DNA of 64,000 nt. Origin: Phycisphaeraceae bacterium D3-23 (lineage in GTDB: Bacteria > Planctomycetota > Phycisphaerae > Phycisphaerales > Phycisphaeraceae). Of this stretch, positions 1 to 64,000 are shown piece by piece (position 1 is the first letter of the stretch; the number at the start of each line of letters is the position of its first letter). Where the stretch lies: contig CP114179.1 of the NCBI GenBank assembly GCA_039555135.1, forward strand, positions 2,666,001 to 2,730,000, in the 5' to 3' direction. The translations under genes were made by a program, and so were the position numbers. The notes under the pieces were generated by a model, which made no database searches, had not been told where the DNA came from, and saw only the letters and a program-made list of their open reading frames with translations.

Positions 1-2
1 CG

Positions 3-107
3 ATCCCGGACTTCGTCGAGTTTCAACTCGACACCAACTCCGACGGCAGGGTCGTCAAGCCCGACTCGCTGTTTATGGAAGCCCGAAAGCCCCGCGCGTC
101 GGTCTAG
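3..107 (+). CDS. C-terminal end of an unidentified protein (partial)
   Basis: An open frame enters from the left edge and ends at TAG 105-107, giving 34 residues that finish MEARKPRASV. The stop overlaps the stop of the convergent amidotransferase gene in the palindrome tctaga, so both genes end on the same bases. Too little is present to assign a family. Confidence 0.5.
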   Translation: MPDFVEFQLDTNSDGRVVKPDSLFMEARKPRASV

Positions 108-1792
108 ACCGAGTCGGGCGCAGACAGCGGGGCGGTTGGCGCGGCGTCTTCGCTATGATCGAGCAACAGCCCCGCGCGTTGCGAGATCAGCGCATTCCAT
201 CGCTTGCGGTCGACGCCGGGCTCGCCGAAGACCCAGCGGTTGACCGGCGCGGGAAGCCCGTGCTTCTCCTTGCGTTGTACGACGCCGAGGTCGTCTCCGA
301 CGATCTCCCGTAACGCGCGGCGCAGCAGCCACTTGCCCTGGCCATCGCGGTACTTCAGCGACGGGTGCAGTTTCGTCGCGAGGTCGACGACGCGGTGGTC
401 GAGGAACGGGTTGCGCATCTCTAATCCGTTGGCCATGCTCATGCGGTCTGCCATCGCGAGCAGCGGCTGGAGGAAGACGCCCGACTCGACCCGGCAGATG
501 TTCTCGGAGAGCGACGCCCCCTCGCGCCAGCGCGGGCGAAGCAATTCGACCAGCGCAACCGCGGCCTGCAGCCCGTCGCGCGACGCCATCCTGGCATAAC
601 GCTCAAGCCCCGAGCCGAAATACCGCCGTACCAAAGGCCCATACGCCCCGTCCGCCTCTTGCCCGATCCGCGCCTGCTCCCGCAGCAGCACGCCCGTCCG
701 GTGGTAGCCGTTGAATAGCTCGTCCGCGCCCTCGCCCGACAGCCCGACCTCGAACCCGTCCGCCCGCGCCGCGCGCGACAGCATGAACAGCGGCAGCAGG
801 CTGAAGCTCCCCACCGGCATCTCGATCGACCGCGCGATCGTATCGAGGTGGGCCAAAAGGTCCTCTCGCGTCGGCACGATCACCGACGCGTCAAACCCGA
901 ACCGCTCCGCCATCTCCCGAACGTATGGTCGCTCGTCGATCGTGTCGGCGTACTCCTCGAAATGCACGGTGTACGTCTTCTCGCTCCGCACCACCGCCTG
1001 GATCAGCGACGAATCAATCCCGCCCGACAGAAACGTCGTCACCGGCACGTCCGCAAGCTTGCGCAGCTCGCATGCGCTCGAAAACACATCGAGGAATTGC
1101 GACAATGCCTCGCGCTCGTCGTCGAGTGATTCATCAAACGCGGGCAGGCGCCACCACGTGTGCTTCGTCAGTTCGCCGGACCTGAGATCCACCGTGAGCG
1201 ACTGGCCCGGCAGGGCGCTGAGCACCGCCTGCCCATCCGCCTGCCACGGTGTCACCGCGTCGAAGTAAAACTCCAACTGATGGTGCAGCACGCTCCGGGC
1301 ACCCGCCAGCTTCGCCAGCGCCTTGACCTCCGACGCGAACGCGAATCGTCCGTCGCCATCATGTGTGTAGAACAACGGCTTTTTGCCCATGCGGTCGCGC
1401 GCAAGGAAGAGCGTGTCGCCCCGGTGCACCGCGAAGGCGAACATGCCGTTGAACCTGTCCAGGCAGCTCGGTCCCCATTCGAGGTACGCCGCGAGGACGA
1501 CCTCGGTATCGGTCTGCGTCGCGAACACCCGGCCCAGCGCCTCAAGCTCGGCGCGCAGGTCGCGCCAGTTGTACACCTCGCCGTTGTACAGGAGCGTCGC
1601 GCCGTCGATCGTGAGTGGTACCGGGACATCGTGGCGATCGACGATGCTCAGCCGGGTCTGCCCCAGCCGCATGGCTCGGCCGTGTGGGTCGGTGACATCG
1701 ACCATCCCCTGCTGGTCGGGCCCGCGGTGGCGCAGGCGTTCGCCCGCGTCGGGCGCGAGCCGGTCGAGATGTCCGCCGTAGATACCGCACAT
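104..1792 (-). CDS. asnB: Asparagine synthase (glutamine-hydrolysing) family amidotransferase
   Basis: Class II glutamine amidotransferase joined to an ATP-dependent AMP-ligase domain. Family members move ammonia from glutamine onto an activated carboxylate. The start MCGIYGG exposes Cys2, the glutaminase nucleophile; RHRGPDQ lies at 21-27, YNGEVYN at 69-75, and the PP-loop SGGIDSS at 256-262. At 562 aa it is somewhat shorter than a typical AsnB, with a reduced C-terminus. It heads a minus-strand run with an ABC exporter, a second AsnB-like gene and sugar-modifying enzymes. An amidotransferase acting on a uronic-acid-containing polysaccharide is therefore more likely than free asparagine synthesis; that role is inferred. 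Confidence 0.9.
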   Translation of the reverse strand: MCGIYGGHLDRLAPDAGERLRHRGPDQQGMVDVTDPHGRAMRLGQTRLSIVDRHDVPVPLTIDGATLLYNGEVYNWRDLRAELEALGRVFATQTDTEVVLAAYLEWGPSCLDRFNGMFAFAVHRGDTLFLARDRMGKKPLFYTHDGDGRFAFASEVKALAKLAGARSVLHHQLEFYFDAVTPWQADGQAVLSALPGQSLTVDLRSGELTKHTWWRLPAFDESLDDEREALSQFLDVFSSACELRKLADVPVTTFLSGGIDSSLIQAVVRSEKTYTVHFEEYADTIDERPYVREMAERFGFDASVIVPTREDLLAHLDTIARSIEMPVGSFSLLPLFMLSRAARADGFEVGLSGEGADELFNGYHRTGVLLREQARIGQEADGAYGPLVRRYFGSGLERYARMASRDGLQAAVALVELLRPRWREGASLSENICRVESGVFLQPLLAMADRMSMANGLEMRNPFLDHRVVDLATKLHPSLKYRDGQGKWLLRRALREIVGDDLGVVQRKEKHGLPAPVNRWVFGEPGVDRKRWNALISQRAGLLLDHSEDAAPTAPLSAPDSV

Positions 1793-1862
1793 GGGGAGGT
1801 GGCTCGGTCCTTGGGGAGTCGATACGAACGCGGCATTGTAGAGGAAATGAGGGGATGTTCGA

Positions 1863-3647
1863 TCACGCCTGCCAGTCGATCCCCTGCTCGCGGGAGAGGG
1901 CGTGGAACACGCCCCCCATGGCGTCGACGTCGCGCATCGTGCCCTGCTCGACGATCGTGCCCTGGTCCATGACGAGCACGCGGTCGCAGTTGGCGATGGT
2001 CGATAGCCGGTGCGCGACGATGAGGACGGTGAGTTCGCCGGGCAGCGCGTCGATGGCCTGCTGGACCTGGCGCTCGGAGACGCTGTCGAGCGCGCTGGTG
2101 GCCTCGTCGAAGATCAGGACCTGTCGGCGGTTCGCCAGTGCGCGGGCGATGGCGACGCGTTGGCGTTGCCCGCCGGACAGGCGCACGCCGCGGTCGCCGA
2201 CGTGGGTGTTCAGCCCGTCGGGCAGGTCGTCGAGGAACGCGCCGACCAGCGCCGCATCGGCCGCGGATGCGACCTGCGCGTCGGTGAGCGCATCGTCGCC
2301 GAAGCGGATGTTCTCCGCGACCGAGGCGCTGAACAGGAACGCCTCCTGCGGGACGACGCCGAAGAGCGACCGCCAAGCGGGGTTGGCCGCGTCGCTGCTC
2401 GACACGCCGTCGATCGTGACCCGCCCGGCCGTCGGGACGTGGAATTTCAGCAGCAGGTCCACAAGCGTCGACTTCCCCGACCCGCTGGGGCCGACGATGC
2501 CGACGCGCTCGCCGCGTTGGATTGCGAAAGACACGCCCCTGAGCCCGAACGACTCGTCTTCGCCGTAGGCAAAGCCGACATCCTCCAGCGCGATGCGCTC
2601 GGCAAACGGCACGGCGTCCACCGGCCCATCGGGCACGCGGTGGTCCTCCGCGCGCTGCAGGAACTCGACGATCTCCAGCGTCGTCGGGTAGGTCACCGCG
2701 ATCTGCGAGCGGATGGCGATAAGCTGCTGCGCGTAGCTGAGCATCCGCGCGACGATGACGAAGAACGTGACAAACAGCAGCACGGTCGATCGCTCGGGCC
2801 CGTACACCAGGAGGAAGCCCATCAGGATCAGCGCGAGCCCGGCGTTGGCGAGGGTCGCGATCAGGCCGGGCGTCATGTTGAGCAGCACGTAGCGTCGGCG
2901 GAGCACGTTGTTGAGTTCCAGGAACGCTTCCCACAGCCGGCCACGGAAGACATGCTCGCGCGAGAACGCGGCGATCGCGCGGAAGCCGCTGAGCGTGTCG
3001 AGCGCCTCGAAGTTGACTTGCTTGACCTGCTCCTTCTGCTCGCGCCCGGTGCGTGCCTGCGCGCGGTGGAGCCCGCGCAGCAGGAAGTAGACGACGACGA
3101 ACAGCCCCGCCGCCATGGCCGTGCCCACCGGGGAGACGAGCAGCGACACCGTGCCCAGGAAGACGACGCCGAACGCCGCGGGCAGCGGCCGAACGACGCT
3201 CGCGAACATCTCCCCGGCGTTGTTGCTGTGCGGGCCGAGGTACGTCTGCAGGTCCGCGATGCGGTAGCGGTGCACGGCCGAGAGGTCCATCGAGAACAGC
3301 TTGTCGAGCACCGCCCGCTTGATGTGCATATTGACCAGCAGGTGCAGCCGAGTGATCACGAGCGCGAAGACGAGCCGGCCCAGGAACCCGACCGCCGCGA
3401 GGGTCAGGATGCCAAAGGCCAGCACCCACAGCTTGCGCTCCAGCCCCATCCCATCGAACAGCGCCTGCCACTGCGCGAGCACCCCGGGTAGCTGCGTGGA
3501 TGAACCCTCTTCCAGCAGCGACGTCAGCACCGGCAGCACCATCCCCACCGACAACAGCTCCGCGATCGGTAAGACCGCCGCCACGGCACACAGCGCAAGC
3601 AGCAGCCGCTTATGCCTGAACAGGACCTCGGCGAACAGGTAACGCAT
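1863..3647 (-). CDS. ABC exporter, transmembrane domain fused to ATPase
   Basis: A 594-aa half-transporter of the MsbA/lipid-exporter type, predicted in the inner membrane. The N-terminal half has several hydrophobic helices (first one about residues 10-40). The ATPase half shows Walker A GPSGSGKST, signature LSGGQRQR, Walker B LIFDEATSALD and the H-loop AHRLST. The start chosen is MRYLFAEVLF: an in-frame upstream extension would translate the GTGAGGA tandem repeat and is unlikely to be coding. It sits between two amidotransferase genes on the same strand, which suggests export of a glycolipid or polysaccharide intermediate; the substrate is unknown. Confidence 0.9.
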   Translation of the reverse strand: MRYLFAEVLFRHKRLLLALCAVAAVLPIAELLSVGMVLPVLTSLLEEGSSTQLPGVLAQWQALFDGMGLERKLWVLAFGILTLAAVGFLGRLVFALVITRLHLLVNMHIKRAVLDKLFSMDLSAVHRYRIADLQTYLGPHSNNAGEMFASVVRPLPAAFGVVFLGTVSLLVSPVGTAMAAGLFVVVYFLLRGLHRAQARTGREQKEQVKQVNFEALDTLSGFRAIAAFSREHVFRGRLWEAFLELNNVLRRRYVLLNMTPGLIATLANAGLALILMGFLLVYGPERSTVLLFVTFFVIVARMLSYAQQLIAIRSQIAVTYPTTLEIVEFLQRAEDHRVPDGPVDAVPFAERIALEDVGFAYGEDESFGLRGVSFAIQRGERVGIVGPSGSGKSTLVDLLLKFHVPTAGRVTIDGVSSSDAANPAWRSLFGVVPQEAFLFSASVAENIRFGDDALTDAQVASAADAALVGAFLDDLPDGLNTHVGDRGVRLSGGQRQRVAIARALANRRQVLIFDEATSALDSVSERQVQQAIDALPGELTVLIVAHRLSTIANCDRVLVMDQGTIVEQGTMRDVDAMGGVFHALSREQGIDWQA

Positions 3648-3664
3648 CGCGGCAGTGTAGTTGG

Positions 3665-3757
3665 GTGAGGAGTGAGGAGTGAGGAGTGAGGGAGTAATCA
3701 CGCCCAGCCGCTTGTGCTTCATCAGGCCTCGCGCCTCACGCCTCACCGCTCAAGCCC
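3665..3757. repeat. Intergenic inverted element with iterated GTGAGG word
   Basis: Four tandem copies of a 7-mer (GTGAGGA three times, then GTGAGGG) occupy 3665-3692. An inverted, degenerate set of the same word (CCTCGCG, CCTCACG, CCTCACC) follows at 3727-3748 and runs almost to the amidotransferase stop at 3763. The arms could pair into a long imperfect hairpin. This is the first of six elements here with the same architecture but unrelated words. Confidence 0.65.
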
Positions 3758-3762
3758 CACCC

Positions 3763-5664
3763 CTACTCCAAAAACGTTTCCCACCACAGCGCGAGGTTGT
3801 ACAGCGTCCAGGCGGGCTGGCCCGCGCCGCGCCCGAGCAATCCGCGCACGGCGTCACGATCCAGCAGCCCCGTCGCGTCGGCGAAGCGGTCGACTTTCGT
3901 GCGCACCTCGTCGCCCAGCCGATCAAAGCACCACTCGTACACCGGCACGCCGAAGCCCTGCTTAGGCCGGTCGATCAGCTCATCCGGGATCACGCCGCGC
4001 ACCGCACGTTTGAGGATACGCTTCGAGGTCTTGCCGTCCCCGAGCTTGACCGCCGAGGGCAGCGACAGCGCGAGCTCGACAAACCGATGGTCCAGGAACG
4101 GCACCCGCCCCTCGAGCGATACGCCCATCGCCATCTTGTCGACGCGCATCAGCAGCAGCTCGGGCAGCCGCAGGTGCAGGTCGCTGTGCGTCATCCAGTG
4201 CAGCGGGCTGGGCTCCCACGCCTTGGTGCGGAAGTGTTCGTAGTGCGGCGCGAGCGCTTCCCACGAGGAGTAGCCCGCGAACTGGTCACGCATACCCTGC
4301 GACAGCAGGCCGCGCTTGGCGGACTCCGTAAAACACTCCGCGCCCGACCAGAACACCGGCTCACCCGCCGCCCCGCGGCGAAGCCACTCCGTGTAGTGCT
4401 TCCCCCCCGCGCCCCACCGCGCGCGCAGCCCCGAAAGGCCGGCCCACTTCAGCGGGCCGGCGAACCGCCGGTCACTCAGTGCTTGCAGCTTCAACGCCCG
4501 CTGCCAATGCGGGTAGCCACAGAACAGCTCGTCTGCACCCTCCCCGACCTGCGCGACGACGACGCCATGGTTCCGAGCGAGCTTGCTCACGAAATGTACC
4601 GGCACACACACAGGGTCCGCGATCGGCTCGTCCTGCAGCCACACCATCCGGTCGACAAACCCCAGCAGGTCCTCGACCGAAAGCTTCAAGGCGTGGTGGT
4701 CCGCGCCGATCTCGTTGGCCATGCGCTCGGCGTGGTGCAATTCGCTCTTGTACGTGCCATACTCGTCGTCGTAGCCGATGCTGAACGTCTTGACCGGAGA
4801 CGTCTCACCCGCGCTGAACAGCGCCGCGTTCGTGCTCGAATCGACCCCGCCCGACAGAAAAACACCGACGGGCACATCGCTGACCTTGCGCGACGCAACG
4901 GAGGTCTTGAGCGAATCCAGCACCAACTCGGCCGCGTCTTCCTCGTTGATCCCCGCGCGCGGCGTGACTTGGTCCCACACGTCGTACCAGCGCGTCTGTG
5001 TCACGTTCCCCTCGGCACTGACACGCAGCATGCACCCGCCGGGGAGCTTCGAGATGCCCTTGAACAAGGTCGACGGGGCGGGCGGGACGAGGAAGCTCAG
5101 GTAGTCGTAGAGGGCGCGTTCGTCGATCCCGCGGGGCTGGGCGGGGTCGGCGAGCAGGGCCTTGATCTCGCTGGCGAACGCGAATGTGCCGTCGTGCTGC
5201 GTGAAGTAGACCGGCTTGATGCCGATGCGGTCGCGGACCAGCACCAGCTCGCGCGTCTGTGTATCCAACCACGCGAAGGCGAACATGCCGTGGAGCTTGT
5301 CGAGCAGGCCGAGCCCCCAGCAGCGCAGGCCGTGCAGCAGCACCTCGGTGTCGGAGTGGTCGGTGCGCCACGGGCCGACGCCCTGTTGCTCCAGCTCGCG
5401 TCGCAGCTCCACGTGGTTGTAGATTTCGCCGTTGAACACCAGGGCGGTGCGTCCGTCGTCGCTCACCATCGGCTGCGCGGCGGCGGGGTCGGGGTCGATG
5501 ATCGCCAGCCGGCGGTGGCCCAGCCCGAGGTTGCGGTCGTCACTGAGCCAGGCGCCCGCCCCGTCTGGCCCGCGATGCGTCATCGTGTCGCGCATGCGTT
5601 CGAGCAGCCCACGCTCGACTCGGCCACGCCGCTCCAGATCGACCACACCCACGATGCCGCACAT
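3763..5664 (-). CDS. asnB: Asparagine synthase (glutamine-hydrolysing) family amidotransferase
   Basis: Second amidotransferase, 633 aa, full length for the family. Cys2 follows the start (MCGIVGV), THRGPDG lies at 29-35, FNGEIYN at 77-83, and the PP-loop SGGVDSS at 271-277. The C-terminal domain carries the family-typical VPFLDHRFVELA and KQGFGVPV stretches. Its ATG overlaps the TGA of the upstream oxidoreductase gene (ATGA), indicating translational coupling in one operon. Two-domain oxidoreductases of that kind commonly accompany AsnB-like genes in exopolysaccharide loci, so it probably amidates a sugar carboxylate during envelope polysaccharide synthesis (inferred). Confidence 0.92.
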   Translation of the reverse strand: MCGIVGVVDLERRGRVERGLLERMRDTMTHRGPDGAGAWLSDDRNLGLGHRRLAIIDPDPAAAQPMVSDDGRTALVFNGEIYNHVELRRELEQQGVGPWRTDHSDTEVLLHGLRCWGLGLLDKLHGMFAFAWLDTQTRELVLVRDRIGIKPVYFTQHDGTFAFASEIKALLADPAQPRGIDERALYDYLSFLVPPAPSTLFKGISKLPGGCMLRVSAEGNVTQTRWYDVWDQVTPRAGINEEDAAELVLDSLKTSVASRKVSDVPVGVFLSGGVDSSTNAALFSAGETSPVKTFSIGYDDEYGTYKSELHHAERMANEIGADHHALKLSVEDLLGFVDRMVWLQDEPIADPVCVPVHFVSKLARNHGVVVAQVGEGADELFCGYPHWQRALKLQALSDRRFAGPLKWAGLSGLRARWGAGGKHYTEWLRRGAAGEPVFWSGAECFTESAKRGLLSQGMRDQFAGYSSWEALAPHYEHFRTKAWEPSPLHWMTHSDLHLRLPELLLMRVDKMAMGVSLEGRVPFLDHRFVELALSLPSAVKLGDGKTSKRILKRAVRGVIPDELIDRPKQGFGVPVYEWCFDRLGDEVRTKVDRFADATGLLDRDAVRGLLGRGAGQPAWTLYNLALWWETFLE

Positions 5665-7829
5665 CAGCCGCGCCCCGTGATCTGGTCCTGCACCCGAAAC
5701 GCGATGTCCATCACATCATGCTGCTCCCGCAGCGTGATCGGCCAGTCGCCGCCCTCCCAGACCGCGTGCGCGAACGCGGCGAGCTCTTCTTCGTGGCCTT
5801 TCTGGACCGTACGGTGCTGCACGCCTTGTTTCGCGCGATCGGTCGTGGTCAGCGACTTGTAGTCGTTGAGTGAGATTACCTGGCCGTCGCAGAAGACGTC
5901 GCACGTTTCTTTGGGGAAGGCGCTACTGCCCAGCGCGGTGTAGGTCAGCGTGGCGAGCGAGCCGTCGTCGAAGGTGACCGTCGCGACGAAGTTGTCGTCC
6001 GCGCGGTCGTGCTCGGAGGTCGGTCGGATCGTGTGTGCCGAGACCTCGGCGGGGCGTGCGCCGGTGAGCGCGACGAAGAGGTCGTAGAGGTGGCAGGCCT
6101 CGCCGAGGTTTCGCCCGCCGCCCTCGGGGCCGTGGGTCCAGTGGTCGCTGGGGAGGTGGCCTGCGTTCATACGGTAGTTGATAACGAGCGGCGCGTTGCG
6201 CCCGACGGTGTACTCCAACGCGCGTTGCATACACGGCGAGAACCGGCGGTTGTAGCCGGTCATCAGGATGGGTTTGTTGTCAACATCGTCACTGTAAAAC
6301 GCAAGCAGCGTATCCATCTCTTCGCGCGTCAGGGCTGTGGGTTTCTCAACGAGCACGTGCTTGCCCGCTTCGAGCGCCGCGAGTGCCATCGCGGCGTGCC
6401 GGTCGTGCCTTGTGCAGATGAGCACGGCATCGACATCGTCCGCCGCCAACACCGCTTCGTAGTCGGTCGACGAGCGCGACGCCGCGAACTGGCGTGCGGT
6501 CTCGCTGGCGTTGTGGCCCGATCGGCTCACGATGGCCTGCAGGTGGAACGCTCTGCCGAGCTTCGCGAGGTTGGGCAGGTGCACACCCCGCGCAAAAGCG
6601 CCCGCCCCGACGACCGCGATCCTGACCTTGCCTTCACCGGCTGATTTGGCCTTGGGGTTCGCGACGACTGTCGATGCCGCGGCGCCGGTGTCATCCGCTT
6701 CGTCGTAGGCGAGCAGCACCGCCAGCGGCTTCGCGTCGGCACCATCGCCCGTGTCCTCCGCGTTCAACCGTTTGTATGCGGCGGGTGCTTCATCAAGCGT
6801 GTAGGTCTGCGCGATCAAAGGCGCGGCCTGCACCGCGCCCGCCGCGAGTTGGGCGAGATACGCGGCCATATTGCGGTTCTCGGTCCAGCGGACGTAGCCG
6901 ACGGGGTAGTCGTGGCCGTCCTCTTCGTAGCTCGTGTCGTATCGGCCCGGGCCGTAGGACGTGGAGACGCGGAAGTCGAGTTCTTTGAGGTAGATGTCCT
7001 CGCGGTTGAGGTCGAGCCCGACGTCGCCGACGAGGACGACGCGGCCCTTGCGTCTGCACATCCTGAAGGCGGTCGAGACGATGTCGCTGCTCGCGTGTGC
7101 GGCGGTGATGATGACGCCGTCTGCGCCGTTGCCGCCGGCCAGGCGGTGGGCCTGCTGGACCGCGTCGTCCTCGGTGTCGATCGCGGCATGCATGCCTAAG
7201 TCGAGGGCCTGCTCGCAGCGTGTCGCGTCGGGGTCGCTGCCGAGGACCGTGCAGCCGTGGGCCTTGAGGAGCTGCGCCGTAAGCTGGCCGATGAGCCCGA
7301 GCCCGAGCACGACGAACGTCTCGCCCAGTGTCGGCTCGGCTCGGCGGACACCCTGCAACGCGATCGCGCCGAGCGTGACCGTACACGCCGCGTCGTCGTC
7401 CACGCCTTGCGGCACGGGCACCGTAAGGTTGCGCGGCACGGAGATCACCTCGGCGTGGTGCGCGCACTGCGCCCCGGCACATGCGACGCGGTCGCCGACA
7501 CGCAGGTCGTCGATGCCTTCGCCGAGGCCGATCACGACGCCGCTGGCGGAATACCCCGTGGGCTGCCCGGCCTCGAGCTTGTTCTTCACCATCTGGCGGG
7601 TCTGCGCGATGCCCTGGTCCATCGCCATCGCGACGACACGCTTGACCTGCTCGGGTTTTTCGAGCGCCTTCTTCCACAGCGGTGTGCCCGACGCGCGGAC
7701 GCCCGCCATCTCCGTCCCGATCGAGATGCACGACCGCACCGCGCGCACCAACACACGGCCCGGCTCAACGACTGGGGCCGGCACGTCGCGGACGACCGCG
7801 TCGCCTTGTTGGATGAGGACCTGTTTCAT
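5664..7829 (-). CDS. Bi-domain oxidoreductase: zinc-type alcohol dehydrogenase plus Gfo/Idh/MocA
   Basis: A 721-aa fusion. Residues about 1-350 form a medium-chain dehydrogenase/reductase (CISIGTE near residue 35, Rossmann stretch VVLGLGLIGQL). Residues about 380-721 form a Gfo/Idh/MocA sugar dehydrogenase, with the NAD-binding start RIAVVGAGAFARGVHLPNL and the family EKP motif in VLVEKPTALT. The fused form is recurrent in bacterial exopolysaccharide clusters. It overlaps the downstream amidotransferase by one base of each stop/start codon. The likely role is oxidation or reduction of a nucleotide sugar or sugar intermediate; the exact reaction is unknown. Confidence 0.88.
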   Translation of the reverse strand: MKQVLIQQGDAVVRDVPAPVVEPGRVLVRAVRSCISIGTEMAGVRASGTPLWKKALEKPEQVKRVVAMAMDQGIAQTRQMVKNKLEAGQPTGYSASGVVIGLGEGIDDLRVGDRVACAGAQCAHHAEVISVPRNLTVPVPQGVDDDAACTVTLGAIALQGVRRAEPTLGETFVVLGLGLIGQLTAQLLKAHGCTVLGSDPDATRCEQALDLGMHAAIDTEDDAVQQAHRLAGGNGADGVIITAAHASSDIVSTAFRMCRRKGRVVLVGDVGLDLNREDIYLKELDFRVSTSYGPGRYDTSYEEDGHDYPVGYVRWTENRNMAAYLAQLAAGAVQAAPLIAQTYTLDEAPAAYKRLNAEDTGDGADAKPLAVLLAYDEADDTGAAASTVVANPKAKSAGEGKVRIAVVGAGAFARGVHLPNLAKLGRAFHLQAIVSRSGHNASETARQFAASRSSTDYEAVLAADDVDAVLICTRHDRHAAMALAALEAGKHVLVEKPTALTREEMDTLLAFYSDDVDNKPILMTGYNRRFSPCMQRALEYTVGRNAPLVINYRMNAGHLPSDHWTHGPEGGGRNLGEACHLYDLFVALTGARPAEVSAHTIRPTSEHDRADDNFVATVTFDDGSLATLTYTALGSSAFPKETCDVFCDGQVISLNDYKSLTTTDRAKQGVQHRTVQKGHEEELAAFAHAVWEGGDWPITLREQHDVMDIAFRVQDQITGRG

Positions 7830-7840
7830 GGGGGAGGGGT

Positions 7841-7983
7841 TAGGCGCTAGGGCCTAGGTCGCGCCATCAAGTGTCATGCCGCGGCTAGATGTGCGGCTCG
7901 GTACGGATCCCCAGGGTAGTCTTTTTCAATGCAACGCAACGAGCAACAACCTAGGCGCTAGGCCCTAGCGCCTAGCGCCTAGA
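7841..7983. repeat. Intergenic inverted element with CTAGGCGC word
   Basis: A 17-bp arm, TAGGCGCTAGGGCCTAG, at 7841-7857 is exactly repeated in inverse orientation at 7958-7974. The right side is extended by further CTAGGCGC/GCGCCTAG units over 7951-7983. The right side ends two bases before the aminotransferase stop codon at 7986-7988. The 156-bp gap between the oxidoreductase and aminotransferase genes is mostly this element. Confidence 0.8.
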
Positions 7984-7985
7984 CC

Positions 7986-9173
7986 CTACTGATAAAACCG
8001 CTTGATCGTCTCCGCGACGTGCGACTGCTGCTCGTCGCTCAGCTCGGGGAAGATCGGCAGCGCGAGGACTTCGCTACACGCGTGTTCGGCGTGGGGGAAG
8101 TCGCCCCGGCTGTAGCCGAACTCCTCGAAGCATTTTTGCATGTGCAGGCATAGCGGGTAGTACACCGCCGAGCCGACGCCCGCCTGGCCCAGGTACTGCT
8201 GCAATTCGTCGCGGTTCTCGGCGCGGATGACGTACTGGTTATAGATCGACTGGTTGCCCTCGGCGATGACCGGCGTCTTGACCTGCTTCACATCCGCGAG
8301 CTGCTCGTCGTAGAAGGCGGCGTTCTCGCGTCGGCCCTCGTGCCAGGCATCGAGGTGCTTGAGCTTGACCGAGAGGTACGCGGCCTGGAGCGTGTCGATA
8401 CGGAAGTTGCCGCCGACCTCGTCGTGGTAGTAGCCGCCGTGTGCGCCGTGGTTGCGCAGCATGCGCAGACGCTTGGCGACGGTCTCGTCGTTGGTGGTGA
8501 CGAGCCCGGCATCGCCCGCGCCGCCCAGGTTCTTGGAGGGGAAGAAGCTGAAGCAGCCGCAGTGTCCCAGCGAGCCGGCGTGCGCGTCGTGCTGGCGTGC
8601 GCCGATGGCCTGGGCCGCGTCTTCGATGACCGACAGCTCGTGCTTCTCGGCCAGGTCGAGCACATCATCCATATCCGCCATCTGCCCGAACAGGTGGACG
8701 GGCATGATCGCGCGCGTCTTCTCGGTGATGATGTCCTGCACCTGCTCGGTGTCGAGGTTAAATGTCTCGGGGTCGATATCGACAAACACCGGCTTGAGCC
8801 CGCGGCGCTGGATCGAGCCCGCCGTCGCGAAGAAGGTGAAGGGCGTCGTGATCACTTCGTCGCCGGGCTTGAGGTCCATCGCCATCAGCGCGAGGATCAG
8901 CGCGTCGGTCCCGCTGGAGCAGCCCACGGCGAACTGGCTGCCGCAGTACGCGGCGGCCTCCTCCTCGAACTGCGCCACCGCCGGGCCATTGACCATGACC
9001 TGGCTGTCGAGGATGGCCTCGAACACGGCCATGACTTCCTTTTTCAGCGGCGCGTACTGCGGCTTGAGGTCGAGCAGCGGGACGTCGAGCGTCGGGGGCG
9101 CGGGCTTGGTATTGGCGGCAGCGTTCACGGCGGCGTTCCTTGTGGCAGGCACGGGGGCCGGTCGCCGCGACAT
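7986..9173 (-). CDS. DegT/DnrJ/EryC1/StrS family sugar aminotransferase
   Basis: PLP-dependent aminotransferase (395 aa) that typically converts a nucleotide-linked keto-sugar to an amino-sugar with glutamate as donor. The family lysine is in SFFPSKNLGG, and VIEDAAQAIGA and GCSSGTDAL mark the PLP pocket. The ATG at 9173 (MSRRPAPVP) was chosen because homology-like sequence begins soon after (LDVPLLDLKPQY, about residue 30). A much longer in-frame extension would overlap the upstream membrane gene and is arginine-rich nonsense. Its place with amidotransferases and glycosyltransferases points to synthesis of an aminated surface sugar. Confidence 0.92.
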   Translation of the reverse strand: MSRRPAPVPATRNAAVNAAANTKPAPPTLDVPLLDLKPQYAPLKKEVMAVFEAILDSQVMVNGPAVAQFEEEAAAYCGSQFAVGCSSGTDALILALMAMDLKPGDEVITTPFTFFATAGSIQRRGLKPVFVDIDPETFNLDTEQVQDIITEKTRAIMPVHLFGQMADMDDVLDLAEKHELSVIEDAAQAIGARQHDAHAGSLGHCGCFSFFPSKNLGGAGDAGLVTTNDETVAKRLRMLRNHGAHGGYYHDEVGGNFRIDTLQAAYLSVKLKHLDAWHEGRRENAAFYDEQLADVKQVKTPVIAEGNQSIYNQYVIRAENRDELQQYLGQAGVGSAVYYPLCLHMQKCFEEFGYSRGDFPHAEHACSEVLALPIFPELSDEQQSHVAETIKRFYQ

Positions 9174-9217
9174 ACGGGCCAGCCAAGGGGTAACGGTATG
9201 CGGGCGATGCGCGGGCG

Positions 9218-10810
9218 TCAACGCTCGTCGGTGTCCTCCGCATCCGGCGGCGCATCCCCGCCGATCGCGTCGTGGGCCACTTCTAAACGTCGAAGCACGA
9301 GTGGGCTGCCCTCGTGGTCGGTCAGCGTCAACAGCACGCCGCCCAGCTCGGCCTCGCCGCGGCGGATATGGCCTTGAGCATTCGTGGTCAATGGCTCGAT
9401 GATGTACACCGGGCCGTCGTGCGTGTAGAGGTGCGCGATGCGCCGTCGGACATCTTGCCCGCTGAGCAGCGCGAGCTCGGCCGGCGCGTTTTGCCCTCCG
9501 ACCACCAGCGCGTCGTCGGGGAGTTCCACGCGCATCCACTCGGCGAGTTCGATCAGCGGCGCGTACTTGCCCTCGTTGTAGTACGCGTAGTACGGCCGCT
9601 TACGCTGGAGGAGCATCGTGTTGCCGCTTTTGAAGAATGAGCCGAGCACGGGGAAACAGAGCAGGACGATGAAGATGGCCGTGCCGGGCCATGCGCCGAT
9701 GCGTTTTTCGAGGGAGACCGCGAAGTGCCACCAGCCGTAGGCGAAGAGCGGGATCGTCGGGATGAAGTACCTTCGCGTTGTGCCCACCAGCAGCCACTGC
9801 AGGAGGAAGCCCAGGACGATGAGCGCCCACAGGCGGTTGGCGCGGAGCAGCCAGCACCAGGAGATCAGGACGAGGAGGCTGAGTGGCGCGGCCGCGCCAC
9901 GGATGTTGATGCCGAACACGGCCTCGGCGATGTGCTCGTTGATGAGTTGCGGGCCTGTGTCGTGCCATGCCTGCGATAGCGTTGCGGGGAGTTGCTCGAC
10001 CAGGCGTTGTTTGAGCAGGGCCTCGTCGGGTGTGAGTTGCAGCGTGAAGCCCGCCTGCAGGATATGGATCAGCACGACACCGCTCGCGCCTGCCGCCGCG
10101 AGCCCGCCAAGCCAGCGCCACCGCCGCGCCGCCACGAGTCGCCAGCCCGTGTCGATCAGCATGGCGAGGACCACGACGCCGACGACCGAGCGCATCGCCG
10201 CCATGACCGCGAGGCCGACGATGAGCATCGCGCCGCCCCGGTAACGCGAACGCCGCGTCGCTGCGGGGTCGGCGTCGCTCGGCGCCGACGTGTGGCACAG
10301 GTGCCAGCCCCACAGCGTGAGCAGCAGGCCGTCGAAGAACAGCAGGTCGGGCATCGGGCGCAGCGCGTAGCTGTAGACCGCGTTGTTGATACCCGCGAGC
10401 AGTGTGATCAGCACGGCGGTGGGACGATCCGCCGCGGCGCAGAACAGCCGGTAGACCAGCCAGAGCCCGACGAACCCGACGCCGAGCATGAAGTAAAGCA
10501 GTGCGGTGTCGCGGTGCTGACCAAGCAGGGTTTGGAACAGCGCGACGAGCCACGGGAAGCCGGGGACGAGGTTTCCGCCCTGACCGCCCGGCCCCGCGAG
10601 CCCGAGCCCGCGTGCCAGCCGGTCGCCGGCCATGAGGTTCGCGGCGGTGTCGGGCGAGAGCCGGAGGTAGGTGTTGAACCCGCCGACGTAGAGGACCGCG
10701 AGGTAGCCGAAGACCCAATAGCGATGGCCGTCGACGAAGCGCAACACGATGTCGGCGAGCTTGGGCCCGTCGTTTTTGAACAGCGGCTTGATGGGGCGCT
10801 CGCCTCGCAC
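9218..10810 (-). CDS. Polytopic GT-C-like glycosyltransferase / membrane protein
   Basis: A 530-aa protein with about ten hydrophobic segments. The first extracytoplasmic loop has acidic residues in RLSPDTAANLMAGDRLARG, resembling the catalytic-loop layout of GT-C (ArnT/PMT-type) transferases that use polyprenyl-phosphate sugars. The C-terminal ~130 residues look soluble and periplasmic. The start is GTG. It lies 44 bp upstream of the aminotransferase on the same strand. GT-C membership is inferred from topology and the acidic loop; acceptor and donor are unknown. Confidence 0.6.
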   Translation of the reverse strand: MRGERPIKPLFKNDGPKLADIVLRFVDGHRYWVFGYLAVLYVGGFNTYLRLSPDTAANLMAGDRLARGLGLAGPGGQGGNLVPGFPWLVALFQTLLGQHRDTALLYFMLGVGFVGLWLVYRLFCAAADRPTAVLITLLAGINNAVYSYALRPMPDLLFFDGLLLTLWGWHLCHTSAPSDADPAATRRSRYRGGAMLIVGLAVMAAMRSVVGVVVLAMLIDTGWRLVAARRWRWLGGLAAAGASGVVLIHILQAGFTLQLTPDEALLKQRLVEQLPATLSQAWHDTGPQLINEHIAEAVFGINIRGAAAPLSLLVLISWCWLLRANRLWALIVLGFLLQWLLVGTTRRYFIPTIPLFAYGWWHFAVSLEKRIGAWPGTAIFIVLLCFPVLGSFFKSGNTMLLQRKRPYYAYYNEGKYAPLIELAEWMRVELPDDALVVGGQNAPAELALLSGQDVRRRIAHLYTHDGPVYIIEPLTTNAQGHIRRGEAELGGVLLTLTDHEGSPLVLRRLEVAHDAIGGDAPPDAEDTDER

Positions 10811-10860
10811 GCGCGCATAGTAGCGGGGATGGGGGGCGTGCGGATCAAGGGATTGGGGTG

Positions 10861-11565
10861 CTACCGATCTGCGTGCTGTTCACGGTGTTCGGCGATCGCA
10901 TCCTGCGGGTCTTTGCCCTCGGGGATAAACAGGATCGCGCCGCCGTTGACGCAGTGGCGCAGGCCGGTCGGCTGGTCGGGCGCATCGTTGAAGACGTGGC
11001 CCATGTGGCCGTCGCAGCGGGCGCAGCGCATCTCCGTGCGGACCATGCCCGCCGACCGGTCGCGGACGTAGGTCAACACGCCCTCGGCGACTTCCTGGTT
11101 GAACGACGGCCAGCCGCAGCCCGAGTGGAACTTGTGCGCCGCGTCGTAGAGGTACAGCCCGCAGCCGGCACAGTGGTACGTCCCGGCTTCTTCGTTGTCG
11201 AGGTATCGCCCGGTGCCGCTCCACTCCGTGCCCGACTTGCGCAAGATGCGGAACTCTTCATCGCTCAGGATCGCATGCCACTGCTGCTCGCTGAGCTCGA
11301 CCGGGTCGGCCAGGAGCGCCTGGTTGTATGCGGCCCAGTCGGTCGCGCCGGCGTCGTTTCGGGCGGGGTCGGTGTCCGGGTCGGTGCGAGTATCGGTCGG
11401 GTCGGGCATCGTTTGCTCCGTATTGTCGGTCGGGGTGTGGGTCGCGGTGGCCTGCGCAGGATCGAACGCGCGGGCGTTGTCGTCGTAGCTTGCCTGGTCG
11501 CCGTTGCACGCGGACAGCGTAAGCAGCAGAGCAGGCAACAGTGCGGGCAGGATCAGGTGCTTCAT
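10861..11565 (-). CDS. msrB: Lipoprotein peptide-methionine (R)-S-oxide reductase
   Basis: MsrB reduces the R-epimer of methionine sulfoxide in proteins. The 234-aa product begins with a lipoprotein signal (MKHLILPALL, lipobox LSAC with Cys20), then a Thr/Asp/Pro-rich linker, then the MsrB domain. Zinc-binding pairs CAGC and CARC are present, with HSGCGWPSF between, and the catalytic cysteine is in LRHCVNGGAILF. The lipobox predicts anchoring to a membrane facing the periplasm, so it would repair envelope proteins. The ATG at 11565 is chosen because the signal peptide begins there. Confidence 0.92.
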   Translation of the reverse strand: MKHLILPALLPALLLTLSACNGDQASYDDNARAFDPAQATATHTPTDNTEQTMPDPTDTRTDPDTDPARNDAGATDWAAYNQALLADPVELSEQQWHAILSDEEFRILRKSGTEWSGTGRYLDNEEAGTYHCAGCGLYLYDAAHKFHSGCGWPSFNQEVAEGVLTYVRDRSAGMVRTEMRCARCDGHMGHVFNDAPDQPTGLRHCVNGGAILFIPEGKDPQDAIAEHREQHADR

Positions 11566-11722
11566 GGTCGGCTTCTCCGGGGTCGCGGGGGTAGAACCGA
11601 TATCGGCCCGATTTTGTTCCCGCACCGCATGTTAGGCGCGCTTCAACACGCAACCGCTGAGGGAGGTTCGCAAACGCCGGCGGTTTGGATGCGGATATTG
11701 CACCCATGCCCCCAATACGGCG

Positions 11723-14110
11723 TCAAGCGTCTCGCGCAGCCGTGACCGGCTTGCCCGCCGGCCGCTTCCCGGCCACGGTGATCGTCGGCGAAAGGTCTTG
11801 CTGCGCGGGTTGGCTGCCCGCCGCGTCGTGCTCGGTGGCGATGGCGTGGTCGTACATCGACAAGAGCGACAGCAGCCAGGCGCAGGTCGCGCGGGCCGAC
11901 TGGTTGGCGTCGCTGCCGTGGGGCTGGAGCTTGTCGCAGCACCCGCCGGTCGCCGGGTCGTAGAGCATCTGGCCCAGGTCGTTGTCGCCGAGGAACCAGT
12001 CGATGCAGCGCTGCGCCCGGTCGAGCCACTTCGACTCGCCCGTGACGCGCGCCGCCTCGAGCGACGCGTCGATCGTCGCCGCCGCCTCGTCGGGCATCTG
12101 GTGGAACCGCGCCTTTCGGCCGCCACGCTTGAGCCAGCCCTCGGAGCCGACCGGCGCGAAGCGCCCGCCGGCACCCGCCTGGATCTCGTGCAGCCATTCG
12201 AGCGAAACGATCGCCTGCTGGATCATCGCGTTGTTGAACATCCACCGCCCGGCCAGCAGCAGCGCGTGCGGCAGCCGCGCCGCGTCGTAGGTGATCTCAT
12301 CATTGGGCCAGGGCCACGACGGATCGCCGTTCTTTCGGAAGCGGTCAAACAAACGCTGCGCCAGTTTCTCGCGCACGTGCCTGGCTCGGCTGTCGCCCGA
12401 GAAGCGTCGCAGGTAGGCGTGGATCCCGATGAGCGCGTAGGCGATGCCGTGCGTATGCACGAAGCCCTCGCAGGCGGGCAGCGCCTGGTGGAACAGATGC
12501 GTCGCGAGCGTGACATGCCCCTGCGCGTGGGACCGCGCGACGGTTGCGCCCAGCGCCCAGAGCGCCCGCCCGTGCGTGTCCTCACTGCCGTGGTCGGCGT
12601 CCCACGTCCGGTCGTAGGCCATCTGGCCACGGAAGCGGCCGGCGTCGGGGTCGAACGCGTCGTGCAGAAACGCGAGGTATCGGCTGGCCTGCTGCCCAAG
12701 CTCGTCGCCGAGCACGGCGTCCTGGTGCTCGTTCGAGAGCAGCACCGTGCGCAGCGCCGCGGCGTTGTCGTCTGTCGTGTACCCCGTCCGCCGGTCGGGC
12801 ACGCTGCTCACCGCGTGCGCGATGACCCCGCAGCCATCGGTCATCGTCCGGAGGTGGTCGAGCTTGATGGCCGCGAGTTCGCGTGCTTTGGGCGATACGC
12901 CGCCGCTGGGTAACGCAACGGGCCTCGGGTCGCGCGCCCGCTGCTCGCGCACCTCCACACACAGGTCAAGGTACTGCCCCGCGACCGTCTCCCAACGCAT
13001 CTCCCGCGTGTACTGGTACGCCCGCTTGCGCATCGCGTGCCGCTTCACCTCGTTATCGAACAGCTCAAGGATCGCGGCCGACATCGCCGCCGTATCCTTG
13101 AACGGCACGAGCGACCCCCGCCCGTCCGCCAGCATCTCCTGCGCGTACCAGTACGGGGTCGATACCGTCGCCTTGCCCGTGCCCAGCGCGTACGCCAGCG
13201 TGCCGGACGTGATCTGCGCCTCGTTCTCGTACGGCGTCACATACACGTCCGCGCTGCCGAGGAACTCGACGAGTTCATCAAGCTCGACAAACTTGTCGAA
13301 CCAGCGGATGTGCTTATCGACGCCGAGCTCCTTCGCGCGTTGCTTGAGCCCCTCGCGGTAGGACTCGCCCATGTGCGCGATCACGCCCGGGTGCGTCGCG
13401 CCCAGGATCATGTAGACGACATCCGGGTGCTTGGCCACGACGGCGGGCAGGGCCTCGATCATGTTCTCGAGCCCCTTGCTCGGGCCCAGCAGGCCGAACG
13501 TCAGGATCGTCTTCTTGCCCTCGACCTGGAACTGGTCTTTGTAGAAGTTCGGGTCGCCGAACGGCACATCGGGGATGCCGTGGTGGATGAGTTTGATCTT
13601 CTCGTCGGGTACGTTGTAGATGTCCTGGAGGAACCCGCGGGCGCGCTGGGCCATGACGACCAGCCGGTCGCACTGCTCAAAAAGCTGCTCGGCGACCTCG
13701 CGGTAGTGCGGTTCGGGCTCGCGAAGCACGGTGTGCAGCGTCGCGATGACGGGCATGTTGAGGCGTTTGAGGAAGTCGATGACGTGGGCGCCCGCGGCGC
13801 CGCCGAAGATCCCGAACTCGTGCTGGAGCAGCACGGCGTCGGTCCCGGCCGTGTTGAGGAAATCCGCCGCCAGCCGGTACTCGGCGGGGCGCTGCTCGTT
13901 GATTTCGTAGCCCACGCGCTGGCCGTAGCGGTAGCCCTCGGGCCGGTCGTTCATCGCGACGGCGCGGGTCGCGACCTGCGGCGCGGCGGCGTTGAGCGCT
14001 TCGGTCAGGTCGGCGGTAAACGTCGCGATCCCGCAGCGGCGCGGCATGTAGCTGCCGACACACGAGATCGATTGGAGCGAGCCCCAGCGCTGGCGTCGTT
14101 GTTGGGCCAT
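11723..14110 (-). CDS. GT4 glycosyltransferase fused to a C-terminal helical (toroid-like) domain
   Basis: The N-terminal ~390 residues are a GT-B fold family-4 transferase: MPRRCGIATFTADL near the start, LLQHEFGIFGG, the HHGIPD region, ILTFGLLGPSKGLE and VTPYENEAQITSGTLAYALG. The remaining ~400 residues are rich in paired helices with repeating aromatic/glycine motifs (GRALWALGA, THGIAYALIGIHAYLRRF, WLDRAQRCIDWFLGDNDLG), as in alpha/alpha toroid carbohydrate-active proteins. The domain may bind or process a glycan. The gene is divergent from rmlA. Substrate is not assignable from sequence. Confidence 0.8.
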   Translation of the reverse strand: MAQQRRQRWGSLQSISCVGSYMPRRCGIATFTADLTEALNAAAPQVATRAVAMNDRPEGYRYGQRVGYEINEQRPAEYRLAADFLNTAGTDAVLLQHEFGIFGGAAGAHVIDFLKRLNMPVIATLHTVLREPEPHYREVAEQLFEQCDRLVVMAQRARGFLQDIYNVPDEKIKLIHHGIPDVPFGDPNFYKDQFQVEGKKTILTFGLLGPSKGLENMIEALPAVVAKHPDVVYMILGATHPGVIAHMGESYREGLKQRAKELGVDKHIRWFDKFVELDELVEFLGSADVYVTPYENEAQITSGTLAYALGTGKATVSTPYWYAQEMLADGRGSLVPFKDTAAMSAAILELFDNEVKRHAMRKRAYQYTREMRWETVAGQYLDLCVEVREQRARDPRPVALPSGGVSPKARELAAIKLDHLRTMTDGCGVIAHAVSSVPDRRTGYTTDDNAAALRTVLLSNEHQDAVLGDELGQQASRYLAFLHDAFDPDAGRFRGQMAYDRTWDADHGSEDTHGRALWALGATVARSHAQGHVTLATHLFHQALPACEGFVHTHGIAYALIGIHAYLRRFSGDSRARHVREKLAQRLFDRFRKNGDPSWPWPNDEITYDAARLPHALLLAGRWMFNNAMIQQAIVSLEWLHEIQAGAGGRFAPVGSEGWLKRGGRKARFHQMPDEAAATIDASLEAARVTGESKWLDRAQRCIDWFLGDNDLGQMLYDPATGGCCDKLQPHGSDANQSARATCAWLLSLLSMYDHAIATEHDAAGSQPAQQDLSPTITVAGKRPAGKPVTAARDA

Positions 14111-14321
14111 GGTGAACGTCCTTGTTCGGATCGGTCAATGCGTCCGATAAACCCCACGAGGTGAGGTCCCATGATACGGGATCGGGTCACAGGGTTCGAG
14201 AGACCGGATGTGCGAACATCCCCCGCCGATCCCGCCGATGAACCCACGGGGCCCGTGGATGTTTTGCGCGCCCGCTCCAGACCCAAGACCCCCGACCCGA
14301 CACCCCCGACCCGAGATTCAC

Positions 14322-15209
14322 ATGAAGGGCATCATCCTCGCCGGCGGACACGGCACACGGCTCTACCCGCTCACGATGGCGATCAGCAAACAACTGCTCC
14401 CCGTCTACAACAAGCCGATGATCTACTACCCGCTGTCGGTGCTCATGCTCGCCGGCATCCGCGAGGTCCTCATCATCTCCACGCCCCACGACCTGCCGCA
14501 CTTCAAACGCCTCCTCGGCGACGGGTCGCAGTGGGGCATGGACTTCGCCTACGTCGAGCAGCCCGAACCCAAAGGACTCGCACAGGCCTTCCTCCTCGAC
14601 AAAGCCTTCATCAACAACCAGCCCACCTGCCTCATCCTCGGCGACAACATCTTCTACGGCAGCGGCCTGCGCCAACAGATCACCGACGCGGCACAAGTCA
14701 CCGACGGCGCGACCGTCTTCGGCTACCCCGTCAAAGACCCCGAGCGCTACGGCGTCGTCGAGTTCGATCAGGATGGCAAGGTGATCTCCCTCGAAGAAAA
14801 ACCCAAACAACCCAAGAGCCACTTCGCCGTGCCCGGGCTGTACTTCTATGACAAAGAAGTCACCGCGATCGCTGAAAACCTCAAGCCCTCCCCCCGCGGC
14901 GAGCTCGAGATCACCGACCTCAACCGCATCTACATGGACCGCGGCAAGCTGAACGTCAAGCTCTGGTCCCGCGGCACCGCCTGGCTCGACGCGGGGACGC
15001 ACGAATCGCTCCTGCAAGCGGGCACGTTCGTCGAAGCCATCGAAGAGCGCCAGGGCATGATGATTTCCTGCCCCGAAGAGATCGCGTACAAGATGGGCTT
15101 CATCGACGCCGCGAAGCTGCAAGAGGCCGCCGAGTCGATGAAGAGCAACAGCTACGGCCAGTACCTCTTCCAGCTCCTCAACGAAACCCGCAACGAGCCG
15201 TGGATGTAG
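14322..15209 (+). CDS. rmlA: Glucose-1-phosphate thymidylyltransferase
   Basis: First enzyme of dTDP-L-rhamnose synthesis: glucose-1-phosphate + dTTP to dTDP-glucose + PPi. The 295-aa length is normal. The nucleotide-binding start is [18 protein letters not shown], followed by [27 protein letters not shown] and the sugar-binding region [16 protein letters not shown]. The ATG at 14322 matches the family N-terminus; longer in-frame extensions run through the GC-rich leader. It is first of a plus-strand rml series now interrupted by a toxin-antitoxin pair. Confidence 0.97.
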
Positions 15210-15224
15210 CGGGTGGGGCTGGGA

Positions 15225-15548
15225 TCAATCTTCGGACAGCTCCGCGTCAAGATCGCGCTCGCCCCGAAGAAAACGGAGCACTTCGATCCCGTTCGTAGTG
15301 ATACGATAGAAGATCAACACGCTGCCAAACGGCTTGCCCACGTTCCATTTGCGAAGACCCTTGAGTTTCGTACGACGGGCTTCCCAGAGACGCCCCAGGC
15401 CTGGCTGCTCGGCCAAGTCATCCAACGTGGCCGTCGTTGTCGCCCGAAACTGCTGTGCGAGTTCCAAACCGCCCTCGGCCTCGTACCAAACATACAGCGA
15501 CACCAGCTCGGAACGAGCGATCGGACTGATGAGCACTTCCCGGCTCAA
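15225..15548 (-). CDS. parE: ParE/RelE-family toxin
   Basis: A 107-aa toxin with the ParE-like pattern: ISPIARSELVSLYVWYEAEGG at the N-terminus, GLGRLWEARRTKLKGLRKWNVGK and FYRITTNGIEVLRFLRGERD toward the C-terminus. ParE toxins target gyrase; RelE relatives cleave ribosome-bound mRNA. It overlaps the antitoxin gene by four bases and is transcribed against the flanking rml genes, so it is an insertion in the rhamnose locus. ParE is favoured over RelE by the ParD-type partner. Confidence 0.85.
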   Translation of the reverse strand: MSREVLISPIARSELVSLYVWYEAEGGLELAQQFRATTTATLDDLAEQPGLGRLWEARRTKLKGLRKWNVGKPFGSVLIFYRITTNGIEVLRFLRGERDLDAELSED

Positions 15549-15811
15549 TGACCTTCCTTCTGTCGCGCCGCGATCAGCTTCAACGCATCCCGCTCAATGC
15601 GATCCCACGCCTCTTCATCCAGCACCGTCGCCGGGCCGCTCTCCAGCCCCTCGATCAACAACTGCTCCAGCTTGTCCTGCGCCGCCCGCTTACGCTCGTC
15701 GCGGATCAGTTGACGCACGTATTCTGTCGGGGTCGCAAACCCCTTAAGCTTGACCTGTTCATCCACGAACTTGCGGAGCTCGTCGGGCATGTTGACATTG
15801 ATTCCAGCCAT
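15545..15811 (-). CDS. parD: ParD-like ribbon-helix-helix antitoxin
   Basis: An 88-aa antitoxin. The N-terminal ribbon-helix-helix (MAGINVNMPDELRKFVDEQV, then GFATPTEYVRQLIRDE) is typical of ParD/CopG DNA binding. The acidic/hydrophobic C-terminus would wrap the toxin. It is first in the two-gene operon with a four-base overlap. A palindromic operator and a TTGACA/TAGGAT promoter lie immediately upstream, consistent with the autoregulation usual for such modules. Confidence 0.85.
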   Translation of the reverse strand: MAGINVNMPDELRKFVDEQVKLKGFATPTEYVRQLIRDERKRAAQDKLEQLLIEGLESGPATVLDEEAWDRIERDALKLIAARQKEGH

Positions 15812-15817
15812 ACTTTG

Positions 15818-15845
15818 ATCCTACCCCGGCCTCCAACTTTGTCAA
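15818..15845 (-). promoter_or_regulatory. parDE promoter
   Basis: On the minus strand, -35 TTGACA (15840-15845) is separated by 16 bp from -10 TAGGAT (15818-15823). The expected transcription start falls at or next to the antitoxin ATG (15811), so the mRNA may be leaderless. Confidence 0.6.
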
Positions 15846-15849
15846 TATT

Positions 15850-15864
15850 TTTCAATTATTGAAA
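15850..15864. promoter_or_regulatory. Palindromic operator of parDE
   Basis: Perfect inverted repeat TTTCAAT-T-ATTGAAA just upstream of the -35 box in an AT-rich patch that stands out from its surroundings. Its position fits autorepression by the ribbon-helix-helix antitoxin. Confidence 0.55.
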
Positions 15865-15944
15865 TCGGCGGCCCAAGCCGTCTCCTTGAGGATCCGCCCG
15901 CGATGCACGATAGTACAACGAATAACACTGGATAAACCATTACC

Positions 15945-16598
15945 GTGCCATCCTTTACCCTCAGTCCGCTCATCCCCCTCGCCGAGTTGATCGACGGCAA
16001 GTGGCACCCGTCCATCGGCGACCCGACGGTCTACGGCTGGGCCACCGTCATCGCCTACCTCTGGGCCGCGCTCCTGTGCGGGGTCTGTGCGCGGTGGTCG
16101 AAGCGGCTGCACCCCGGCCCGGGGCGACGACGCTTCGCGGCGTTCTGGGGCGTGCTCGCGCTTGGGCTGCTCTTCATGGCCATCAACAAGCAGCTCGACC
16201 TTCAGCAGCTCGGCGGGGTCTGGGCGCGGCAGCTCGCCCACGCCCAGGGCTGGTACGAGAACCGCAGAACCTATCAGCGCGGGTTTATTATCGGCAGCGG
16301 CATCACGGGCGTCGTCTGTGTCGCCGTCATGATCGTCGCCCTGCGCCACATGCTCAAAAAAACCTGGCTCGCGATCCTCGGCCTCGGGCTCACCCTCGCG
16401 TTTGTCCTCTCCCGCGCCGCATCCTTCCACCAGGTCGATCAATTCCTCGGCGTCCGGCTCGGCGGGGTCGCGATCAACTGGCTCATCGAGTGGTCCGGTA
16501 TCCTGTTGATCGCCATCGGGGCGCTGACGAACTTACTGGCAAAACCCACGGACTCGCCCGCAGACCGCCCGCCGAGAATGCCGATATCCCCACCATGA
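15945..16598 (+). CDS. Small polytopic membrane protein of unknown function
   Basis: A 217-aa protein starting at GTG. It has about five predicted membrane segments: around residues 30-50, 67-82, 115-135, 140-158 and 175-195. It contains INKQLDLQQLGG and AQGWYENRRTYQRGFI between segments, a pattern I associate with an uncharacterised family but cannot name. It overlaps the epimerase gene by ATGA, so the two are translationally coupled. Confidence 0.75.
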   Translation: MPSFTLSPLIPLAELIDGKWHPSIGDPTVYGWATVIAYLWAALLCGVCARWSKRLHPGPGRRRFAAFWGVLALGLLFMAINKQLDLQQLGGVWARQLAHAQGWYENRRTYQRGFIIGSGITGVVCVAVMIVALRHMLKKTWLAILGLGLTLAFVLSRAASFHQVDQFLGVRLGGVAINWLIEWSGILLIAIGALTNLLAKPTDSPADRPPRMPISPP

Positions 16599-17122
16599 CG
16601 ACTCTCCACGCAGGAACGCAAGCCGTGTCACCACCCCGCAGCATCCAGACGTTCAAGGGCCCGCTCGACGACGCCTTCGAGGACGCCAAGCAGCACAACG
16701 CCCCGCGCTTCGTCCCCCAGAGCATCTTCGCCGACGACCGTGGCTGGTCCTATATGAACCAGTTCGTCGGCGTCCTGCGACCCGAAGGACAGGTCAACTA
16801 CTCGGTGATGTACCCGGGCGTCGTCAAGGCCTGGCACCGCCACCATAAGCAGACCGACTTCTGGATGGTGCTGCACGGCCACCTCAAGCTCGGCGTCCAC
16901 AACGAGAAAACCGGCGAGTCCTGGGTCAAGGTGATTGGCGAAAAAGCGCCCGGCATCGCCATCGTCCCGCCCACCCTCTGGCACGGCGGCGCGACCGTCG
17001 GCCCCGACAACGCCGGGCTGCTCTACTTCGTCACCCACCAGTACGACCCCCAAAACCCCGACGAAGACCGCCGCGACTGGGACAGCGTCGAAGGGTTCCC
17101 GTGGGATGTGCAGTTCAAGTAG
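16595..17122 (+). CDS. rmlC: dTDP-4-dehydrorhamnose 3,5-epimerase-like protein
   Basis: A 175-aa cupin. It has RmlC-family features such as DDRGW near the N-terminus, HRHHKQTDFWMVLHG with histidines suited to the active site, and PPTLWHGG in the second half. The sequence is divergent from classical RmlC, but its place directly upstream of rmlD and in an otherwise complete rml set supports the assignment. It starts inside the stop of the membrane-protein gene and ends 2 bp before rmlD. Confidence 0.8.
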   Translation: MTTLHAGTQAVSPPRSIQTFKGPLDDAFEDAKQHNAPRFVPQSIFADDRGWSYMNQFVGVLRPEGQVNYSVMYPGVVKAWHRHHKQTDFWMVLHGHLKLGVHNEKTGESWVKVIGEKAPGIAIVPPTLWHGGATVGPDNAGLLYFVTHQYDPQNPDEDRRDWDSVEGFPWDVQFK

Positions 17123-17124
17123 GT

Positions 17125-17964
17125 ATGCCCAGCCAGAAAAACATCCTGCTCATCGCCCCCAACGGCATGCTCGGCCGGGCGTGGCGCGAACTGCTTGACG
17201 ATAAAGGGGACGGACCCCGTTTCGCGAGCCGCCCCGACTTCGATATCACCGACCCCGTATCGATCCGCAAGCATGTCACCGGCGATATCAACATCGTTAT
17301 CAACTGTTGTGCCTATACCGATGTCGACGGTGCCGAGGAGCACGAAGGCCGAGCCACCGCCGTCAACGGCCACGGCGTCGGCGACCTCGCCAACGCCTGC
17401 CGCGACGCCGGCGCACTGCTCGTCCACTACTCCACCGACTACGTCTTCAGCGGCGACGCCACCGAGCCCTACCCCATCGACGCGCCGATCGAACCGATCA
17501 ACGCCTACGGCCGATCCAAAGCCGTGGGCGAACGGCTCATCCGCGAATCGGGTTGCGAACACCTCATCCTCCGCACGAGTTGGCTCTACGCGCCGTGGGG
17601 CAAAAACTTCGTCAATACGATCAAAGAGGCCGCAATAAAACGCGACGCGCTGAAAGTTGTCGATGACCAGCGCGGCCGGCCGACGAGTTGCCAGCACCTC
17701 GCGGCGAACTCTCTCATGCTGATTGAAGCCAACGCACGCGGAACATTCCACACCACCGACGGCGGCGAATGCACCTGGTACGACTTCGCAAAAGTAATCG
17801 CCGCCCACGCCAACCCCGCCTGCACAGTCAACCCCTGCACCAGCGCCGAGTACCCCCTCCCTGCCAAACGCCCGGGCTACAGTGTGTTCGACCTGAGCAA
17901 GACCGAGGCACTTGTGGGCGGAATGGCTGGGTGGGAAGCGAACCTCAAGGCCGTTTTGACATGA
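17125..17964 (+). CDS. rmlD: dTDP-4-dehydrorhamnose reductase
   Basis: Final step of dTDP-L-rhamnose synthesis, NAD(P)H-dependent. The 279-aa extended SDR shows a NAD-binding start ILLIAPNGMLGRAW, VHYSTDYVFSG and the catalytic YGRSK. The ATG at 17125 is preferred over an in-frame GTG at 17101 that overlaps rmlC. The stop codon (17962-17964) lies inside the left terminal repeat of the GxxExxY cassette, so the last residues (VLT) are encoded by the inserted repeat. Confidence 0.93.
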   Translation: MPSQKNILLIAPNGMLGRAWRELLDDKGDGPRFASRPDFDITDPVSIRKHVTGDINIVINCCAYTDVDGAEEHEGRATAVNGHGVGDLANACRDAGALLVHYSTDYVFSGDATEPYPIDAPIEPINAYGRSKAVGERLIRESGCEHLILRTSWLYAPWGKNFVNTIKEAAIKRDALKVVDDQRGRPTSCQHLAANSLMLIEANARGTFHTTDGGECTWYDFAKVIAAHANPACTVNPCTSAEYPLPAKRPGYSVFDLSKTEALVGGMAGWEANLKAVLT

Positions 17965-18430
17965 TGACAGGATTGGCAGGATGAACAGGATTAGTCATGG
18001 AAGATGAGGAACTGACTCGCCAGATCATTGGGTGTGCCTATCAGGTTCACAATACGCTGGGGGGTGGATTCATGGAGTCGGTCTATCAGCGGGCCATGGC
18101 GATCGAACTGGCGAAGCTGGGGTTGTCAGGTCTGCTTGAAAAGAAGATTCCCGTTCATTATGAAAGTCAGCTAGTGGGTGAGTTCAAGGCCGACATCGTG
18201 GTCGAAAATCGAGTGATCATCGAACTCAAGGCCGTCGAGACGCTGGCCAAAATCTACGAAGTCCAACTCGTCAACTACCTTGTTGCTACAGGCATCCCGA
18301 TTGGTTTACTCATCAACTTCAGCCCCGAACGCGTCGACGTCAAACGCAAGTACCGCGACCACAAACCCAGCCACTAAACTGCCTTCATCCGCATCCTGTC
18401 CATCCTGAAAATCCTGCCATCCTGTCAAAA
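17954..18430. mobile_element. GxxExxY cassette with 38-bp imperfect terminal inverted repeats
   Basis: The left arm 17954-17991 and right arm 18393-18430 are inverted copies matching at 33 of 38 positions without gaps. Each arm iterates the word ACAGGAT/GGCAGGAT and begins TTTTGACA at the outer end. Between them lies one gene, a GxxExxY protein. The element is wedged between rmlD and rmlB: the left arm supplies the rmlD stop and the right arm ends 12 bp before the rmlB ATG. No clear target duplication or transposase is visible. Confidence 0.75.
17997..18377 (+). CDS. GxxExxY protein, PD-(D/E)XK nuclease-like
   Basis: A 126-aa protein with the signature Gly24-x-x-Glu27-x-x-Tyr30 (GFMESVY). 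The core Asp66 ... Glu76-Leu-Lys78 (KADIVVENRVIIELKAVE) matches the PD-(D/E)XK nuclease fold to which the family is assigned. Base composition is nearer 50% GC, unlike the rml genes around it. It is the only gene between the 38-bp inverted repeats. Cellular function is unknown; a role in DNA cleavage linked to element spread is a hypothesis. Confidence 0.9.
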   Translation: MEDEELTRQIIGCAYQVHNTLGGGFMESVYQRAMAIELAKLGLSGLLEKKIPVHYESQLVGEFKADIVVENRVIIELKAVETLAKIYEVQLVNYLVATGIPIGLLINFSPERVDVKRKYRDHKPSH

Positions 18431-18442
18431 AAGAACCCACCC

Positions 18443-19468
18443 ATGAAAATCCTACTCACCGGCGGCAGCGGCTTTATCGGCTCGAACTTCGTCCGGCTCG
18501 TCTTGAGCGAACGGCCCGACTTTTCGATCACCAACCTCGACTCGCTCACCTACTCCGGCAACCCGGAGAACCTCGCGGATGTCGAGGACAACCCAAACTA
18601 CACCTTCGTCCACGGCAACATCTGCGACCTCGACCTGTGTACCCAGCTCATGCAGGACGCCGACGCCGTCGTGCATATGGCCGCCGAGTCGCACGTGGAC
18701 CGCTCGATCATCGACGCCCGGCCGTTCGTCGAGTCCAACGTGCTGGGCACGCAGACCCTGCTCGACGCCTGCCGACGCAGCGACCCAGACAACCAAAAGC
18801 CCTTCGTCCACGTCAGCACCGACGAGGTGTTCGGCGACCTGCCGATCGACAAGCCCGACGAATTGTTCAGTGAGACGACGCCCTACGCGCCGTCGAGCCC
18901 GTACTCCGCGAGCAAGGCCGGCAGCGACATGGTCGCCCGCGCTTACGCCCACACGTTCGGCATGAAGGTGATGATCACCAACTGCTCGAACAACCACGGC
19001 CCGTACCAGTTCCCCGAGAAAGTCATCCCGCTCTTCGTCACCAACCTCATCGAGGGCAAAAAAGTCCCGCTCTATGGGGATGGCAAGAACGTCCGTGACT
19101 GGCTGCATGTCGAAGACCACTGCGAGGCGGTGCTGACCGTCTTGGAGAAGGGCGTCGCCGGCGAGCAGTACTGCATCGGCGGGAACAACGAACGCAGCAA
19201 CCTCGAACTGACCCACGCGATCCTCGAACTGATGGGCAAGGACCACAGCCACATCGAGCCCGTCACCGACCGCCTGGGCCACGACCGCCGGTACGCCATC
19301 GACGCGACGAAGATCAAGACGCAGCTGGGCTGGGAGCCCACCCGCAGCGCCTGGCCCCAGGCGTTGGAGAACACCGTCAAGTGGTACGTCGATAATCCAA
19401 ACTGGTGGCAAAACGTCAAGAGCGGCGCCTACCGCGACTACTACGCGAAGCAGTACGGCACGCGCTAA
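18443..19468 (+). CDS. rmlB: dTDP-glucose 4,6-dehydratase
   Basis: Second enzyme of the rhamnose pathway; converts dTDP-glucose to the 4-keto-6-deoxy sugar using bound NAD+. The 341-aa length is normal. TGGSGFIGSNFVR binds NAD; STDEVFGDL and YSASKAGSD contain the catalytic threonine/acidic pair and Tyr-x-x-x-Lys, and NNHGPYQFPEK is typical. It lies directly after the GxxExxY cassette, with no clear Shine-Dalgarno visible in the 12 bp between the repeat and the ATG. Confidence 0.97.
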   Translation: MKILLTGGSGFIGSNFVRLVLSERPDFSITNLDSLTYSGNPENLADVEDNPNYTFVHGNICDLDLCTQLMQDADAVVHMAAESHVDRSIIDARPFVESNVLGTQTLLDACRRSDPDNQKPFVHVSTDEVFGDLPIDKPDELFSETTPYAPSSPYSASKAGSDMVARAYAHTFGMKVMITNCSNNHGPYQFPEKVIPLFVTNLIEGKKVPLYGDGKNVRDWLHVEDHCEAVLTVLEKGVAGEQYCIGGNNERSNLELTHAILELMGKDHSHIEPVTDRLGHDRRYAIDATKIKTQLGWEPTRSAWPQALENTVKWYVDNPNWWQNVKSGAYRDYYAKQYGTR

Positions 19469-19500
19469 AAACATTGATACAAGACACATAGTTCCCTTGG

Positions 19501-19522
19501 CCTGGTCACTTCAGTGACCAGG
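19501..19522. terminator. Stem-loop after rmlB
   Basis: CCTGGTCAC and GTGACCAGG pair around a TTCA loop between convergent rmlB and the DUF2071 gene. There is no T-run, so it may be a bidirectional terminator or a repeat palindrome. Confidence 0.45.
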
Positions 19523-19552
19523 CAGGCGACCCTAAGCGATACGAACGCCCCC

Positions 19553-20386
19553 TCACACCAAGCGCGGCCGCCAACCCACCACCTCCACGCGCTTCGCAAC
19601 ATGCGCGATCGGCGGCACCTCGGGCAGCGTCAGCGCGATCCCGTCCATCATCGCGCACGCCTCCAACGCGCATTCCGCCGGCTGCAGCGGCCAGGCCGCG
19701 TGATGCACCTCGCCCACGAGCGTCCGGCCGCACGCATCCACCGAGTACAGCCGATACCGCTCGGTCAGGAAATGCTCGAGCGTGCCCGGCGTCGCGGGGG
19801 TCGGCACGCTGCCGGGCAATGGGCGGTAGCGCCCGGTGAAACACGCGGGAGGCGCGCCGCTGTGATCACGCACACTCGTGTAGTGCGTCCAGCCCTCGGG
19901 GCTATCGTCCACCGTGACCGACATCGCCGCGTGGAAGTACGGCAGCGCAAACCCCGGAAGCGATAGCCCCGGACGCGACAGCCCCGGCACACCCACACGT
20001 TGAAGCCGGCCCGCCCGGACAAACCACCGGCTGGCCGCATCGAGCGAAAAAAACAGCACGCCCGGCTCACCGCGATGCCGCACGTACGTCCGCACGTTCA
20101 GTTCCGGAAAACGCGACACGCTGACCGGCGCCATCCATTGCGGCACGGCCGGGCACAGGCGCGGGCGCACCGCGTCCATCACAAACGGCACCACGCCCAG
20201 CCAGGCCTCGCCCTCGAACAGGTCCGGCTCAAACCCATCGGGCAGCGCCGCGCGCATCGGGTCCGGCGCGATCGGCCAATGCAGAAACGCCAAATCACGC
20301 CACACCATCGACACCGCCCACGGCCGGGCCACCGCCGGGTAGGGCCGATGATCCACCTGACCAAACGCGCGGTGACGAAGGAACAT
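19553..20386 (-). CDS. DUF2071 (YqjF-like) protein
   Basis: A 277-aa protein with the DUF2071 pattern: an N-terminal WRDLAFLHWPIAPDPMRAALP, then GEAWLGVVPFVM, FPELNVRTYVRH and a C-terminal AWPLQPAECALE. Biochemical function of the family is not established. The ATG at 20386 (MFLRHRAFG) is chosen; further upstream the frame crosses a 26-bp palindrome. Divergent from trxA. Confidence 0.85.
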   Translation of the reverse strand: MFLRHRAFGQVDHRPYPAVARPWAVSMVWRDLAFLHWPIAPDPMRAALPDGFEPDLFEGEAWLGVVPFVMDAVRPRLCPAVPQWMAPVSVSRFPELNVRTYVRHRGEPGVLFFSLDAASRWFVRAGRLQRVGVPGLSRPGLSLPGFALPYFHAAMSVTVDDSPEGWTHYTSVRDHSGAPPACFTGRYRPLPGSVPTPATPGTLEHFLTERYRLYSVDACGRTLVGEVHHAAWPLQPAECALEACAMMDGIALTLPEVPPIAHVAKRVEVVGWRPRLV

Positions 20387-20434
20387 GCGGACATCGTAAG
20401 CCCCATACGCAAGACTCACAGATTGCACCTGACC

Positions 20435-20460
20435 GGACGGGCTGCTTAAGCAGCCAGTCC
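20435..20460. repeat. 26-bp palindrome, copy 1 of 3
   Basis: The left half GGACGGGCTGCTT is followed by the right half AAGCAGCCAGTCC, palindromic except one pair. It belongs to the same family as the copies at 53596 and 63822. It sits between the divergent DUF2071 and trxA genes. Confidence 0.8.
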
Positions 20461-20500
20461 AAGCCCCAGGAATATTCACTCCTCCTGATCGGTTCTCCGT

Positions 20501-20529
20501 TTGCCCACGCAACAGGGCGGGCCTAGAAT
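20501..20529 (+). promoter_or_regulatory. trxA promoter
   Basis: TTGCCC (20501-20506) and TAGAAT (20524-20529) with 17-bp spacing, about 50 bp upstream of the thioredoxin ATG; GGGAG just before the ATG can serve as ribosome-binding site. Confidence 0.6.
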
Positions 20530-20576
20530 CCGCCCCTTACGATTGATTTTTTGAACCCGAACGATGGGAGCCCATC

Positions 20577-20909
20577 ATGGCCGCCGACACACTCGTTGAA
20601 TTCACCGATGCCAACTTCAAAGCCGAGGCGCTCGACGCCGACGTCCCCGTCCTGGTCGATTTCTGGGCCGAGTGGTGCATGCCCTGCAAGATGCTCGCGC
20701 CCGTGATCGAGAAGGTCGCCGCGAGCTACGGCGACAAGGTCAAGGCCGGCAAGCTCGACACCGACGCCAACCGCGAGACCGCCGTCGAGTACGGCATCTC
20801 CTCGATCCCCACGGTCATCCTTTTCCACAAGGGCCAGCCCGTGAAGACCATCGTCGGCCTCCAGCCCGAGGCCGCCTACACCGCCGAGATCGACGCGCTG
20901 CTGGGCTGA
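20577..20909 (+). CDS. trxA: Thioredoxin
   Basis: A 110-aa thioredoxin, general disulfide reductant. The active site is Trp33-Cys34-Met35-Pro36-Cys37, so the usual glycine between the cysteines is methionine, which may shift redox potential. FWAEWC and the cis-proline segment ISSIPTVILF are otherwise standard. A good promoter lies upstream and a stem-loop downstream, so it is probably monocistronic. Confidence 0.95.
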   Translation: MAADTLVEFTDANFKAEALDADVPVLVDFWAEWCMPCKMLAPVIEKVAASYGDKVKAGKLDTDANRETAVEYGISSIPTVILFHKGQPVKTIVGLQPEAAYTAEIDALLG

Positions 20910-20952
20910 ATGGGTCGGCTCCCCGCACCCACACAACCTCTGACATAATGGA

Positions 20953-20985
20953 AGCCCACGCTCGACGAGCGTGGGCTTCTTGTCA
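20953..20985 (+). terminator. Terminator-like 25-bp palindrome, copy 1 of 2
   Basis: AGCCCACGCTCG, a single A, then CGAGCGTGGGCT, followed by TCTTG. The same palindrome with a T centre recurs at 54140. Likely the trxA terminator. Confidence 0.65.
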
Positions 20986-21030
20986 TCAACATCCATCGAC
21001 GCACGACACACACCTGCGAGCGCCACGCAC

Positions 21031-22275
21031 ATGCCAGCCAACTTCCAGCAACACACGCTGCCCAACGGGCTCACCGTCGTCGCCGAGCCCGACCCTGATG
21101 CGCACACCGCGGCCGTCGGCTTCTTCGTTAAGACCGGGGCGCGCGACGAGACGCCGGATGTCATGGGCGTGTCGCACTTCCTCGAGCACATGATGTTCAA
21201 GGGCACCGAGACACGATCGGCCGAGGACATCAACCGCGAATTCGATGCGCTGGGCGCGAGCTACAACGCCTACACCAGCCACGAGCAGACCGTCTACCAC
21301 GCGCACCTGCTGCCCGAGAAGCTCGCCGCCGCCGTCGACCTCCTCACCGACATGCTCCGCCCCGCGCTGCGCACCGACGACTTCGACATGGAGAAGAAGG
21401 TCATCCTGGAAGAGATCGGCATGTACGACGATCGGCCCGAGTGGCGTTTGCACGACCAACTCCTCGAATCTCACTTCCGGGGGCACGGCCTGGGCTACCG
21501 CGTGCTGGGCACGAACGACACCGTCGGCGACCTGACCGCTGAGCAGATGCGCAACTACTTCGAGCAACGCTACAGCCCCGACAACCTCGTCGTGTCCGCC
21601 GCAGGGCAGATCGACTTCGACTGGCTCTGCGACGAACTCGAAACGCGCTGCGGCGACTGGCAACCGACCGGCGCGACGCGCGCCTACGCCGACCCGGCCG
21701 TGCGCGATCGCAGCGTCACACTCGACGACCCCAAGGCGTCGCGCCACTACATGGCCATGCTCTGCCCCGGCCCCGCCGCGCAAGATGGCGACCGCTACGC
21801 CGCCAAGGTCCTGGCGGATGTGCTGGGCGACAGCGACGGCTCGCGCCTCTACTGGGCGCTCGTTGATCCGGGACACGCCGACGAAGCCGACTTCTCCTTC
21901 ATCCCCCACGACCGCGTCGGGGCGTTCATGGCCTACGCCTCCTGCGACCCGGCCCGGGCCCAGGCCGTCGAAGAAAAACTCTTCGCGCTGCTCGACGCCC
22001 AGGCCGCCGACGGCTTCGATATCACCGACCACGACGTGCAGCGGGCGGTCAACAAACTCGCCACCCGCGCGACGCTTCAGGGCGAGCGCCCCGCCGGCCG
22101 GATGCAGGCGCTGGGCTCGCAGTGGAACTACCACGCCCGCCACCTCCCGCTCGATGAGGAACTCGCCAAGCTCAAAGCCGTCACCCTCGACGACCTGCAA
22201 ACGCTCCTCAAACGCTACACCTTCCAGCCCCGCACGGCCGTCCGGCTTCGGCCGGCGACGGACGATGCTTCCTGA
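21031..22275 (+). CDS. M16 family zinc metallopeptidase
   Basis: A 414-aa processing-peptidase-like protein. The inverted zinc motif His49-x-x-Glu52-His53 (HFLEH) is followed by the downstream glutamate region ILEEIGMYDD and by AGQIDFDWLCDELE in the linker. Two M16 lobes are present, normal for the single-subunit bacterial type. The ATG at 21031 (MPANFQQHTLPNGL) matches the family start. Probably cytoplasmic, since no signal is seen; the substrate is unknown. Confidence 0.92.
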   Translation: MPANFQQHTLPNGLTVVAEPDPDAHTAAVGFFVKTGARDETPDVMGVSHFLEHMMFKGTETRSAEDINREFDALGASYNAYTSHEQTVYHAHLLPEKLAAAVDLLTDMLRPALRTDDFDMEKKVILEEIGMYDDRPEWRLHDQLLESHFRGHGLGYRVLGTNDTVGDLTAEQMRNYFEQRYSPDNLVVSAAGQIDFDWLCDELETRCGDWQPTGATRAYADPAVRDRSVTLDDPKASRHYMAMLCPGPAAQDGDRYAAKVLADVLGDSDGSRLYWALVDPGHADEADFSFIPHDRVGAFMAYASCDPARAQAVEEKLFALLDAQAADGFDITDHDVQRAVNKLATRATLQGERPAGRMQALGSQWNYHARHLPLDEELAKLKAVTLDDLQTLLKRYTFQPRTAVRLRPATDDAS

Positions 22276-22308
22276 CCGACAATCCCTCGCTCGGCGCAGA
22301 CCCTCATC

Positions 22309-22782
22309 GTGATGACCGATCCAGCGACACCGCGCATCTTGACCTGGCTACGCTATCCGGTGCTGGCGACGCTGCTCAAGACCCGGCGTGCCAGCGTGGT
22401 GATCTCCATCATCCTGGTGCTCCAACTGATCTCCGCCGCCCTCGGGGTCGCGGTCTACCAGTGCCCGATCCTGTCGCTGACCGGTGTGCCCTGCCCGGGG
22501 TGCGGGCTCAGCCGGGGGGCGGTCGCGACACTCCTGCTCGATCCCGCCGGGGTGTGGTGGTGGAATGCGTTTGGCCCCGCCGCGTTGGCGGTGGTCGTGC
22601 TGGTTTTGGTAAGCGGGGCGCTCCCGGCAAGGCCGAGGACGCGGCTTGTCGCACTTCTCACGGCGATCGAACAAAAAACCGGGGTCACGAATATCGCTTT
22701 GAGTCTACTTTGGGTATATTGGATCTACCGCCTAATCGTTCTAGGCGGGGACTTGGGGTTACGCCTTTCGGCACATGCCTGA
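22309..22782 (+). CDS. DUF2752 membrane protein
   Basis: A 157-aa protein with the DUF2752 hallmark CPILSLTGVPCPGCGLSRG, two hydrophobic helices before and between, and a C-terminal helix. GTG at 22309 or ATG at 22312 could start it. It leads a run of three small membrane-protein genes; function is unknown. Confidence 0.85.
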   Translation: MMTDPATPRILTWLRYPVLATLLKTRRASVVISIILVLQLISAALGVAVYQCPILSLTGVPCPGCGLSRGAVATLLLDPAGVWWWNAFGPAALAVVVLVLVSGALPARPRTRLVALLTAIEQKTGVTNIALSLLWVYWIYRLIVLGGDLGLRLSAHA

Positions 22783-22827
22783 TTCACCCACCCATCCACC
22801 CGACACCCCTGCACTAGGAATCTCATC

Positions 22828-23091
22828 ATGGTTGCACTTCTTAGCCTCCTGTCGATCCCGGTTTCACTTGTCTCGCTGGCATGCTGGATCTACACGATTG
22901 TTGTCGCCTTCAAGAAGGAAGAAGGCCCACTCTTTGGCATCCTGTGTATCTGCCCGCTGGTCGGCCTGATCCTGGGATGGGTCAAGCACGCGGAATGGGA
23001 CCACACCAAGGTGATGATGGTCTGGACCGCCTGCGTCGTCATCAACATCATCCTCAACGTCGTCGTCACGATGGCATCCGCCGCCGCCTAA
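22828..23091 (+). CDS. Small membrane protein (87 aa)
   Basis: Three hydrophobic stretches (residues 1-26, 36-50, 65-83) separated by FKKEEGP and KHAEWDHTK. It lies between DUF2752 and TM2 genes on the same strand. No family recognised. Confidence 0.65.
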   Translation: MVALLSLLSIPVSLVSLACWIYTIVVAFKKEEGPLFGILCICPLVGLILGWVKHAEWDHTKVMMVWTACVVINIILNVVVTMASAAA

Positions 23092-23182
23092 CACCCCGTC
23101 GGCCCGCCCGATCGGTTCGGGTACCGCGGCCTCTTTCACAACACACACCGGCCTTCTCGGCCCGACCCATCGGAGAACCCCC

Positions 23183-23434
23183 ATGGCAGACCCCGCAATC
23201 CCCGGCTCGGAAAAGAAACTCGTCGCAGGTATCCTCGGCATCGTCATCGGCGGCCTGGGCGTCCACCGCTTCTACCTCGGCGACACCACCGGCGGCATTA
23301 TCCGCATCGCGCTAACCTTTATCACCTGTGGTGCCGGCAGCGTCATCGGGCTCATCGAGGGCATCATCTACCTCACCAAGTCCGACCAGGAATTCGTCGA
23401 TACCTATGTCAACGGCGACAAGGCCTGGTTCTAG
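23183..23434 (+). CDS. TM2 domain protein
   Basis: An 83-aa protein with the TM2 signature: LGIVIGGLGVHRFYLGDTTGG in the first helix hairpin, then GAGSVIGLIEGIIYL with an acidic ending. TM2 proteins are two-helix membrane proteins of largely unknown role. A terminator follows. Confidence 0.9.
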   Translation: MADPAIPGSEKKLVAGILGIVIGGLGVHRFYLGDTTGGIIRIALTFITCGAGSVIGLIEGIIYLTKSDQEFVDTYVNGDKAWF

Positions 23435-23460
23435 CCTGGACCGACGTCAAAACTGTGACG

Positions 23461-23491
23461 CAGCCCCCGCCGCGAGGTGGGGGTTGTTTTT
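23461..23491 (+). terminator. Rho-independent terminator
   Basis: CCCCCGCC, loop GCGA, GGTGGGGG (one G-T wobble) followed by TTGTTTTTT; it ends the small membrane-protein run. Confidence 0.75.
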
Positions 23492-23617
23492 TGCGCGGAG
23501 CAGACGCTTGGCCGACTCGGCGTCGGCGTGCGACATCGTCATGCCACCCTCCCGCGGTGTTGCTGCTCCTGCGCTCTCGCGCCTGTCTCTGGACTTCTGC
23601 GCCTCTATACTGCCGCC

Positions 23618-24805
23618 ATGATGCAGCCGATCCCCGAGATTTTGGACGAGCTCAAGGCCGGACGTATGGTCGTGCTGGTCGACGACGAGAAGCGTGAGAA
23701 CGAGGGGGACATCGTCTGCGCCGCGCAGTTCGCGACTCCCGACGCGATGAACTTCATGCTCCTGGCCCGGGGGATGATGTGTGTGGCGATGGCGTCGCGC
23801 GTGTGTGACCGGCTGGACCTGCCGCCGCAGAGCGCGAGCAACACGTCGCAGCGGACCACGGCCTACACGATCAGTGTCGATGCGCACCCGCGGTTCGGGC
23901 TGACGACGGGCGTCAGCGCGGCCGACCGGGCGCGGACTTGCCAGGTGCTCGCCGACCCCGAGAGCCGGCCGATCGACCTCGATCGGCCCGGGCACATGCA
24001 CCCCTTGCGTGCGCGTGAGGGCGGCGTGCTCGTACGTGCCGGGCAGACCGAGGGCTCGGTGGACCTGTGCAAGCTGGCCGGGCTCGAGCCCGTGGCCGTC
24101 ATCATCGAGATCATGAACGCCGACGGCACGATGGCGCGGCGGGGCGACCTCGAAGCGTTCTGCAAGCAGCACGAAGTCAAGATGTGCTCGGTCGCGGACG
24201 TCATCCACTACCGGCTCGAGCGCGACAAGCTCGTCGAGCGCATCGAGCGTGTGCCGTTTGAAAACGAGCTGGGCGCGTGGCACCTCAACGTCTACCGCTC
24301 GCAAGTTGATCCGATGCCCCACGTCGCGCTGACCTGCGGGGATGTGGGCGAGCCGGACGGCTGTGGCGGGTCGGTCCCGAGCACCGAGCCGACGCTGGTC
24401 CGTATGCACAGCCAGAACCTGCTGGGCGATGTGTTTGGCGATACGTCACAGCCCTCGGGCGATACGCTCCGCGCGTCGATGGCGATGATCCAGAAGCACG
24501 GCAGCGGCGCGATCGTCTACCTCCGCCACGAGGGCATGGGCACCGGCGTCCTCAAACAGCTCCAGACCCTGGCGCTCTCCCCCGAGCAGGAGCAGCACCG
24601 CGAAGAAAGCCACCGCCCCGGCGACGCGCACGCCAGCCCCGGCGTCGCGCCCCGTGTCGATAAGCACGGCTACGGCATCGGCTGCCAGATCCTACGCGAC
24701 CTGGGGCTCACCAAACTCAACCTCATCACCGACCACCCCTTCACCCCCCAGGCCCTGCGCGGCTTCGACCTGTCGATCGAAAACTTCGTCCCCGTCGAAC
24801 GCTGA
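23618..24805 (+). CDS. ribBA: RibBA-like protein with altered DHBP-synthase and degenerate GTP cyclohydrolase II signatures
   Basis: A 395-aa fusion. The N-terminal domain is 3,4-dihydroxy-2-butanone-4-phosphate synthase-like: DDEKRENEGD at 22-31, TTAYTISVDA at 80-89, RPGHMHPLRAREGG from 123. The usual GHTEA reads GQTEG at 142-146, replacing a metal-ligand histidine. In the C-terminal domain the zinc-cysteine block of GTP cyclohydrolase II is lost: 263-282 has HSQNLLGDVFGD then SQPSGD where cysteines are expected. A 30-residue charged insert follows near 321-347. The second activity is probably absent (RibBX-like); the first needs testing. No FMN riboswitch is visible upstream. Confidence 0.85.
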   Translation: MMQPIPEILDELKAGRMVVLVDDEKRENEGDIVCAAQFATPDAMNFMLLARGMMCVAMASRVCDRLDLPPQSASNTSQRTTAYTISVDAHPRFGLTTGVSAADRARTCQVLADPESRPIDLDRPGHMHPLRAREGGVLVRAGQTEGSVDLCKLAGLEPVAVIIEIMNADGTMARRGDLEAFCKQHEVKMCSVADVIHYRLERDKLVERIERVPFENELGAWHLNVYRSQVDPMPHVALTCGDVGEPDGCGGSVPSTEPTLVRMHSQNLLGDVFGDTSQPSGDTLRASMAMIQKHGSGAIVYLRHEGMGTGVLKQLQTLALSPEQEQHREESHRPGDAHASPGVAPRVDKHGYGIGCQILRDLGLTKLNLITDHPFTPQALRGFDLSIENFVPVER

Positions 24806-24857
24806 GGTCGGGTTTCGGGTTCCGGGACTGGGTTGTCGAGAAGAAGTAGCATCCATG

Positions 24858-24887
24858 CCCGCAGCGTTGCTTTAGCAATGCTGCGGG
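24858..24887. repeat. 30-bp palindrome
   Basis: CCCGCAGCGTTGCT, TT-centred against AGCAATGCTGCGGG, one G-T mismatch. It lies between convergent ribBA and the DUF1501 gene. No T-run, so terminator function is uncertain. Confidence 0.6.
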
Positions 24888-24965
24888 ATCGTTCCGACAC
24901 TCCGCGCAGCAAAGCCACCGCGTGCCGAGGACGGCAAGCCGTGGGCTTCAGTTGTCTTGATCCAC

Positions 24966-26294
24966 TCAACCGAACAAACCGACGTGCTCGAATCGTGCGC
25001 CCAGCGCGGCGGCCGCATCGATCCCCATCCAGTTGTCCAGCAGGTCGGCGTAGAGCCCGCGGAAGTCGGTGGTGTGGATGAGGTCGCCGTTGTCGAGGTT
25101 CGTGAGTGAGGGGTAGGCGCCGTGGACGCCGGCGTTGACCGCGTCGCCGAAGACGAAGGACGGGCCCGCGACGCCGTGGTCGGTGCCGCCCGACGCGTTC
25201 TGCCGGAGGCGTCGACCAAACTCGCTGAACGCGAGCGTCACCACCCGGCCCGCGTGGTCGGTCGCATCAAGCTCGCTGTAGAACGCCTGCATCGCCTGGC
25301 TGAACTGGCTCAAGAGCGCGGTGTGTCGGCCGTTCTGCGCCGAGTGCGTGTCGAACCCACCCAGCGTCACGTAGTACACCCGCGTGGGCAGCTGGGCCGC
25401 GATCATCTTCGAGACCATCGCGAGTTGTAGCGCCAGCGCATTGCGCGGGAACTGTGTCTGCGCGTCCCCCGCGACGGCGGCGCGGACCCGGCCCGACGCG
25501 GCCTGCGCATCGCACGCGGTGCGGTGGATGAACGCCAGCGGGTCGGCCGCATCCACATCCGGCAATGTCGGGCTCGTGTGCAATTCGTCGTAGGCATCGG
25601 AGAGCGGCGCACCCAAATCGCGCGCCGCCCAGCGGAAGGCCTCGGGCGACTGGAAGGTGACGGGCTTGACGTGCGCGCCCTGCGTCGCCATCGGCGCATC
25701 GCTGCCCAGCGCGACCGTCGCCATCGCCGCGGCCGTGGGCGCGTTGCCGTCGGCATCGACGGGGTAGGCGGTGTCCATCGCGTTGCCGACCCAGCCCCGG
25801 CCGCGCATCGCGCGCTCCTCGGTCTTGGCCGAGTGCCAGATGTCCATCGACTTGAAGTGCGAGCGGTTCGGGTTCGGGTAGCCCACGCCGTTGACCACGG
25901 CCGCGCGTCCCTGGCCGATCATCTCGTGGATCCCGCGCATCTGCGGGTTGAGCCCGAGCCCATCGACATCGAGCGCGATCGCATCGTCCTCGGTGATGCG
26001 TAGCTGCGGGCGGTTGCGGTGGTAGGTCGCCTCGCCGAATGGCACGACGCAGTTGAGTCCGTCATTGCCGCCCGAGAGCTGGACGACGACGAGGATGCGT
26101 TCGTCGGGCTTACCGGGCCGGTCCTTCGTGTACCAGTCGGTGTCGGTCGCCGCGAAGGCGGACTGGCTCACGAAGCCGGGCAGCGTCGCGGCCGCGGAGA
26201 TCAGTCCCAGCCGGCCCAGGAACTGTCGGCGCGTATGCGCGAGCCCGAAAGCCGCGGGTGTGTCCGTACTGAGCGGGTGGTAGTGGTTGCACAT
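24966..26294 (-). CDS. DUF1501 protein with Tat signal
   Basis: A 442-aa sulfatase-like DUF1501 protein. A twin-arginine signal near residues 22-50 (TRRQFLGRLG ... SQSAFA) predicts export folded to the periplasm. Family motifs include ILVVVQLSGGNDGLN, NRSHFKSMDIWHSA, GGFDTHSAQNGRH and FSEFGRRLRQNASGGTDHG. The partner DUF1800 gene lies directly upstream on the same strand. The pair is very common in Planctomycetota; its function is not established. Confidence 0.93.
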   Translation of the reverse strand: MCNHYHPLSTDTPAAFGLAHTRRQFLGRLGLISAAATLPGFVSQSAFAATDTDWYTKDRPGKPDERILVVVQLSGGNDGLNCVVPFGEATYHRNRPQLRITEDDAIALDVDGLGLNPQMRGIHEMIGQGRAAVVNGVGYPNPNRSHFKSMDIWHSAKTEERAMRGRGWVGNAMDTAYPVDADGNAPTAAAMATVALGSDAPMATQGAHVKPVTFQSPEAFRWAARDLGAPLSDAYDELHTSPTLPDVDAADPLAFIHRTACDAQAASGRVRAAVAGDAQTQFPRNALALQLAMVSKMIAAQLPTRVYYVTLGGFDTHSAQNGRHTALLSQFSQAMQAFYSELDATDHAGRVVTLAFSEFGRRLRQNASGGTDHGVAGPSFVFGDAVNAGVHGAYPSLTNLDNGDLIHTTDFRGLYADLLDNWMGIDAAAALGARFEHVGLFG

Positions 26295-26304
26295 GGTGGG
26301 TCTC

Positions 26305-26411
26305 CGAAGTGGCCGAGTGGTTCAGTGGCCAAGTGGTCTAGCGGTTTAGGGTCAAGGTGCGCGAAACTCTTCACTTGGCCACTGGGTCACTCGATCGCTG
26401 GGCCACTTCCC
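26305..26411. repeat. Intergenic inverted element with AGTGGCC word
   Basis: The left arm (26305-26333) has GAAGTGGCC, GAGTGG and CAGTGGCCAAGTGG. The right arm (about 26371-26411) carries the inverse, CACTTGGCCACTG ... GGGCCACTTC, with about a dozen extra bases. The right arm ends three bases before the DUF1800 stop. Confidence 0.65.
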
Positions 26412-26414
26412 AAA

Positions 26415-27905
26415 TCAACAAAGCTGGTACTCCGGCATCGCCGTGATCAGCAGGAGCAATCCCGTCACGGTGTCGGGCGTGACGCCGGTGGTGCGCGATT
26501 CGAGGAACTGGTAGAGCGACGCGCGTCGGTCGGCCGAAACGTGCGGGCCCAAGAGCGAGTCGCAGAGATGGTCGACGGTCTGCCGCGGCGCCGGGTTGTC
26601 GAGCCCGGCGAGCAGGGCCATCGGTTCGTAGTCCATCTGCGAACGGCGCCACTGCCCGCTGGGGTCTTTGCCGGTGATGAGGTAGGTGCAGATGTTTTGG
26701 CGAAGCAGCAGGGTGGAGGTGTTGATCCAAGAGCGCCCGCCGTCCCAGCCCGCGACGCTGGGGGGCTCGAAGAGGTCCTGGCCCATCGCGCGGAGCCCGC
26801 GTGTCAGGCCGCGCCCATCGCGCATCGGTGTGTCGAGGGCACGGGCTGTGCCCGCCATGAGTTGCACCGGGCTCTTGATCTTGCGGCCGATGATCTCGGT
26901 GTCGTAGAAGTGCCTGCTCTTGAAAAGGTGTTCGAGCGCGGGCGCGAGCGCATAGTCTTCATCCCGCAGGACGCCGGCGAGCGCATCGATCACGCGGCGC
27001 TGCGGGCCGGGCACGAGGTCCCAGTCGTCCGAGACGTCCGCGACAAAGTGGCGGTAGAGCTTGAGCGCGACGAACCGGGCGCAGGCTTGTTGACGAAGCA
27101 GGAGCTGGACAAAGTCGTCGCCATCCCACCAGCCCTCTTCGTTGAGGATGGCTTTGCGACCCTGGTCGTGGGCGCGCTGGTTGAAGGCGAAGTCGTTGTC
27201 GTTGACGGTGTAGCCCGTGAGCGTGCGTGCACCCTCGCGGATGTCGGCCTCGGTGTAGTGGCCTTCGCCCAGGGTGAAGAGCTCCATCAGCTCGCGGGCG
27301 AGGTTCTCGTTGGGCCGGCGGGCGTTGTTGCGGTCGTTGTTGAGGAAGCGGATCATCGCCGGGTCGCGGACGATCCCCGCGGCGAGGTCGGCGAACGAGC
27401 CGTTGGCGTTGGCGCGGAACATCGCGTTTTGCTGCTGCATCAGGAAGCTGTCGCGGATGTCGCGGTGGCGCGTCGCGAAGTGGCTGTGCCAGAGCAGCGT
27501 GAGTTTCTCTTCCATCGGACGTGGCGTCTGGATCATGCGCTCAAGCCACCAAGTCTGCAGCGACAGGTGCATCCGCCGGTCCTCGGCCCGGGCGACGTTG
27601 GTCTTGCGCGTGATCCGGTCGACCGTGTCCCCGTCGCCTTCACGCCGGGCCCGCACCAGCGCCTGGCGGTCCTCCTGCGAACGCGGCGCGATCACGTCCG
27701 GGTCCAGGTCGAGCTCGGCCAGCCCGCCCAGGTCGACTTGCTGATACCGCACCAGCCGGCGCACTGCCCCGTCGAGCCCAAGCCCATGCAACTGGGCGAC
27801 CGCCGCGGGCGACCCGCCAAACCCCGCCCGCGAGAGCAGGTGCCAGGCAAATGCGGGGCTGAAGTCACGCGACGCGATTGGGCTGAGCGAAGGGTTGGGC
27901 GGCAT
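26415..27905 (-). CDS. DUF1800 protein
   Basis: A 496-aa protein with the DUF1800 hallmarks: HLLSRAGFGGSP near the start, LTLLWHSHFATRH, NPFlike NENLARELMELFTLGEGHYTE, ARTLTGY, and PPSVAGWDGGRSWINTSTLLLRQ at the C-terminal third. No obvious signal peptide. It is the first gene of the DUF1800-DUF1501 unit; the partner carries the Tat signal, so export as a complex is possible (inferred). Confidence 0.93.
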   Translation of the reverse strand: MPPNPSLSPIASRDFSPAFAWHLLSRAGFGGSPAAVAQLHGLGLDGAVRRLVRYQQVDLGGLAELDLDPDVIAPRSQEDRQALVRARREGDGDTVDRITRKTNVARAEDRRMHLSLQTWWLERMIQTPRPMEEKLTLLWHSHFATRHRDIRDSFLMQQQNAMFRANANGSFADLAAGIVRDPAMIRFLNNDRNNARRPNENLARELMELFTLGEGHYTEADIREGARTLTGYTVNDNDFAFNQRAHDQGRKAILNEEGWWDGDDFVQLLLRQQACARFVALKLYRHFVADVSDDWDLVPGPQRRVIDALAGVLRDEDYALAPALEHLFKSRHFYDTEIIGRKIKSPVQLMAGTARALDTPMRDGRGLTRGLRAMGQDLFEPPSVAGWDGGRSWINTSTLLLRQNICTYLITGKDPSGQWRRSQMDYEPMALLAGLDNPAPRQTVDHLCDSLLGPHVSADRRASLYQFLESRTTGVTPDTVTGLLLLITAMPEYQLC

Positions 27906-28027
27906 GGGGTGAGACCTCGTTGCTATGGAGCGGTATCGGTCAAACGCAGAGGCCCCCCGAGTATTGCAGCTACGGGGCTGGGTGGCGAGCGAAATCGCTG
28001 GTATTTACGGCAAGATACACAGGACAA

Positions 28028-28071
28028 GCCGCTCGTGGCTTAGCGTGGGGAGACGCTAAGCCACAAGCGGC
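28028..28071. repeat. Long stem-loop (19-bp arms)
   Basis: GCCGCTCGTGGCTTAGCGT, loop GGGGAG, then ACGCTAAGCCACAAGCGGC; one mismatched pair. It lies in the gap between lexA and the DUF1800 gene, downstream of lexA. No T-run; could terminate lexA or be a REP-like repeat. Confidence 0.7.
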
Positions 28072-28147
28072 TGAATGGGGAGCGATTGGGTTCTTGAAGG
28101 CGGCTCGTGGCAATCTATTTCGAGGGCAATGAAGCCTCCTCAGCCGC

Positions 28148-28780
28148 TCAATACGCCCGGACGACGCCGATGCAGACGCCTTGGATCTGGAGCTGGTTTT
28201 TCTTGACGACGATGGGCTCGTAGGCGCTGTTGGCGGGTTCGAGGTGGACGGTGCCGTCGCGCTGGGGGCGGTAGTACTTGAGGGTGGCCTCGTCGTTGTC
28301 GACGAGGGCGACGACGATGTCGCCGGACTTCGCGGCGTTGCGTTGTTCGCAGACGACGTAGTCGCCGTCGGCGATGTGGACGTCGATCATGGAGTCGCCG
28401 CGGACCTTGAGTACGAACTTGCTGGTGTTGCGTGAGCCGGGCGGTGAGAAGACCTCTTCGAGGTCGAGGTGCTCGCGTGTTTCGACGGCCTCGATGGGCG
28501 AGCCCGCGGCGATGGAGCCGACCAGGGGGAGCTTGGTGTTGCGTTGTTCGTCGGGGAGCTCGAGGTCAGGCGACAACTCCAAAGAGCGCGCCTTGTTCGG
28601 GTCGCGGGTGAGGCAGCCCTTTTTGATGAGCGCTCCGACGTGTTCGAAGACGGTGACTTTGGAGACGCCCAGTGCGTCGCCCAGCTCCTGCATGGTCGGC
28701 GAATAGCCACGGCTCAGCCGGGACTCGCGGATCATCGAGAGGATCTTCATCTGCTTGGGGGTGAGGTTCGGCGTGGTCAT
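28148..28780 (-). CDS. lexA: LexA repressor
   Basis: SOS-response repressor with self-cleaving S24 protease domain, 210 aa. The N-terminal winged helix-turn-helix covers about 1-65 (SPTMQELGDALGVSKVTVFEHV). The cleavage bond is Ala92-Gly93, with catalytic Ser130 in RGDSMID and Lys168 in ATLKYY. All cleavage residues are intact. No family-specific SOS box could be named upstream. The upstream hypothetical frame runs into the first 215 bases of this gene. Confidence 0.95.
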   Translation of the reverse strand: MTTPNLTPKQMKILSMIRESRLSRGYSPTMQELGDALGVSKVTVFEHVGALIKKGCLTRDPNKARSLELSPDLELPDEQRNTKLPLVGSIAAGSPIEAVETREHLDLEEVFSPPGSRNTSKFVLKVRGDSMIDVHIADGDYVVCEQRNAAKSGDIVVALVDNDEATLKYYRPQRDGTVHLEPANSAYEPIVVKKNQLQIQGVCIGVVRAY

Positions 28781-29348
28781 GGGTTGTCCTCGTAAGTGCC
28801 AGGGTCAGGGGTTTGTCGGATTCGGTCTGGGTCAGGTGCTGCGGATCGAGCGGTTTGCCCGCGTCGGCTCGGTCGGCGAAGACGGGGGCGGGGGTGGGCA
28901 GGTCGAGCGTCCCGCCGTTCCATCGGATCAGCCGGACGGCGGGCTGGGGCGCGGCCGCGGCTTCGACAGCCAGTTCCAACTGGTCGTGGCGTTCGTCGAG
29001 GTCGCCAAGCTGCTGGCTCTGGACCTGCATCCAGTGGGTGAGGGCGTGGAGCAGCGCGAGCTTCTGCTGGGCCCCGGGCTTGCCGGGCTGTGCGTAGGTC
29101 GGGGTCGCGGCGGGGTTACGGTGCTCGAAGCGGTCGGCGGGGCGACGGCGGGGCGTGTCGTCGATGTTATCCCCATCCGCTCCACGTCCGCGTAACCGGG
29201 CCCAGGCGGCGAGTGAGCCGGCCGATTCGCCGTCGGGGTCGTGGCCCTGCGACGCGGTGGTGCGTGATTTGACGAGTGTTTTGCCTTTGACATCGAATCG
29301 TGTGTTGTAGCTGCCGCCGGGGCCGAGCATGAGGAGTGGGGTTGGCAT
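28566..29348 (-). CDS. Hypothetical protein overlapping lexA
   Basis: A 260-codon frame on the same strand as lexA. Residues 1-185 look protein-like, with MPTPLLMLGPGGSYNTRFDV, an acidic/Pro-rich middle and QQKLALLHALTHWMQVQSQQLGDLDERH suggesting a short coiled coil. The last ~70 codons run through the lexA start in another frame and are Arg/His-rich, so the natural end may lie earlier after a frameshift, or the overlap is real. No family recognised. Confidence 0.4.
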   Translation of the reverse strand: MPTPLLMLGPGGSYNTRFDVKGKTLVKSRTTASQGHDPDGESAGSLAAWARLRGRGADGDNIDDTPRRRPADRFEHRNPAATPTYAQPGKPGAQQKLALLHALTHWMQVQSQQLGDLDERHDQLELAVEAAAAPQPAVRLIRWNGGTLDLPTPAPVFADRADAGKPLDPQHLTQTESDKPLTLALTRTTHDHAEPHPQADEDPLDDPRVPAEPWLFADHAGAGRRTGRLQSHRLRTRRSAHQKGLPHPRPEQGALFGVVA

Positions 29349-29710
29349 CGGACATTCCTTCGCTGGGGTTTCGCTTGGGCGGGCCCCCTACATGTTGGGG
29401 CTGATCCGCCGGGGTCCGGTGTTGTATCGCCTGTGCGTCGCCGGGCCCTTGAAACCTCATCGGCCAGTGTGTTCGGCTCACGTTACCCGAATGTACCCCA
29501 AACGTCAAGCCGGACGCATCGAGATTGTTGTGGCCTGTTTTATCGGGACTCTGCGGTTTGTTGGGGCGTTGGCGGGGGATCGTGTTATCGGGCTGTGGAA
29601 ATCACACCGCCCAACCGCGTGGAAAAAGCAACCTCGACCGTTCGGGTTTGTAGTCGGGATGGTGTATCCTTTGCTCGACAGACATCCCCGCATCTAAACG
29701 AGGTGAGAGA
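29349..29710. other. Gene-free stretch upstream of the PEP-CTERM gene
   Basis: 362 bp between divergent genes. Short open frames here lack coding character. A GAGGTGAGAG ribosome-binding site precedes the PEP-CTERM ATG. I found no convincing promoter pair, RNA or repeat. Confidence 0.5.
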
Positions 29711-30685
29711 ATGAAGCCCAGCGCCCCCGCGATCGCCGCCGCCCTGTTTGCCGTCGCCAGCCCTGCATTGGCCGAGCAGGTGAACCTGGACCTCATGCTC
29801 GCCCCGGCCACCAGCGAGCAGAACACGCTCGACCTGAGCGTCTCGGTCGACCTCGGTATCGCCAGCGACAGCGACAGCGACACCTCGACCGTGAGCGGCA
29901 ACGCACTGGCCGACGTCGATATCGACTTCGCGTCCGACGGCACGGTCGATGCGATCAACAGCATCTCCTTCGCCGGCGGGACGGTGCAGTTCGACGACGA
30001 CCTGACCTTCAACCTCAGCTTCCTCTTTGGCGCCGCCACCGTCAACGCCTCGGGCACCAACCTCGCGGGCCAGCTCCAAACCCCCGGCGCCCCCGCAAGC
30101 GTCGATGCCAACGGCGACTTCGGCCTCGACTCACAAAGCATCAACGTCAACCAAGGCGTCCTCACCGCACAGGGCACCGGGCTCGCCTCGGCCATCGACA
30201 CCACCATCGACTTCGCCCAAGAGCCCCTCGCCGCCGCGCTCCTCGGCACGGCCAACCTCGACGTCATGCTCGACTCCGTCGTCGGCACCACCGCCACCTA
30301 CACCGCCACCCTCACCGCCCCCATCAGCTTCTCCGAGCCCTTCGACGCCAGCGGCATCGAGGTCTTCGTCTCCGCCGACGGCAACATCCTCGCCACCGAT
30401 ACCTTCACGCGTGAACTCACCTTCGAAGAGACCGGCGACATCGACGGCGACGGCTTCGTCGGCGCGGCCGACCTCGACATCCTCCTCGCTAACTGGGGCA
30501 GCCTCACACTCCCCGGCCAGAGCGGCGACCTGAACGGCAACAGCCGCATCGACCAGGGTGACCTCGATATCGTCCAGGCCAACTTCGGCAACGGCACGCC
30601 GCCCAGCGTCGTCCCCGAGCCCGGCTCGCTGCTCGTCCTGGGCCTCGGCGGCCTTGCACTCGTCACCCGACGACGACGCGGCTAA
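29711..30685 (+). CDS. PEP-CTERM protein with dockerin-like module
   Basis: A 324-aa secreted protein. A signal peptide covers residues 1-21 (ALFAVASPALAEQ). The middle is Asp/Thr/Ala-rich beta-type sequence. A dockerin-like pair of Ca-binding loops follows (GDIDGDGFVGAADLDIL and GDLNGNSRIDQGDLDIV). The C-terminal sorting signal is VVPEPGSLLVLGLGGLAL followed by TRRRRG. PEP-CTERM proteins are processed by exosortase and delivered to the extracellular matrix; no exosortase gene is in the window. A clear terminator follows. Confidence 0.88.
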   Translation: MKPSAPAIAAALFAVASPALAEQVNLDLMLAPATSEQNTLDLSVSVDLGIASDSDSDTSTVSGNALADVDIDFASDGTVDAINSISFAGGTVQFDDDLTFNLSFLFGAATVNASGTNLAGQLQTPGAPASVDANGDFGLDSQSINVNQGVLTAQGTGLASAIDTTIDFAQEPLAAALLGTANLDVMLDSVVGTTATYTATLTAPISFSEPFDASGIEVFVSADGNILATDTFTRELTFEETGDIDGDGFVGAADLDILLANWGSLTLPGQSGDLNGNSRIDQGDLDIVQANFGNGTPPSVVPEPGSLLVLGLGGLALVTRRRRG

Positions 30686-30715
30686 CACAAGACAACACGG
30701 TTCAATCCGCTGAAG

Positions 30716-30741
30716 CCCACAGATTCCATCTGTGGGTTTTT
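30716..30741 (+). terminator. Rho-independent terminator
   Basis: CCCACAGAT-TCC-ATCTGTGGG followed by TTTTT, 30 bp after the PEP-CTERM stop. Confidence 0.9.
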
Positions 30742-30791
30742 CAATCGATGCACCACAGCCCGGCCCCCCGCCAAGCTATCCTACGCGCCCC

Positions 30792-31523
30792 ATGACCGCA
30801 CCTGCCGACCCCATCCAGCTCCGTATCGGCCGCAAGCTCGGCTCGCGCTACCAGGTCCAGGCCCTCATCGGCGCGGGCTCCGAGGGCAGCGTCTACCGCA
30901 TCGCCGACCCCGACACCGGCATCCACCGCGCCGCCAAAATCTTCAAGCCCGGCTACGACACCCGCTCAAGGCGATCCACCCAGCACGCCCGCAAGCTCAA
31001 CCACCTCCGACGCTGCGACATCGTCCTCCAGTACCTGCACAGCGAAACCGTCATCGTCCGCGGCGAAAAACTTACCGCGCTCATCTCCGAACTCTGCGAG
31101 GGTGTCCCGCTCCAGACCTTTATCGAAGCGCACCCGGGCAAACGCCTGCCGCCGTACATGGCGCTGCACGTGCTAGCCGCGCTGACCGACGGGCTCACCG
31201 AGGTCCACGCGCTGGGCGAGTACCACGCGGATGTCCACACCGAGAACATCCTGATCCAGCCGCGGGGCGTCGCGTTCGAGCTCAAGCTGATCGACTTCTA
31301 CGAGTGGGGCAAGACCACCAAACGCAAGCAGGAGCAGGACGTCCTCGACACCGCCCGCGTCCTCTACGACATGCTCGGCGGCAAAAAACACTACGCCAAA
31401 CAGCCCGCCCCCGTCCGCCACATCTGCGCCGGCCTGCAACACAAACGCATCCTCGAACGCTTCCCGACGATCGCTGCGCTCAACACCCACCTGCACAACT
31501 TCGCGTGGGAGACGATGCGGTAG
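30792..31523 (+). CDS. Atypical serine/threonine protein kinase-like protein
   Basis: A 243-aa single kinase domain without membrane segment. The glycine loop is GAGSEGSVYRI and the ATP lysine is in AAKIFK. The catalytic loop reads YHADVHTEN instead of HRDLKPEN, so the usual Arg and Lys are replaced although Asp and Asn remain. The magnesium motif is DFY rather than DFG. This resembles ABC1-type loops more than Hanks kinases. It may be a divergent active kinase or a pseudokinase. Its stop is two bases from a convergent short frame. Confidence 0.75.
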   Translation: MTAPADPIQLRIGRKLGSRYQVQALIGAGSEGSVYRIADPDTGIHRAAKIFKPGYDTRSRRSTQHARKLNHLRRCDIVLQYLHSETVIVRGEKLTALISELCEGVPLQTFIEAHPGKRLPPYMALHVLAALTDGLTEVHALGEYHADVHTENILIQPRGVAFELKLIDFYEWGKTTKRKQEQDVLDTARVLYDMLGGKKHYAKQPAPVRHICAGLQHKRILERFPTIAALNTHLHNFAWETMR

Positions 31524-31525
31524 GG

Positions 31526-31600
31526 TCAGTCTTCGTCAAGACCTCGCAGATCCGACTCGATCCGCTCGGTTTCGACGGCACTGGAGAATCGCAGATTCAC
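31526..31600 (-). pseudogene. Possible truncated RelE/ParE toxin stub
   Basis: A 24-codon frame begins at a GTG that overlaps the antitoxin TGA (GTGA). Its start VNLRFSSAVETE resembles the N-terminus of RelE/ParE toxins, but a stop follows at once and then the convergent kinase gene. Too short for a firm call. Confidence 0.3.
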
Positions 31601-31824
31601 CTGCGCAACATCCCACGCATCCGCTCGAAAACCGCATCCGCATCAAGCGTCGGCATCTCGCCGGACTCGACGGCAGCAACGTGGCGGGTGATCTCGCTGC
31701 GCCACGCGGGGCTGATCTCAAAGCCTTCGTCGTGCCCCAGTGTCGCCATCAGTCGCTCAACGACCTGCGCACGCTGTGAGCTGGGCAACTGCATCGCTTC
31801 CTGAATGATCTGCTCAAGCGTCAT
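31597..31824 (-). CDS. Addiction-module antitoxin-like protein
   Basis: A 75-aa protein: MTLEQIIQEAMQLPSSQRAQ, then VERLMATLGHDEGFEISPAW and VESGEMPTLDADAVFERMRG. This matches the short antitoxin family found upstream of RelE-type toxins (Unstab_antitox-like). The ATG at 31824 gives the usual length. No full toxin gene follows on the minus strand, so this is an orphan antitoxin or a decayed module. Confidence 0.75.
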   Translation of the reverse strand: MTLEQIIQEAMQLPSSQRAQVVERLMATLGHDEGFEISPAWRSEITRHVAAVESGEMPTLDADAVFERMRGMLRR

Positions 31825-31862
31825 TATTGAATTATATCCGCGTGTGATACCGAAGCGAAGCG

Positions 31863-32699
31863 CTATCGCACGTAAAACAGGATGAAATTGTGAACCGGCC
31901 CTGCCGCCTGCACGACGATGTCTTGGCGGTGCTCGGCAATACAAAACGCCGAAGAAGGCCCACCATCAAGATTCAAGGCGCGATCAAACGAAGTCACCCC
32001 GAACAGTTCGGGGCGGCTGTGCAACAGTTGCGCAAGTTGAAAGAGTGAAATCGCGTCGGCGGTCATTAGGACGAGTTCGCCGTCACGCCCCAGCGCAATC
32101 ACCGACCGCCTTTGCATACGCTGATCGTCCGAGTGAATCCCAATCACGCCGCCCGGGTCGATGAGGAACGGGCCCGACTGGATCGCGTCGTGACTCACAG
32201 ACACGCTGCTGCTGTGCTGAAGTTCAATCATGCCGGACGCATCTATTGCGACGACGCCCGACTGGACCGGTTCACCCGACAGCGGCGCGATCTCAACGGC
32301 GTCGTCGACCGCCAACCCCGCAGGTAGAAACTCGTCTGTGAAGTAACCGCCATTGATTGCAAACAGCGCATTGGCTTGGCTGCAAACATCCGTGATATTG
32401 AGGGACTGATCAGACTCGGTCCCGGCGGGATGGAACCAGAGGTCGGCCCTGACTCGTGACAGCGGAACAGTCACAACATGAAACTGTGTGGCCGTATCCC
32501 GATCAGGAATGCGCCAACGGAAACTGCGGTACACCATCCCTGCCGGGAAGTCTTGATCCACCTGCAGATCAATCACGCGCGGGCGCGCCGTGTGTTGCAA
32601 AACAATCACAATCAATATCACCGCGATCACTGCAAGAACGACGAAACAGAGAAGCCATCGGCGCTTGTGCGGACCGCTTGTTTCATGCTGCGGAGGCAT
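31863..32699 (-). CDS. Phosphodiester glycosidase (NAGPA domain) membrane-anchored protein
   Basis: A 278-aa protein with one N-terminal transmembrane segment (about residues 15-34) and a periplasmic domain bearing the NAGPA hallmarks NGGYF, QSGPFLI and ALNLDGGPSSAF. NAGPA-type enzymes cleave GlcNAc-phosphodiesters; bacterial members act on wall or capsular glycans. GC content is somewhat lower than its neighbours. Next to the antitoxin gene on the same strand. Confidence 0.85.
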   Translation of the reverse strand: MPPQHETSGPHKRRWLLCFVVLAVIAVILIVIVLQHTARPRVIDLQVDQDFPAGMVYRSFRWRIPDRDTATQFHVVTVPLSRVRADLWFHPAGTESDQSLNITDVCSQANALFAINGGYFTDEFLPAGLAVDDAVEIAPLSGEPVQSGVVAIDASGMIELQHSSSVSVSHDAIQSGPFLIDPGGVIGIHSDDQRMQRRSVIALGRDGELVLMTADAISLFQLAQLLHSRPELFGVTSFDRALNLDGGPSSAFCIAEHRQDIVVQAAGPVHNFILFYVR

Positions 32700-32762
32700 C
32701 GATTCCTAACAAGTTGATGGCGTGGCGGCTGGGCGATTGCACAATCGTAGCCCGTCCCGACC

Positions 32763-33269
32763 CTACTCATACAGATGATTACTCGCCGCCTTGGACCACT
32801 CCTGGCGTTCGAACGCGAAGCGTTTGGAGGGGTCGACGACGAGCCCGACGTCCGGGTCGTCGATCGGGCCCATGTGGCGGATGCGGCAGCGCTCCAGCGA
32901 GAACGCGCCCTCGGAGTCGCCCCAGAGCAGGCCGTCGATCGAGTAGACCGAGTTGTCCTGCGGGTCGCGGAAGAGGTTGGCGGTGCGGTCGTAGGTGACG
33001 GTTTGGCCGGTGTCGGGGTTGACGAGGTAGAGCGCGACGAGCATGCCGTGCCGGCTGAGCAAGGCGACGTTCTCGCTGGCGGCGTAGTCGAGGTAGAGCT
33101 TTTCTTCCTCCCAGTCGCTGGCGGGCCCGATCTCGAAGGGCTCGAGGTCGATGCCCGGCGTCTTGGCCATCGCGCGGGTCTGGTGGTCGCCCCACAGGAC
33201 GACGTTGTCGCACGACACCAGCACGGCGGAACACGGCAGCAAGAGCAGAGCGAAAACGGTGCGCATCAT
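32763..33269 (-). CDS. Hypothetical lipoprotein
   Basis: A 168-aa protein with a lipoprotein signal ending LVSC (Cys20). The rest is soluble and acidic (EEEKLYLDYAASENVALLSRHGM, YSIDGLLWGDSEG). No family recognised. Confidence 0.7.
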   Translation of the reverse strand: MMRTVFALLLLPCSAVLVSCDNVVLWGDHQTRAMAKTPGIDLEPFEIGPASDWEEEKLYLDYAASENVALLSRHGMLVALYLVNPDTGQTVTYDRTANLFRDPQDNSVYSIDGLLWGDSEGAFSLERCRIRHMGPIDDPDVGLVVDPSKRFAFERQEWSKAASNHLYE

Positions 33270-33352
33270 GCCGGGGTTATCGGCCAGACGCGGGGTAGGC
33301 GCTCACCTTCACGCCCGAGGGTGCCCGGCCGGGATCGTTACAACCACCGACG

Positions 33353-33429
33353 GTTTAGCCGCCCGCCCAACGGGCGGCGCGTGGCTGACCGGATCACCGA
33401 CGCGCCGCCCGTTGGGCGGTCGGCTAAAC
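33353..33429. repeat. GTTTAGCC inverted-repeat element, copy 1
   Basis: Two 30-bp arms (33353-33382 and 33400-33429) match in inverse orientation with one mismatch. Each starts GTTTAGCCG and contains the nested palindrome CGCCCAACGGGCG; the spacer is 17 bp. It lies upstream of the lipoprotein gene. Confidence 0.85.
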
Positions 33430-33460
33430 AATGCGTCATACCCTGCGGCAACTGATCCAC

Positions 33461-34633
33461 TCAAGGCGTCGCGTTGGTCGCTGCGGAGAGAATCGACGCA
33501 GCGATGTACAGCACCCCGACGACGAGCCCGAGGTAGCCCGTGACGAGCCCGGCGACCGCCATGCCGCGCCCGCCGACCTGGCCCCGGCTGCGGCCGATCT
33601 GCCCCATCGCGATGTGGCCGGTGATGATCGCGACGATGGAGGGCAGGATAAAGCAGCAAAACAGCAGGCCGCAGATCCCGCAGATCATGCTCGTGATCGC
33701 CAGCCCGCTGGTGGACTGCGGGCCGTACATCTGGCCCATGGGCTGCGCGGGGACGGGCGGGGGCGCGTTGCTGGCGAATGGGTTTTCGACCGGCGGCGGG
33801 CCGTAGGGGTCGTGCGCGGGCGGCGAGCCGTAGCCATCGTCCAGCGGCCCGGGCGGGGGCGGTGTCGATGCAAAAGGCGACGCCTGCTGCGGCGGCGCAG
33901 ACGACGAAGCCGAAGCCCCGCCCGCGCCTTGCCAGACATCGTCCCGCGCCGGGCCGGGATGCCCCGACTGCCCGCCGCCATACCCGGCATACGGCTGGGG
34001 CTCCTGCGGCTTGGGCAAAAACAGCCCGAGCGCCATCGCGAGCAGCGCGACCACCGCCAACACAATCCCCGTCCCCGTACACGCCCAGCCCGCCCCCGTC
34101 CCGCCCAGGAACGCGCTCTGGCGAAGCACCACCGCCTGGTCCACATCCGTCTCCGGAAAACTCAGCAGCACCTGCGCCGGCGCGTCGGGCTGGTACTGCT
34201 TGAGTTCCTCACGCAGCCGGGCCCGCTGGACCGTGCAGACCAGGAACGGCTCCTGCGCCAGCGCGCGGATCTCCGCGTCGTCCTGGGTCAGCGAGCTGCT
34301 CAGGATGTACTCAAACCCCAGCACGGTCTCGTCGGCCGGGCTGTCCAGCGCGACCAGCGGGATGTACGCGCTGCCCCACGACTCGGGGTCGTCGTCCACC
34401 GGCCCGTTCACCGGGTCATTCGTCACCATGAAGTAGCCGTCGAGCATCAGCTGATAATCAATCAGCTTGAACTTCTCGCCCGCCTTGGGCGGATTGGTCG
34501 AAAGCTCCGCGAACGTCACCTCCCGCATGTTCGCGGCCTGCTGGTCCTCGTAAAGCCCGTACCCGCCGATTGCGCCGCTGCAAAGCGCGACAAACAGCAG
34601 GAGCACGCCGGCGATCAGGAAGAAGGGTTTCAT
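33461..34633 (-). CDS. Membrane protein with C-terminal DUF4190 domain
   Basis: A 390-aa protein. Residue 1 starts a signal-anchor helix (MKPFFLIAGVLLLFVALCSG). A ~150-residue extracytoplasmic domain follows, then a second helix (VLAVVALLAMALGLFL), a Pro/Gly/Ser-rich linker of ~90 residues, and a two-helix DUF4190 domain (ITSMICGICGLLFCC ... GRGMAVAGLVTGYLG). The start at 34633 is chosen at the helix; upstream codons are Arg-rich. Function unknown. Confidence 0.75.
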   Translation of the reverse strand: MKPFFLIAGVLLLFVALCSGAIGGYGLYEDQQAANMREVTFAELSTNPPKAGEKFKLIDYQLMLDGYFMVTNDPVNGPVDDDPESWGSAYIPLVALDSPADETVLGFEYILSSSLTQDDAEIRALAQEPFLVCTVQRARLREELKQYQPDAPAQVLLSFPETDVDQAVVLRQSAFLGGTGAGWACTGTGIVLAVVALLAMALGLFLPKPQEPQPYAGYGGGQSGHPGPARDDVWQGAGGASASSSAPPQQASPFASTPPPPGPLDDGYGSPPAHDPYGPPPVENPFASNAPPPVPAQPMGQMYGPQSTSGLAITSMICGICGLLFCCFILPSIVAIITGHIAMGQIGRSRGQVGGRGMAVAGLVTGYLGLVVGVLYIAASILSAATNATP

Positions 34634-34679
34634 GGCACCCCCGAGTGAAAAGAAAGAGAATCGGACCCGCGCAGCGTCG

Positions 34680-36173
34680 TTACGCGCCGGCCTGATTGTA
34701 CACCTGCCCGCAGCGCTCGGCGGCACCGGACCACGTCAGCTTGCGCACCTGCAGGTCCGCGTGCTTCCGCATCGTCTGGCCCAGCGACGGGTGGCGCAGC
34801 ACGCCGATGATCTTGTCCGCGATGTCGTCGATGTCCCAGAAGTCGACCTTGAGCGCGTGCGTCAAGACCTCGCTCACGCCCGACTGCTTGCTGATGATGA
34901 CCGGCACGTCGTGCGCCACGGCCTCCAGCGGCGCGATGCCGAACGGCTCGGACACCGAGGGCATCACGAACACATCCGCGCGCTCGTAGGCCTGGGCGAC
35001 CTCGTCGCCGTGCAAAAAGCCGGTGAACGTGACGTGCTTGCCGATGCCCGCGGCCGAGGCCTGCCGGATCGTCTGGTCGATCTGGTCGCCCGCGCCGGCG
35101 ATGACGAACTTGACGTTGTCCATCTTTTCGAGCACACGCTTGGCCGCCGCGACGAAATACTCCGGGCCCTTCTGCATCGTCACCCGGCCCAGGAACAATA
35201 CCACCTTCTCGTCCTTGCCGATCCCGGTGGGTGGCTCGATGGGTTCCTGACGTTCAACGCCGTTGCGCACCGTCTGCTCGACGCCGTTGTACACGACCTC
35301 GCACCGCGCGGGGGCCATGCCGTAGCGCTCGCACAGGATGTTGCGCGTCAGGTGGCTCACGGCGATGACCCGGCCGGCGCGGTGGACGGCCGCGCGTTCG
35401 ATCTGCGCGATTGCTTCGTTGAGCTGTTCGCCGCTGCGGTCGTGCTCGGTCGAGTGGACGTGCGCGACCCAGGGCCGACCCGTCGCGGCCGAGACCGCCT
35501 GCGCCGCGGGGAAGGTGAGCCAGTCGTGGGCATGGATGACATCGAAGTCGCCGCCGCGTGCGAGGTCGACGCACAGGTCGGCGTAGCGCCGCGCCTCGGC
35601 CGGGAGGTCGCCCGTGTAGATCGGGGCGCAGTGGTCGGGGTCGTAGGCGGGCGCGGATGGTTCGCCGGCGACCGGATGCCCCGACCGCGATGCGCCTTCT
35701 TGATCGTCTGCTGCCACGCCCTGCGCCGATGTCGCGCCGTTGCTCAGCCGGCCCGGTGCGCTCCGCAGACTTGAGAGGTATGGGTGCGACCCGCTCACCG
35801 GCCCGCCGCCGTAGGGCGACGCGATGCGCGACGGCACGGCCTTGAACGTCACGCCCGGCAGCGCGGCCGAGCCCACCGGGGGGTCGTATTCAAACGTGCT
35901 CGCCACCTCGCCCGGCGTCCTATGGCCTTCATCATTCTGCGACGCTCCGGGGGCGGCGGACCTACCCCGGGTACCCGTTGCGGGCTGAGAGGGCCGGTCC
36001 TGCGGCGTGAGCAGATTCACATGCGACGCGATCTCGCCGTCGACGTGCTTGGGCAGCACAAACGTCACCCGGTGCCCGCGCTGGGCGAGCGCCCGCGTCA
36101 GCCCGTAGCACGCCGTGCCCAACCCACCCGAGATGTACGGCGGGAACTCCCACCCCAGCATCAATATCCGCAT
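34680..36173 (-). CDS. GT4 family glycosyltransferase
   Basis: A 497-aa GT-B glycosyltransferase, glycogen-synthase/GT4-like. The start is MRILMLGWEFPPYISGGLG; FDVIHAHDWLTF, VVYNGVEQ, VVLFLGRVTMQKGP and the nucleotide-sugar motif MPSVSEPFGIAPLEAVA are visible. An unusual low-complexity insert of about 100 residues (roughly 60-160; Pro/Ser/Gly-rich) interrupts the N-lobe. Sugar specificity is not assignable. Confidence 0.88.
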   Translation of the reverse strand: MRILMLGWEFPPYISGGLGTACYGLTRALAQRGHRVTFVLPKHVDGEIASHVNLLTPQDRPSQPATGTRGRSAAPGASQNDEGHRTPGEVASTFEYDPPVGSAALPGVTFKAVPSRIASPYGGGPVSGSHPYLSSLRSAPGRLSNGATSAQGVAADDQEGASRSGHPVAGEPSAPAYDPDHCAPIYTGDLPAEARRYADLCVDLARGGDFDVIHAHDWLTFPAAQAVSAATGRPWVAHVHSTEHDRSGEQLNEAIAQIERAAVHRAGRVIAVSHLTRNILCERYGMAPARCEVVYNGVEQTVRNGVERQEPIEPPTGIGKDEKVVLFLGRVTMQKGPEYFVAAAKRVLEKMDNVKFVIAGAGDQIDQTIRQASAAGIGKHVTFTGFLHGDEVAQAYERADVFVMPSVSEPFGIAPLEAVAHDVPVIISKQSGVSEVLTHALKVDFWDIDDIADKIIGVLRHPSLGQTMRKHADLQVRKLTWSGAAERCGQVYNQAGA

Positions 36174-36308
36174 CGCTTGGCCCATGTAAAAGAGCGTGGA
36201 ACGACACAGGATACCAGCGCCGTGATTAGCTGGCTACATTGCAAAACAAACCAACTGCCTCCGCCCGCAGCACGCTAGCACTGTAGCTGTCCAGAAACCG
36301 AGCAGTAC

Positions 36309-36983
36309 CTAGTTGTTGTCTGCCCCGACCTTTGCAAATTTGTTATCAGAGCCAAGCTTTGGAAACGTCGATTCAATTGGTTTGGCATTTTTGTACCTGC
36401 GTTTCATGGCATCACAAATACATTGATTCGCTTTTTCACAAGTAGCCATCGCTGTGATCACAGATTGGTAGAGATTGTTAGTAACTATTTTGATCAGGTG
36501 GTCATTTTCTGCGGGCACGAAAAGTGATGTGTCTAAGTCACCACCACTGGAGGCACTAATAACAGATATTTTCATAGCTTCGTCAAGACAATTGTTACGA
36601 AATGCCAAGCAACCAACTGCGAGTTGGAAATCCGCATTCGCCATATTGAGGTCAAGTATCAGAGTCGGCTCATCCATTTCAACCAAGAAGCCAAGGGCTG
36701 AAACATTGATGAACAGATGTTCAACATAATCCCCAACCGTAGTGATCTCACGATGACGATTGGGATCCTGTTCGTGAGCGGCCAGGAACTGGTTCCATAG
36801 CCCGCACATCGCATTGTGTTGCGCAGCAATCACAACCTGAGCAAAGCGGAGTTGATTGATCTGCTCTTTCCTCGCCCTGTGCTTCTTTTCTTGAAGTTGA
36901 AGGAGCCAAGCAACAAAAGCGCCGAGCAACGCCCCCAGCAAGCCAGCTAAGACAGAGACATATGTGGCCTCAAATGTGCTCAT
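36309..36983 (-). CDS. AT-rich hypothetical membrane-anchored protein
   Basis: A 224-aa protein with one N-terminal transmembrane segment (MSTFEATYVSVLAGLLGALL and on to about residue 30), then a charged helix (QLQEKKHRARKEQ) and a soluble domain with several cysteines. Its start lies two bases after the lepA stop, so it may be co-transcribed. Base composition is clearly more AT-rich than both neighbours, which suggests recent acquisition. No family recognised. Confidence 0.7.
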   Translation of the reverse strand: MSTFEATYVSVLAGLLGALLGAFVAWLLQLQEKKHRARKEQINQLRFAQVVIAAQHNAMCGLWNQFLAAHEQDPNRHREITTVGDYVEHLFINVSALGFLVEMDEPTLILDLNMANADFQLAVGCLAFRNNCLDEAMKISVISASSGGDLDTSLFVPAENDHLIKIVTNNLYQSVITAMATCEKANQCICDAMKRRYKNAKPIESTFPKLGSDNKFAKVGADNN

Positions 36984-36985
36984 GT

Positions 36986-38800
36986 CTACCCCTCCCCCGT
37001 ATCCAGCACCGCCATGAACGCCTTCTGCGGGATGTCCACGGAGGCGATCTTCTTCATCCGGGCCTTGCCGGCCTTCTGCTTTTCGAGCAGCTTGCGCTTG
37101 CGGGTCACGTCGCCGCCGTAGCACTTGGCGGTGACGTTTTTGCCGACGCTCTTGATCGTCTCGCGGGCGATGATCTTGCCGCCGATCGCGGCCTGCAGGG
37201 GGATCTCGAACAGGTGGCGGTCGATCTCTTTTTTGAGCTTCTTCAGCAGGTGTCGGCCGCGGAACTCGGATTTTTCGCGGTGGACGATGACGGCCAGGGC
37301 GTCGACCTTCGTGCCGTTGACGAGGATGTCCATCTTGACAAGCTGGTCGTGCCGGAACTCGGAGACGTGGTAGTCCATCGTGCCGTAGCCCGAGGTGATG
37401 GACTTCAGCTTGTCGAAGAAGTCGTAGATGATCTCGGCGAGCGGCAGCTCGTACTCGAGGATCTGCCGGTCGTCGGCCAGGAACTTCTGGGCCTTGTACA
37501 CGCCGCGCCGCTGCTCGCACAGCTTCATGATGTCGCCGATGCGGTCGGTCGGGGTGATGATCTCGGCCATCACGATGGGCTCTCGGATCTCGACGATGTT
37601 GCTGGGGTCGGGCAGGTCGGCGGGGTTGGTGATATGGATCACGTCCGTGCCGCCGCCCTTGATGCGGCGTTGGACCTCGTAGGTCACGGTCGGCGCGGTC
37701 TGCACGAGCTCGACGTTGCTCTCGCGTTCGAGGCGTTCCTGGATGATGTCCATGTGGAGCATCCCCAAAAACCCGCAGCGGAAGCCCGAGCCCAGCGCCT
37801 CGGAGTTGGTCGGCTCGAACGAAAACGATGCGTCGTTGATGTGCAGCTTCGCGATCGCCTCGCGCAGCTCGTCGAACTGCGTGTTGCCGGATGGGTAGAA
37901 GTCGCAGAACACCATCGCCTGCGGCTCCTGGTAGCCGGGCAGGGGGGCGTCGGCGGGGTTCGTGTCGAGTGTGATCGTATCGCCGATGTTGACATCGTCG
38001 AGCGTCTTGATCGCCGCGACCATGTAGCCGACGTCGCCGGCGTCGAAGGGCTCGTCGATCTTCTGCATCTGCGGGCGGAACTTGCCCAGCTCGGTGATGT
38101 AGAAGGTGCGTTTGATGCCCATCATTCGGATGCGGTCGCCCTTCTTCATCGAGCCGTTGATGACACGGAAGTAGACGACAACGCCGCGGTAGTCGTCGTA
38201 TTTGGCGTCGAAGATGAGCGCCTGGAGCTTGGCGTCCTGCTTGCCCTTGGGCGGGGGGAAGCGTTCGCAGATCGCGTCGAGCAGCTCGGGCACGCCCTCG
38301 CCGGTCTTGGCGGAGGTGAAGATGCAGTCCTCGGCGGGGAGCCCGAGCACCTCTTCGACCTGCAACGCCCGCTTCTCGGGCTCGGCGCTGGGCAGGTCGA
38401 TCTTGTTGATGATCGGGATCAGCTCGAGGTTCGCGTCCACGGCCTTGTAGAGGTTCGCGACGGTCTGGGCCTCGACGCCCTGGGTCGAGTCGACCACGAG
38501 TACCGCGCCTTCGCACGCGGCGAGCGCTCGGCTGACTTCGTAGTGGAAGTCCACGTGCCCGGGCGTGTCGATGAAGTTGAGCTCGTAGGTCTTGCCGTTG
38601 TAGACGTGCTCGACGGACACGGCGGAGGACTTAATGGTGATCCCGCGTTCGCGTTCGAGGTCCATCGAGTCCAGCGCCTGCTCCTGCTGGTTGCGGGTCG
38701 TCATCGCGCCGGTGCCCATGAGCATGCGGTCGGCCAGGGTGGATTTCCCGTGGTCGATGTGGGCGATGATGCAGAAGTTTCGGATGTGGTCACTACTCAT
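36986..38800 (-). CDS. lepA: Elongation factor 4
   Basis: Translational GTPase LepA/EF4 (604 aa), which back-translocates or rescues stalled ribosomes. G1 is AHIDHGKST, G2/G3 around ERGITIKSSAV and DTPGHVDF, G4 NKIDLP. The LepA-specific C-terminal domain ends with KNVTAKCYGGDVTRKRKLLEKQK. MSSDHIRNFCIIAHIDHG is chosen as start; another in-frame ATG lies four codons upstream. Confidence 0.97.
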   Translation of the reverse strand: MSSDHIRNFCIIAHIDHGKSTLADRMLMGTGAMTTRNQQEQALDSMDLERERGITIKSSAVSVEHVYNGKTYELNFIDTPGHVDFHYEVSRALAACEGAVLVVDSTQGVEAQTVANLYKAVDANLELIPIINKIDLPSAEPEKRALQVEEVLGLPAEDCIFTSAKTGEGVPELLDAICERFPPPKGKQDAKLQALIFDAKYDDYRGVVVYFRVINGSMKKGDRIRMMGIKRTFYITELGKFRPQMQKIDEPFDAGDVGYMVAAIKTLDDVNIGDTITLDTNPADAPLPGYQEPQAMVFCDFYPSGNTQFDELREAIAKLHINDASFSFEPTNSEALGSGFRCGFLGMLHMDIIQERLERESNVELVQTAPTVTYEVQRRIKGGGTDVIHITNPADLPDPSNIVEIREPIVMAEIITPTDRIGDIMKLCEQRRGVYKAQKFLADDRQILEYELPLAEIIYDFFDKLKSITSGYGTMDYHVSEFRHDQLVKMDILVNGTKVDALAVIVHREKSEFRGRHLLKKLKKEIDRHLFEIPLQAAIGGKIIARETIKSVGKNVTAKCYGGDVTRKRKLLEKQKAGKARMKKIASVDIPQKAFMAVLDTGEG

Positions 38801-38865
38801 TGAACCGAGCATTGTAGCAGGGTCAACGTTCGCGCATTCAAAACGCGGACGCCCGGTCGGCTTGG

Positions 38866-41259
<2,394 letters not shown>

Positions 41260-41260
<1 letters not shown>

Positions 41261-41706
41261 TGCGAGTCAACGCCTCCAGCCCGACCGTCAAAGCCCGGAT
41301 GCTCCGCCTGTTGTTGGCGGGGCTGGCGGTGTTATGTTTCGCGCTGGGCTGGGTGGGGCTCTGGGTGCCGGGCCTGCCGACGACGGTGTTCTGGATTGCC
41401 TCGGCCTATCTCGCGGCGAAGTCGTGCCCGGTCATCCAGCGATGGGTTTACGCCCGGGGCCGGGTCGGCCGATCGGTCCGGCTGATCGTCGAGGAGCGCG
41501 CACTGACCGCGCCGGGTAAACGCCGGGCGCTAACCGGGATGGCGCTCGGCCTATCCCTGTCCGTCGTCTTGCTCTATCTCCTGCGCGAGCCCAGTCCGAT
41601 CCTGATCGGCGTCATCGTCGCGGCGGGCGGCGTCGGCGCAGCGTGCATCATCTTCGGCCTGCGGACCCGCTCGGCGGACGAGCCCGCCGACTTGCACACC
41701 CCGTAA
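41260..41706 (+). CDS. DUF454 (YbaN-like) membrane protein
   Basis: A 148-aa protein with the DUF454 pattern VGLWVPGLPTTVFWIASAYLAAKS, a cytoplasmic loop and two C-terminal helices. ATG overlaps the katG stop by one base, an arrangement that ties its expression to peroxide defence. Function unknown. Confidence 0.88.
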
Positions 41707-41709
41707 ACC

Positions 41710-42384
41710 TCACACATCGGACTCGCCTTCATCGCCCGAGTCATTGGAGGCCTGCGTCTCATCGGCCTGTGCGTCTTGCATCGGCGACGGATCGTCTTCT
41801 TTCTCCCCCGCGCCGGCGGTCAGCGCAAACCGTAGCGCATCCTCGACGGGCATCTCCACGCTGCGCACGCGGGCTTTGTCGACGACAAGCATGTACCCGC
41901 CCAATTGGTAGCTCATCGGCAGATACACTGCGACTTGGCCGCGCTCGCCGATGCCGTCGGGCACATCGCCGAACTGGTCGCGCGTCACAAAGCCGATGAG
42001 CGACCCCGCGCCGCCGGGCATATCGACCATCACGACGCGCTTGCCCCGGTCGCCCCCCGACCCGCGGAACAGCCGCGTCAGATCCTTCACCGCCGAGTAG
42101 ATGCTCTTGACCAGCGGGACCCGGTCGAACACCGCATCGACCAGCCCGACCAGCTTGCGGAACAGCCAGAGCCGTAGCATCAGCCCAAGCGCGAAGATCA
42201 CCACAACCCCCAGCGCGATGCCCATGCCCGGGATGTACCAATCTTCCGGCAGCGCCCACTGCAACGCACCGCCCAGCACGTTCTCCAGCGTGCGGAAGAG
42301 CCAGACCAGGATGTAGATCGTCACCGCCAACGGCAGGACCGCGAGCAGTCCATCGAGGAAAAATCGGGCCATGCGTTTCATCAA
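41710..42384 (-). CDS. DUF502 membrane protein
   Basis: A 224-aa protein with two N-terminal helices (residues about 8-30 and 53-75), the DUF502 core VPLVKSIYSAVKDLTRLF and KRVVMVDMPG, and an acidic C-terminal tail. Convergent with the DUF454 gene, 3 bp apart. Function unknown. Confidence 0.88.
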   Translation of the reverse strand: MMKRMARFFLDGLLAVLPLAVTIYILVWLFRTLENVLGGALQWALPEDWYIPGMGIALGVVVIFALGLMLRLWLFRKLVGLVDAVFDRVPLVKSIYSAVKDLTRLFRGSGGDRGKRVVMVDMPGGAGSLIGFVTRDQFGDVPDGIGERGQVAVYLPMSYQLGGYMLVVDKARVRSVEMPVEDALRFALTAGAGEKEDDPSPMQDAQADETQASNDSGDEGESDV

Positions 42385-42454
42385 ATCAGTTCCTGGCTCG
42401 GATCAAAACATGCGGCGATTGTAAGCCGCATCCTGTCATGCGGGCCGTATCGCC

Positions 42455-42477
42455 GTGTTTGTAAAGCTGACAAACAC
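42455..42477. other. Stem-loop
   Basis: GTGTTTGT, 7-base loop, ACAAACAC in the ~225-bp gap upstream of DUF502. Could be a regulatory hairpin; no T-run. Confidence 0.4.
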
Positions 42478-42609
42478 GTGGGTGAGACCTACAAAACGCG
42501 GGGGCATTTCGGTCGTTTCCCGCCATTCGGGCCGCGATTTCCGATTGTGAGGCCCTGGCATGCAGCTTGCATCAACCTCCGTGGCCCTTCCCCGCAATGG
42601 AGTACACAC

Positions 42610-42750
42610 GTGGACAATAAACCCCTTGATATCAAAGACAGCGATCGCAGCACCCAAGGCGGACCCCCGGGCTGGATGGCGTTCAGCATCATCGTCGCCG
42701 CGGCAGTGCTCATCGTGGTGGTCGTGATTGTCGCTGGCCTGCTGCTGTAG
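42610..42750 (+). CDS. Small single-pass membrane protein
   Basis: 46 codons from GTG: a hydrophilic start (DNKPLDIKDSDRSTQGG) and a C-terminal helix (FSIIVAAAVLIVVVVIVAGL). The composition is protein-like, but the gene is short; no family recognised. Confidence 0.45.
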   Translation: MDNKPLDIKDSDRSTQGGPPGWMAFSIIVAAAVLIVVVVIVAGLLL

Positions 42751-42768
42751 CGCTAACCGGAGAGTGTT

Positions 42769-42790
42769 CGCCGCCCAACGGGCCGCACGC
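42769..42790. repeat. GTTTAGCC element fragment
   Basis: CGCCGCCCAACGGGCCGC resembles the core of the larger elements at 33353 and 45597, without the GTTTAGCC ends. Low-confidence relic. Confidence 0.35.
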
Positions 42791-42811
42791 CGGCCCACCG
42801 GCACGGGCTTA

Positions 42812-43948
42812 TCACAGGTCCCGTTCGAAGGCCTGCGTCGGGTCGCGCCAGGCCTTCCCGGCGTCGTCGATCAGTGCGGCCGTGACCTTGATGGACGCCG
42901 GGGCGTTGAGGACCGACAGGTCGGGCGTCGCAAGGGGCGGGGCGGCGTAGCGCTCGGCCAGGACTGCAACACGCCCGTGCGCCTCGGCCACACGCGTCGA
43001 GGCGAGCGTGCCGTCGGACTGCGCCGCTTCGAGCCGGTCGATCGCGGCGTGCCCGAGCTCGGCCGCATGCGACACGAGCGCGAGGTCGAGCCCGGCCTGG
43101 ATACCCGCCAACACTGCGGCGGGGACATACTCGCGCGGCGGCGCATCGCCACCGCGATTCTGTGGGTCGGCGATTGCCTTCATCTCTAAGCAGTCGCTGA
43201 TCGCGACGCCCCCGAACCCGAGCGATTCGCGCAAGACGCCTTGCAGCACCGCCGGACTCAGTGTCGCGGGGCGGTCGGCGTCGATCGCCTCGAACACGAT
43301 ATGCGCCGACAGGAACATGGCGACGCCGTGCTCGACCGCGGCCCGGAAGGGGGGCAGCTCCACCTGTTCGAGCCGGCCCATTGTGTGCGGAAGACGCGGC
43401 AGCATGTCATGCGAATCCTGAGAGGTGTCGCCGTGGCCCGGGAAGTGTTTGGCGCACGCGGCGACCCCCTGCGACTGGATACCTTCGATCAGCGCGCAGC
43501 CCATCGCCGCGACCACCGCCGCGTCGGCCGAGAGTGATCGCGGGCCGATCACCGGGTTCTCGGGGTTGGTATCGACATCGAGTACCGGCGCAAGGGCCAC
43601 ATCGATCCCCACCGCCCGCAGCTCCCTGCCGATGACCGCGCCGACCTGTTTCGCAAGCCCGACATCGCCCGTCTCCCCCAGCGCGCGCATCGACGGCAGG
43701 GGCGTAAAACCCTCACGCAGCCGCGCCGTCGACCCGCCCTCCTGGTCGGTCATCACCAGCAGCGGCCGACCCGCGTATTGCTTTAGGTCGTGGCATAGCC
43801 CGGCGACCTGCGCGGGCGTCTGGACGTTCCTTGAGAACAAGATCACGCCGCCCACGCCGCGGTCCAGCAGCGAGCGGATGTCGTCATCGATCGCCGGGCC
43901 CGACAGGCCGACGCATAGCAAAGCCGCAGGGTTGATCTCTTTCGCCAT
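42812..43948 (-). CDS. nagZ: GH3 beta-N-acetylhexosaminidase
   Basis: A 378-aa NagZ-like glycosidase that removes GlcNAc from peptidoglycan fragments during wall recycling. The family signature KHFPGHGDTSQDSH is complete and the nucleophile aspartate is in ISDCLEMKAI; DQEGG is near residue 70. No signal peptide, so cytoplasmic as usual. The C-terminus has a helical tail beyond the barrel. Confidence 0.93.
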   Translation of the reverse strand: MAKEINPAALLCVGLSGPAIDDDIRSLLDRGVGGVILFSRNVQTPAQVAGLCHDLKQYAGRPLLVMTDQEGGSTARLREGFTPLPSMRALGETGDVGLAKQVGAVIGRELRAVGIDVALAPVLDVDTNPENPVIGPRSLSADAAVVAAMGCALIEGIQSQGVAACAKHFPGHGDTSQDSHDMLPRLPHTMGRLEQVELPPFRAAVEHGVAMFLSAHIVFEAIDADRPATLSPAVLQGVLRESLGFGGVAISDCLEMKAIADPQNRGGDAPPREYVPAAVLAGIQAGLDLALVSHAAELGHAAIDRLEAAQSDGTLASTRVAEAHGRVAVLAERYAAPPLATPDLSVLNAPASIKVTAALIDDAGKAWRDPTQAFERDL

Positions 43949-43982
43949 GCAGGCAGTATATCGACTGTATGCGGGGCGGCGG

Positions 43983-44654
43983 TCAGCCCGCCGCGTCGCG
44001 GTACCGCTCGCGCAGCGCCCGGCCGACGCCGTCGCGCTTAAGCACGCGGTCCATCACGGCCAGCATGCGCACCACCTGCTTCTTCGACATGTCGGGCTTC
44101 GCACTGCCGACGTCGATCAGGCGCATCGCGTCCGCTTCATCAACCACGATATTGCTGGGCTTGAGGTCTTTGAATGTATAGCGCGCGTCGAGCAGCCGAC
44201 GGGTGAGCGCGGCGGCGCGGTCGATCAGCTCGGCCGCGCGTCGGTCATCGCAGGCGTCATCGGTCAGCAGCCGCTGCAGGCTCGTGCCCATCGCCGGTGT
44301 CGCGAGCCAGGCCCGGCCGCCGAACCCCGCGCGTTCTTCGCCGCAGTCGAGGATCGGCACCACGGGGACGCGGGCCTGTGCGAGTTGGTGGTTGCGCGCC
44401 AGCTCGAGCTGTGCCGGGTGGACCCCGACGACGAGCGAGATGCGCTGCCGGGCGGGGCGGTAGACGAATTGTTTGACGACGACCGGGCCGTGTTCTGCGT
44501 GCTCGACGCGCCAGACCCTGGAGCGCGGGTCGTCCTTGTAGCGGGCGATCACGTCGCCGCCGAGCCCGGCCTCGTCCAGCGAGCGCGGCTCGATGTGCAG
44601 CCGGCCGGCAGCGGCGGGTGTTGTGCCGGCCTGGTTTTCGTCTTGCGTGGGCAT
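43983..44654 (-). CDS. WaaP/Kdo-kinase-like protein kinase-fold enzyme
   Basis: A 223-aa small kinase-fold protein. The nucleotide lysine is in VVVKQF; the catalytic loop is TFKDLKPSNIVV and the metal motif RLIDVG (DFG variant). Short kinase-fold proteins of this sort phosphorylate LPS core sugars. It faces the next kinase gene divergently, suggesting a two-kinase set acting on one glycan. The exact substrate is unknown. Confidence 0.75.
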   Translation of the reverse strand: MPTQDENQAGTTPAAAGRLHIEPRSLDEAGLGGDVIARYKDDPRSRVWRVEHAEHGPVVVKQFVYRPARQRISLVVGVHPAQLELARNHQLAQARVPVVPILDCGEERAGFGGRAWLATPAMGTSLQRLLTDDACDDRRAAELIDRAAALTRRLLDARYTFKDLKPSNIVVDEADAMRLIDVGSAKPDMSKKQVVRMLAVMDRVLKRDGVGRALRERYRDAAG

Positions 44655-44690
44655 GCGCGGGCTCGCGGCGATGGTACCCTAAGCTGCGCG

Positions 44691-45602
44691 ATGCCGACCG
44701 ACTTTATCCAACACGGCGGGCTGACGATCCACCCCGACTACGCCGACGCGCTCCAGGCCGCCGGGCTCGACTCGCTCGACGCCCTATTGCAGACGCCTGG
44801 TGCTGACAACCTGCACAAGCCCGGGCTCGCCGACTGGCGCCAGCGCCTGCGATTGAAGCTGCACGATTCGCACGAAAACACGGGCGTCGGCGTAACGCAG
44901 CCGCTTGTGTGCTACCTCAAACGCTACCGCCGACCGCCAATCAAGGCGCAGTGGGAGAACCGCCGTGCGGGGCACGCGGACTGCGCGGCGGTCGAGTGGC
45001 GCTGGCTCACCGAACTCGACCGCCTTGGCGTCCCCGGGCCCATCCCTGTCGCGTATGGCGCGCGGCGGCGCGGGCTGCTCGAAGACGCGAGCGTCGTCGT
45101 CACCGCCGCCGTGCCCGGTGAATCGCTCGAACGCTGGGTGCCAAACCAGCTCGCGCCCGGCGACGCGCTGGACGACCGCGATGCGCGGCGGCGGCTCATC
45201 CATGCCACCGCTACACTCGCCGCCCAACTGCACGGCCACGGGCTCATCCACCGCGACCTCTACCTCGCCCACCTCTTCCTCGACCCCGCCACGCTGGACG
45301 ATGGCCCACCGACGCTCACGCTCATCGACCTGCAGCGCATGATCCGCCCGCGCGTTCGCTGGACCCGCTGGGTTGTCAAGGACCTCGCCGCGCTGAGCTA
45401 CTCGACCCCCGCCCCAGCCGCGAGCACAGCCGACCGCGTGCGGTGGTTCAAGCAGTACCGCAACACCGCCAAGCTCTCGCCCGCCGACCGTTCGCTGATC
45501 CGCGCGGTCGCCGCGAAGACAAAGCGCATCGCCCGGCACGACGCCAAACGCAACGCCCGCCACGCCACGCAAGAGGATGCAAACCGCGCGCCAACCGTTT
45601 AG
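44691..45602 (+). CDS. LPS core heptose kinase-like protein (WaaP/InaA)
   Basis: A 303-aa kinase. The loop LIHRDLYLAHLFL is very close to the WaaP HRDCYICHFLL form, and LTLIDLQRM supplies the metal aspartate. WaaP kinases phosphorylate the first heptose of LPS core. The stop codon (45600-45602) is supplied by the GTTTAGCC repeat that begins at 45597, so the last residues (PTV) are at the repeat boundary. Lys/Arg-rich C-terminus. Confidence 0.82.
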   Translation: MPTDFIQHGGLTIHPDYADALQAAGLDSLDALLQTPGADNLHKPGLADWRQRLRLKLHDSHENTGVGVTQPLVCYLKRYRRPPIKAQWENRRAGHADCAAVEWRWLTELDRLGVPGPIPVAYGARRRGLLEDASVVVTAAVPGESLERWVPNQLAPGDALDDRDARRRLIHATATLAAQLHGHGLIHRDLYLAHLFLDPATLDDGPPTLTLIDLQRMIRPRVRWTRWVVKDLAALSYSTPAPAASTADRVRWFKQYRNTAKLSPADRSLIRAVAAKTKRIARHDAKRNARHATQEDANRAPTV

Positions 45603-45671
45603 CCGCCGCCCAATGGGCGACGCGTTGGCGTGACCCGCCACGTCGTGCCGCTCGTTGGGCGACGGCTAAAC
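45597..45671. repeat. GTTTAGCC inverted-repeat element, copy 2
   Basis: Starts GTTTAGCCGCCGCCCAATGG and ends with the inverse (CGTTGGGCGACGGCTAAAC). Arms are imperfect. It overlaps the WaaP-like stop codon and ends 35 bp before the amidotransferase ATG. Confidence 0.75.
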
Positions 45672-45706
45672 GTCGCTTCGCTTCCTTCTCACGTATTGAT
45701 CCCACC

Positions 45707-47568
45707 ATGTGCGGAATCGCCGGCCACATCCCGACCGCGTACGACTCGGCGAAGCCCGTCGATAACGCGCCGCGCATTACGCGCATGCTCGACGCCCTCG
45801 CCCACCGCGGCCCCGACGGCCGGGGCTTGCACATCGACCCCGATACCGGCGTCGCGTTGGGGCATGTCCGGCTGTCCATCATCGACCTCACCGACGACGG
45901 CGCGCAGCCGATGTTCAACGAGGATCGGACCATCGCCATCACCTACAACGGTGAGGTCTACAACTACCCCGCGCTGCGCGACGAACTGGTCGCGCTGGGC
46001 CACGCCTTCAAGAGCCACACCGACACCGAGGTCCTGGTCCACGGCTACGAGCAGTGGGGGATTGCCGGGCTGCTCGACCGCCTGCGCGGGATGTTCGCCT
46101 TTGCGATCTACGACAAGCCCAAAGGCCTCATCCACCTCGCGCGCGCGACCCGGCGGGGATCAAGCCGTTGTTTATCCGGCGCAGCGCCACCGGCGTTACG
46201 TTCGCGTCCGAGCCCAAAGCGATCGAGGCGTTTGACGCCGGCCCGCTGGCGATCTCGCGCACGATGCTGGCCGAGTCGCTGAACCACATGGCCGTGCCCA
46301 GCCCGAACACGGTGTACGCCGAGGTCAAGCAGCTCGCCCCCGGGACGTTTCGGACGATCAAGCTCGACGGCAATAGCGACACCACACACACGCACTGGCA
46401 GTGGTCGCCCCGCGCGACGATCACCGACATCGACGCCGCGAAGACGCAGGTGTGGGAAGCGATCGTACGCAGCGTCGAACGCCACCTGATCGCGGACGTG
46501 CCGGTCGGTGTGTTCCTCAGCGCCGGGCTGGACAGTTCGCTGATCGCGGTGGCCTGCGCGGAGCTGGGGGTGAAGCCGACGTGCCTGACGCTGGCGATCG
46601 ACGACCCGAGGTATGACGAGTCGCCGATCGCGGCCGACCTTTGCAGGCGGTACGGCTTTGACCACTGGGTCCACCGCATGGGCGTCGACGCGAGCCGGCG
46701 GTGGAACGACCAGATCGGCGGGATCTACGACGAGCCCTTCGCCGCCAGCGCCGCGCTGACCGCGCTCGAGGTCTGCGCCGTCGCGGCCGAGCGCTTCAAG
46801 GTCATGCTCTCGGGCGACGGCGGCGACGAGGTCTTCGGCGGGTACAGTTGGTACAGCGAATGGCTCGACACCTACGGCGAGGACGGCCGGGGCTTCACCC
46901 CGCTGCGCCGGCTGGGCAACACCCTGCGCTCGCTCGCCGGGCGACGCACCACACCGACCGACCCCGTCGCGGGCTACGCGCAGCGCGTCGGCGCACTCAC
47001 CGATCGCGAAGTCCACGCGCTCTTCGCGCCCGGCGTCGCGCTGCGCCCGGCCCGCGCCGCGTACGACGACATCGACCGCTTCATCCAATCGCAACACCTC
47101 ATCGGCTTCGACCGGATGCAGGCGATGGACATGGCGGTGTTCCTGCCCGACGTCTGCCTGACCAAGATGGACCGCGCGTCGATGCACCACTCGCTCGAAG
47201 TCCGCGTCCCGCTGCTCGACCGCGACCTGGTCGAGCTCGTCGGCACGATCGACCCGGATATCCGCAACCCGGCCCGTACGCGCAAGGGCCTGCTCAAACA
47301 GGTCGCGGCCGACAAGCTGCCCGGCTCCGTGCTCAATAAGCCCAAGCAGGGCTTCTCGGTCAAGACACGCAAGTGGTTCCCGCAAGACCAGATCGTCGCG
47401 GAGGTCCAACGCGACATGCGCGAAGGCGACTGGTGGCGGCCCGTCTTCCACCCGCGGGTCGACCGCGGCGTGATGCGCCTGCGCGGCCGAACGGTCTGGC
47501 GTTTCTGGCAGACGTGGCGCTGGGTAAGGCAACGGGTGTACGAAGGCGGCGCGGTTTTGCAAGACTGA
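45707..47568 (+). pseudogene. asnB: Asparagine synthase-type amidotransferase, frameshifted
   Basis: The first part (45707-46146) starts MCGIAGHIP with Cys2 and contains AHRGPDGRG and YNGEVYN. It loses frame at a run of five CG units (46138-46147). The same protein resumes from 46147 as DPAGIKPLFI, one CG unit too many for LARDPAGIKP to be continuous. The second part has the ligase loop SAGLDSS, LLDRDLVELV and PKQGFSV to its normal end. Only one dinucleotide separates it from an intact gene, so it may be a recent mutation, a sequencing error or a slippage switch. The context is the second glycan cluster. Confidence 0.88.
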
Positions 47569-47590
47569 GCGCTAGTTGCCTGACGCAATA

Positions 47591-48706
47591 TCAATCCGCA
47601 TCGCGCAGCCCGATGGCTCGCAGAATGCCCCCGGCGCGCGCCGACCAGTCGTACCTGCGCGCGTTCTCCTTGGCGTTGCTTGCCAGGTGTTGCGCGAGGT
47701 CGCGGTCGGCTTGCAGCCGTTTGATCGCATCAACCCACGCGGCCGGGTCGTCGTGCGGGAGCAGCAGCGCATCGTGTTCGTGCGTCACGGCCCCGCGGAT
47801 CGAGGGCAGGTCGCTCGCGAGGATCGGCCGACCCGCAGCCATCGCCTCGAACAGCTTGATCGGGCTGAAGGACCGGGCCCGGCTGTGCCCGGCCTGATAG
47901 GGCAGCAGCACAAGATCGCATTTCGCGTACCAGCCGGGCACCTCGCCCGGCGGGACCGGCGCGTGCGCCGTCACGCCGGGCAGCGCCGCCAGCGCACTCG
48001 CCGCGCGATCCATCCGGCCGACGAGATCGACCTGCGCCAGCCCCGACCGCGCCACCGCATCGAACACCGCCAGCCCTCGGTTGGGGTTGAGCTGGCCCAG
48101 GTTCACGATGCGCGGCCGATCCAGCGACGCCGCATCGAACGCCGGGACACCGGCATAGCCCGAGACCGACACGCCCGACGGCGCGACATGGATCCGATCC
48201 GCATCGGCCCCGGCGTCGGCGAGCATCCCGACCGCGGGTTGGCTGATCGGGATCAGGGTGCGCAGCGTGCCCGCGCGGTGCAGCGCGACCAGCGGCGCGA
48301 GCTGGCCCGACGCGGTCAGCCCCTCGACGTCGTGGACCTCGAGATGGTGGGGGATGTCGGCCCGGCCCAGCGCGAGCGCGATCTCGGGGACGCGGGTGTA
48401 CACCGCCCCGGCCGCGCGCAGGCGCTTGGCGTGCAGGCGGAGGTACGGCCCAAAACCCAGGCCCGGGCGCATCAAGACGCTGGTGCGCAGGTCGATCGCC
48501 GGGTCGCCGCCGACGGTCGCGATCGCGGCTCGCTTATCTTCAAACAGCCGGCCGCGCGGGAGGACGAGTGTGATCGGCTGGCCCAGCCGGTGGATCGCGC
48601 CGACGGTGTGGACCGTCTGGATCAGGTTCGCGCGCATGCGGTGCAGCCGGCTACGGCCGAGGTAGATCATCAAGGTGGCGTCGGCGGCGGGCACGGGCGG
48701 TATCAT
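47591..48706 (-). CDS. GT4 family glycosyltransferase
   Basis: A 371-aa GT-B transferase: N-lobe TVHTVGAIHRLG, interlobe VAPSGVSVSGY, RIVNLGQLNPNRGL and the donor-binding PYQAGHSRARSFSPIKLFEAMAAG. An alternative ATG 12 codons downstream (MIYLGRSRLH) would also fit. Convergent with the amidotransferase and divergent from the FkbM gene. Sugar unknown. Confidence 0.8.
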   Translation of the reverse strand: MIPPVPAADATLMIYLGRSRLHRMRANLIQTVHTVGAIHRLGQPITLVLPRGRLFEDKRAAIATVGGDPAIDLRTSVLMRPGLGFGPYLRLHAKRLRAAGAVYTRVPEIALALGRADIPHHLEVHDVEGLTASGQLAPLVALHRAGTLRTLIPISQPAVGMLADAGADADRIHVAPSGVSVSGYAGVPAFDAASLDRPRIVNLGQLNPNRGLAVFDAVARSGLAQVDLVGRMDRAASALAALPGVTAHAPVPPGEVPGWYAKCDLVLLPYQAGHSRARSFSPIKLFEAMAAGRPILASDLPSIRGAVTHEHDALLLPHDDPAAWVDAIKRLQADRDLAQHLASNAKENARRYDWSARAGGILRAIGLRDAD

Positions 48707-48730
48707 AGCGGCCTAGCACGCGGCCCCACC

Positions 48731-49600
48731 ATGAAAACACTCGCACGCCTGACCCAGCGCTTCAACTACGGCTTCCCGTGGCACCATCCCAAGACCGGGC
48801 TGGTCAAACGCGTGGGCAAGAAGATCGACCGCGCCGGCGGGCTGCGCGTCGTCGGCGGCATCGCCGGGGCGCTCAGGATGAAGCTCGACCTCGCCAGCGA
48901 CTACGAGCTCGCGATCGCCATGAACAGCTACGAGATGGTCATCCGCTCCATCATGCGCCGACTGCTCAGGCCCGGCGACACCTTCGTCGACGGCGGTGCG
49001 AACCTCGGCGTGCTCTCGCTCATCGGGGCGACCTACGTCGGACCCACCGGCAAGGTTGTGTCGTTCGAGCCCCAGCCCGCGGCGCTCAAACGCCTGCGTG
49101 AAAACCTCGCGCTCAACCCGCAGCTCACGAACATCGAGCTCATCGACCAGGGCGTCTGGTCCGAGCCCGGCGGGTTTACGATGTACCACTTCGAGGACGA
49201 CGACATCGACGGCGTCTCGATGGGCAAACGCAGCGACATGGCCGTGGCGCAGGAGATCCCGATCACGACCACGCGGATCGACGCGGTGGTCGATGGGCCC
49301 GTGAAACTCATCAAGCTGGACGTCGAGGGCGCCGAGCTCGCGGCGCTCCAGGGCGCAACAGGACTGCTCCAACCCGACGCGATGCCGCACGTGATCGCCG
49401 AGCTCAAAGGCATCACCGCCCAGGCGTTCGGCTATGACCCGATCGAGATCGTGGACTTCCTTAACGACACCCATGCGCCCGGTTTCGCGATGACCCTCCT
49501 CAAGACGCGGCGCGGGATCGCGATGAGCTACGACCAGCTCAAGCAGGTGCTCAAGGACGAGCCCAACAAGACGCTCAACGTCCACTTCGCGCCGCGCTGA
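48731..49600 (+). CDS. FkbM family methyltransferase
   Basis: A 289-aa SAM-dependent methyltransferase of the FkbM type, often O-methylating sugars. Motif I is TFVDGGANLG, followed by VVSFEPQPAALKRLRENL and LIKLDVEGAELAALQG. The N-terminal ~75 residues are outside the core fold. It lies 75 bp upstream of an ABC exporter, consistent with tailoring before export. Confidence 0.9.
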   Translation: MKTLARLTQRFNYGFPWHHPKTGLVKRVGKKIDRAGGLRVVGGIAGALRMKLDLASDYELAIAMNSYEMVIRSIMRRLLRPGDTFVDGGANLGVLSLIGATYVGPTGKVVSFEPQPAALKRLRENLALNPQLTNIELIDQGVWSEPGGFTMYHFEDDDIDGVSMGKRSDMAVAQEIPITTTRIDAVVDGPVKLIKLDVEGAELAALQGATGLLQPDAMPHVIAELKGITAQAFGYDPIEIVDFLNDTHAPGFAMTLLKTRRGIAMSYDQLKQVLKDEPNKTLNVHFAPR

Positions 49601-49674
49601 CGATCCGGCCGTCTACGCCTTGGGGGCGGGCTATAATCGCCGACCAACCTGCCCCCGGATCCGCCCGGACCGCC

Positions 49675-51513
49675 ATGAAGTCCAACCCGTTCTACAAGTA
49701 CTGCGCCGAGCTGCTGCACTATCGCGGACGCCTGACGCTGGCGCTCGTGCTCGTGCTGCTCAACGCGGCCTTCGCGTTCGCGGGGTTCGGGCTGTTCCTT
49801 AAATCGGTGCAGCTTGTCTTTACCTACGAGGGCTCGGTCCGCGAGCTCGCCGCCGAGACCCTCGCCGACCCGGGCATCACGAAGTGGATCGGGGACCAGA
49901 CCGCGCTGGCGCAGTATGTGCCCGAGCAGAAGTTCCACGCCTTCGCCGCGATCCTCGGGCTGATCTGCGTGATGGCGATGGTCGGCGGGACGCTGCGATT
50001 CGCCTACGACTACCTCGTGATCGACGTGATCCTGCGGACGATTCGCCGGATCCAGTCGCGCGTCTTTAAGCGGCTGATGACTGCGCGCTGGTCGGCGCTG
50101 GGCGCGCTGGGCGACGCCGACATCTTGAACCGGCTGGTGTTCGACAGCTACATGATCAGCCGGGGCTACTCGGCGATCCTGAGTAAGTCGTTCCGTGATG
50201 CAGTGCTTGGGGTGTTCTTCCTGGCCGGGGCGATGTGGTCGGACGCGGTGCTGACGCTGCTGTTTTTGCTGGTCGTTCCGGTGGTGTTCACGCTGACGCG
50301 GAAGTTTGGCAAGTCGGTGCGGCGTGCGTCGAAGTACTCGATGCGTGCCAACAGCGTCATCATCCGGGAGGTGAGTGAGACGACCGAGGGCATGGCCGTG
50401 CTGCGGACCCACAACGCCGAGGGCCAGGCCCGCCGGCGGTTCAACGCTGCGCTGCGCGAGCACTTCCTGCAGGTGCTCAAGGGGCGCAAGGCCCGGGCGC
50501 TGACCGCGCCGGTGATCGAGTTTGTTACGCTCGTGGGCGCGATGGGCGTCGCGCTCGCCGCGGCGTGGTACGTGTTTGTGCAGCAGCGGTCGGACCCGGC
50601 CGAGGCGGTGATCGTGCTGGTCTGGCTCGCGCTGGCGGGGGCGTCGTTCAAGCCGCTGTCGAAGCTGAACAACCAGCTGCAGGAGGCCGGCGCCGCGTGC
50701 AGCCGGATCGACGAGCTGTTGGCGATGCCCGTCGAGGCGGATGCGCCCGACGCCAAGCCGCTGCCCGAACACAACACCGACATCCGCTTTGACAACGTGA
50801 CCTTCACCTACCCCGGTGCCGAGCTGCCCGCCGTCCGCGACCTCTCACTCACCATCCCCCACGCCCAGACCCTCGCGATCGTCGGTGCTAACGGCTCGGG
50901 CAAGTCCACCCTCGTCAACCTCATCACCCGCATCACCGACCCGACCCAAGGCCGGGTCCTGATCGACGGCCACGACCTGGCGGGTGTGTCGCTGCGCTCG
51001 CTGCGCCGACAGATCGCGCATGTATCGCAGCAGGCGGTCCTGTTCACCGGCACGGTCGCGTCCAACATCGCGCTGGGCGAGCTCGGCGTCGCGCAAGACC
51101 GCATCGTCGAGGCCGCGAAGGCGGCGCTCGCCCACGACTTTATCCAGGAGCTGCCCAGGGGCTACGCCACGATTATCGGCGACGGCGCGGCCGGGCTCTC
51201 CGGCGGGCAGCGTCAACGCCTGTGCATCGCCCGCGCTGCGCTGCGTCGGCCGCAGGTCCTCATCCTCGACGAGGCGACCAGTCAGGTCGATACCGACTCC
51301 GAACAACGCATCAACGACGCCATGCGCACCGTGCGCCAAGGCCGGACCACCCTCGTCATCGCCCACCGACTCTCGACCGTGCTCGACTGCGACCGCATCG
51401 TCGTGATGGAGGAAGGCCGGATCGTCGGCGACGGCGACCACGCGACGCTGGCCAAAGACTGCGATGCGTACCGCCGGCTGTTCGATTTGGATACGAAAGA
51501 CCGCCACGCGTAG
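49675..51513 (+). CDS. ABC exporter, MsbA-like half-transporter
   Basis: A 612-aa fused membrane/ATPase exporter. Helices start at about residue 20 (LTLALVLVLLNAAFAFAGFG). Walker A is GANGSGKST, signature LSGGQRQR, Walker B LILDEATSQVD and the H-loop AHRLST. It ends the second glycan cluster; lipid A-core or another lipid-linked glycan is a likely substrate. A GC stem-loop follows. Confidence 0.9.
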   Translation: MKSNPFYKYCAELLHYRGRLTLALVLVLLNAAFAFAGFGLFLKSVQLVFTYEGSVRELAAETLADPGITKWIGDQTALAQYVPEQKFHAFAAILGLICVMAMVGGTLRFAYDYLVIDVILRTIRRIQSRVFKRLMTARWSALGALGDADILNRLVFDSYMISRGYSAILSKSFRDAVLGVFFLAGAMWSDAVLTLLFLLVVPVVFTLTRKFGKSVRRASKYSMRANSVIIREVSETTEGMAVLRTHNAEGQARRRFNAALREHFLQVLKGRKARALTAPVIEFVTLVGAMGVALAAAWYVFVQQRSDPAEAVIVLVWLALAGASFKPLSKLNNQLQEAGAACSRIDELLAMPVEADAPDAKPLPEHNTDIRFDNVTFTYPGAELPAVRDLSLTIPHAQTLAIVGANGSGKSTLVNLITRITDPTQGRVLIDGHDLAGVSLRSLRRQIAHVSQQAVLFTGTVASNIALGELGVAQDRIVEAAKAALAHDFIQELPRGYATIIGDGAAGLSGGQRQRLCIARAALRRPQVLILDEATSQVDTDSEQRINDAMRTVRQGRTTLVIAHRLSTVLDCDRIVVMEEGRIVGDGDHATLAKDCDAYRRLFDLDTKDRHA

Positions 51514-51544
51514 GGCGCAAGCGGATGTGCAGTGGCGTTGTCCT

Positions 51545-51576
51545 GCTCCCCCTCCTTGCTCGGAGGGAGGGGGAGC
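51545..51576 (+). terminator. Stem-loop after ABC exporter
   Basis: GCTCCCCCTCC and GGAGGGGGAGC pair around a 10-base loop, 32 bp after the stop; no T-run. Confidence 0.45.
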
Positions 51577-51616
51577 CGGCACAGACAAACTCGAAATTTG
51601 TTACATGTAAGCAACA

Positions 51617-51645
51617 ACGCGCCGCCCGCTGGGCAACGGCTAAAC
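51617..51645. repeat. GTTTAGCC element, half copy
   Basis: ACGCGCCGCCCGCTGGGC then AACGGCTAAAC corresponds to one arm of the elements at 33353 and 45597; the other arm is absent. It lies between the ABC exporter and RRM genes. Confidence 0.65.
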
Positions 51646-51674
51646 AGGCCTGAACTTGTAGATGACCCGCGCGG

Positions 51675-52157
51675 TCACGACCCCTGCGTCATGTCGTTGC
51701 GGTAGCCGCTCGTCGGCGTCTCGTCGGGGTCGTCCACGCTATCGTCGTTGGCCTCATCGGTCGGCGGGCGATCCTCCGCGTCTGCTTCGGGGGCCGGCTC
51801 GGCGTCGGGGGCGGACTTCGAGGCGTAGCCCGAGCTGCCGTGGCTCTCGGTCGCGGCGGCGTCGTGCGCGGTGGGTTTGGCGCTGCGCGAGAGGTTCGCG
51901 GTGTTGCGGCTGGTGTTGCGCCGGGCCTCGTTGACGGTCAGGGGTCGGCCATTAAACTCGGTCCCGCCCAGCGCCTCGATGGCCTTCTCGGCCTCGTCGC
52001 GGTTGGGCATCTCCACAAACCCAAACCCGCGCGGGCGGTGGGTCTCGCGGTCGGTCACTAAGGACGCGCGGTGGACTTCGCCGTAGGTGCTGAACAACTC
52101 GACCAGACCGGCTTCGGTGGTGTCATAGGGTAGGTTGCCGACATAGATGCTGATCAC
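51675..52157 (-). CDS. RRM RNA-binding protein
   Basis: A 160-aa protein with one RNA recognition motif in the first ~80 residues: RNP2 SIYVGNLPY, RNP1 RGFGFVEM. The C-terminal half is an acidic Asp/Glu/Pro-rich tail. The start is GTG at 52157, with AAGGATC upstream as ribosome-binding site. Such proteins are often cold-regulated RNA chaperones. A leader of about 100 bp or more upstream could hold control elements. Confidence 0.9.
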   Translation of the reverse strand: MISIYVGNLPYDTTEAGLVELFSTYGEVHRASLVTDRETHRPRGFGFVEMPNRDEAEKAIEALGGTEFNGRPLTVNEARRNTSRNTANLSRSAKPTAHDAAATESHGSSGYASKSAPDAEPAPEADAEDRPPTDEANDDSVDDPDETPTSGYRNDMTQGS

Positions 52158-52507
52158 GGTTAGATCCTTGTGCCTGTGCACCGGGACGACCGCGTAGGCG
52201 GAACTGCCGCAAACGCGGCCGGAAGCTTGGCGTCTCTTAAAATAAGTGAACCGTGAGTCCAAGAGTAATAGTCCATCGTATCCATAGAATGCCCGCTTTT
52301 CAACCCGGGACCGACCCACGCGACGCGCCGACCGCCCGTGGCGGTGTCCGGGTCGGCATCGCCGGGGGCCGCTAATCGCAACCTTCGGGTTCACCTTTGT
52401 GTAATCATTGCAATCGTAACTGTTCAACAGCCCGCTTTGGAACGTATTGCGTCGTGATATAATCAAAACGGGTTAGCCGTTCCAGAAGCTTTGATTAGGG
52501 TAAGCCG
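52158..52507. other. Gene-free divergent promoter region
   Basis: 350 bp between the RRM gene and the DUF4190/DUF1559-like gene. It contains a plus-strand promoter near 52437-52463 and AT-richer DNA toward the right. On the left it is likely the long 5' leader of the RRM gene. No other feature was recognised. Confidence 0.5.
52437..52463 (+). promoter_or_regulatory. Promoter of the DUF4190/DUF1559-like gene
   Basis: TTGGAA (52437-52442) and TATAAT (52458-52463), 15-bp spacing (16 if TTTGGA is used), 45 bp before the ATG; TTAGGG acts as the likely ribosome-binding site. Confidence 0.6.
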
Positions 52508-53575
52508 ATGCCCGATGCAGAAGGACAACGCGGGCCGCAGGGCGACGGGCGGTCGGGTGGGAAGCCCGGCGGAGGCGCGGGCACGGGTCACACGGCACCG
52601 GCTGCAGACGCGCGGTCGCCGGGGTCGGCGGTGGCGTCGGTGGTGCTCGGGGTGGCGGGGGTGCTGACGAGTTTCGCGGTGCTGCCGGGCGCGATCTGCG
52701 GGATCGCGGCGGCGGTGCTGGCGCGGCAGGCGTCCAACCAGACGGGCCCGGACTCGGGCCGGCCCGGCCGGGGCTTCGCCGTCGCGGGCCAGGCGACCGG
52801 CGGGCTGGCGATCCTGCTCAGCGCGGTGTTCGGGCTGGTGTTTGTGGTGATGGTGTGGGGGAACTACAACGGCGGGCATCGTCGAGGGCCACATCCCAAT
52901 ACAACGCAACTCCGCGGCATCCACCAGGGCCTCGTCACTTTCGCCAACAGTAACAAAGAAAACTTCCCCGGCCTCGACGCCAAGGGCAACATCCTCGCCA
53001 ACTCCGCCGCCGACACCGGCATGAGCGGCGACGGCGACACGACCGAGGCGCGCTTCTGGATCCTGCTCACCGGCAACTTCTTCACGCCCGAGTACGCGAT
53101 CAGCCCATCGGAAACCGAGAACGTCACGGAGTACATCGAGCCGACCGCGCCCAACATCGCGACGGCCGTTGAGTTCAACGCAGGCCCGGGCGTCAAAAAC
53201 TACTCCTACGCCATGCTCTCGATCAACGGCCAACCCGGTCAGCCGCCGACCGCGCCCGGGCGCAGCGCGGAGTGGCTACAGTCCCTCAACACCCAAGCCA
53301 TCGTGATGTCAGACCGCAACACCGGCAGCAATATCACCACGGATATCAACAGCATCCACAGCCAGACCCCCGGGAACTGGAAGGGCAGCGTCCTCTGGAA
53401 CGACAACCACGTCGCGTTCGAGCAGAGCCACTACTTCGAGACGCGCTACGGCAGCGGCGCGGCCTTCGTCGACATCGGCAACGGCGACGCCGACCTCGAC
53501 CACGTCTTCGCCCTGGATAACGACCCGGATGGCAACGCGGGCAACGACGCGTTCATGATCCATGATGGGGATTGA
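52508..53575 (+). CDS. DUF4190-type membrane protein with DUF1559-like C-terminus
   Basis: A 355-aa protein. A Gly/Pro-rich N-terminus precedes two helices of DUF4190 type (SVVLGVAGVLTSFAVLPGAICGIAAAV; GFAVAGQATGGLAILL). The C-terminal ~230 residues resemble planctomycete type-II-secretion-like surface proteins: VMSDRNTG and the ending WNDNHVAFEQSHYF is like the H-x-DG box. Role unknown. Confidence 0.7.
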   Translation: MPDAEGQRGPQGDGRSGGKPGGGAGTGHTAPAADARSPGSAVASVVLGVAGVLTSFAVLPGAICGIAAAVLARQASNQTGPDSGRPGRGFAVAGQATGGLAILLSAVFGLVFVVMVWGNYNGGHRRGPHPNTTQLRGIHQGLVTFANSNKENFPGLDAKGNILANSAADTGMSGDGDTTEARFWILLTGNFFTPEYAISPSETENVTEYIEPTAPNIATAVEFNAGPGVKNYSYAMLSINGQPGQPPTAPGRSAEWLQSLNTQAIVMSDRNTGSNITTDINSIHSQTPGNWKGSVLWNDNHVAFEQSHYFETRYGSGAAFVDIGNGDADLDHVFALDNDPDGNAGNDAFMIHDGD

Positions 53576-53595
53576 ATTCTTTGTTAAACACAAAC

Positions 53596-53621
53596 GGACT
53601 GGTTGCATAAGCAACCAGTCC
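53596..53621. repeat. 26-bp palindrome, copy 2 of 3
   Basis: GGACTGGTTGC, ATAA, GCAACCAGTCC between the convergent DUF4190/DUF1559-like gene and a cyclophilin gene; same family as 20435 and 63822. Confidence 0.85.
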
Positions 53622-53653
53622 GAGCGGGTGTGGTCTCAAAACTGAACTGGCGC

Positions 53654-54088
53654 TTACCCCTCGTCGATCACGACCTGGTTCATCGTGTCGCCGCCTTCGA
53701 TCTGGTTGACGACGTCCATGCCGTCGACGACTTCGCCGAACACGGCGTGTTTGCCGTCGAGCCAGTCGGTGACGACGTGGGTGATGAAGAACTGGCTGCC
53801 GTTGGTGTTGGGGCCGGAGTTCGCCATGGAGAGGATGCCGGGCTTGTCGTGTTTCTTAGCGAGCGCGGAGGCTTCGTCTTTGAATTTGTAGCCGGGGCCG
53901 CCCGTGCCTTTGCCGTCGGGGCAGCCGCCCTGGATCATGAAGTTGTCGATGACGCGGTGGAAGATAAGCCCGTCGTAGAAGCCCTCTTTGGCGAGTTTGA
54001 TGAAGTTGCCGGTCGTGTCGGGGCAGTCGTCGGTGAAGAGCTCGAGCTTGATCTCGCCCTTGTCGGTGTGGAACGTCGCGGTGGTCAT
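53654..54088 (-). CDS. Peptidyl-prolyl cis-trans isomerase (cyclophilin)
   Basis: A 144-aa minimal cyclophilin without signal, so cytoplasmic. [13 protein letters not shown] carries the active-site arginine, GSQFFITH the second conserved patch. The start [11 protein letters not shown] is chosen at 54088. Confidence 0.93.
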
Positions 54089-54139
54089 GGTCAATCCAGT
54101 GGAGAGTGAAAAGTAAACAGTGAACATGGGGGAAGAAGA

Positions 54140-54164
54140 AGCCCACGCTCGTCGAGCGTGGGCT
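54140..54164. terminator. Terminator-like 25-bp palindrome, copy 2 of 2
   Basis: AGCCCACGCTCG, single T, CGAGCGTGGGCT between the two cyclophilin genes; identical arms to 20953. Confidence 0.6.
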
Positions 54165-54190
54165 CCGGATGATCTTACAAGGTATCGCGC

Positions 54191-54934
54191 TTACTCGGCG
54201 TCTTCATCGCCCTCGGGCTCAACGATCGTCGCGGTGATGATGTGGTCGAGGTCGGGGAAGCTCTCGTCGAGGTATGCGTTGCCTCGGGTGTGGATGAGGT
54301 CCTGGCGTGGGCGTTCGCCGTACTTGGATTCGATGCGGTCGACGACGTCCATACCGTCGCCCGTGACTTCGCCGAAGGCGGGGAAGCCCATGGAGTCGAG
54401 GCGTTGGTTGTTGCCGTAGTTGACGAAGAGCTGGGACGTGCGTGTGTTGGGCCCGCCCATGGCGAAGGTGACACGGCCGCGGGTGTTGGACTCGACGACG
54501 GGGTCGTCTTCGATGTTGGCGTCGTCGGAGGCGCGCCACGCGGCGTTGACGGCCGGGTCGCCGTGCATCCCCCACTGGACGACGAACCCGGGCACGACGC
54601 GGAAGAAGCGTGTGCCGTCGTAGAAGCCGTTGACGACGAGGTTGTAGAACCGGTCGGCGCCCTTGGGCGACCACGCGCGGGTGACGTGGATCGTGAAGTC
54701 CCCGGCCGTGGTATGGAACAGCGCGTCGAACTCGTCGGGCGCGGTCTGGTTCATGTCCTCGTGGCCGGGGTCGGCGATCACGTCGTTGCCCTCTTCGAGG
54801 GTCACGTCGGCGGCGTTGGCCTGCCCATCGGCGTCTGTGTTGGCACCGGGCTCGTCGGCCTGGCCCGTCGTTTGGCCGCAGGCAAAAAGCCCCAGCGCCA
54901 GCAGCGCGAGTGTGGATCGGGTCAATCGGTTCAT
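54191..54934 (-). CDS. Lipoprotein cyclophilin-type peptidyl-prolyl isomerase
   Basis: A 247-aa lipoprotein: signal ends LFAC (Cys19), then an acidic linker, then a divergent cyclophilin domain (FFRVVPGFVVQWG instead of FHRV; TSQLFVNYG instead of SQFFI). Predicted periplasmic folding catalyst. The typical active-site residues are partly changed, so activity is uncertain. Confidence 0.85.
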   Translation of the reverse strand: MNRLTRSTLALLALGLFACGQTTGQADEPGANTDADGQANAADVTLEEGNDVIADPGHEDMNQTAPDEFDALFHTTAGDFTIHVTRAWSPKGADRFYNLVVNGFYDGTRFFRVVPGFVVQWGMHGDPAVNAAWRASDDANIEDDPVVESNTRGRVTFAMGGPNTRTSQLFVNYGNNQRLDSMGFPAFGEVTGDGMDVVDRIESKYGERPRQDLIHTRGNAYLDESFPDLDHIITATIVEPEGDEDAE

Positions 54935-55056
54935 GGTCGGCTCCGTAAAAATTGGGTGGCCCAGTATCATACCGCCTCGCCGGGGCGTGGCTCACGGCAC
55001 CTCGCGGGGGTTGACACGGGGTGTAACATGGTGGCGGAGAGCATAGGGAGATTGCC

Positions 55057-56217
55057 ATGCGGTTAGTACGTCTAATGCGGTGGGTTGCGCTGGTCGCGCT
55101 GCTTAGTGTCCCGGCCCACCTCGCGCGCGGGCAGAGCTACAACGAGGTCGTCGTCTTCGGCGACTCGTTGTCCGACGTCGGCAACACCGCCAACAGCTTC
55201 TTCATCAGTCTCGTCGCGCCCCAGGCCCGGCCGCCGTACTTCGACGGCCGGTTCTCCAACGGCCCGGTCTGGGCCGAACGCCTGGCCGAGTCGCTCGACC
55301 TCGACGCCTCGATCCGCAGCGGCGAAGGCGGGCTCAACTACGCCTGGGGCGGCGCGCTCTCGGGCGATGGCACGAACTTCCTGGGCGCGGTCGACAACCT
55401 CGGCAACCAGGTCGACGACTACCTCGACGGCCACACGCCCGACGGCGACGAGCTGTTCCTGCTCTGGGGCGGGGCGAATGACCTGATCGAGATCGGCGGG
55501 TCGCTGGGCTCCTTGTTCTCCGGTGGCGGCACCGCGCAGAGCGTCTCCGACAACATGGCCGGCCACATGCAGCAGCTGGCCGCGGCCGGGGCGCAGAACA
55601 TCCTCGTCCTCAACCTGCCCAACCTCGGCGACATCCCGCGCTACGCCGGCACGAACGAGCAGGCGAGCCAGAACGCTGTTGCGCAGGACTACAACAACCT
55701 GCTCGCCGCGCAGGTCGCGTCGGTCGAGTCGCAGTACACGGTCGATATCGACCTGCTCGACATCGGCGCGCTGGTCGACCTGATGCTGAATGATCCAAGC
55801 CGGTACGGCTTTACGAACACCACACAGCCGGCGTACGACGAGGACACCGGCGACGTGGTCGCCGACCCCGAGGGCTACGTGTTTTGGGACGACATCCACC
55901 CCGGTGCGCTGGCCCACGAATGGATCGCACGCGCGTCGTTCGTGCAGCTCCTGGAGCAGGGCGACATGACCGGCGACGGGTTTGTCGGCGCAGCGGATTT
56001 GGATGTGGTGCTTGCCCGGTGGGGCGACACGGTGACGCCCTTCGACGTATCGGCGGGGGACTGGAACGGCGACGGCACGGTGGGCCAGGCGGACCTCGAC
56101 GTGGTGCAGGCCAACTGGGGCGGGGGCACCCCGCCGGGGCCCAGCGTCCCCGAGCCGGCCGGTGGTGCGGGTTTGCTGGCGATTTGGCTTATTTTTTCAC
56201 GTCGTCGGCGGGATTAA
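55057..56217 (+). CDS. PEP-CTERM SGNH/GDSL esterase-like protein
   Basis: A 386-aa secreted hydrolase. Signal peptide to about residue 25 (AHLARGQ), nucleophile serine in FGDSLSD (35-40), block III GGANDL, and the catalytic Asp/His in DDIHPGALAHEW. A dockerin-like module follows (GDMTGDGFVGAADLDVV, then GDWNGDGTVGQADLDVV), then the PEP-CTERM ending SVPEPAGG ... SRRRRD. Likely an extracellular matrix-bound esterase; substrate unknown. Confidence 0.9.
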   Translation: MRLVRLMRWVALVALLSVPAHLARGQSYNEVVVFGDSLSDVGNTANSFFISLVAPQARPPYFDGRFSNGPVWAERLAESLDLDASIRSGEGGLNYAWGGALSGDGTNFLGAVDNLGNQVDDYLDGHTPDGDELFLLWGGANDLIEIGGSLGSLFSGGGTAQSVSDNMAGHMQQLAAAGAQNILVLNLPNLGDIPRYAGTNEQASQNAVAQDYNNLLAAQVASVESQYTVDIDLLDIGALVDLMLNDPSRYGFTNTTQPAYDEDTGDVVADPEGYVFWDDIHPGALAHEWIARASFVQLLEQGDMTGDGFVGAADLDVVLARWGDTVTPFDVSAGDWNGDGTVGQADLDVVQANWGGGTPPGPSVPEPAGGAGLLAIWLIFSRRRRD

Positions 56218-56317
56218 AGCGCCCCATAGCAAATAGGCGCGGTAAGATTTTGGGCTCGATTGCTGGCTCATTGGTTTGCCGGGGGGACACTCGATTAGGG
56301 ATCAGGAGCGGAGTGCG

Positions 56318-59300
56318 ATGTCTATCTCAATGTTTCCAGGCCACGACGGTATCGACGAAGAAAAAGCACCCGGCCGCCAGAACATACGGGCTGGGCAGGG
56401 TGGGCAAAACGGCGCGCCGCTCGAGCCGCTCGAGCCGCGCCTGCTGTTCACGGCCGTGCCATTGATCACCGAGTTCCTGGCGTCCAACGACAACGACCTC
56501 GTCGATGAGGACGGCGACGACTCCGACTGGCTTGAGCTGTTCAACGCCGGCGACACCGCGCTCGACCTCGCGGGCTGGTACCTGACCGACGACGCCAACG
56601 ACCTGACCCAGTGGACCCTGCCGTCGGTCTCGCTCGACGCCGGGCGGTACATGGTCGTCTTCGCCTCGGGCAAGGACCGCGCCGACGCCGACGGCACGGA
56701 GCTGCACACCAACTTCTCGCTCAGCGCGGGCGGCGAATACCTTGCGCTGGTCGAGCCCGACGGCACGACCGTCGCCTTCGAGTACGCCCCCGAGTACCCG
56801 GCCCAGGAACAGGACGTCTCCTACGGCATGGCCATCGAGACCGTCCACGAAACCTTCATCGCCGAGGGCAGCGACGCCCACTACATCGTCCCCACCGCCG
56901 AGGTCCCCGGCTGGCAGAACGTTGGCTTCGATGATGCGCTCTGGTCCGTCGGCGCGACCGGCATCGGCTACGAAAACAGCCCGGGCGGCGATATCGACTT
57001 TACCTCGCGTATCGAGACGGCCCTCCCCGTCGGGACGACCTCCGTCTACCTGCGTCAAAGCTTCAACGTCGCCGACCCAAGCACGTTCGATACGCTGGAA
57101 CTTGGCGTGCGCTACGACGACGGCTTCATCGCCTACCTCAACGGCGACCTGATCGAGGCTCAGAACGCGCGCCCGAAACGCCGCTCTACAACTCCACCGC
57201 CACCGGCTCGCACGGCGACCCGCAGGCGATCGACTTCGTCCCCTTCGATATCACCGACCACCTCGGCCTTCTCGTCGCCGGCGACAACGTCCTCGCGATC
57301 CACGGGCTCAACACCAACAACAGCTCCGACTACCTCATCGAGGCCGAGTTGAGCGCCTCGGGCTCGCAGTTTATCCAGCCCCAGGAGCTGGGCTACTTCG
57401 ACGTCACCACCCCCGGCGGGCCCAACGGCGAGGCCTTCGCGGGCTTCGTCGAAGACACCGTCTTCAGCGTCCAGCGCGGCATCTACGACACCGCCTTCAG
57501 CGTGACGCTCTTCACCGCCACCGCCGGCGCGACCATCGTCTACACCCTCGACGGCAGCGTCCCCACCGTCGACGAGCTGGGCACGATCACCAACGGCACC
57601 GCCTACAGCGGCGCGCTCAACATCACGACCACCACCACCCTGCGCGCCGCCGCGTTCAAGCCCGACCTCAAGACCACCCGCGTCCAGACCCACACCTACC
57701 TCTTCCCCGCCGACGTCATCAACCAGACCGACGCGTCCGTCATCGCCCAGGGCCTGCCCGCGACCTGGGGGCCGTTCACCCCCGACTACGCCGTCAACGT
57801 CGCACCCGGCAACGAGGCCGTCTTCACCGCCGCGCTGACTGCCATCCCCACGATTTCGATCACGATCGACAACGACGAGCTCTTCGACCCCGCCACCGGC
57901 ATCTACACCAACTCGCAGGAGCGCGGCTTCGACTGGGAACGCGCCGCGTCGATCGAGTACATCAACCCCGACGGCTCGGTCGGGTTCCAGGAAGACGCAG
58001 GCCTGCGCATCCAGGGCGGCGCGTTCCGCAACAACAACTTCACCCCGAAAAACTCCTTCCGCATCGCCTTCCGTGATGAGTACGGCGCGGGCCGGCTTCA
58101 GTACCCGCTCTTCGGCGAGGACGCGGCGCAGTCGTTCAACACCATCACCCTCCGCATGGACTCCAACGACGGCTACGCCTGGACCTCGGCGGGCTCGAAG
58201 ATGCAGTACGCGCGCGACGAGTGGGGCAGACAAACACAGCTCGCCCTGGGCCAGCCCGCGCCCCACGGCAACCGCGCGCACCTCTACCTCAACGGCGTCT
58301 ACTGGGGCATGTACAACCCCGTGGAACGCCCCGACGCCAACTTCGCCGCCGACTACTACGGCGGCGACTCGGATAACTGGGACGTCCTCAACCGTGGCGG
58401 CGCGACCGACGGCAACTTCCAGGCCTGGGACACCCTCGTCAACCTCGCACAGTCGGTCGCCGACGCGCCCGACGACGCCACGCGCGAAGCGATCTACCAG
58501 CAGATCCTCGGCAACAACCCCGACGGCACCAACAACGCGGGCTTCGAAAACTATCTCGACGCCGAAAACTACGCCGACTACCTGCTGGTCAATTTCTTCG
58601 GCGGCAATTCGGACTGGCCCCACAACAACTACTTCATGGCCCGCGAACGCGGCGCCGACTCCACCGGCTTCAAGTTCCACATGTGGGACTTCGAGTGGAC
58701 CCTCCGCCTCCAGGCCAACACCAACGACGACCGCACGGGCGTCGACGAAGGCGTCGCCGAGCCCTACGCCGACCTCCGCGCCAGTGAAGAGTTCCGCATC
58801 CTCTTCGCCGACCGCGCCCACCGCGCGCTCTTCAACGACGGCGCGCTGACCGAGGCCAACGCCATCGCCCGGTACCAGGCCATCCTCGACGAGATTGAGA
58901 GCCCGATCGAGGGCGAGATCGCGCGCTGGGGCGACCAGCACAACGCCGCCGGCTACACCATCACCGACTGGCAGGTCGAGTCGGGCAAGGTCATCAACCA
59001 GTTCCTCACGGGACGCGCCGCCCTCTTCCTCACCCACCTGCAGAACGCTGGGCTTTACAGCAGCGTCGAGGCCGTCGCGTGGAACCAGCGCGGCGGCCGG
59101 CTGGGCTCGGCGACTGTCCCCAGCGTCGAACTCGCCGCGCCCGCCGGCACGATCTACTACACACTCGACGGCAGCGACCCCCGCGCCATCGGCGGCGGGC
59201 TCTCCGCAAGCGCGATCGAATACACCGGCCCAATCACCCCCGGGGCGAACGTGACTATCCGCGCCCGCGTGCTCGACGCGGGCGGCTGGTCCGCCATCGA

Positions 59301-60447
59301 CCAGGCCGACTTCGTCCTCGCCGACGCCATCGCCGACGCCTCCAACTTCCGCATCACCGAGATCCAGTACAACCCCGCCGACCCCGATGCCGCCGAGCAA
59401 GCGGCCGGCTACACCGACAACGACCCGTTCGAGTTCATCGAGCTCATCAACACCTCCACCACCGACACCCTCGACCTCTCGGGGGTCCGCTTCACCGCAG
59501 GCATCGAGTTCGAATTCGCTTTCGGCACGACACTCGCGCCCGGCGAGCGCATCACCCTCGTCAAGGACGCCGCCGCGTTCACCCAGCGCTACGGCGCGAG
59601 CCCCACCGTCCTCGGCGAGTACGGCGACCAGCTCTCCAACGGCGGCGAACAGGTCACCCTTGTCGACACCCACGGCGTCACCATCCTCGACTTCACCTAC
59701 GACGACGACGCTACCCAGAACTGGCCCACCGCGCCCGACGGCAACGGCGAATCGCTCGTCATCGTCAACGCCGAAGGCGACTACAACAGCCCAGCCAACT
59801 GGGCCGCCTCCGTTACCCGGCTGGGCTCGCCCGGCGGTGTCGAGCCGCTGGCCGGCGACGTCAATCTCGACGGATTCGTCGGCGTCGACGACCTCGACCA
59901 GGTCCTCGCGACCTGGGGCGATGACAACGACGACAGCCCCGAAGCGCTCCAGGCCGACCTCAGCCACGACGGCGTCGTCGGCAGCGCCGACCTCAGCCTC
60001 GTCATCGCCAACTTCGGCAATGGCACCCCGCCCAGTGAGCCCACCTCCAACGGCAACACGCCCGACGACAGCGATACGGGTAACGACATCGGCAACTCGG
60101 ACGGCAACGGCGGCAACACACCAACCGGCGGCACCGATACCGGCAGCCAGCGCCCACGACCCACCCCAGGCGACCACCCCGCCACACGCCCAAGGCCCGC
60201 GAGCGGCGACACCAATACCAGCCGCCAGACGAACCGCGACGCCGGCACGGGCGCAACATCGACACCCGCACAGCGCGTAAGCGCCGACACCCCAGGCCTC
60301 ACCGCAACCCAGCAGCGCGCCGCGAATAGTGCCCAACGCCCCAACGCGCTTGCGCTCGCCAAACCCACCGAGCCCGCCGCCGACAAACCCATCGCCGACC
60401 CGCCGGCCCAAGAACAGCGTCGCTTCGACGCGCTCAAGCTGCACTAA
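56318..60447 (+). pseudogene. LEPR-XLL / lamin-tail / CotH kinase secreted giant protein, frameshifted
   Basis: The first frame (56318-57170) begins MSISMFPGHDG and has the planctomycete LEPLEPRLLF motif about 35 residues in, then a lamin-tail domain (LITEFLASNDNDLVDEDGDD). Near 57166-57171 a run of three CG units has one CG more than the continuous protein NAPETPLYNST needs. The sequence continues in another frame to 60447: chitobiase-C-like repeat (TIVYTLDGSVPT), CotH domain (ISITIDNDELFD, GLRIQGG, GFKFHMWDFEWTL), second chitobiase-C-like repeat, second lamin-tail domain and a dockerin-like pair (GDVNLDGFVGVDDLDQVL). There is no PEP-CTERM end; the tail is Thr/Pro/Asn-rich. Confidence 0.9.
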
Positions 60448-60517
60448 CTCAGCTGCACTAACTCAATCGTTTTCAAGCCGGGCCTGAGTTCCGCGAAGGC
60501 CCGGATCAACCCCAGCC

Positions 60518-62197
60518 CTACAGCCGCCAGGGCGTCGGCACCTGCGTCCCGTGCGACGAGATCGTGTCCTCCGACTCGCCCTGCATCTCCGTGGGCAGGT
60601 GGATCGTGATCGTCGTCCCCTTCTTCACCTTCGACTGCACCTCGACCCAGCCGCCGTGCTCCTCGACGATTTTTTTGGTCACCACCAGCCCGAGCCCCGT
60701 CCCGCCGTAGCCTTTGGTCGACACAAACGGCTTGAACAGGTGCTGACGCTGCGCCCGGTTCATCCCCACCCCGTTGTCCGCGACGCTCAGCTTGACCTCG
60801 TTCTCCTCGCCGTCGTATCGGCAAGCCAGCGTCACCGCCCCCCGCTCCGACTCGCACGCATCCAGCGCGTTGTGCAGCAGATTCAACACCGCCTGGTGCA
60901 TCCCCGATACCTCCACCGGCACGGGCGGCAGGCCCGGCTCGATGTCCACGATCAACGCGACCTGCTTCGCATCAAAACGCGCCTGCACCAACTCCACCAG
61001 GTCCTCGAACATCGGCGTCAGGTGCGCCATCTCCAGCTCGGGCTGGCGCTGCTTGCTGTACTGCAGCATGTTCAGCGTCAACGCAAAGATCTTCTCCTGG
61101 TTGCGCTGCACGATCCGCCAGCCCTGCTTCACCGCGTCGGGGTTCTTCTTGCGCATCCCGAGGTCGACCAGGTCCGACCCGCCCCGCATCCCCTGGAGGA
61201 TGTTCTTGATCGAATGGCTCAGCGACGCGATCGTCTGCCCCATCGCGGCGAGGCGTTCTTCCTGCACCCGGCCCTCAAGCAGCCGGGCGTTGTCGAGCGC
61301 GAGCCCCGTCTGCACACCGATCGCGGTGAGCAGCGACAGCTGGTCCTCGGTGAACGTGTAGTTCGCGATCTGCGAGTCGAGGTGGATCACGCCGTAGTAG
61401 TGCTCTTTGTGCTTGATGGGCACGCACATCGCCGACCGGATGCCGTACGCCTGCACCGAGTCGCCCGAGGTAAAGCGTGTGTCGCTCATCGCGTTGCTCG
61501 ACAGCACCGCGACCCCGCGCTCCAGAACATAATGCACGATCGTTCGGCTGATCGTCGCCGGCCGATTCGGGTCCGGCAGCGTGTCCTCATCCTCACGGAA
61601 ACGCAGCACCACCGGGTCGGGCTCATCGAGCGGGTGCTCGCACAACAACACAAACCCGCGGTCGGCCGAGAAATACTCGAACACGACATCCATCACCTTG
61701 TCCAACAGCTCCTGCGTGTCCGTCACCGACCCGATCAGCGCGACAAGCTCGTAGACGATCTGCAACTGGAACTGCGCCGCCTGCGACGGCTCGGGCGACG
61801 ACATGATCATCGACTCGTCGTTCGCATCGATCGTCCGCTCGAACGCGACGTCGATCTCGTCGGCCGGGGCGAGCTTCAATCGGTTGGCCAGGGGGTTTCG
61901 TACGTTTTCGCCGTAGATCAGCAGCGTGTTGCCCGTGCGGATCTGGTCGCCCAGCCGGAGCTTTCGGCGTTCGGGCGTGGCGCGCACGCCGTTGATGAAC
62001 GTGCCGTTGGCGGACTGCAGGTCGCGGATGTACCACGTCCCGTCGCCCTCGGGCGTGAGCTCCGCGTGCCGCCGGGAGATCGTCTGGTCGCTGAGCACGA
62101 TCGACTCGGACGAGCGCCCGATCATCTGCGGCTCATCATCGGGCAGCGTCAGCCGCATCCCCTTGTCCGGCCCCTGGATGACATTCAGTACGAGCAA
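60518..62197 (-). CDS. FHA-GAF sensor histidine kinase
   Basis: A 559-aa soluble kinase. The FHA domain covers about 1-100 (IGRSSESIVLSDQTISRRHAEL; NGTFINGV). A GAF domain covers about 145-305. The H-box is SLSHSIKNILQGM. The ATPase has DNGVGM and GGTGLGLVVTKKIVEEHGG. The FHA domain suggests recognition of a phosphothreonine partner, linking Ser/Thr phosphorylation and two-component signalling. No response regulator gene is adjacent. Confidence 0.92.
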   Translation of the reverse strand: MLVLNVIQGPDKGMRLTLPDDEPQMIGRSSESIVLSDQTISRRHAELTPEGDGTWYIRDLQSANGTFINGVRATPERRKLRLGDQIRTGNTLLIYGENVRNPLANRLKLAPADEIDVAFERTIDANDESMIMSSPEPSQAAQFQLQIVYELVALIGSVTDTQELLDKVMDVVFEYFSADRGFVLLCEHPLDEPDPVVLRFREDEDTLPDPNRPATISRTIVHYVLERGVAVLSSNAMSDTRFTSGDSVQAYGIRSAMCVPIKHKEHYYGVIHLDSQIANYTFTEDQLSLLTAIGVQTGLALDNARLLEGRVQEERLAAMGQTIASLSHSIKNILQGMRGGSDLVDLGMRKKNPDAVKQGWRIVQRNQEKIFALTLNMLQYSKQRQPELEMAHLTPMFEDLVELVQARFDAKQVALIVDIEPGLPPVPVEVSGMHQAVLNLLHNALDACESERGAVTLACRYDGEENEVKLSVADNGVGMNRAQRQHLFKPFVSTKGYGGTGLGLVVTKKIVEEHGGWVEVQSKVKKGTTITIHLPTEMQGESEDTISSHGTQVPTPWRL

Positions 62198-62243
62198 ACG
62201 CGGGCTCCTTTGCCCTTAGTTTATCGGGGGAAAAGAGGAGTGG

Positions 62244-62358
62244 CCACAGATGGACACGGATAAACACAGATCAATCAAAGAAGGGAATTACCTCTCCTTG
62301 CAATTCGACTTCTCAGCTTCCAATCCCACAATCTGTGTTGATCTGTGTCCATCTGTGG
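62244..62358. repeat. Intergenic inverted element with CACAGATGGA word
   Basis: Arms 62244-62271 and 62331-62358 are 28-bp inverted copies with two mismatches, each iterating CACAGAT/GGACACAGAT. The right arm ends exactly before the argH stop codon. A 59-bp AT-rich spacer separates the arms. Confidence 0.85.
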
Positions 62359-63789
62359 CTACCCTTTCAACCGCTCCTTCCACGCCGCGAGCTGTTGCTC
62401 GAACCCGCTCACCCCCGCGTTGCCGGCCGACTGGTAACGCTTCACCACGTTCTCCGGGCCCAGCCAGTCAAACACGTCATCGCCGACCGCGTCGGCGCTG
62501 TTGTACTCGGCGCACACCGCGTTCATCTCGTCGATCTTGAGCTGTTCGAGCTTGTACCGGCCTGTCTCGTTGCACAGCCCGACCAAGCGCCCCACGACCT
62601 GGTGCGACGTGCGGAACGGCACGCCCTTGGTCACCAAGTACTCGGCCAGCGAGGTCGCGTCGAGGTAGCCGTGGTCGAGGCCCTGCTTGATGCGGTCCTC
62701 GTTGAAGGTGACGGTCTTGACGATGCCCGCCGCCATATCGAGGCAGTCGCACACCGCGTCGTAGGCGGCGAAGAGGTGGCGCTTGTCTTCCTGCAGGTCG
62801 CGGTTGTAGCCGACGGTGAGTCCTTTGCACATGGTGAGCAGGGCCATGAGCGAGCCGTAGACCTGGCCGGTCTTCCCGCGGATGAGTTCGAGCATGTCCG
62901 GGTTCTGCTTCTGGGGCATCATCGACGACCCGGTCGTGTAGGTGTCGGCGATCGTGATGAACCCAAACTCCGTCGTCGCGTAGATGATCCACTGCTCCGC
63001 CCAGCGTGAGAGCCACATGGAGGTCATGGTGAGGGCGTAGGTGAAGTCGAGGGCCGCGTCGCGCGAGGCGGTGGCGTCGATCGAATTCTCGGAGGGAGGC
63101 CCGGCAGTCGTAAACTGGTCGGCGGTGAATTCACGATCAAGCGGGAGACTGCTGCCAGCGATCGCACCACTCCCGAGTGGGCAAGTGCTGTTTCCGCCAT
63201 GTACAACTAATGCATGAAGCCGTGATGCCGCACGTTCTAGTGAAGACAGCCAAGCCATGATCTCCCCACCGAGTACGATCGGTTGTGCCCGTTGCAAGTG
63301 CGTATAGGAGGGCATCACAATATGCCCAAATCTTTCTGCGATGGTTACGAAAGACTCTGATAAGGCGTCGATCCGATCGAGTATCTCGTCTTCGGCGTCG
63401 TCAACCCACAGCATCAAATCCAGCGCCACCTGATCGTTCCGACTGCGCCCGGTATGCAGCTTCCTTCCCGCGTCCCCCGCCTTCTCGATGAGTGCGGCTT
63501 CGATGCACATGTGGACGTCTTCGAGTTCGACCTTCCAGCCGGGCCAGGCGTCGCCCTGCTCGGCGATCTCTTTCTCAATCTCGTCAAGCCCGGCGTTGAT
63601 CTGCGCAAGGTCGTCATCCGTGATGAGCCCGACCTTGCAGAGCATCGCGGCGTGGGCCTTGGACCCGCGGATGTCGTGGGTGTAGAGGCGTTTGTCGTAG
63701 TCCAGCGACGCGACGAACCGCGCGGCCAACGGGTCTTGCTCGGACCCCGACCCCTTCGCGTGTTCCCAGGGCTTGTGTGCAGTGCTCAT
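62359..63789 (-). CDS. argH: Argininosuccinate lyase
   Basis: Last step of arginine synthesis, argininosuccinate to arginine + fumarate. At 476 aa it is normal. HTGRSRNDQVALD and the family signature SSMMPQKQNPD are intact. The start MSTAHKPWEH is chosen at 63789; the frame could extend upstream only by translating the 26-bp palindrome. A segment at about 63095-63440 has lower GC and different wording from its flanks (for example about 45% in 63301-63360 against about 63% in 63541-63600), a possible recombination tract. Confidence 0.95.
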   Translation of the reverse strand: MSTAHKPWEHAKGSGSEQDPLAARFVASLDYDKRLYTHDIRGSKAHAAMLCKVGLITDDDLAQINAGLDEIEKEIAEQGDAWPGWKVELEDVHMCIEAALIEKAGDAGRKLHTGRSRNDQVALDLMLWVDDAEDEILDRIDALSESFVTIAERFGHIVMPSYTHLQRAQPIVLGGEIMAWLSSLERAASRLHALVVHGGNSTCPLGSGAIAGSSLPLDREFTADQFTTAGPPSENSIDATASRDAALDFTYALTMTSMWLSRWAEQWIIYATTEFGFITIADTYTTGSSMMPQKQNPDMLELIRGKTGQVYGSLMALLTMCKGLTVGYNRDLQEDKRHLFAAYDAVCDCLDMAAGIVKTVTFNEDRIKQGLDHGYLDATSLAEYLVTKGVPFRTSHQVVGRLVGLCNETGRYKLEQLKIDEMNAVCAEYNSADAVGDDVFDWLGPENVVKRYQSAGNAGVSGFEQQLAAWKERLKG

Positions 63790-63821
63790 CGCGGCAGTGT
63801 ACACGCTCGGACAGTGTGCCT

Positions 63822-63847
63822 GGACTGGTTGCTTAAGCAACCAGTCC
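63822..63847. repeat. 26-bp palindrome, copy 3 of 3
   Basis: Perfect palindrome, GGACTGGTTGCTT then AAGCAACCAGTCC, between argH and the partial SSB-like gene. Confidence 0.9.
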
Positions 63848-63882
63848 GACACAACGTCAATCTTCAGATACCCGAACTAAAA

Positions 63883-64000
63883 TCAAAACGGCAGATCATC
63901 ATCCTCAAACGCGTCCTCGTCTTCCGACTCAAACAGGCCCGGCTTGTCGTTTGCGCCGTTCCACTCGTCGAGCGGTAGGAAGGTGTCGGCGTCAAGCGTT
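63883..64000 (-). CDS. ssb: C-terminus of an SSB-like protein (partial)
   Basis: A minus-strand frame ends at TGA (63883-63885) with the acidic tail DAFEDDDLPF, the partner-binding tip typical of single-stranded DNA-binding protein; the 28 residues before it are charged (DEWNGANDKPGLF). The OB fold lies beyond the window, so SSB is inferred from the tail alone. Confidence 0.6.
   Translation of the reverse strand, partial: TLDADTFLPLDEWNGANDKPGLFESEDEDAFEDDDLPF

What the first reader, a model, noticed from the sequence alone, without database searches (positions are those of the whole stretch)
17954..18430. GxxExxY nuclease-like gene in a 477-bp cassette with 38-bp terminal inverted repeats inside the rhamnose operon
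Seen: 33/38 matching inverted arms, exactly one gene between, left arm supplying the rmlD stop codon and right arm 12 bp before rmlB. Known: GxxExxY proteins belong to the PD-(D/E)XK nuclease fold. Inference: the gene and arms move together, perhaps by nuclease-driven gap repair as in homing elements, and represent the cargo-bearing form of the wider arm family.
Basis: partly seen in the sequence, partly recalled or inferred. Interest (0 to 1): 0.75.

Follow-up and report, generated by a model that had tools for sequence, protein, structure and literature searches.

The report
Nuclease gene inside a mobile palindrome
A tiny DNA-cutting-enzyme gene sits inside a short palindrome that belongs to a large, apparently undescribed class of small jumping DNA pieces, found between genes in many bacterial phyla and sometimes nested inside one another like Russian dolls.

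Summary
In detail: arms 17954-17991 and 18393-18430 match at 33 of 38 and enclose one GxxExxY gene; 0 of 5000 shuffles and 0 of 4857 window places score as high. It is not isolated. Of 77 GxxExxY loci tested across phyla, 53 lie between inverted arms, against 19 of 770 mismatched pairs. Arms are iterated words of period about 9; S23 genes lie between arms of period 7, as published for a 23S rRNA intervening sequence. Protein clade predicts arm word across phyla (replicate). Same-genus junctions may be empty or hold gene-less or other-word elements. Arms show no RNA-wobble bias or target duplication (1 of 19). In one relative 31 of 53 sites are nested palindromes; none splits an arm. The protein has a conserved Cas4/Hjc-like PD-(D/E)XK fold. 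Best reading: a mobile palindrome whose nuclease acts on its own arms, working like REPIN/RAYT with an unrelated enzyme. Nuclease action is inferred; other cargo genes, S23's comparable correlation and a word mismatch in genome G019 keep a passenger role open.

The parts
17954..17991 (+). left arm, iterated CAGGAT word (period about 9), outer end TTTTGACA; contains the rmlD stop codon
17997..18377 (+). GxxExxY gene, 126 aa, PD-(D/E)XK nuclease fold; E27, D66, E76, K78 invariant in the 58 proteins aligned
18393..18430 (-). right arm, inverted copy of the left arm (33 of 38), outer end TGTCAAAA
17101..17964 (+). rmlD-like ORF, 5' neighbour; its stop lies in the left arm
18443..19468 (+). rmlB-like ORF, 3' neighbour; used to find the junction in 60 relatives
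62236..62365 (.). gene-less element of the same class, CACAGAT words
38858..38961 (.). gene-less palindrome, GACGGGAT words
26306..26409 (.). gene-less element, GTGGCCAAG words (S23-type grammar)
   Evidence: S23 cassette L043 has similar words
7835..7982 (.). gene-less element(s), CTAGGCG words, period 7
3666..3752 (.). gene-less element, TGAGGAG words, period 7

Best explanation
The 477-bp unit is the nuclease-bearing form of a small mobile palindromic DNA element. Two inverted arms made of a repeated 8-9 bp word (here CAGGAT) flank a loop; in this copy the loop holds a gene for a 126-aa Cas4/Hjc-like PD-(D/E)XK nuclease. SHOWN: arms and gene form a unit found in many phyla; the arm word goes with the protein clade; congeners have some of the same gene junctions empty, with gene-less elements, or with elements of other words; the active-site residues are invariant in the 58 proteins aligned, and one orthologous pair has dN/dS of about 0.2; arms show no sign of RNA-level selection; no target duplication beyond chance in 19 elements; in one relative elements sit in each other's loops and no split arm was seen. 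INFERRED: the nuclease recognises its own word, cuts the extruded hairpin or cruciform, and host replication or repair copies the element into a new site, preferably the loop of an existing palindrome or a short intergenic gap. Gene-less copies would be mobilised in trans. My split: mobile unit about 0.93; nuclease acts on its own arms about 0.55.
For: Arms flank GxxExxY genes: 53 of 77 tested loci (80 fetched) score 18 or more, against 19 of 770 mismatched pairs and 5 of 66 distal controls. Coupling: Mantel rho 0.198, permutation maximum 0.135, 0 of 1000; 23 word changes on the protein tree against a shuffled mean of 36.4 and minimum of 31 (0 of 1000), and 22 against a minimum of 26 when words are shuffled only within phylum; separate set of relatives' loci, 25 of 28 tested having arms, rho 0.44, 1 of 2000. 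Site variation in same-genus genomes. Arm pattern present in 31 of 38 relatives with GxxExxY and 5 of 23 without, p 7.7e-6, rho 0.69; after taking off two arms per match rho 0.49, 22 of 38 against 5 of 23, p 0.008. E27, D66, E76, K78 invariant in 58 rows; dN 0.27, dS 1.19 for the lolC-lolD pair. AF2 pLDDT 93.7; SSO0001 Foldseek E 1.4e-4, Z 9.7; Hjc 1gef Z 7.1. Wobble-type against other transitions between arms 108:102, p 0.73. Nested complete 31 of 53 sites, arm split 0 of 53.
Against: No cutting, binding or movement was observed. S23 copy number also predicts the arm count (rho 0.64; partial 0.51 against 0.59 for GxxExxY; on the count corrected for the cassettes' own arms 0.53 against 0.30). 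G019 has 42 GCCAAG matches but its only GxxExxY gene has CACGGAG arms. Five of 23 genomes without GxxExxY have the arm pattern; two of them (G005, G025) are only 66 and 70% complete. Other small ORFs lie between the same kind of arms. 24 of 77 GxxExxY loci score under 18. Physical linkage alone would also give clade-word coupling. CAGGAT copy presence against GxxExxY presence is not significant (8 of 38 against 1 of 23, p 0.13). Nested sites come from a single genome and partly from copies of one composite.
Confidence: 0.6

Rival explanations
1. The palindromes are mobile, but something else moves them in trans (an HUH/Y1 transposase such as a RAYT, or host replication and recombination at cruciforms). 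GxxExxY, S23 and other small genes are passengers or loop-dwelling parasites that gained a free ride.
For: Several unrelated cargos between arms; S23 count correlates with arm count too; word mismatch in G019; arm pattern in 5 of 23 genomes without GxxExxY.
Against: GxxExxY clade and word are coupled beyond phylum; active-site residues invariant in 58 proteins and purifying selection in an orthologous pair. I did not search these genomes for RAYT or other transposases.
Confidence: 0.28
2. RNA-level element like the 23S rRNA intervening sequences: the transcribed arms form an RNA hairpin that is cut by RNase III, with spread by reverse transcription or as a processed RNA.
For: S23 cassettes outside rRNA have the anatomy of the IVS, including tandem heptamers (PMC4990558 passages).
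Against: Arm mismatches are not biased to G.U-compatible changes: GxxExxY 108:102 (p 0.73, 80 of 113 loci), S23 45:36 (p 0.37, 27 of 36 loci). No rRNA near 40 of 80 GxxExxY loci. RNase III cutting could still occur as a side effect.
Confidence: 0.06
3. No mobility: the palindromes arise in place by replication slippage and template switching at short tandem words, and the gene is ordinary.
For: Arms are tandem words; no target duplication beyond chance; word differs at the same junction in different species.
Against: The same word-protein units occur in several phyla; whole composite loops are repeated in one genome (L259, L260, L264); several orthologous junctions are clean in congeners.
Confidence: 0.04

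Closest known systems
REPIN / RAYT system (PMC3116915, passages read)
   Same: short intergenic palindromic doublets forming hairpins, many copies per genome, several 'flavours' each located beside its own enzyme gene; proposed co-evolution of enzyme and palindrome; copies thought to be moved in trans
   Different: the enzyme here is a small PD-(D/E)XK nuclease, not an HUH/Y1 protein; arms are iterated 8-9 bp words; the gene lies inside the palindrome; palindromes nest in each other's loops; these two arms hold neither GTAG nor CGTC, the REP tags named in the title of PMC3733652 (listing only; arms read from the sequence)
23S rRNA intervening sequences with S23p ORF (PMC4990558, passages read)
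   Same: small element, terminal inverted repeats forming one hairpin, one small ORF in the loop, tandem heptamers (GACAGAT) just upstream of the ORF in Coxiella; S23 cassettes in this genome have the same anatomy outside rRNA
   Different: this unit lies in a sugar-operon junction, carries GxxExxY instead of S23, has word period about 9 and not 7, and shows no RNA-level signal
Insertion sequences that target REP palindromes (IS1397, IS621, ISRm22; PMC1525189, passages read)
   Same: insertion into palindromes; ISRm22 is stated to insert just at the palindromy axis
   Different: those are full IS elements with a transposase, and ISRm22 copies are described with direct repeats; here the only ORF is the nuclease, and end repeats of the 19 elements tested do not exceed chance
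MITEs (from general knowledge)
   Same: short, terminal inverted repeats, no transposase, high copy
   Different: no target-site duplication beyond chance in 19 elements; arms are tandem words; gene-bearing forms carry a nuclease
Cas4 / lambda-exonuclease / Hjc type PD-(D/E)XK nucleases
   Same: fold and active-site layout
   Different: only the fold is compared; I did not search the cassettes for CRISPR genes

Membership tests
GxxExxY / PDDEXK_3 protein family | profile match over curated cut-off | tested here: met
   TIGR04256 138.2 bits against cut-off 35; PF13366 133.1 against 22
PD-(D/E)XK nuclease superfamily | fold and D-x9-ExK active site | tested here: met
   D66, E76, K78 invariant in the 58 proteins aligned; AF2 pLDDT 93.7; Z 9.7 to 4ic1
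PD-(D/E)XK nuclease superfamily | nuclease activity | not testable with these tools
   no biochemistry
23S rRNA intervening sequence | terminal inverted repeats forming a hairpin around one small ORF | tested here: met
23S rRNA intervening sequence | S23p (PF05635) ORF | tested here: not met
   the only Pfam hit is PF13366; S23 cassettes exist elsewhere in the genome
23S rRNA intervening sequence | location in a 23S rRNA gene | tested here: not met
   lies between rmlD-like and rmlB-like genes; no rRNA in 40 of 80 GxxExxY loci
REPIN / RAYT | inverted doublet forming a hairpin in intergenic space, many copies per genome | tested here: met
REPIN / RAYT | HUH/Y1 (RAYT) protein in the associated gene | tested here: not met
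   the gene is PD-(D/E)XK; presence of a RAYT elsewhere in the genome was not tested
DDE transposon or MITE | target-site duplication | tested here: not met
   mean end repeat 2.47 against 2.29 for mismatched ends, 5 bp or more in 1 of 19 (genome G010 only)
Homing endonuclease element | insertion splits the nuclease's site in the empty allele | tested here: inconclusive
   empty alleles seen but insertion sites are unrelated junctions and too diverged to define a site
Intrinsic terminator | hairpin followed by a T-run | tested here: not met
   both outer ends read hairpin then an A-run (CTGTCAAAAAA on +, CATGTCAAAAC on -)

The most novel reading that the evidence does not exclude
A lone PD-(D/E)XK nuclease of about 126 residues drives a transposition pathway of its own: it reads its iterated-word arms, cuts hairpins or cruciforms at the loop, and has elements copied into the loops of other palindromes without target duplication, so building nested palindromes. 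Words and nuclease clades co-diversify like locks and keys across many phyla, and the long-known 23S rRNA intervening sequences are the branch of this same class that uses S23 and heptamer arms.
Probability: 0.38. Interest if true: 0.92.

Novelty: new variant of a known kind. Interest (0 to 1): 0.8.

Why it matters
If right, short palindromes between bacterial genes (six seen by eye in 64 kb here, so perhaps hundreds per genome; now unexplained sequence) become one class of mobile element with an identifiable enzyme family, and 'GxxExxY protein', a common name without a function, gets a testable one. It also bears on an open question: PMC4990558 says the functionality and origin of 23S rRNA intervening sequences remain unclear and recalls the idea that they are remnants of transposition; S23 cassettes with the same anatomy at ordinary gene junctions could be the missing source. 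Protein clades tied to short DNA words would be a natural set of small sequence-reading nucleases. None of my ten paper searches listed a description of these elements; the library holds open-licence papers only, and I read listings and passages, not whole papers.

Tried and rejected
Arms as intrinsic terminators: rejected, the hairpin is followed by A and not T. Arms as RNA structures under selection: no wobble bias. Target-site duplication: looked for at 19 elements of G010, one 7-bp repeat (L253), not above mismatched ends overall; at lolC-lolD both genes stay intact although they overlap in empty congeners, which would fit a duplication, but the site is too diverged to call. Strict word matching between resident GxxExxY and gene-less elements: not upheld in G019. 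GxxExxY-specific correlation: not upheld, S23 also correlates. Solved structures by sequence: none at E up to 10. Phages: no match in 50,697 records; plasmids: 8 of 72,556 records, none over 60% identical, so no recent strain-level pair. PHROGs: best E 0.019, a RusA-like resolvase for the L012 protein, not used. Rfam: one tRNA in 40 loci. The viral-contig collection, a RAYT or transposase search and the other 40 of 80 GxxExxY loci in Rfam were not done.

Word classes were defined by hand after seeing the arms and cover 51 of 84 rows; the k-mer tests need no classes. The protein alignment holds 58 of the 84 proteins. Match counts include pieces of one gene (for example in G031 and G053). The counts were typed. 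Three GCAGAT places were left out (C55:191, C55:2965-4004, C68:70746). Part of the printout was cut; one search ran on all its sequences. Names of neighbour genes (rml, lol, atp, fab, kbl-tdh) are by recalled resemblance, not by a family search. My notebook speaks of four nested levels in L263; one search bears out three complete ones.

Full report
Observation. The 477-bp unit is as described. The arms 17954-17991 and 18393-18430 match at 33 of 38 positions. Their score of 28 was reached by 0 of 5000 shuffles (maximum 18) and 0 of 4857 places of the same geometry in the window (maximum 23). The gene between them (17997-18377) is a GxxExxY / PDDEXK_3 protein. The rmlD-like frame ends inside the left arm, and the rmlB-like frame starts after 12 bp more. 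The window is a stretch of a 4.62-Mb single-contig genome (G000). Neighbour gene names in this report are by recalled resemblance.

Not a single case in this genome. G000 has four GxxExxY genes. Each lies between inverted arms, but with different repeated words: CAGGAT (this one), CACGAAG, and CGCCAAG twice. It also has seven PF05635 (S23, four-helix-bundle) genes. Six of these lie between inverted arms of yet other words; L049 has none. By eye the window alone holds about six such palindromes, five without a gene, among the 87 hits of the scan.

Not a single case across bacteria. I fetched 80 GxxExxY loci from named genomes (best 80 of 508) and compared the 300 bases upstream with the reverse complement of the 300 downstream. 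Of 77 with enough flank, 53 scored 18 or more, against 19 of 770 pairs taken from different loci and 5 of 66 distal stretches. For 36 S23 loci it was 31, against 13 of 360 and 0 of 36. The arms are tandem words. For GxxExxY (58 arms) the self-match peaks at lag 9 (0.411, shuffled about 0.30). For S23 (27 arms) it peaks at lags 7 and 14 (0.509, 0.479). So there are two grammars.

Gene and word go together. Arm 6-mer similarity follows protein identity (66 of 83 loci with arms; Mantel rho 0.198, permutation maximum 0.135 in 1000). On the protein tree the 51 classed loci, 46 of them in 15 named phyla, need 23 changes of word against a shuffled mean of 36.4 (minimum 31). If words are shuffled only within phyla (50 loci) the minimum is 26 against 22 observed. 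A separate set of relatives' loci, 25 of 28 tested having arms, gave rho 0.44, with 1 of 2000 permutations as high. Examples: 8 of the 11 best hits to the window's protein (L050-L060) are classed CAGGAT, from Planctomycetota, Verrucomicrobiota, Chloroflexota and Bacteroidota; a clade of 10 with six GCCAAG loci includes Planctomycetota, Chloroflexota and Cyanobacteriota; a clade of 8 with four CAGAG loci includes Thermodesulfobacteriota, Fidelibacterota, Cloacimonadota and Myxococcota. The tree has few columns and 36 of 80 inner branches are unresolved.

The sites come and go. At rmlD-rmlB (30 rmlB loci; printed and classed by eye), 5 of 29 other genomes have a two-armed element. The congener G002 has the same cassette, with what looks like a frame shift near the 5' end of the gene. 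Congeners G001 and G003 have a gene-less palindrome of another word, G030 an ACGCAGAT palindrome and G010 a nested one. G029 and G013 have none. A few others show one-sided iterated words and were not counted. Other junctions (by eye): lolC-lolD holds a GxxExxY cassette in G000 and G003 and is clean in G001 and G002; the L011 site is occupied in G000 and G004, clean in G002, has one half-arm in G003 and a gene-less element in G001; atpH-atpA has S23 in G000, a gene-less CACAGAT element in G001, a one-sided remnant in G002 and is clean in G003 and G004; the fabF site in G002 and the L048 site in G001 and G002 are clean. At the L047 site G000 has S23, while G001 has a 117-aa gene without a Pfam family over cut-off between CACAGAG arms, and G002 and G003 show similar sequence by eye. 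Of four further palindromes read in relatives, three hold other ORFs of 99 to 147 aa and one none of 50 aa or more. GxxExxY is therefore one cargo among several.

Association with copy number. Among 61 relatives, 38 have GxxExxY. A general arm pattern (AACCRCVRAG and two more words) occurs in 31 of 38 with and 5 of 23 without (p 7.7e-6); counts correlate at rho 0.69, and 0.69 again with one genome per genus (50). After taking off two arms per match it is 22 of 38 against 5 of 23 (p 0.008), rho 0.49. GCCAAG triplets occur in 18 of 38 against 1 of 23 (p 0.0004); CAGGAT triplets in 8 of 38 against 1 of 23 (p 0.13). Against a special role: S23 copy number correlates at 0.64; partial values on the raw count are 0.59 for GxxExxY and 0.51 for S23, on the corrected count 0.30 and 0.53. 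G019 has 42 GCCAAG matches but its one GxxExxY gene has CACGGAG arms.

Nesting. Twenty palindromes of G010 were fetched and 19 printed. Most of the 19 contain a second palindrome of another word in the loop. L263 has three complete levels, CAGGAT outside CAGAG outside GCAGAT. A search by the GCAGAT word (78 matches) and 38 of its sites gave, with 15 further sites of the first set, 53 sites: 31 complete nestings, 11 single palindromes, 8 partial, 3 without an element, and no case of one element splitting an arm of another. Among the 38 sites not chosen by intact outer arms it is 19 nested and 0 split. Nesting runs in both orders (3 with GCAGAT outside). Since arms make up about two thirds or more of a plain element (L256, L265), insertion seems directed to the loop. 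Some are copies (L259, L260, L264), so the sites are not all independent, and all are from one genome.

Level of action. Differences between the two arms are as often incompatible as compatible with G.U pairing (GxxExxY 108 compatible, 102 not, 80 of 113 loci; S23 45 and 36, 27 of 36 loci), so I see no selection on a transcribed hairpin. The outer ends are followed by A-runs, which speaks against an intrinsic terminator. Direct repeats at the ends of 19 elements are no longer than for mismatched ends.

The protein. E27, D66, E76, K78, G22, Y30 and N107 are invariant in the 58 proteins aligned. The model is confident (pLDDT 93.7). Best solved folds are 4ic1 (SSO0001, recalled to be a Cas4; Foldseek E 1.4e-4, Z 9.7), 3ijm (Z 8.7), and, at Z near 7, which can be only a common arrangement, archaeal Hjc and others. 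PADLOC's Cas4b profile matches the L009 protein at E 8e-4 and nothing there matches the window's. One orthologous pair has dN 0.27 and dS 1.19; in the other dN is 0.22 and dS could not be computed.

Known relatives. REPINs with their RAYTs work alike: palindromic doublets with an associated enzyme gene and proposed co-evolution (PMC3116915, passages). The enzyme is different here, so this is not a REPIN. Insertion at the axis of palindromes is known for some IS elements (PMC1525189, passages). The 23S rRNA intervening sequences share the anatomy of the S23 cassettes down to tandem heptamers (PMC4990558, passages). My reading is that they are members of the S23 branch of this class; that was not tested by a tree.

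Verdict. Mobility of the unit is well supported; the nuclease as the motor is the best but unproven reading, with a passenger role as the serious rival.

Noticed in passing
L263 (G010:C54:27017-27432), L298 (G010:C54:34020-34560), L297: Palindromes nested about three levels deep, each level with its own word.
   Followed up: yes
L043-L048 (G000) and L130-L158: S23/four-helix-bundle genes at ordinary gene junctions, mostly between inverted heptamer arms; possible source of 23S rRNA intervening sequences.
   Followed up: partly
L203 1717-2070, with L202 and L220: 117-aa protein without a Pfam family over cut-off between CACAGAG arms in G001; similar sequence by eye at the same junction in G002 and G003.
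   Followed up: partly
L228, L229, L230, L231: Palindromes holding other small ORFs (147, 136, 99 aa) or none; L228 has an inner GCAGAT palindrome around its ORF.
   Followed up: partly
window 33353-33429 and 45596-45672: A different palindrome family (GTTTAGCCG..CGGCTAAAC) without iterated words.
   Followed up: no
window 20435-20462, 53596-53623, 63822-63849: Three copies of a palindrome with core GGACTGGTTGCTTAAGCAACCAGTCC (82 to 100% alike).
   Followed up: no
window 15225-15548 and 15545-15811, - strand: Overlapping 107-aa and 88-aa ORFs that look like a ParE/ParD toxin-antitoxin pair (recalled resemblance, no search run).
   Followed up: no
L128 and L129: Identical GxxExxY protein stretches in contigs labelled Verrucomicrobiota and Thermodesulfobacteriota, without clear arms within 300 bases; transfer or mis-binning.
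   Followed up: no
L044 1819-1900; L012 1408-1860: The right arm of an S23 cassette appears to be readable as the start of the fabF-like frame; at lolC-lolD the left arm is in frame with GxxExxY. Arms may add codons to neighbours.
   Followed up: no
G020 (control columns): 15 matches to the reversed control pattern GAACCG-GAACCG-GAACCG, perhaps another word family.
   Followed up: no
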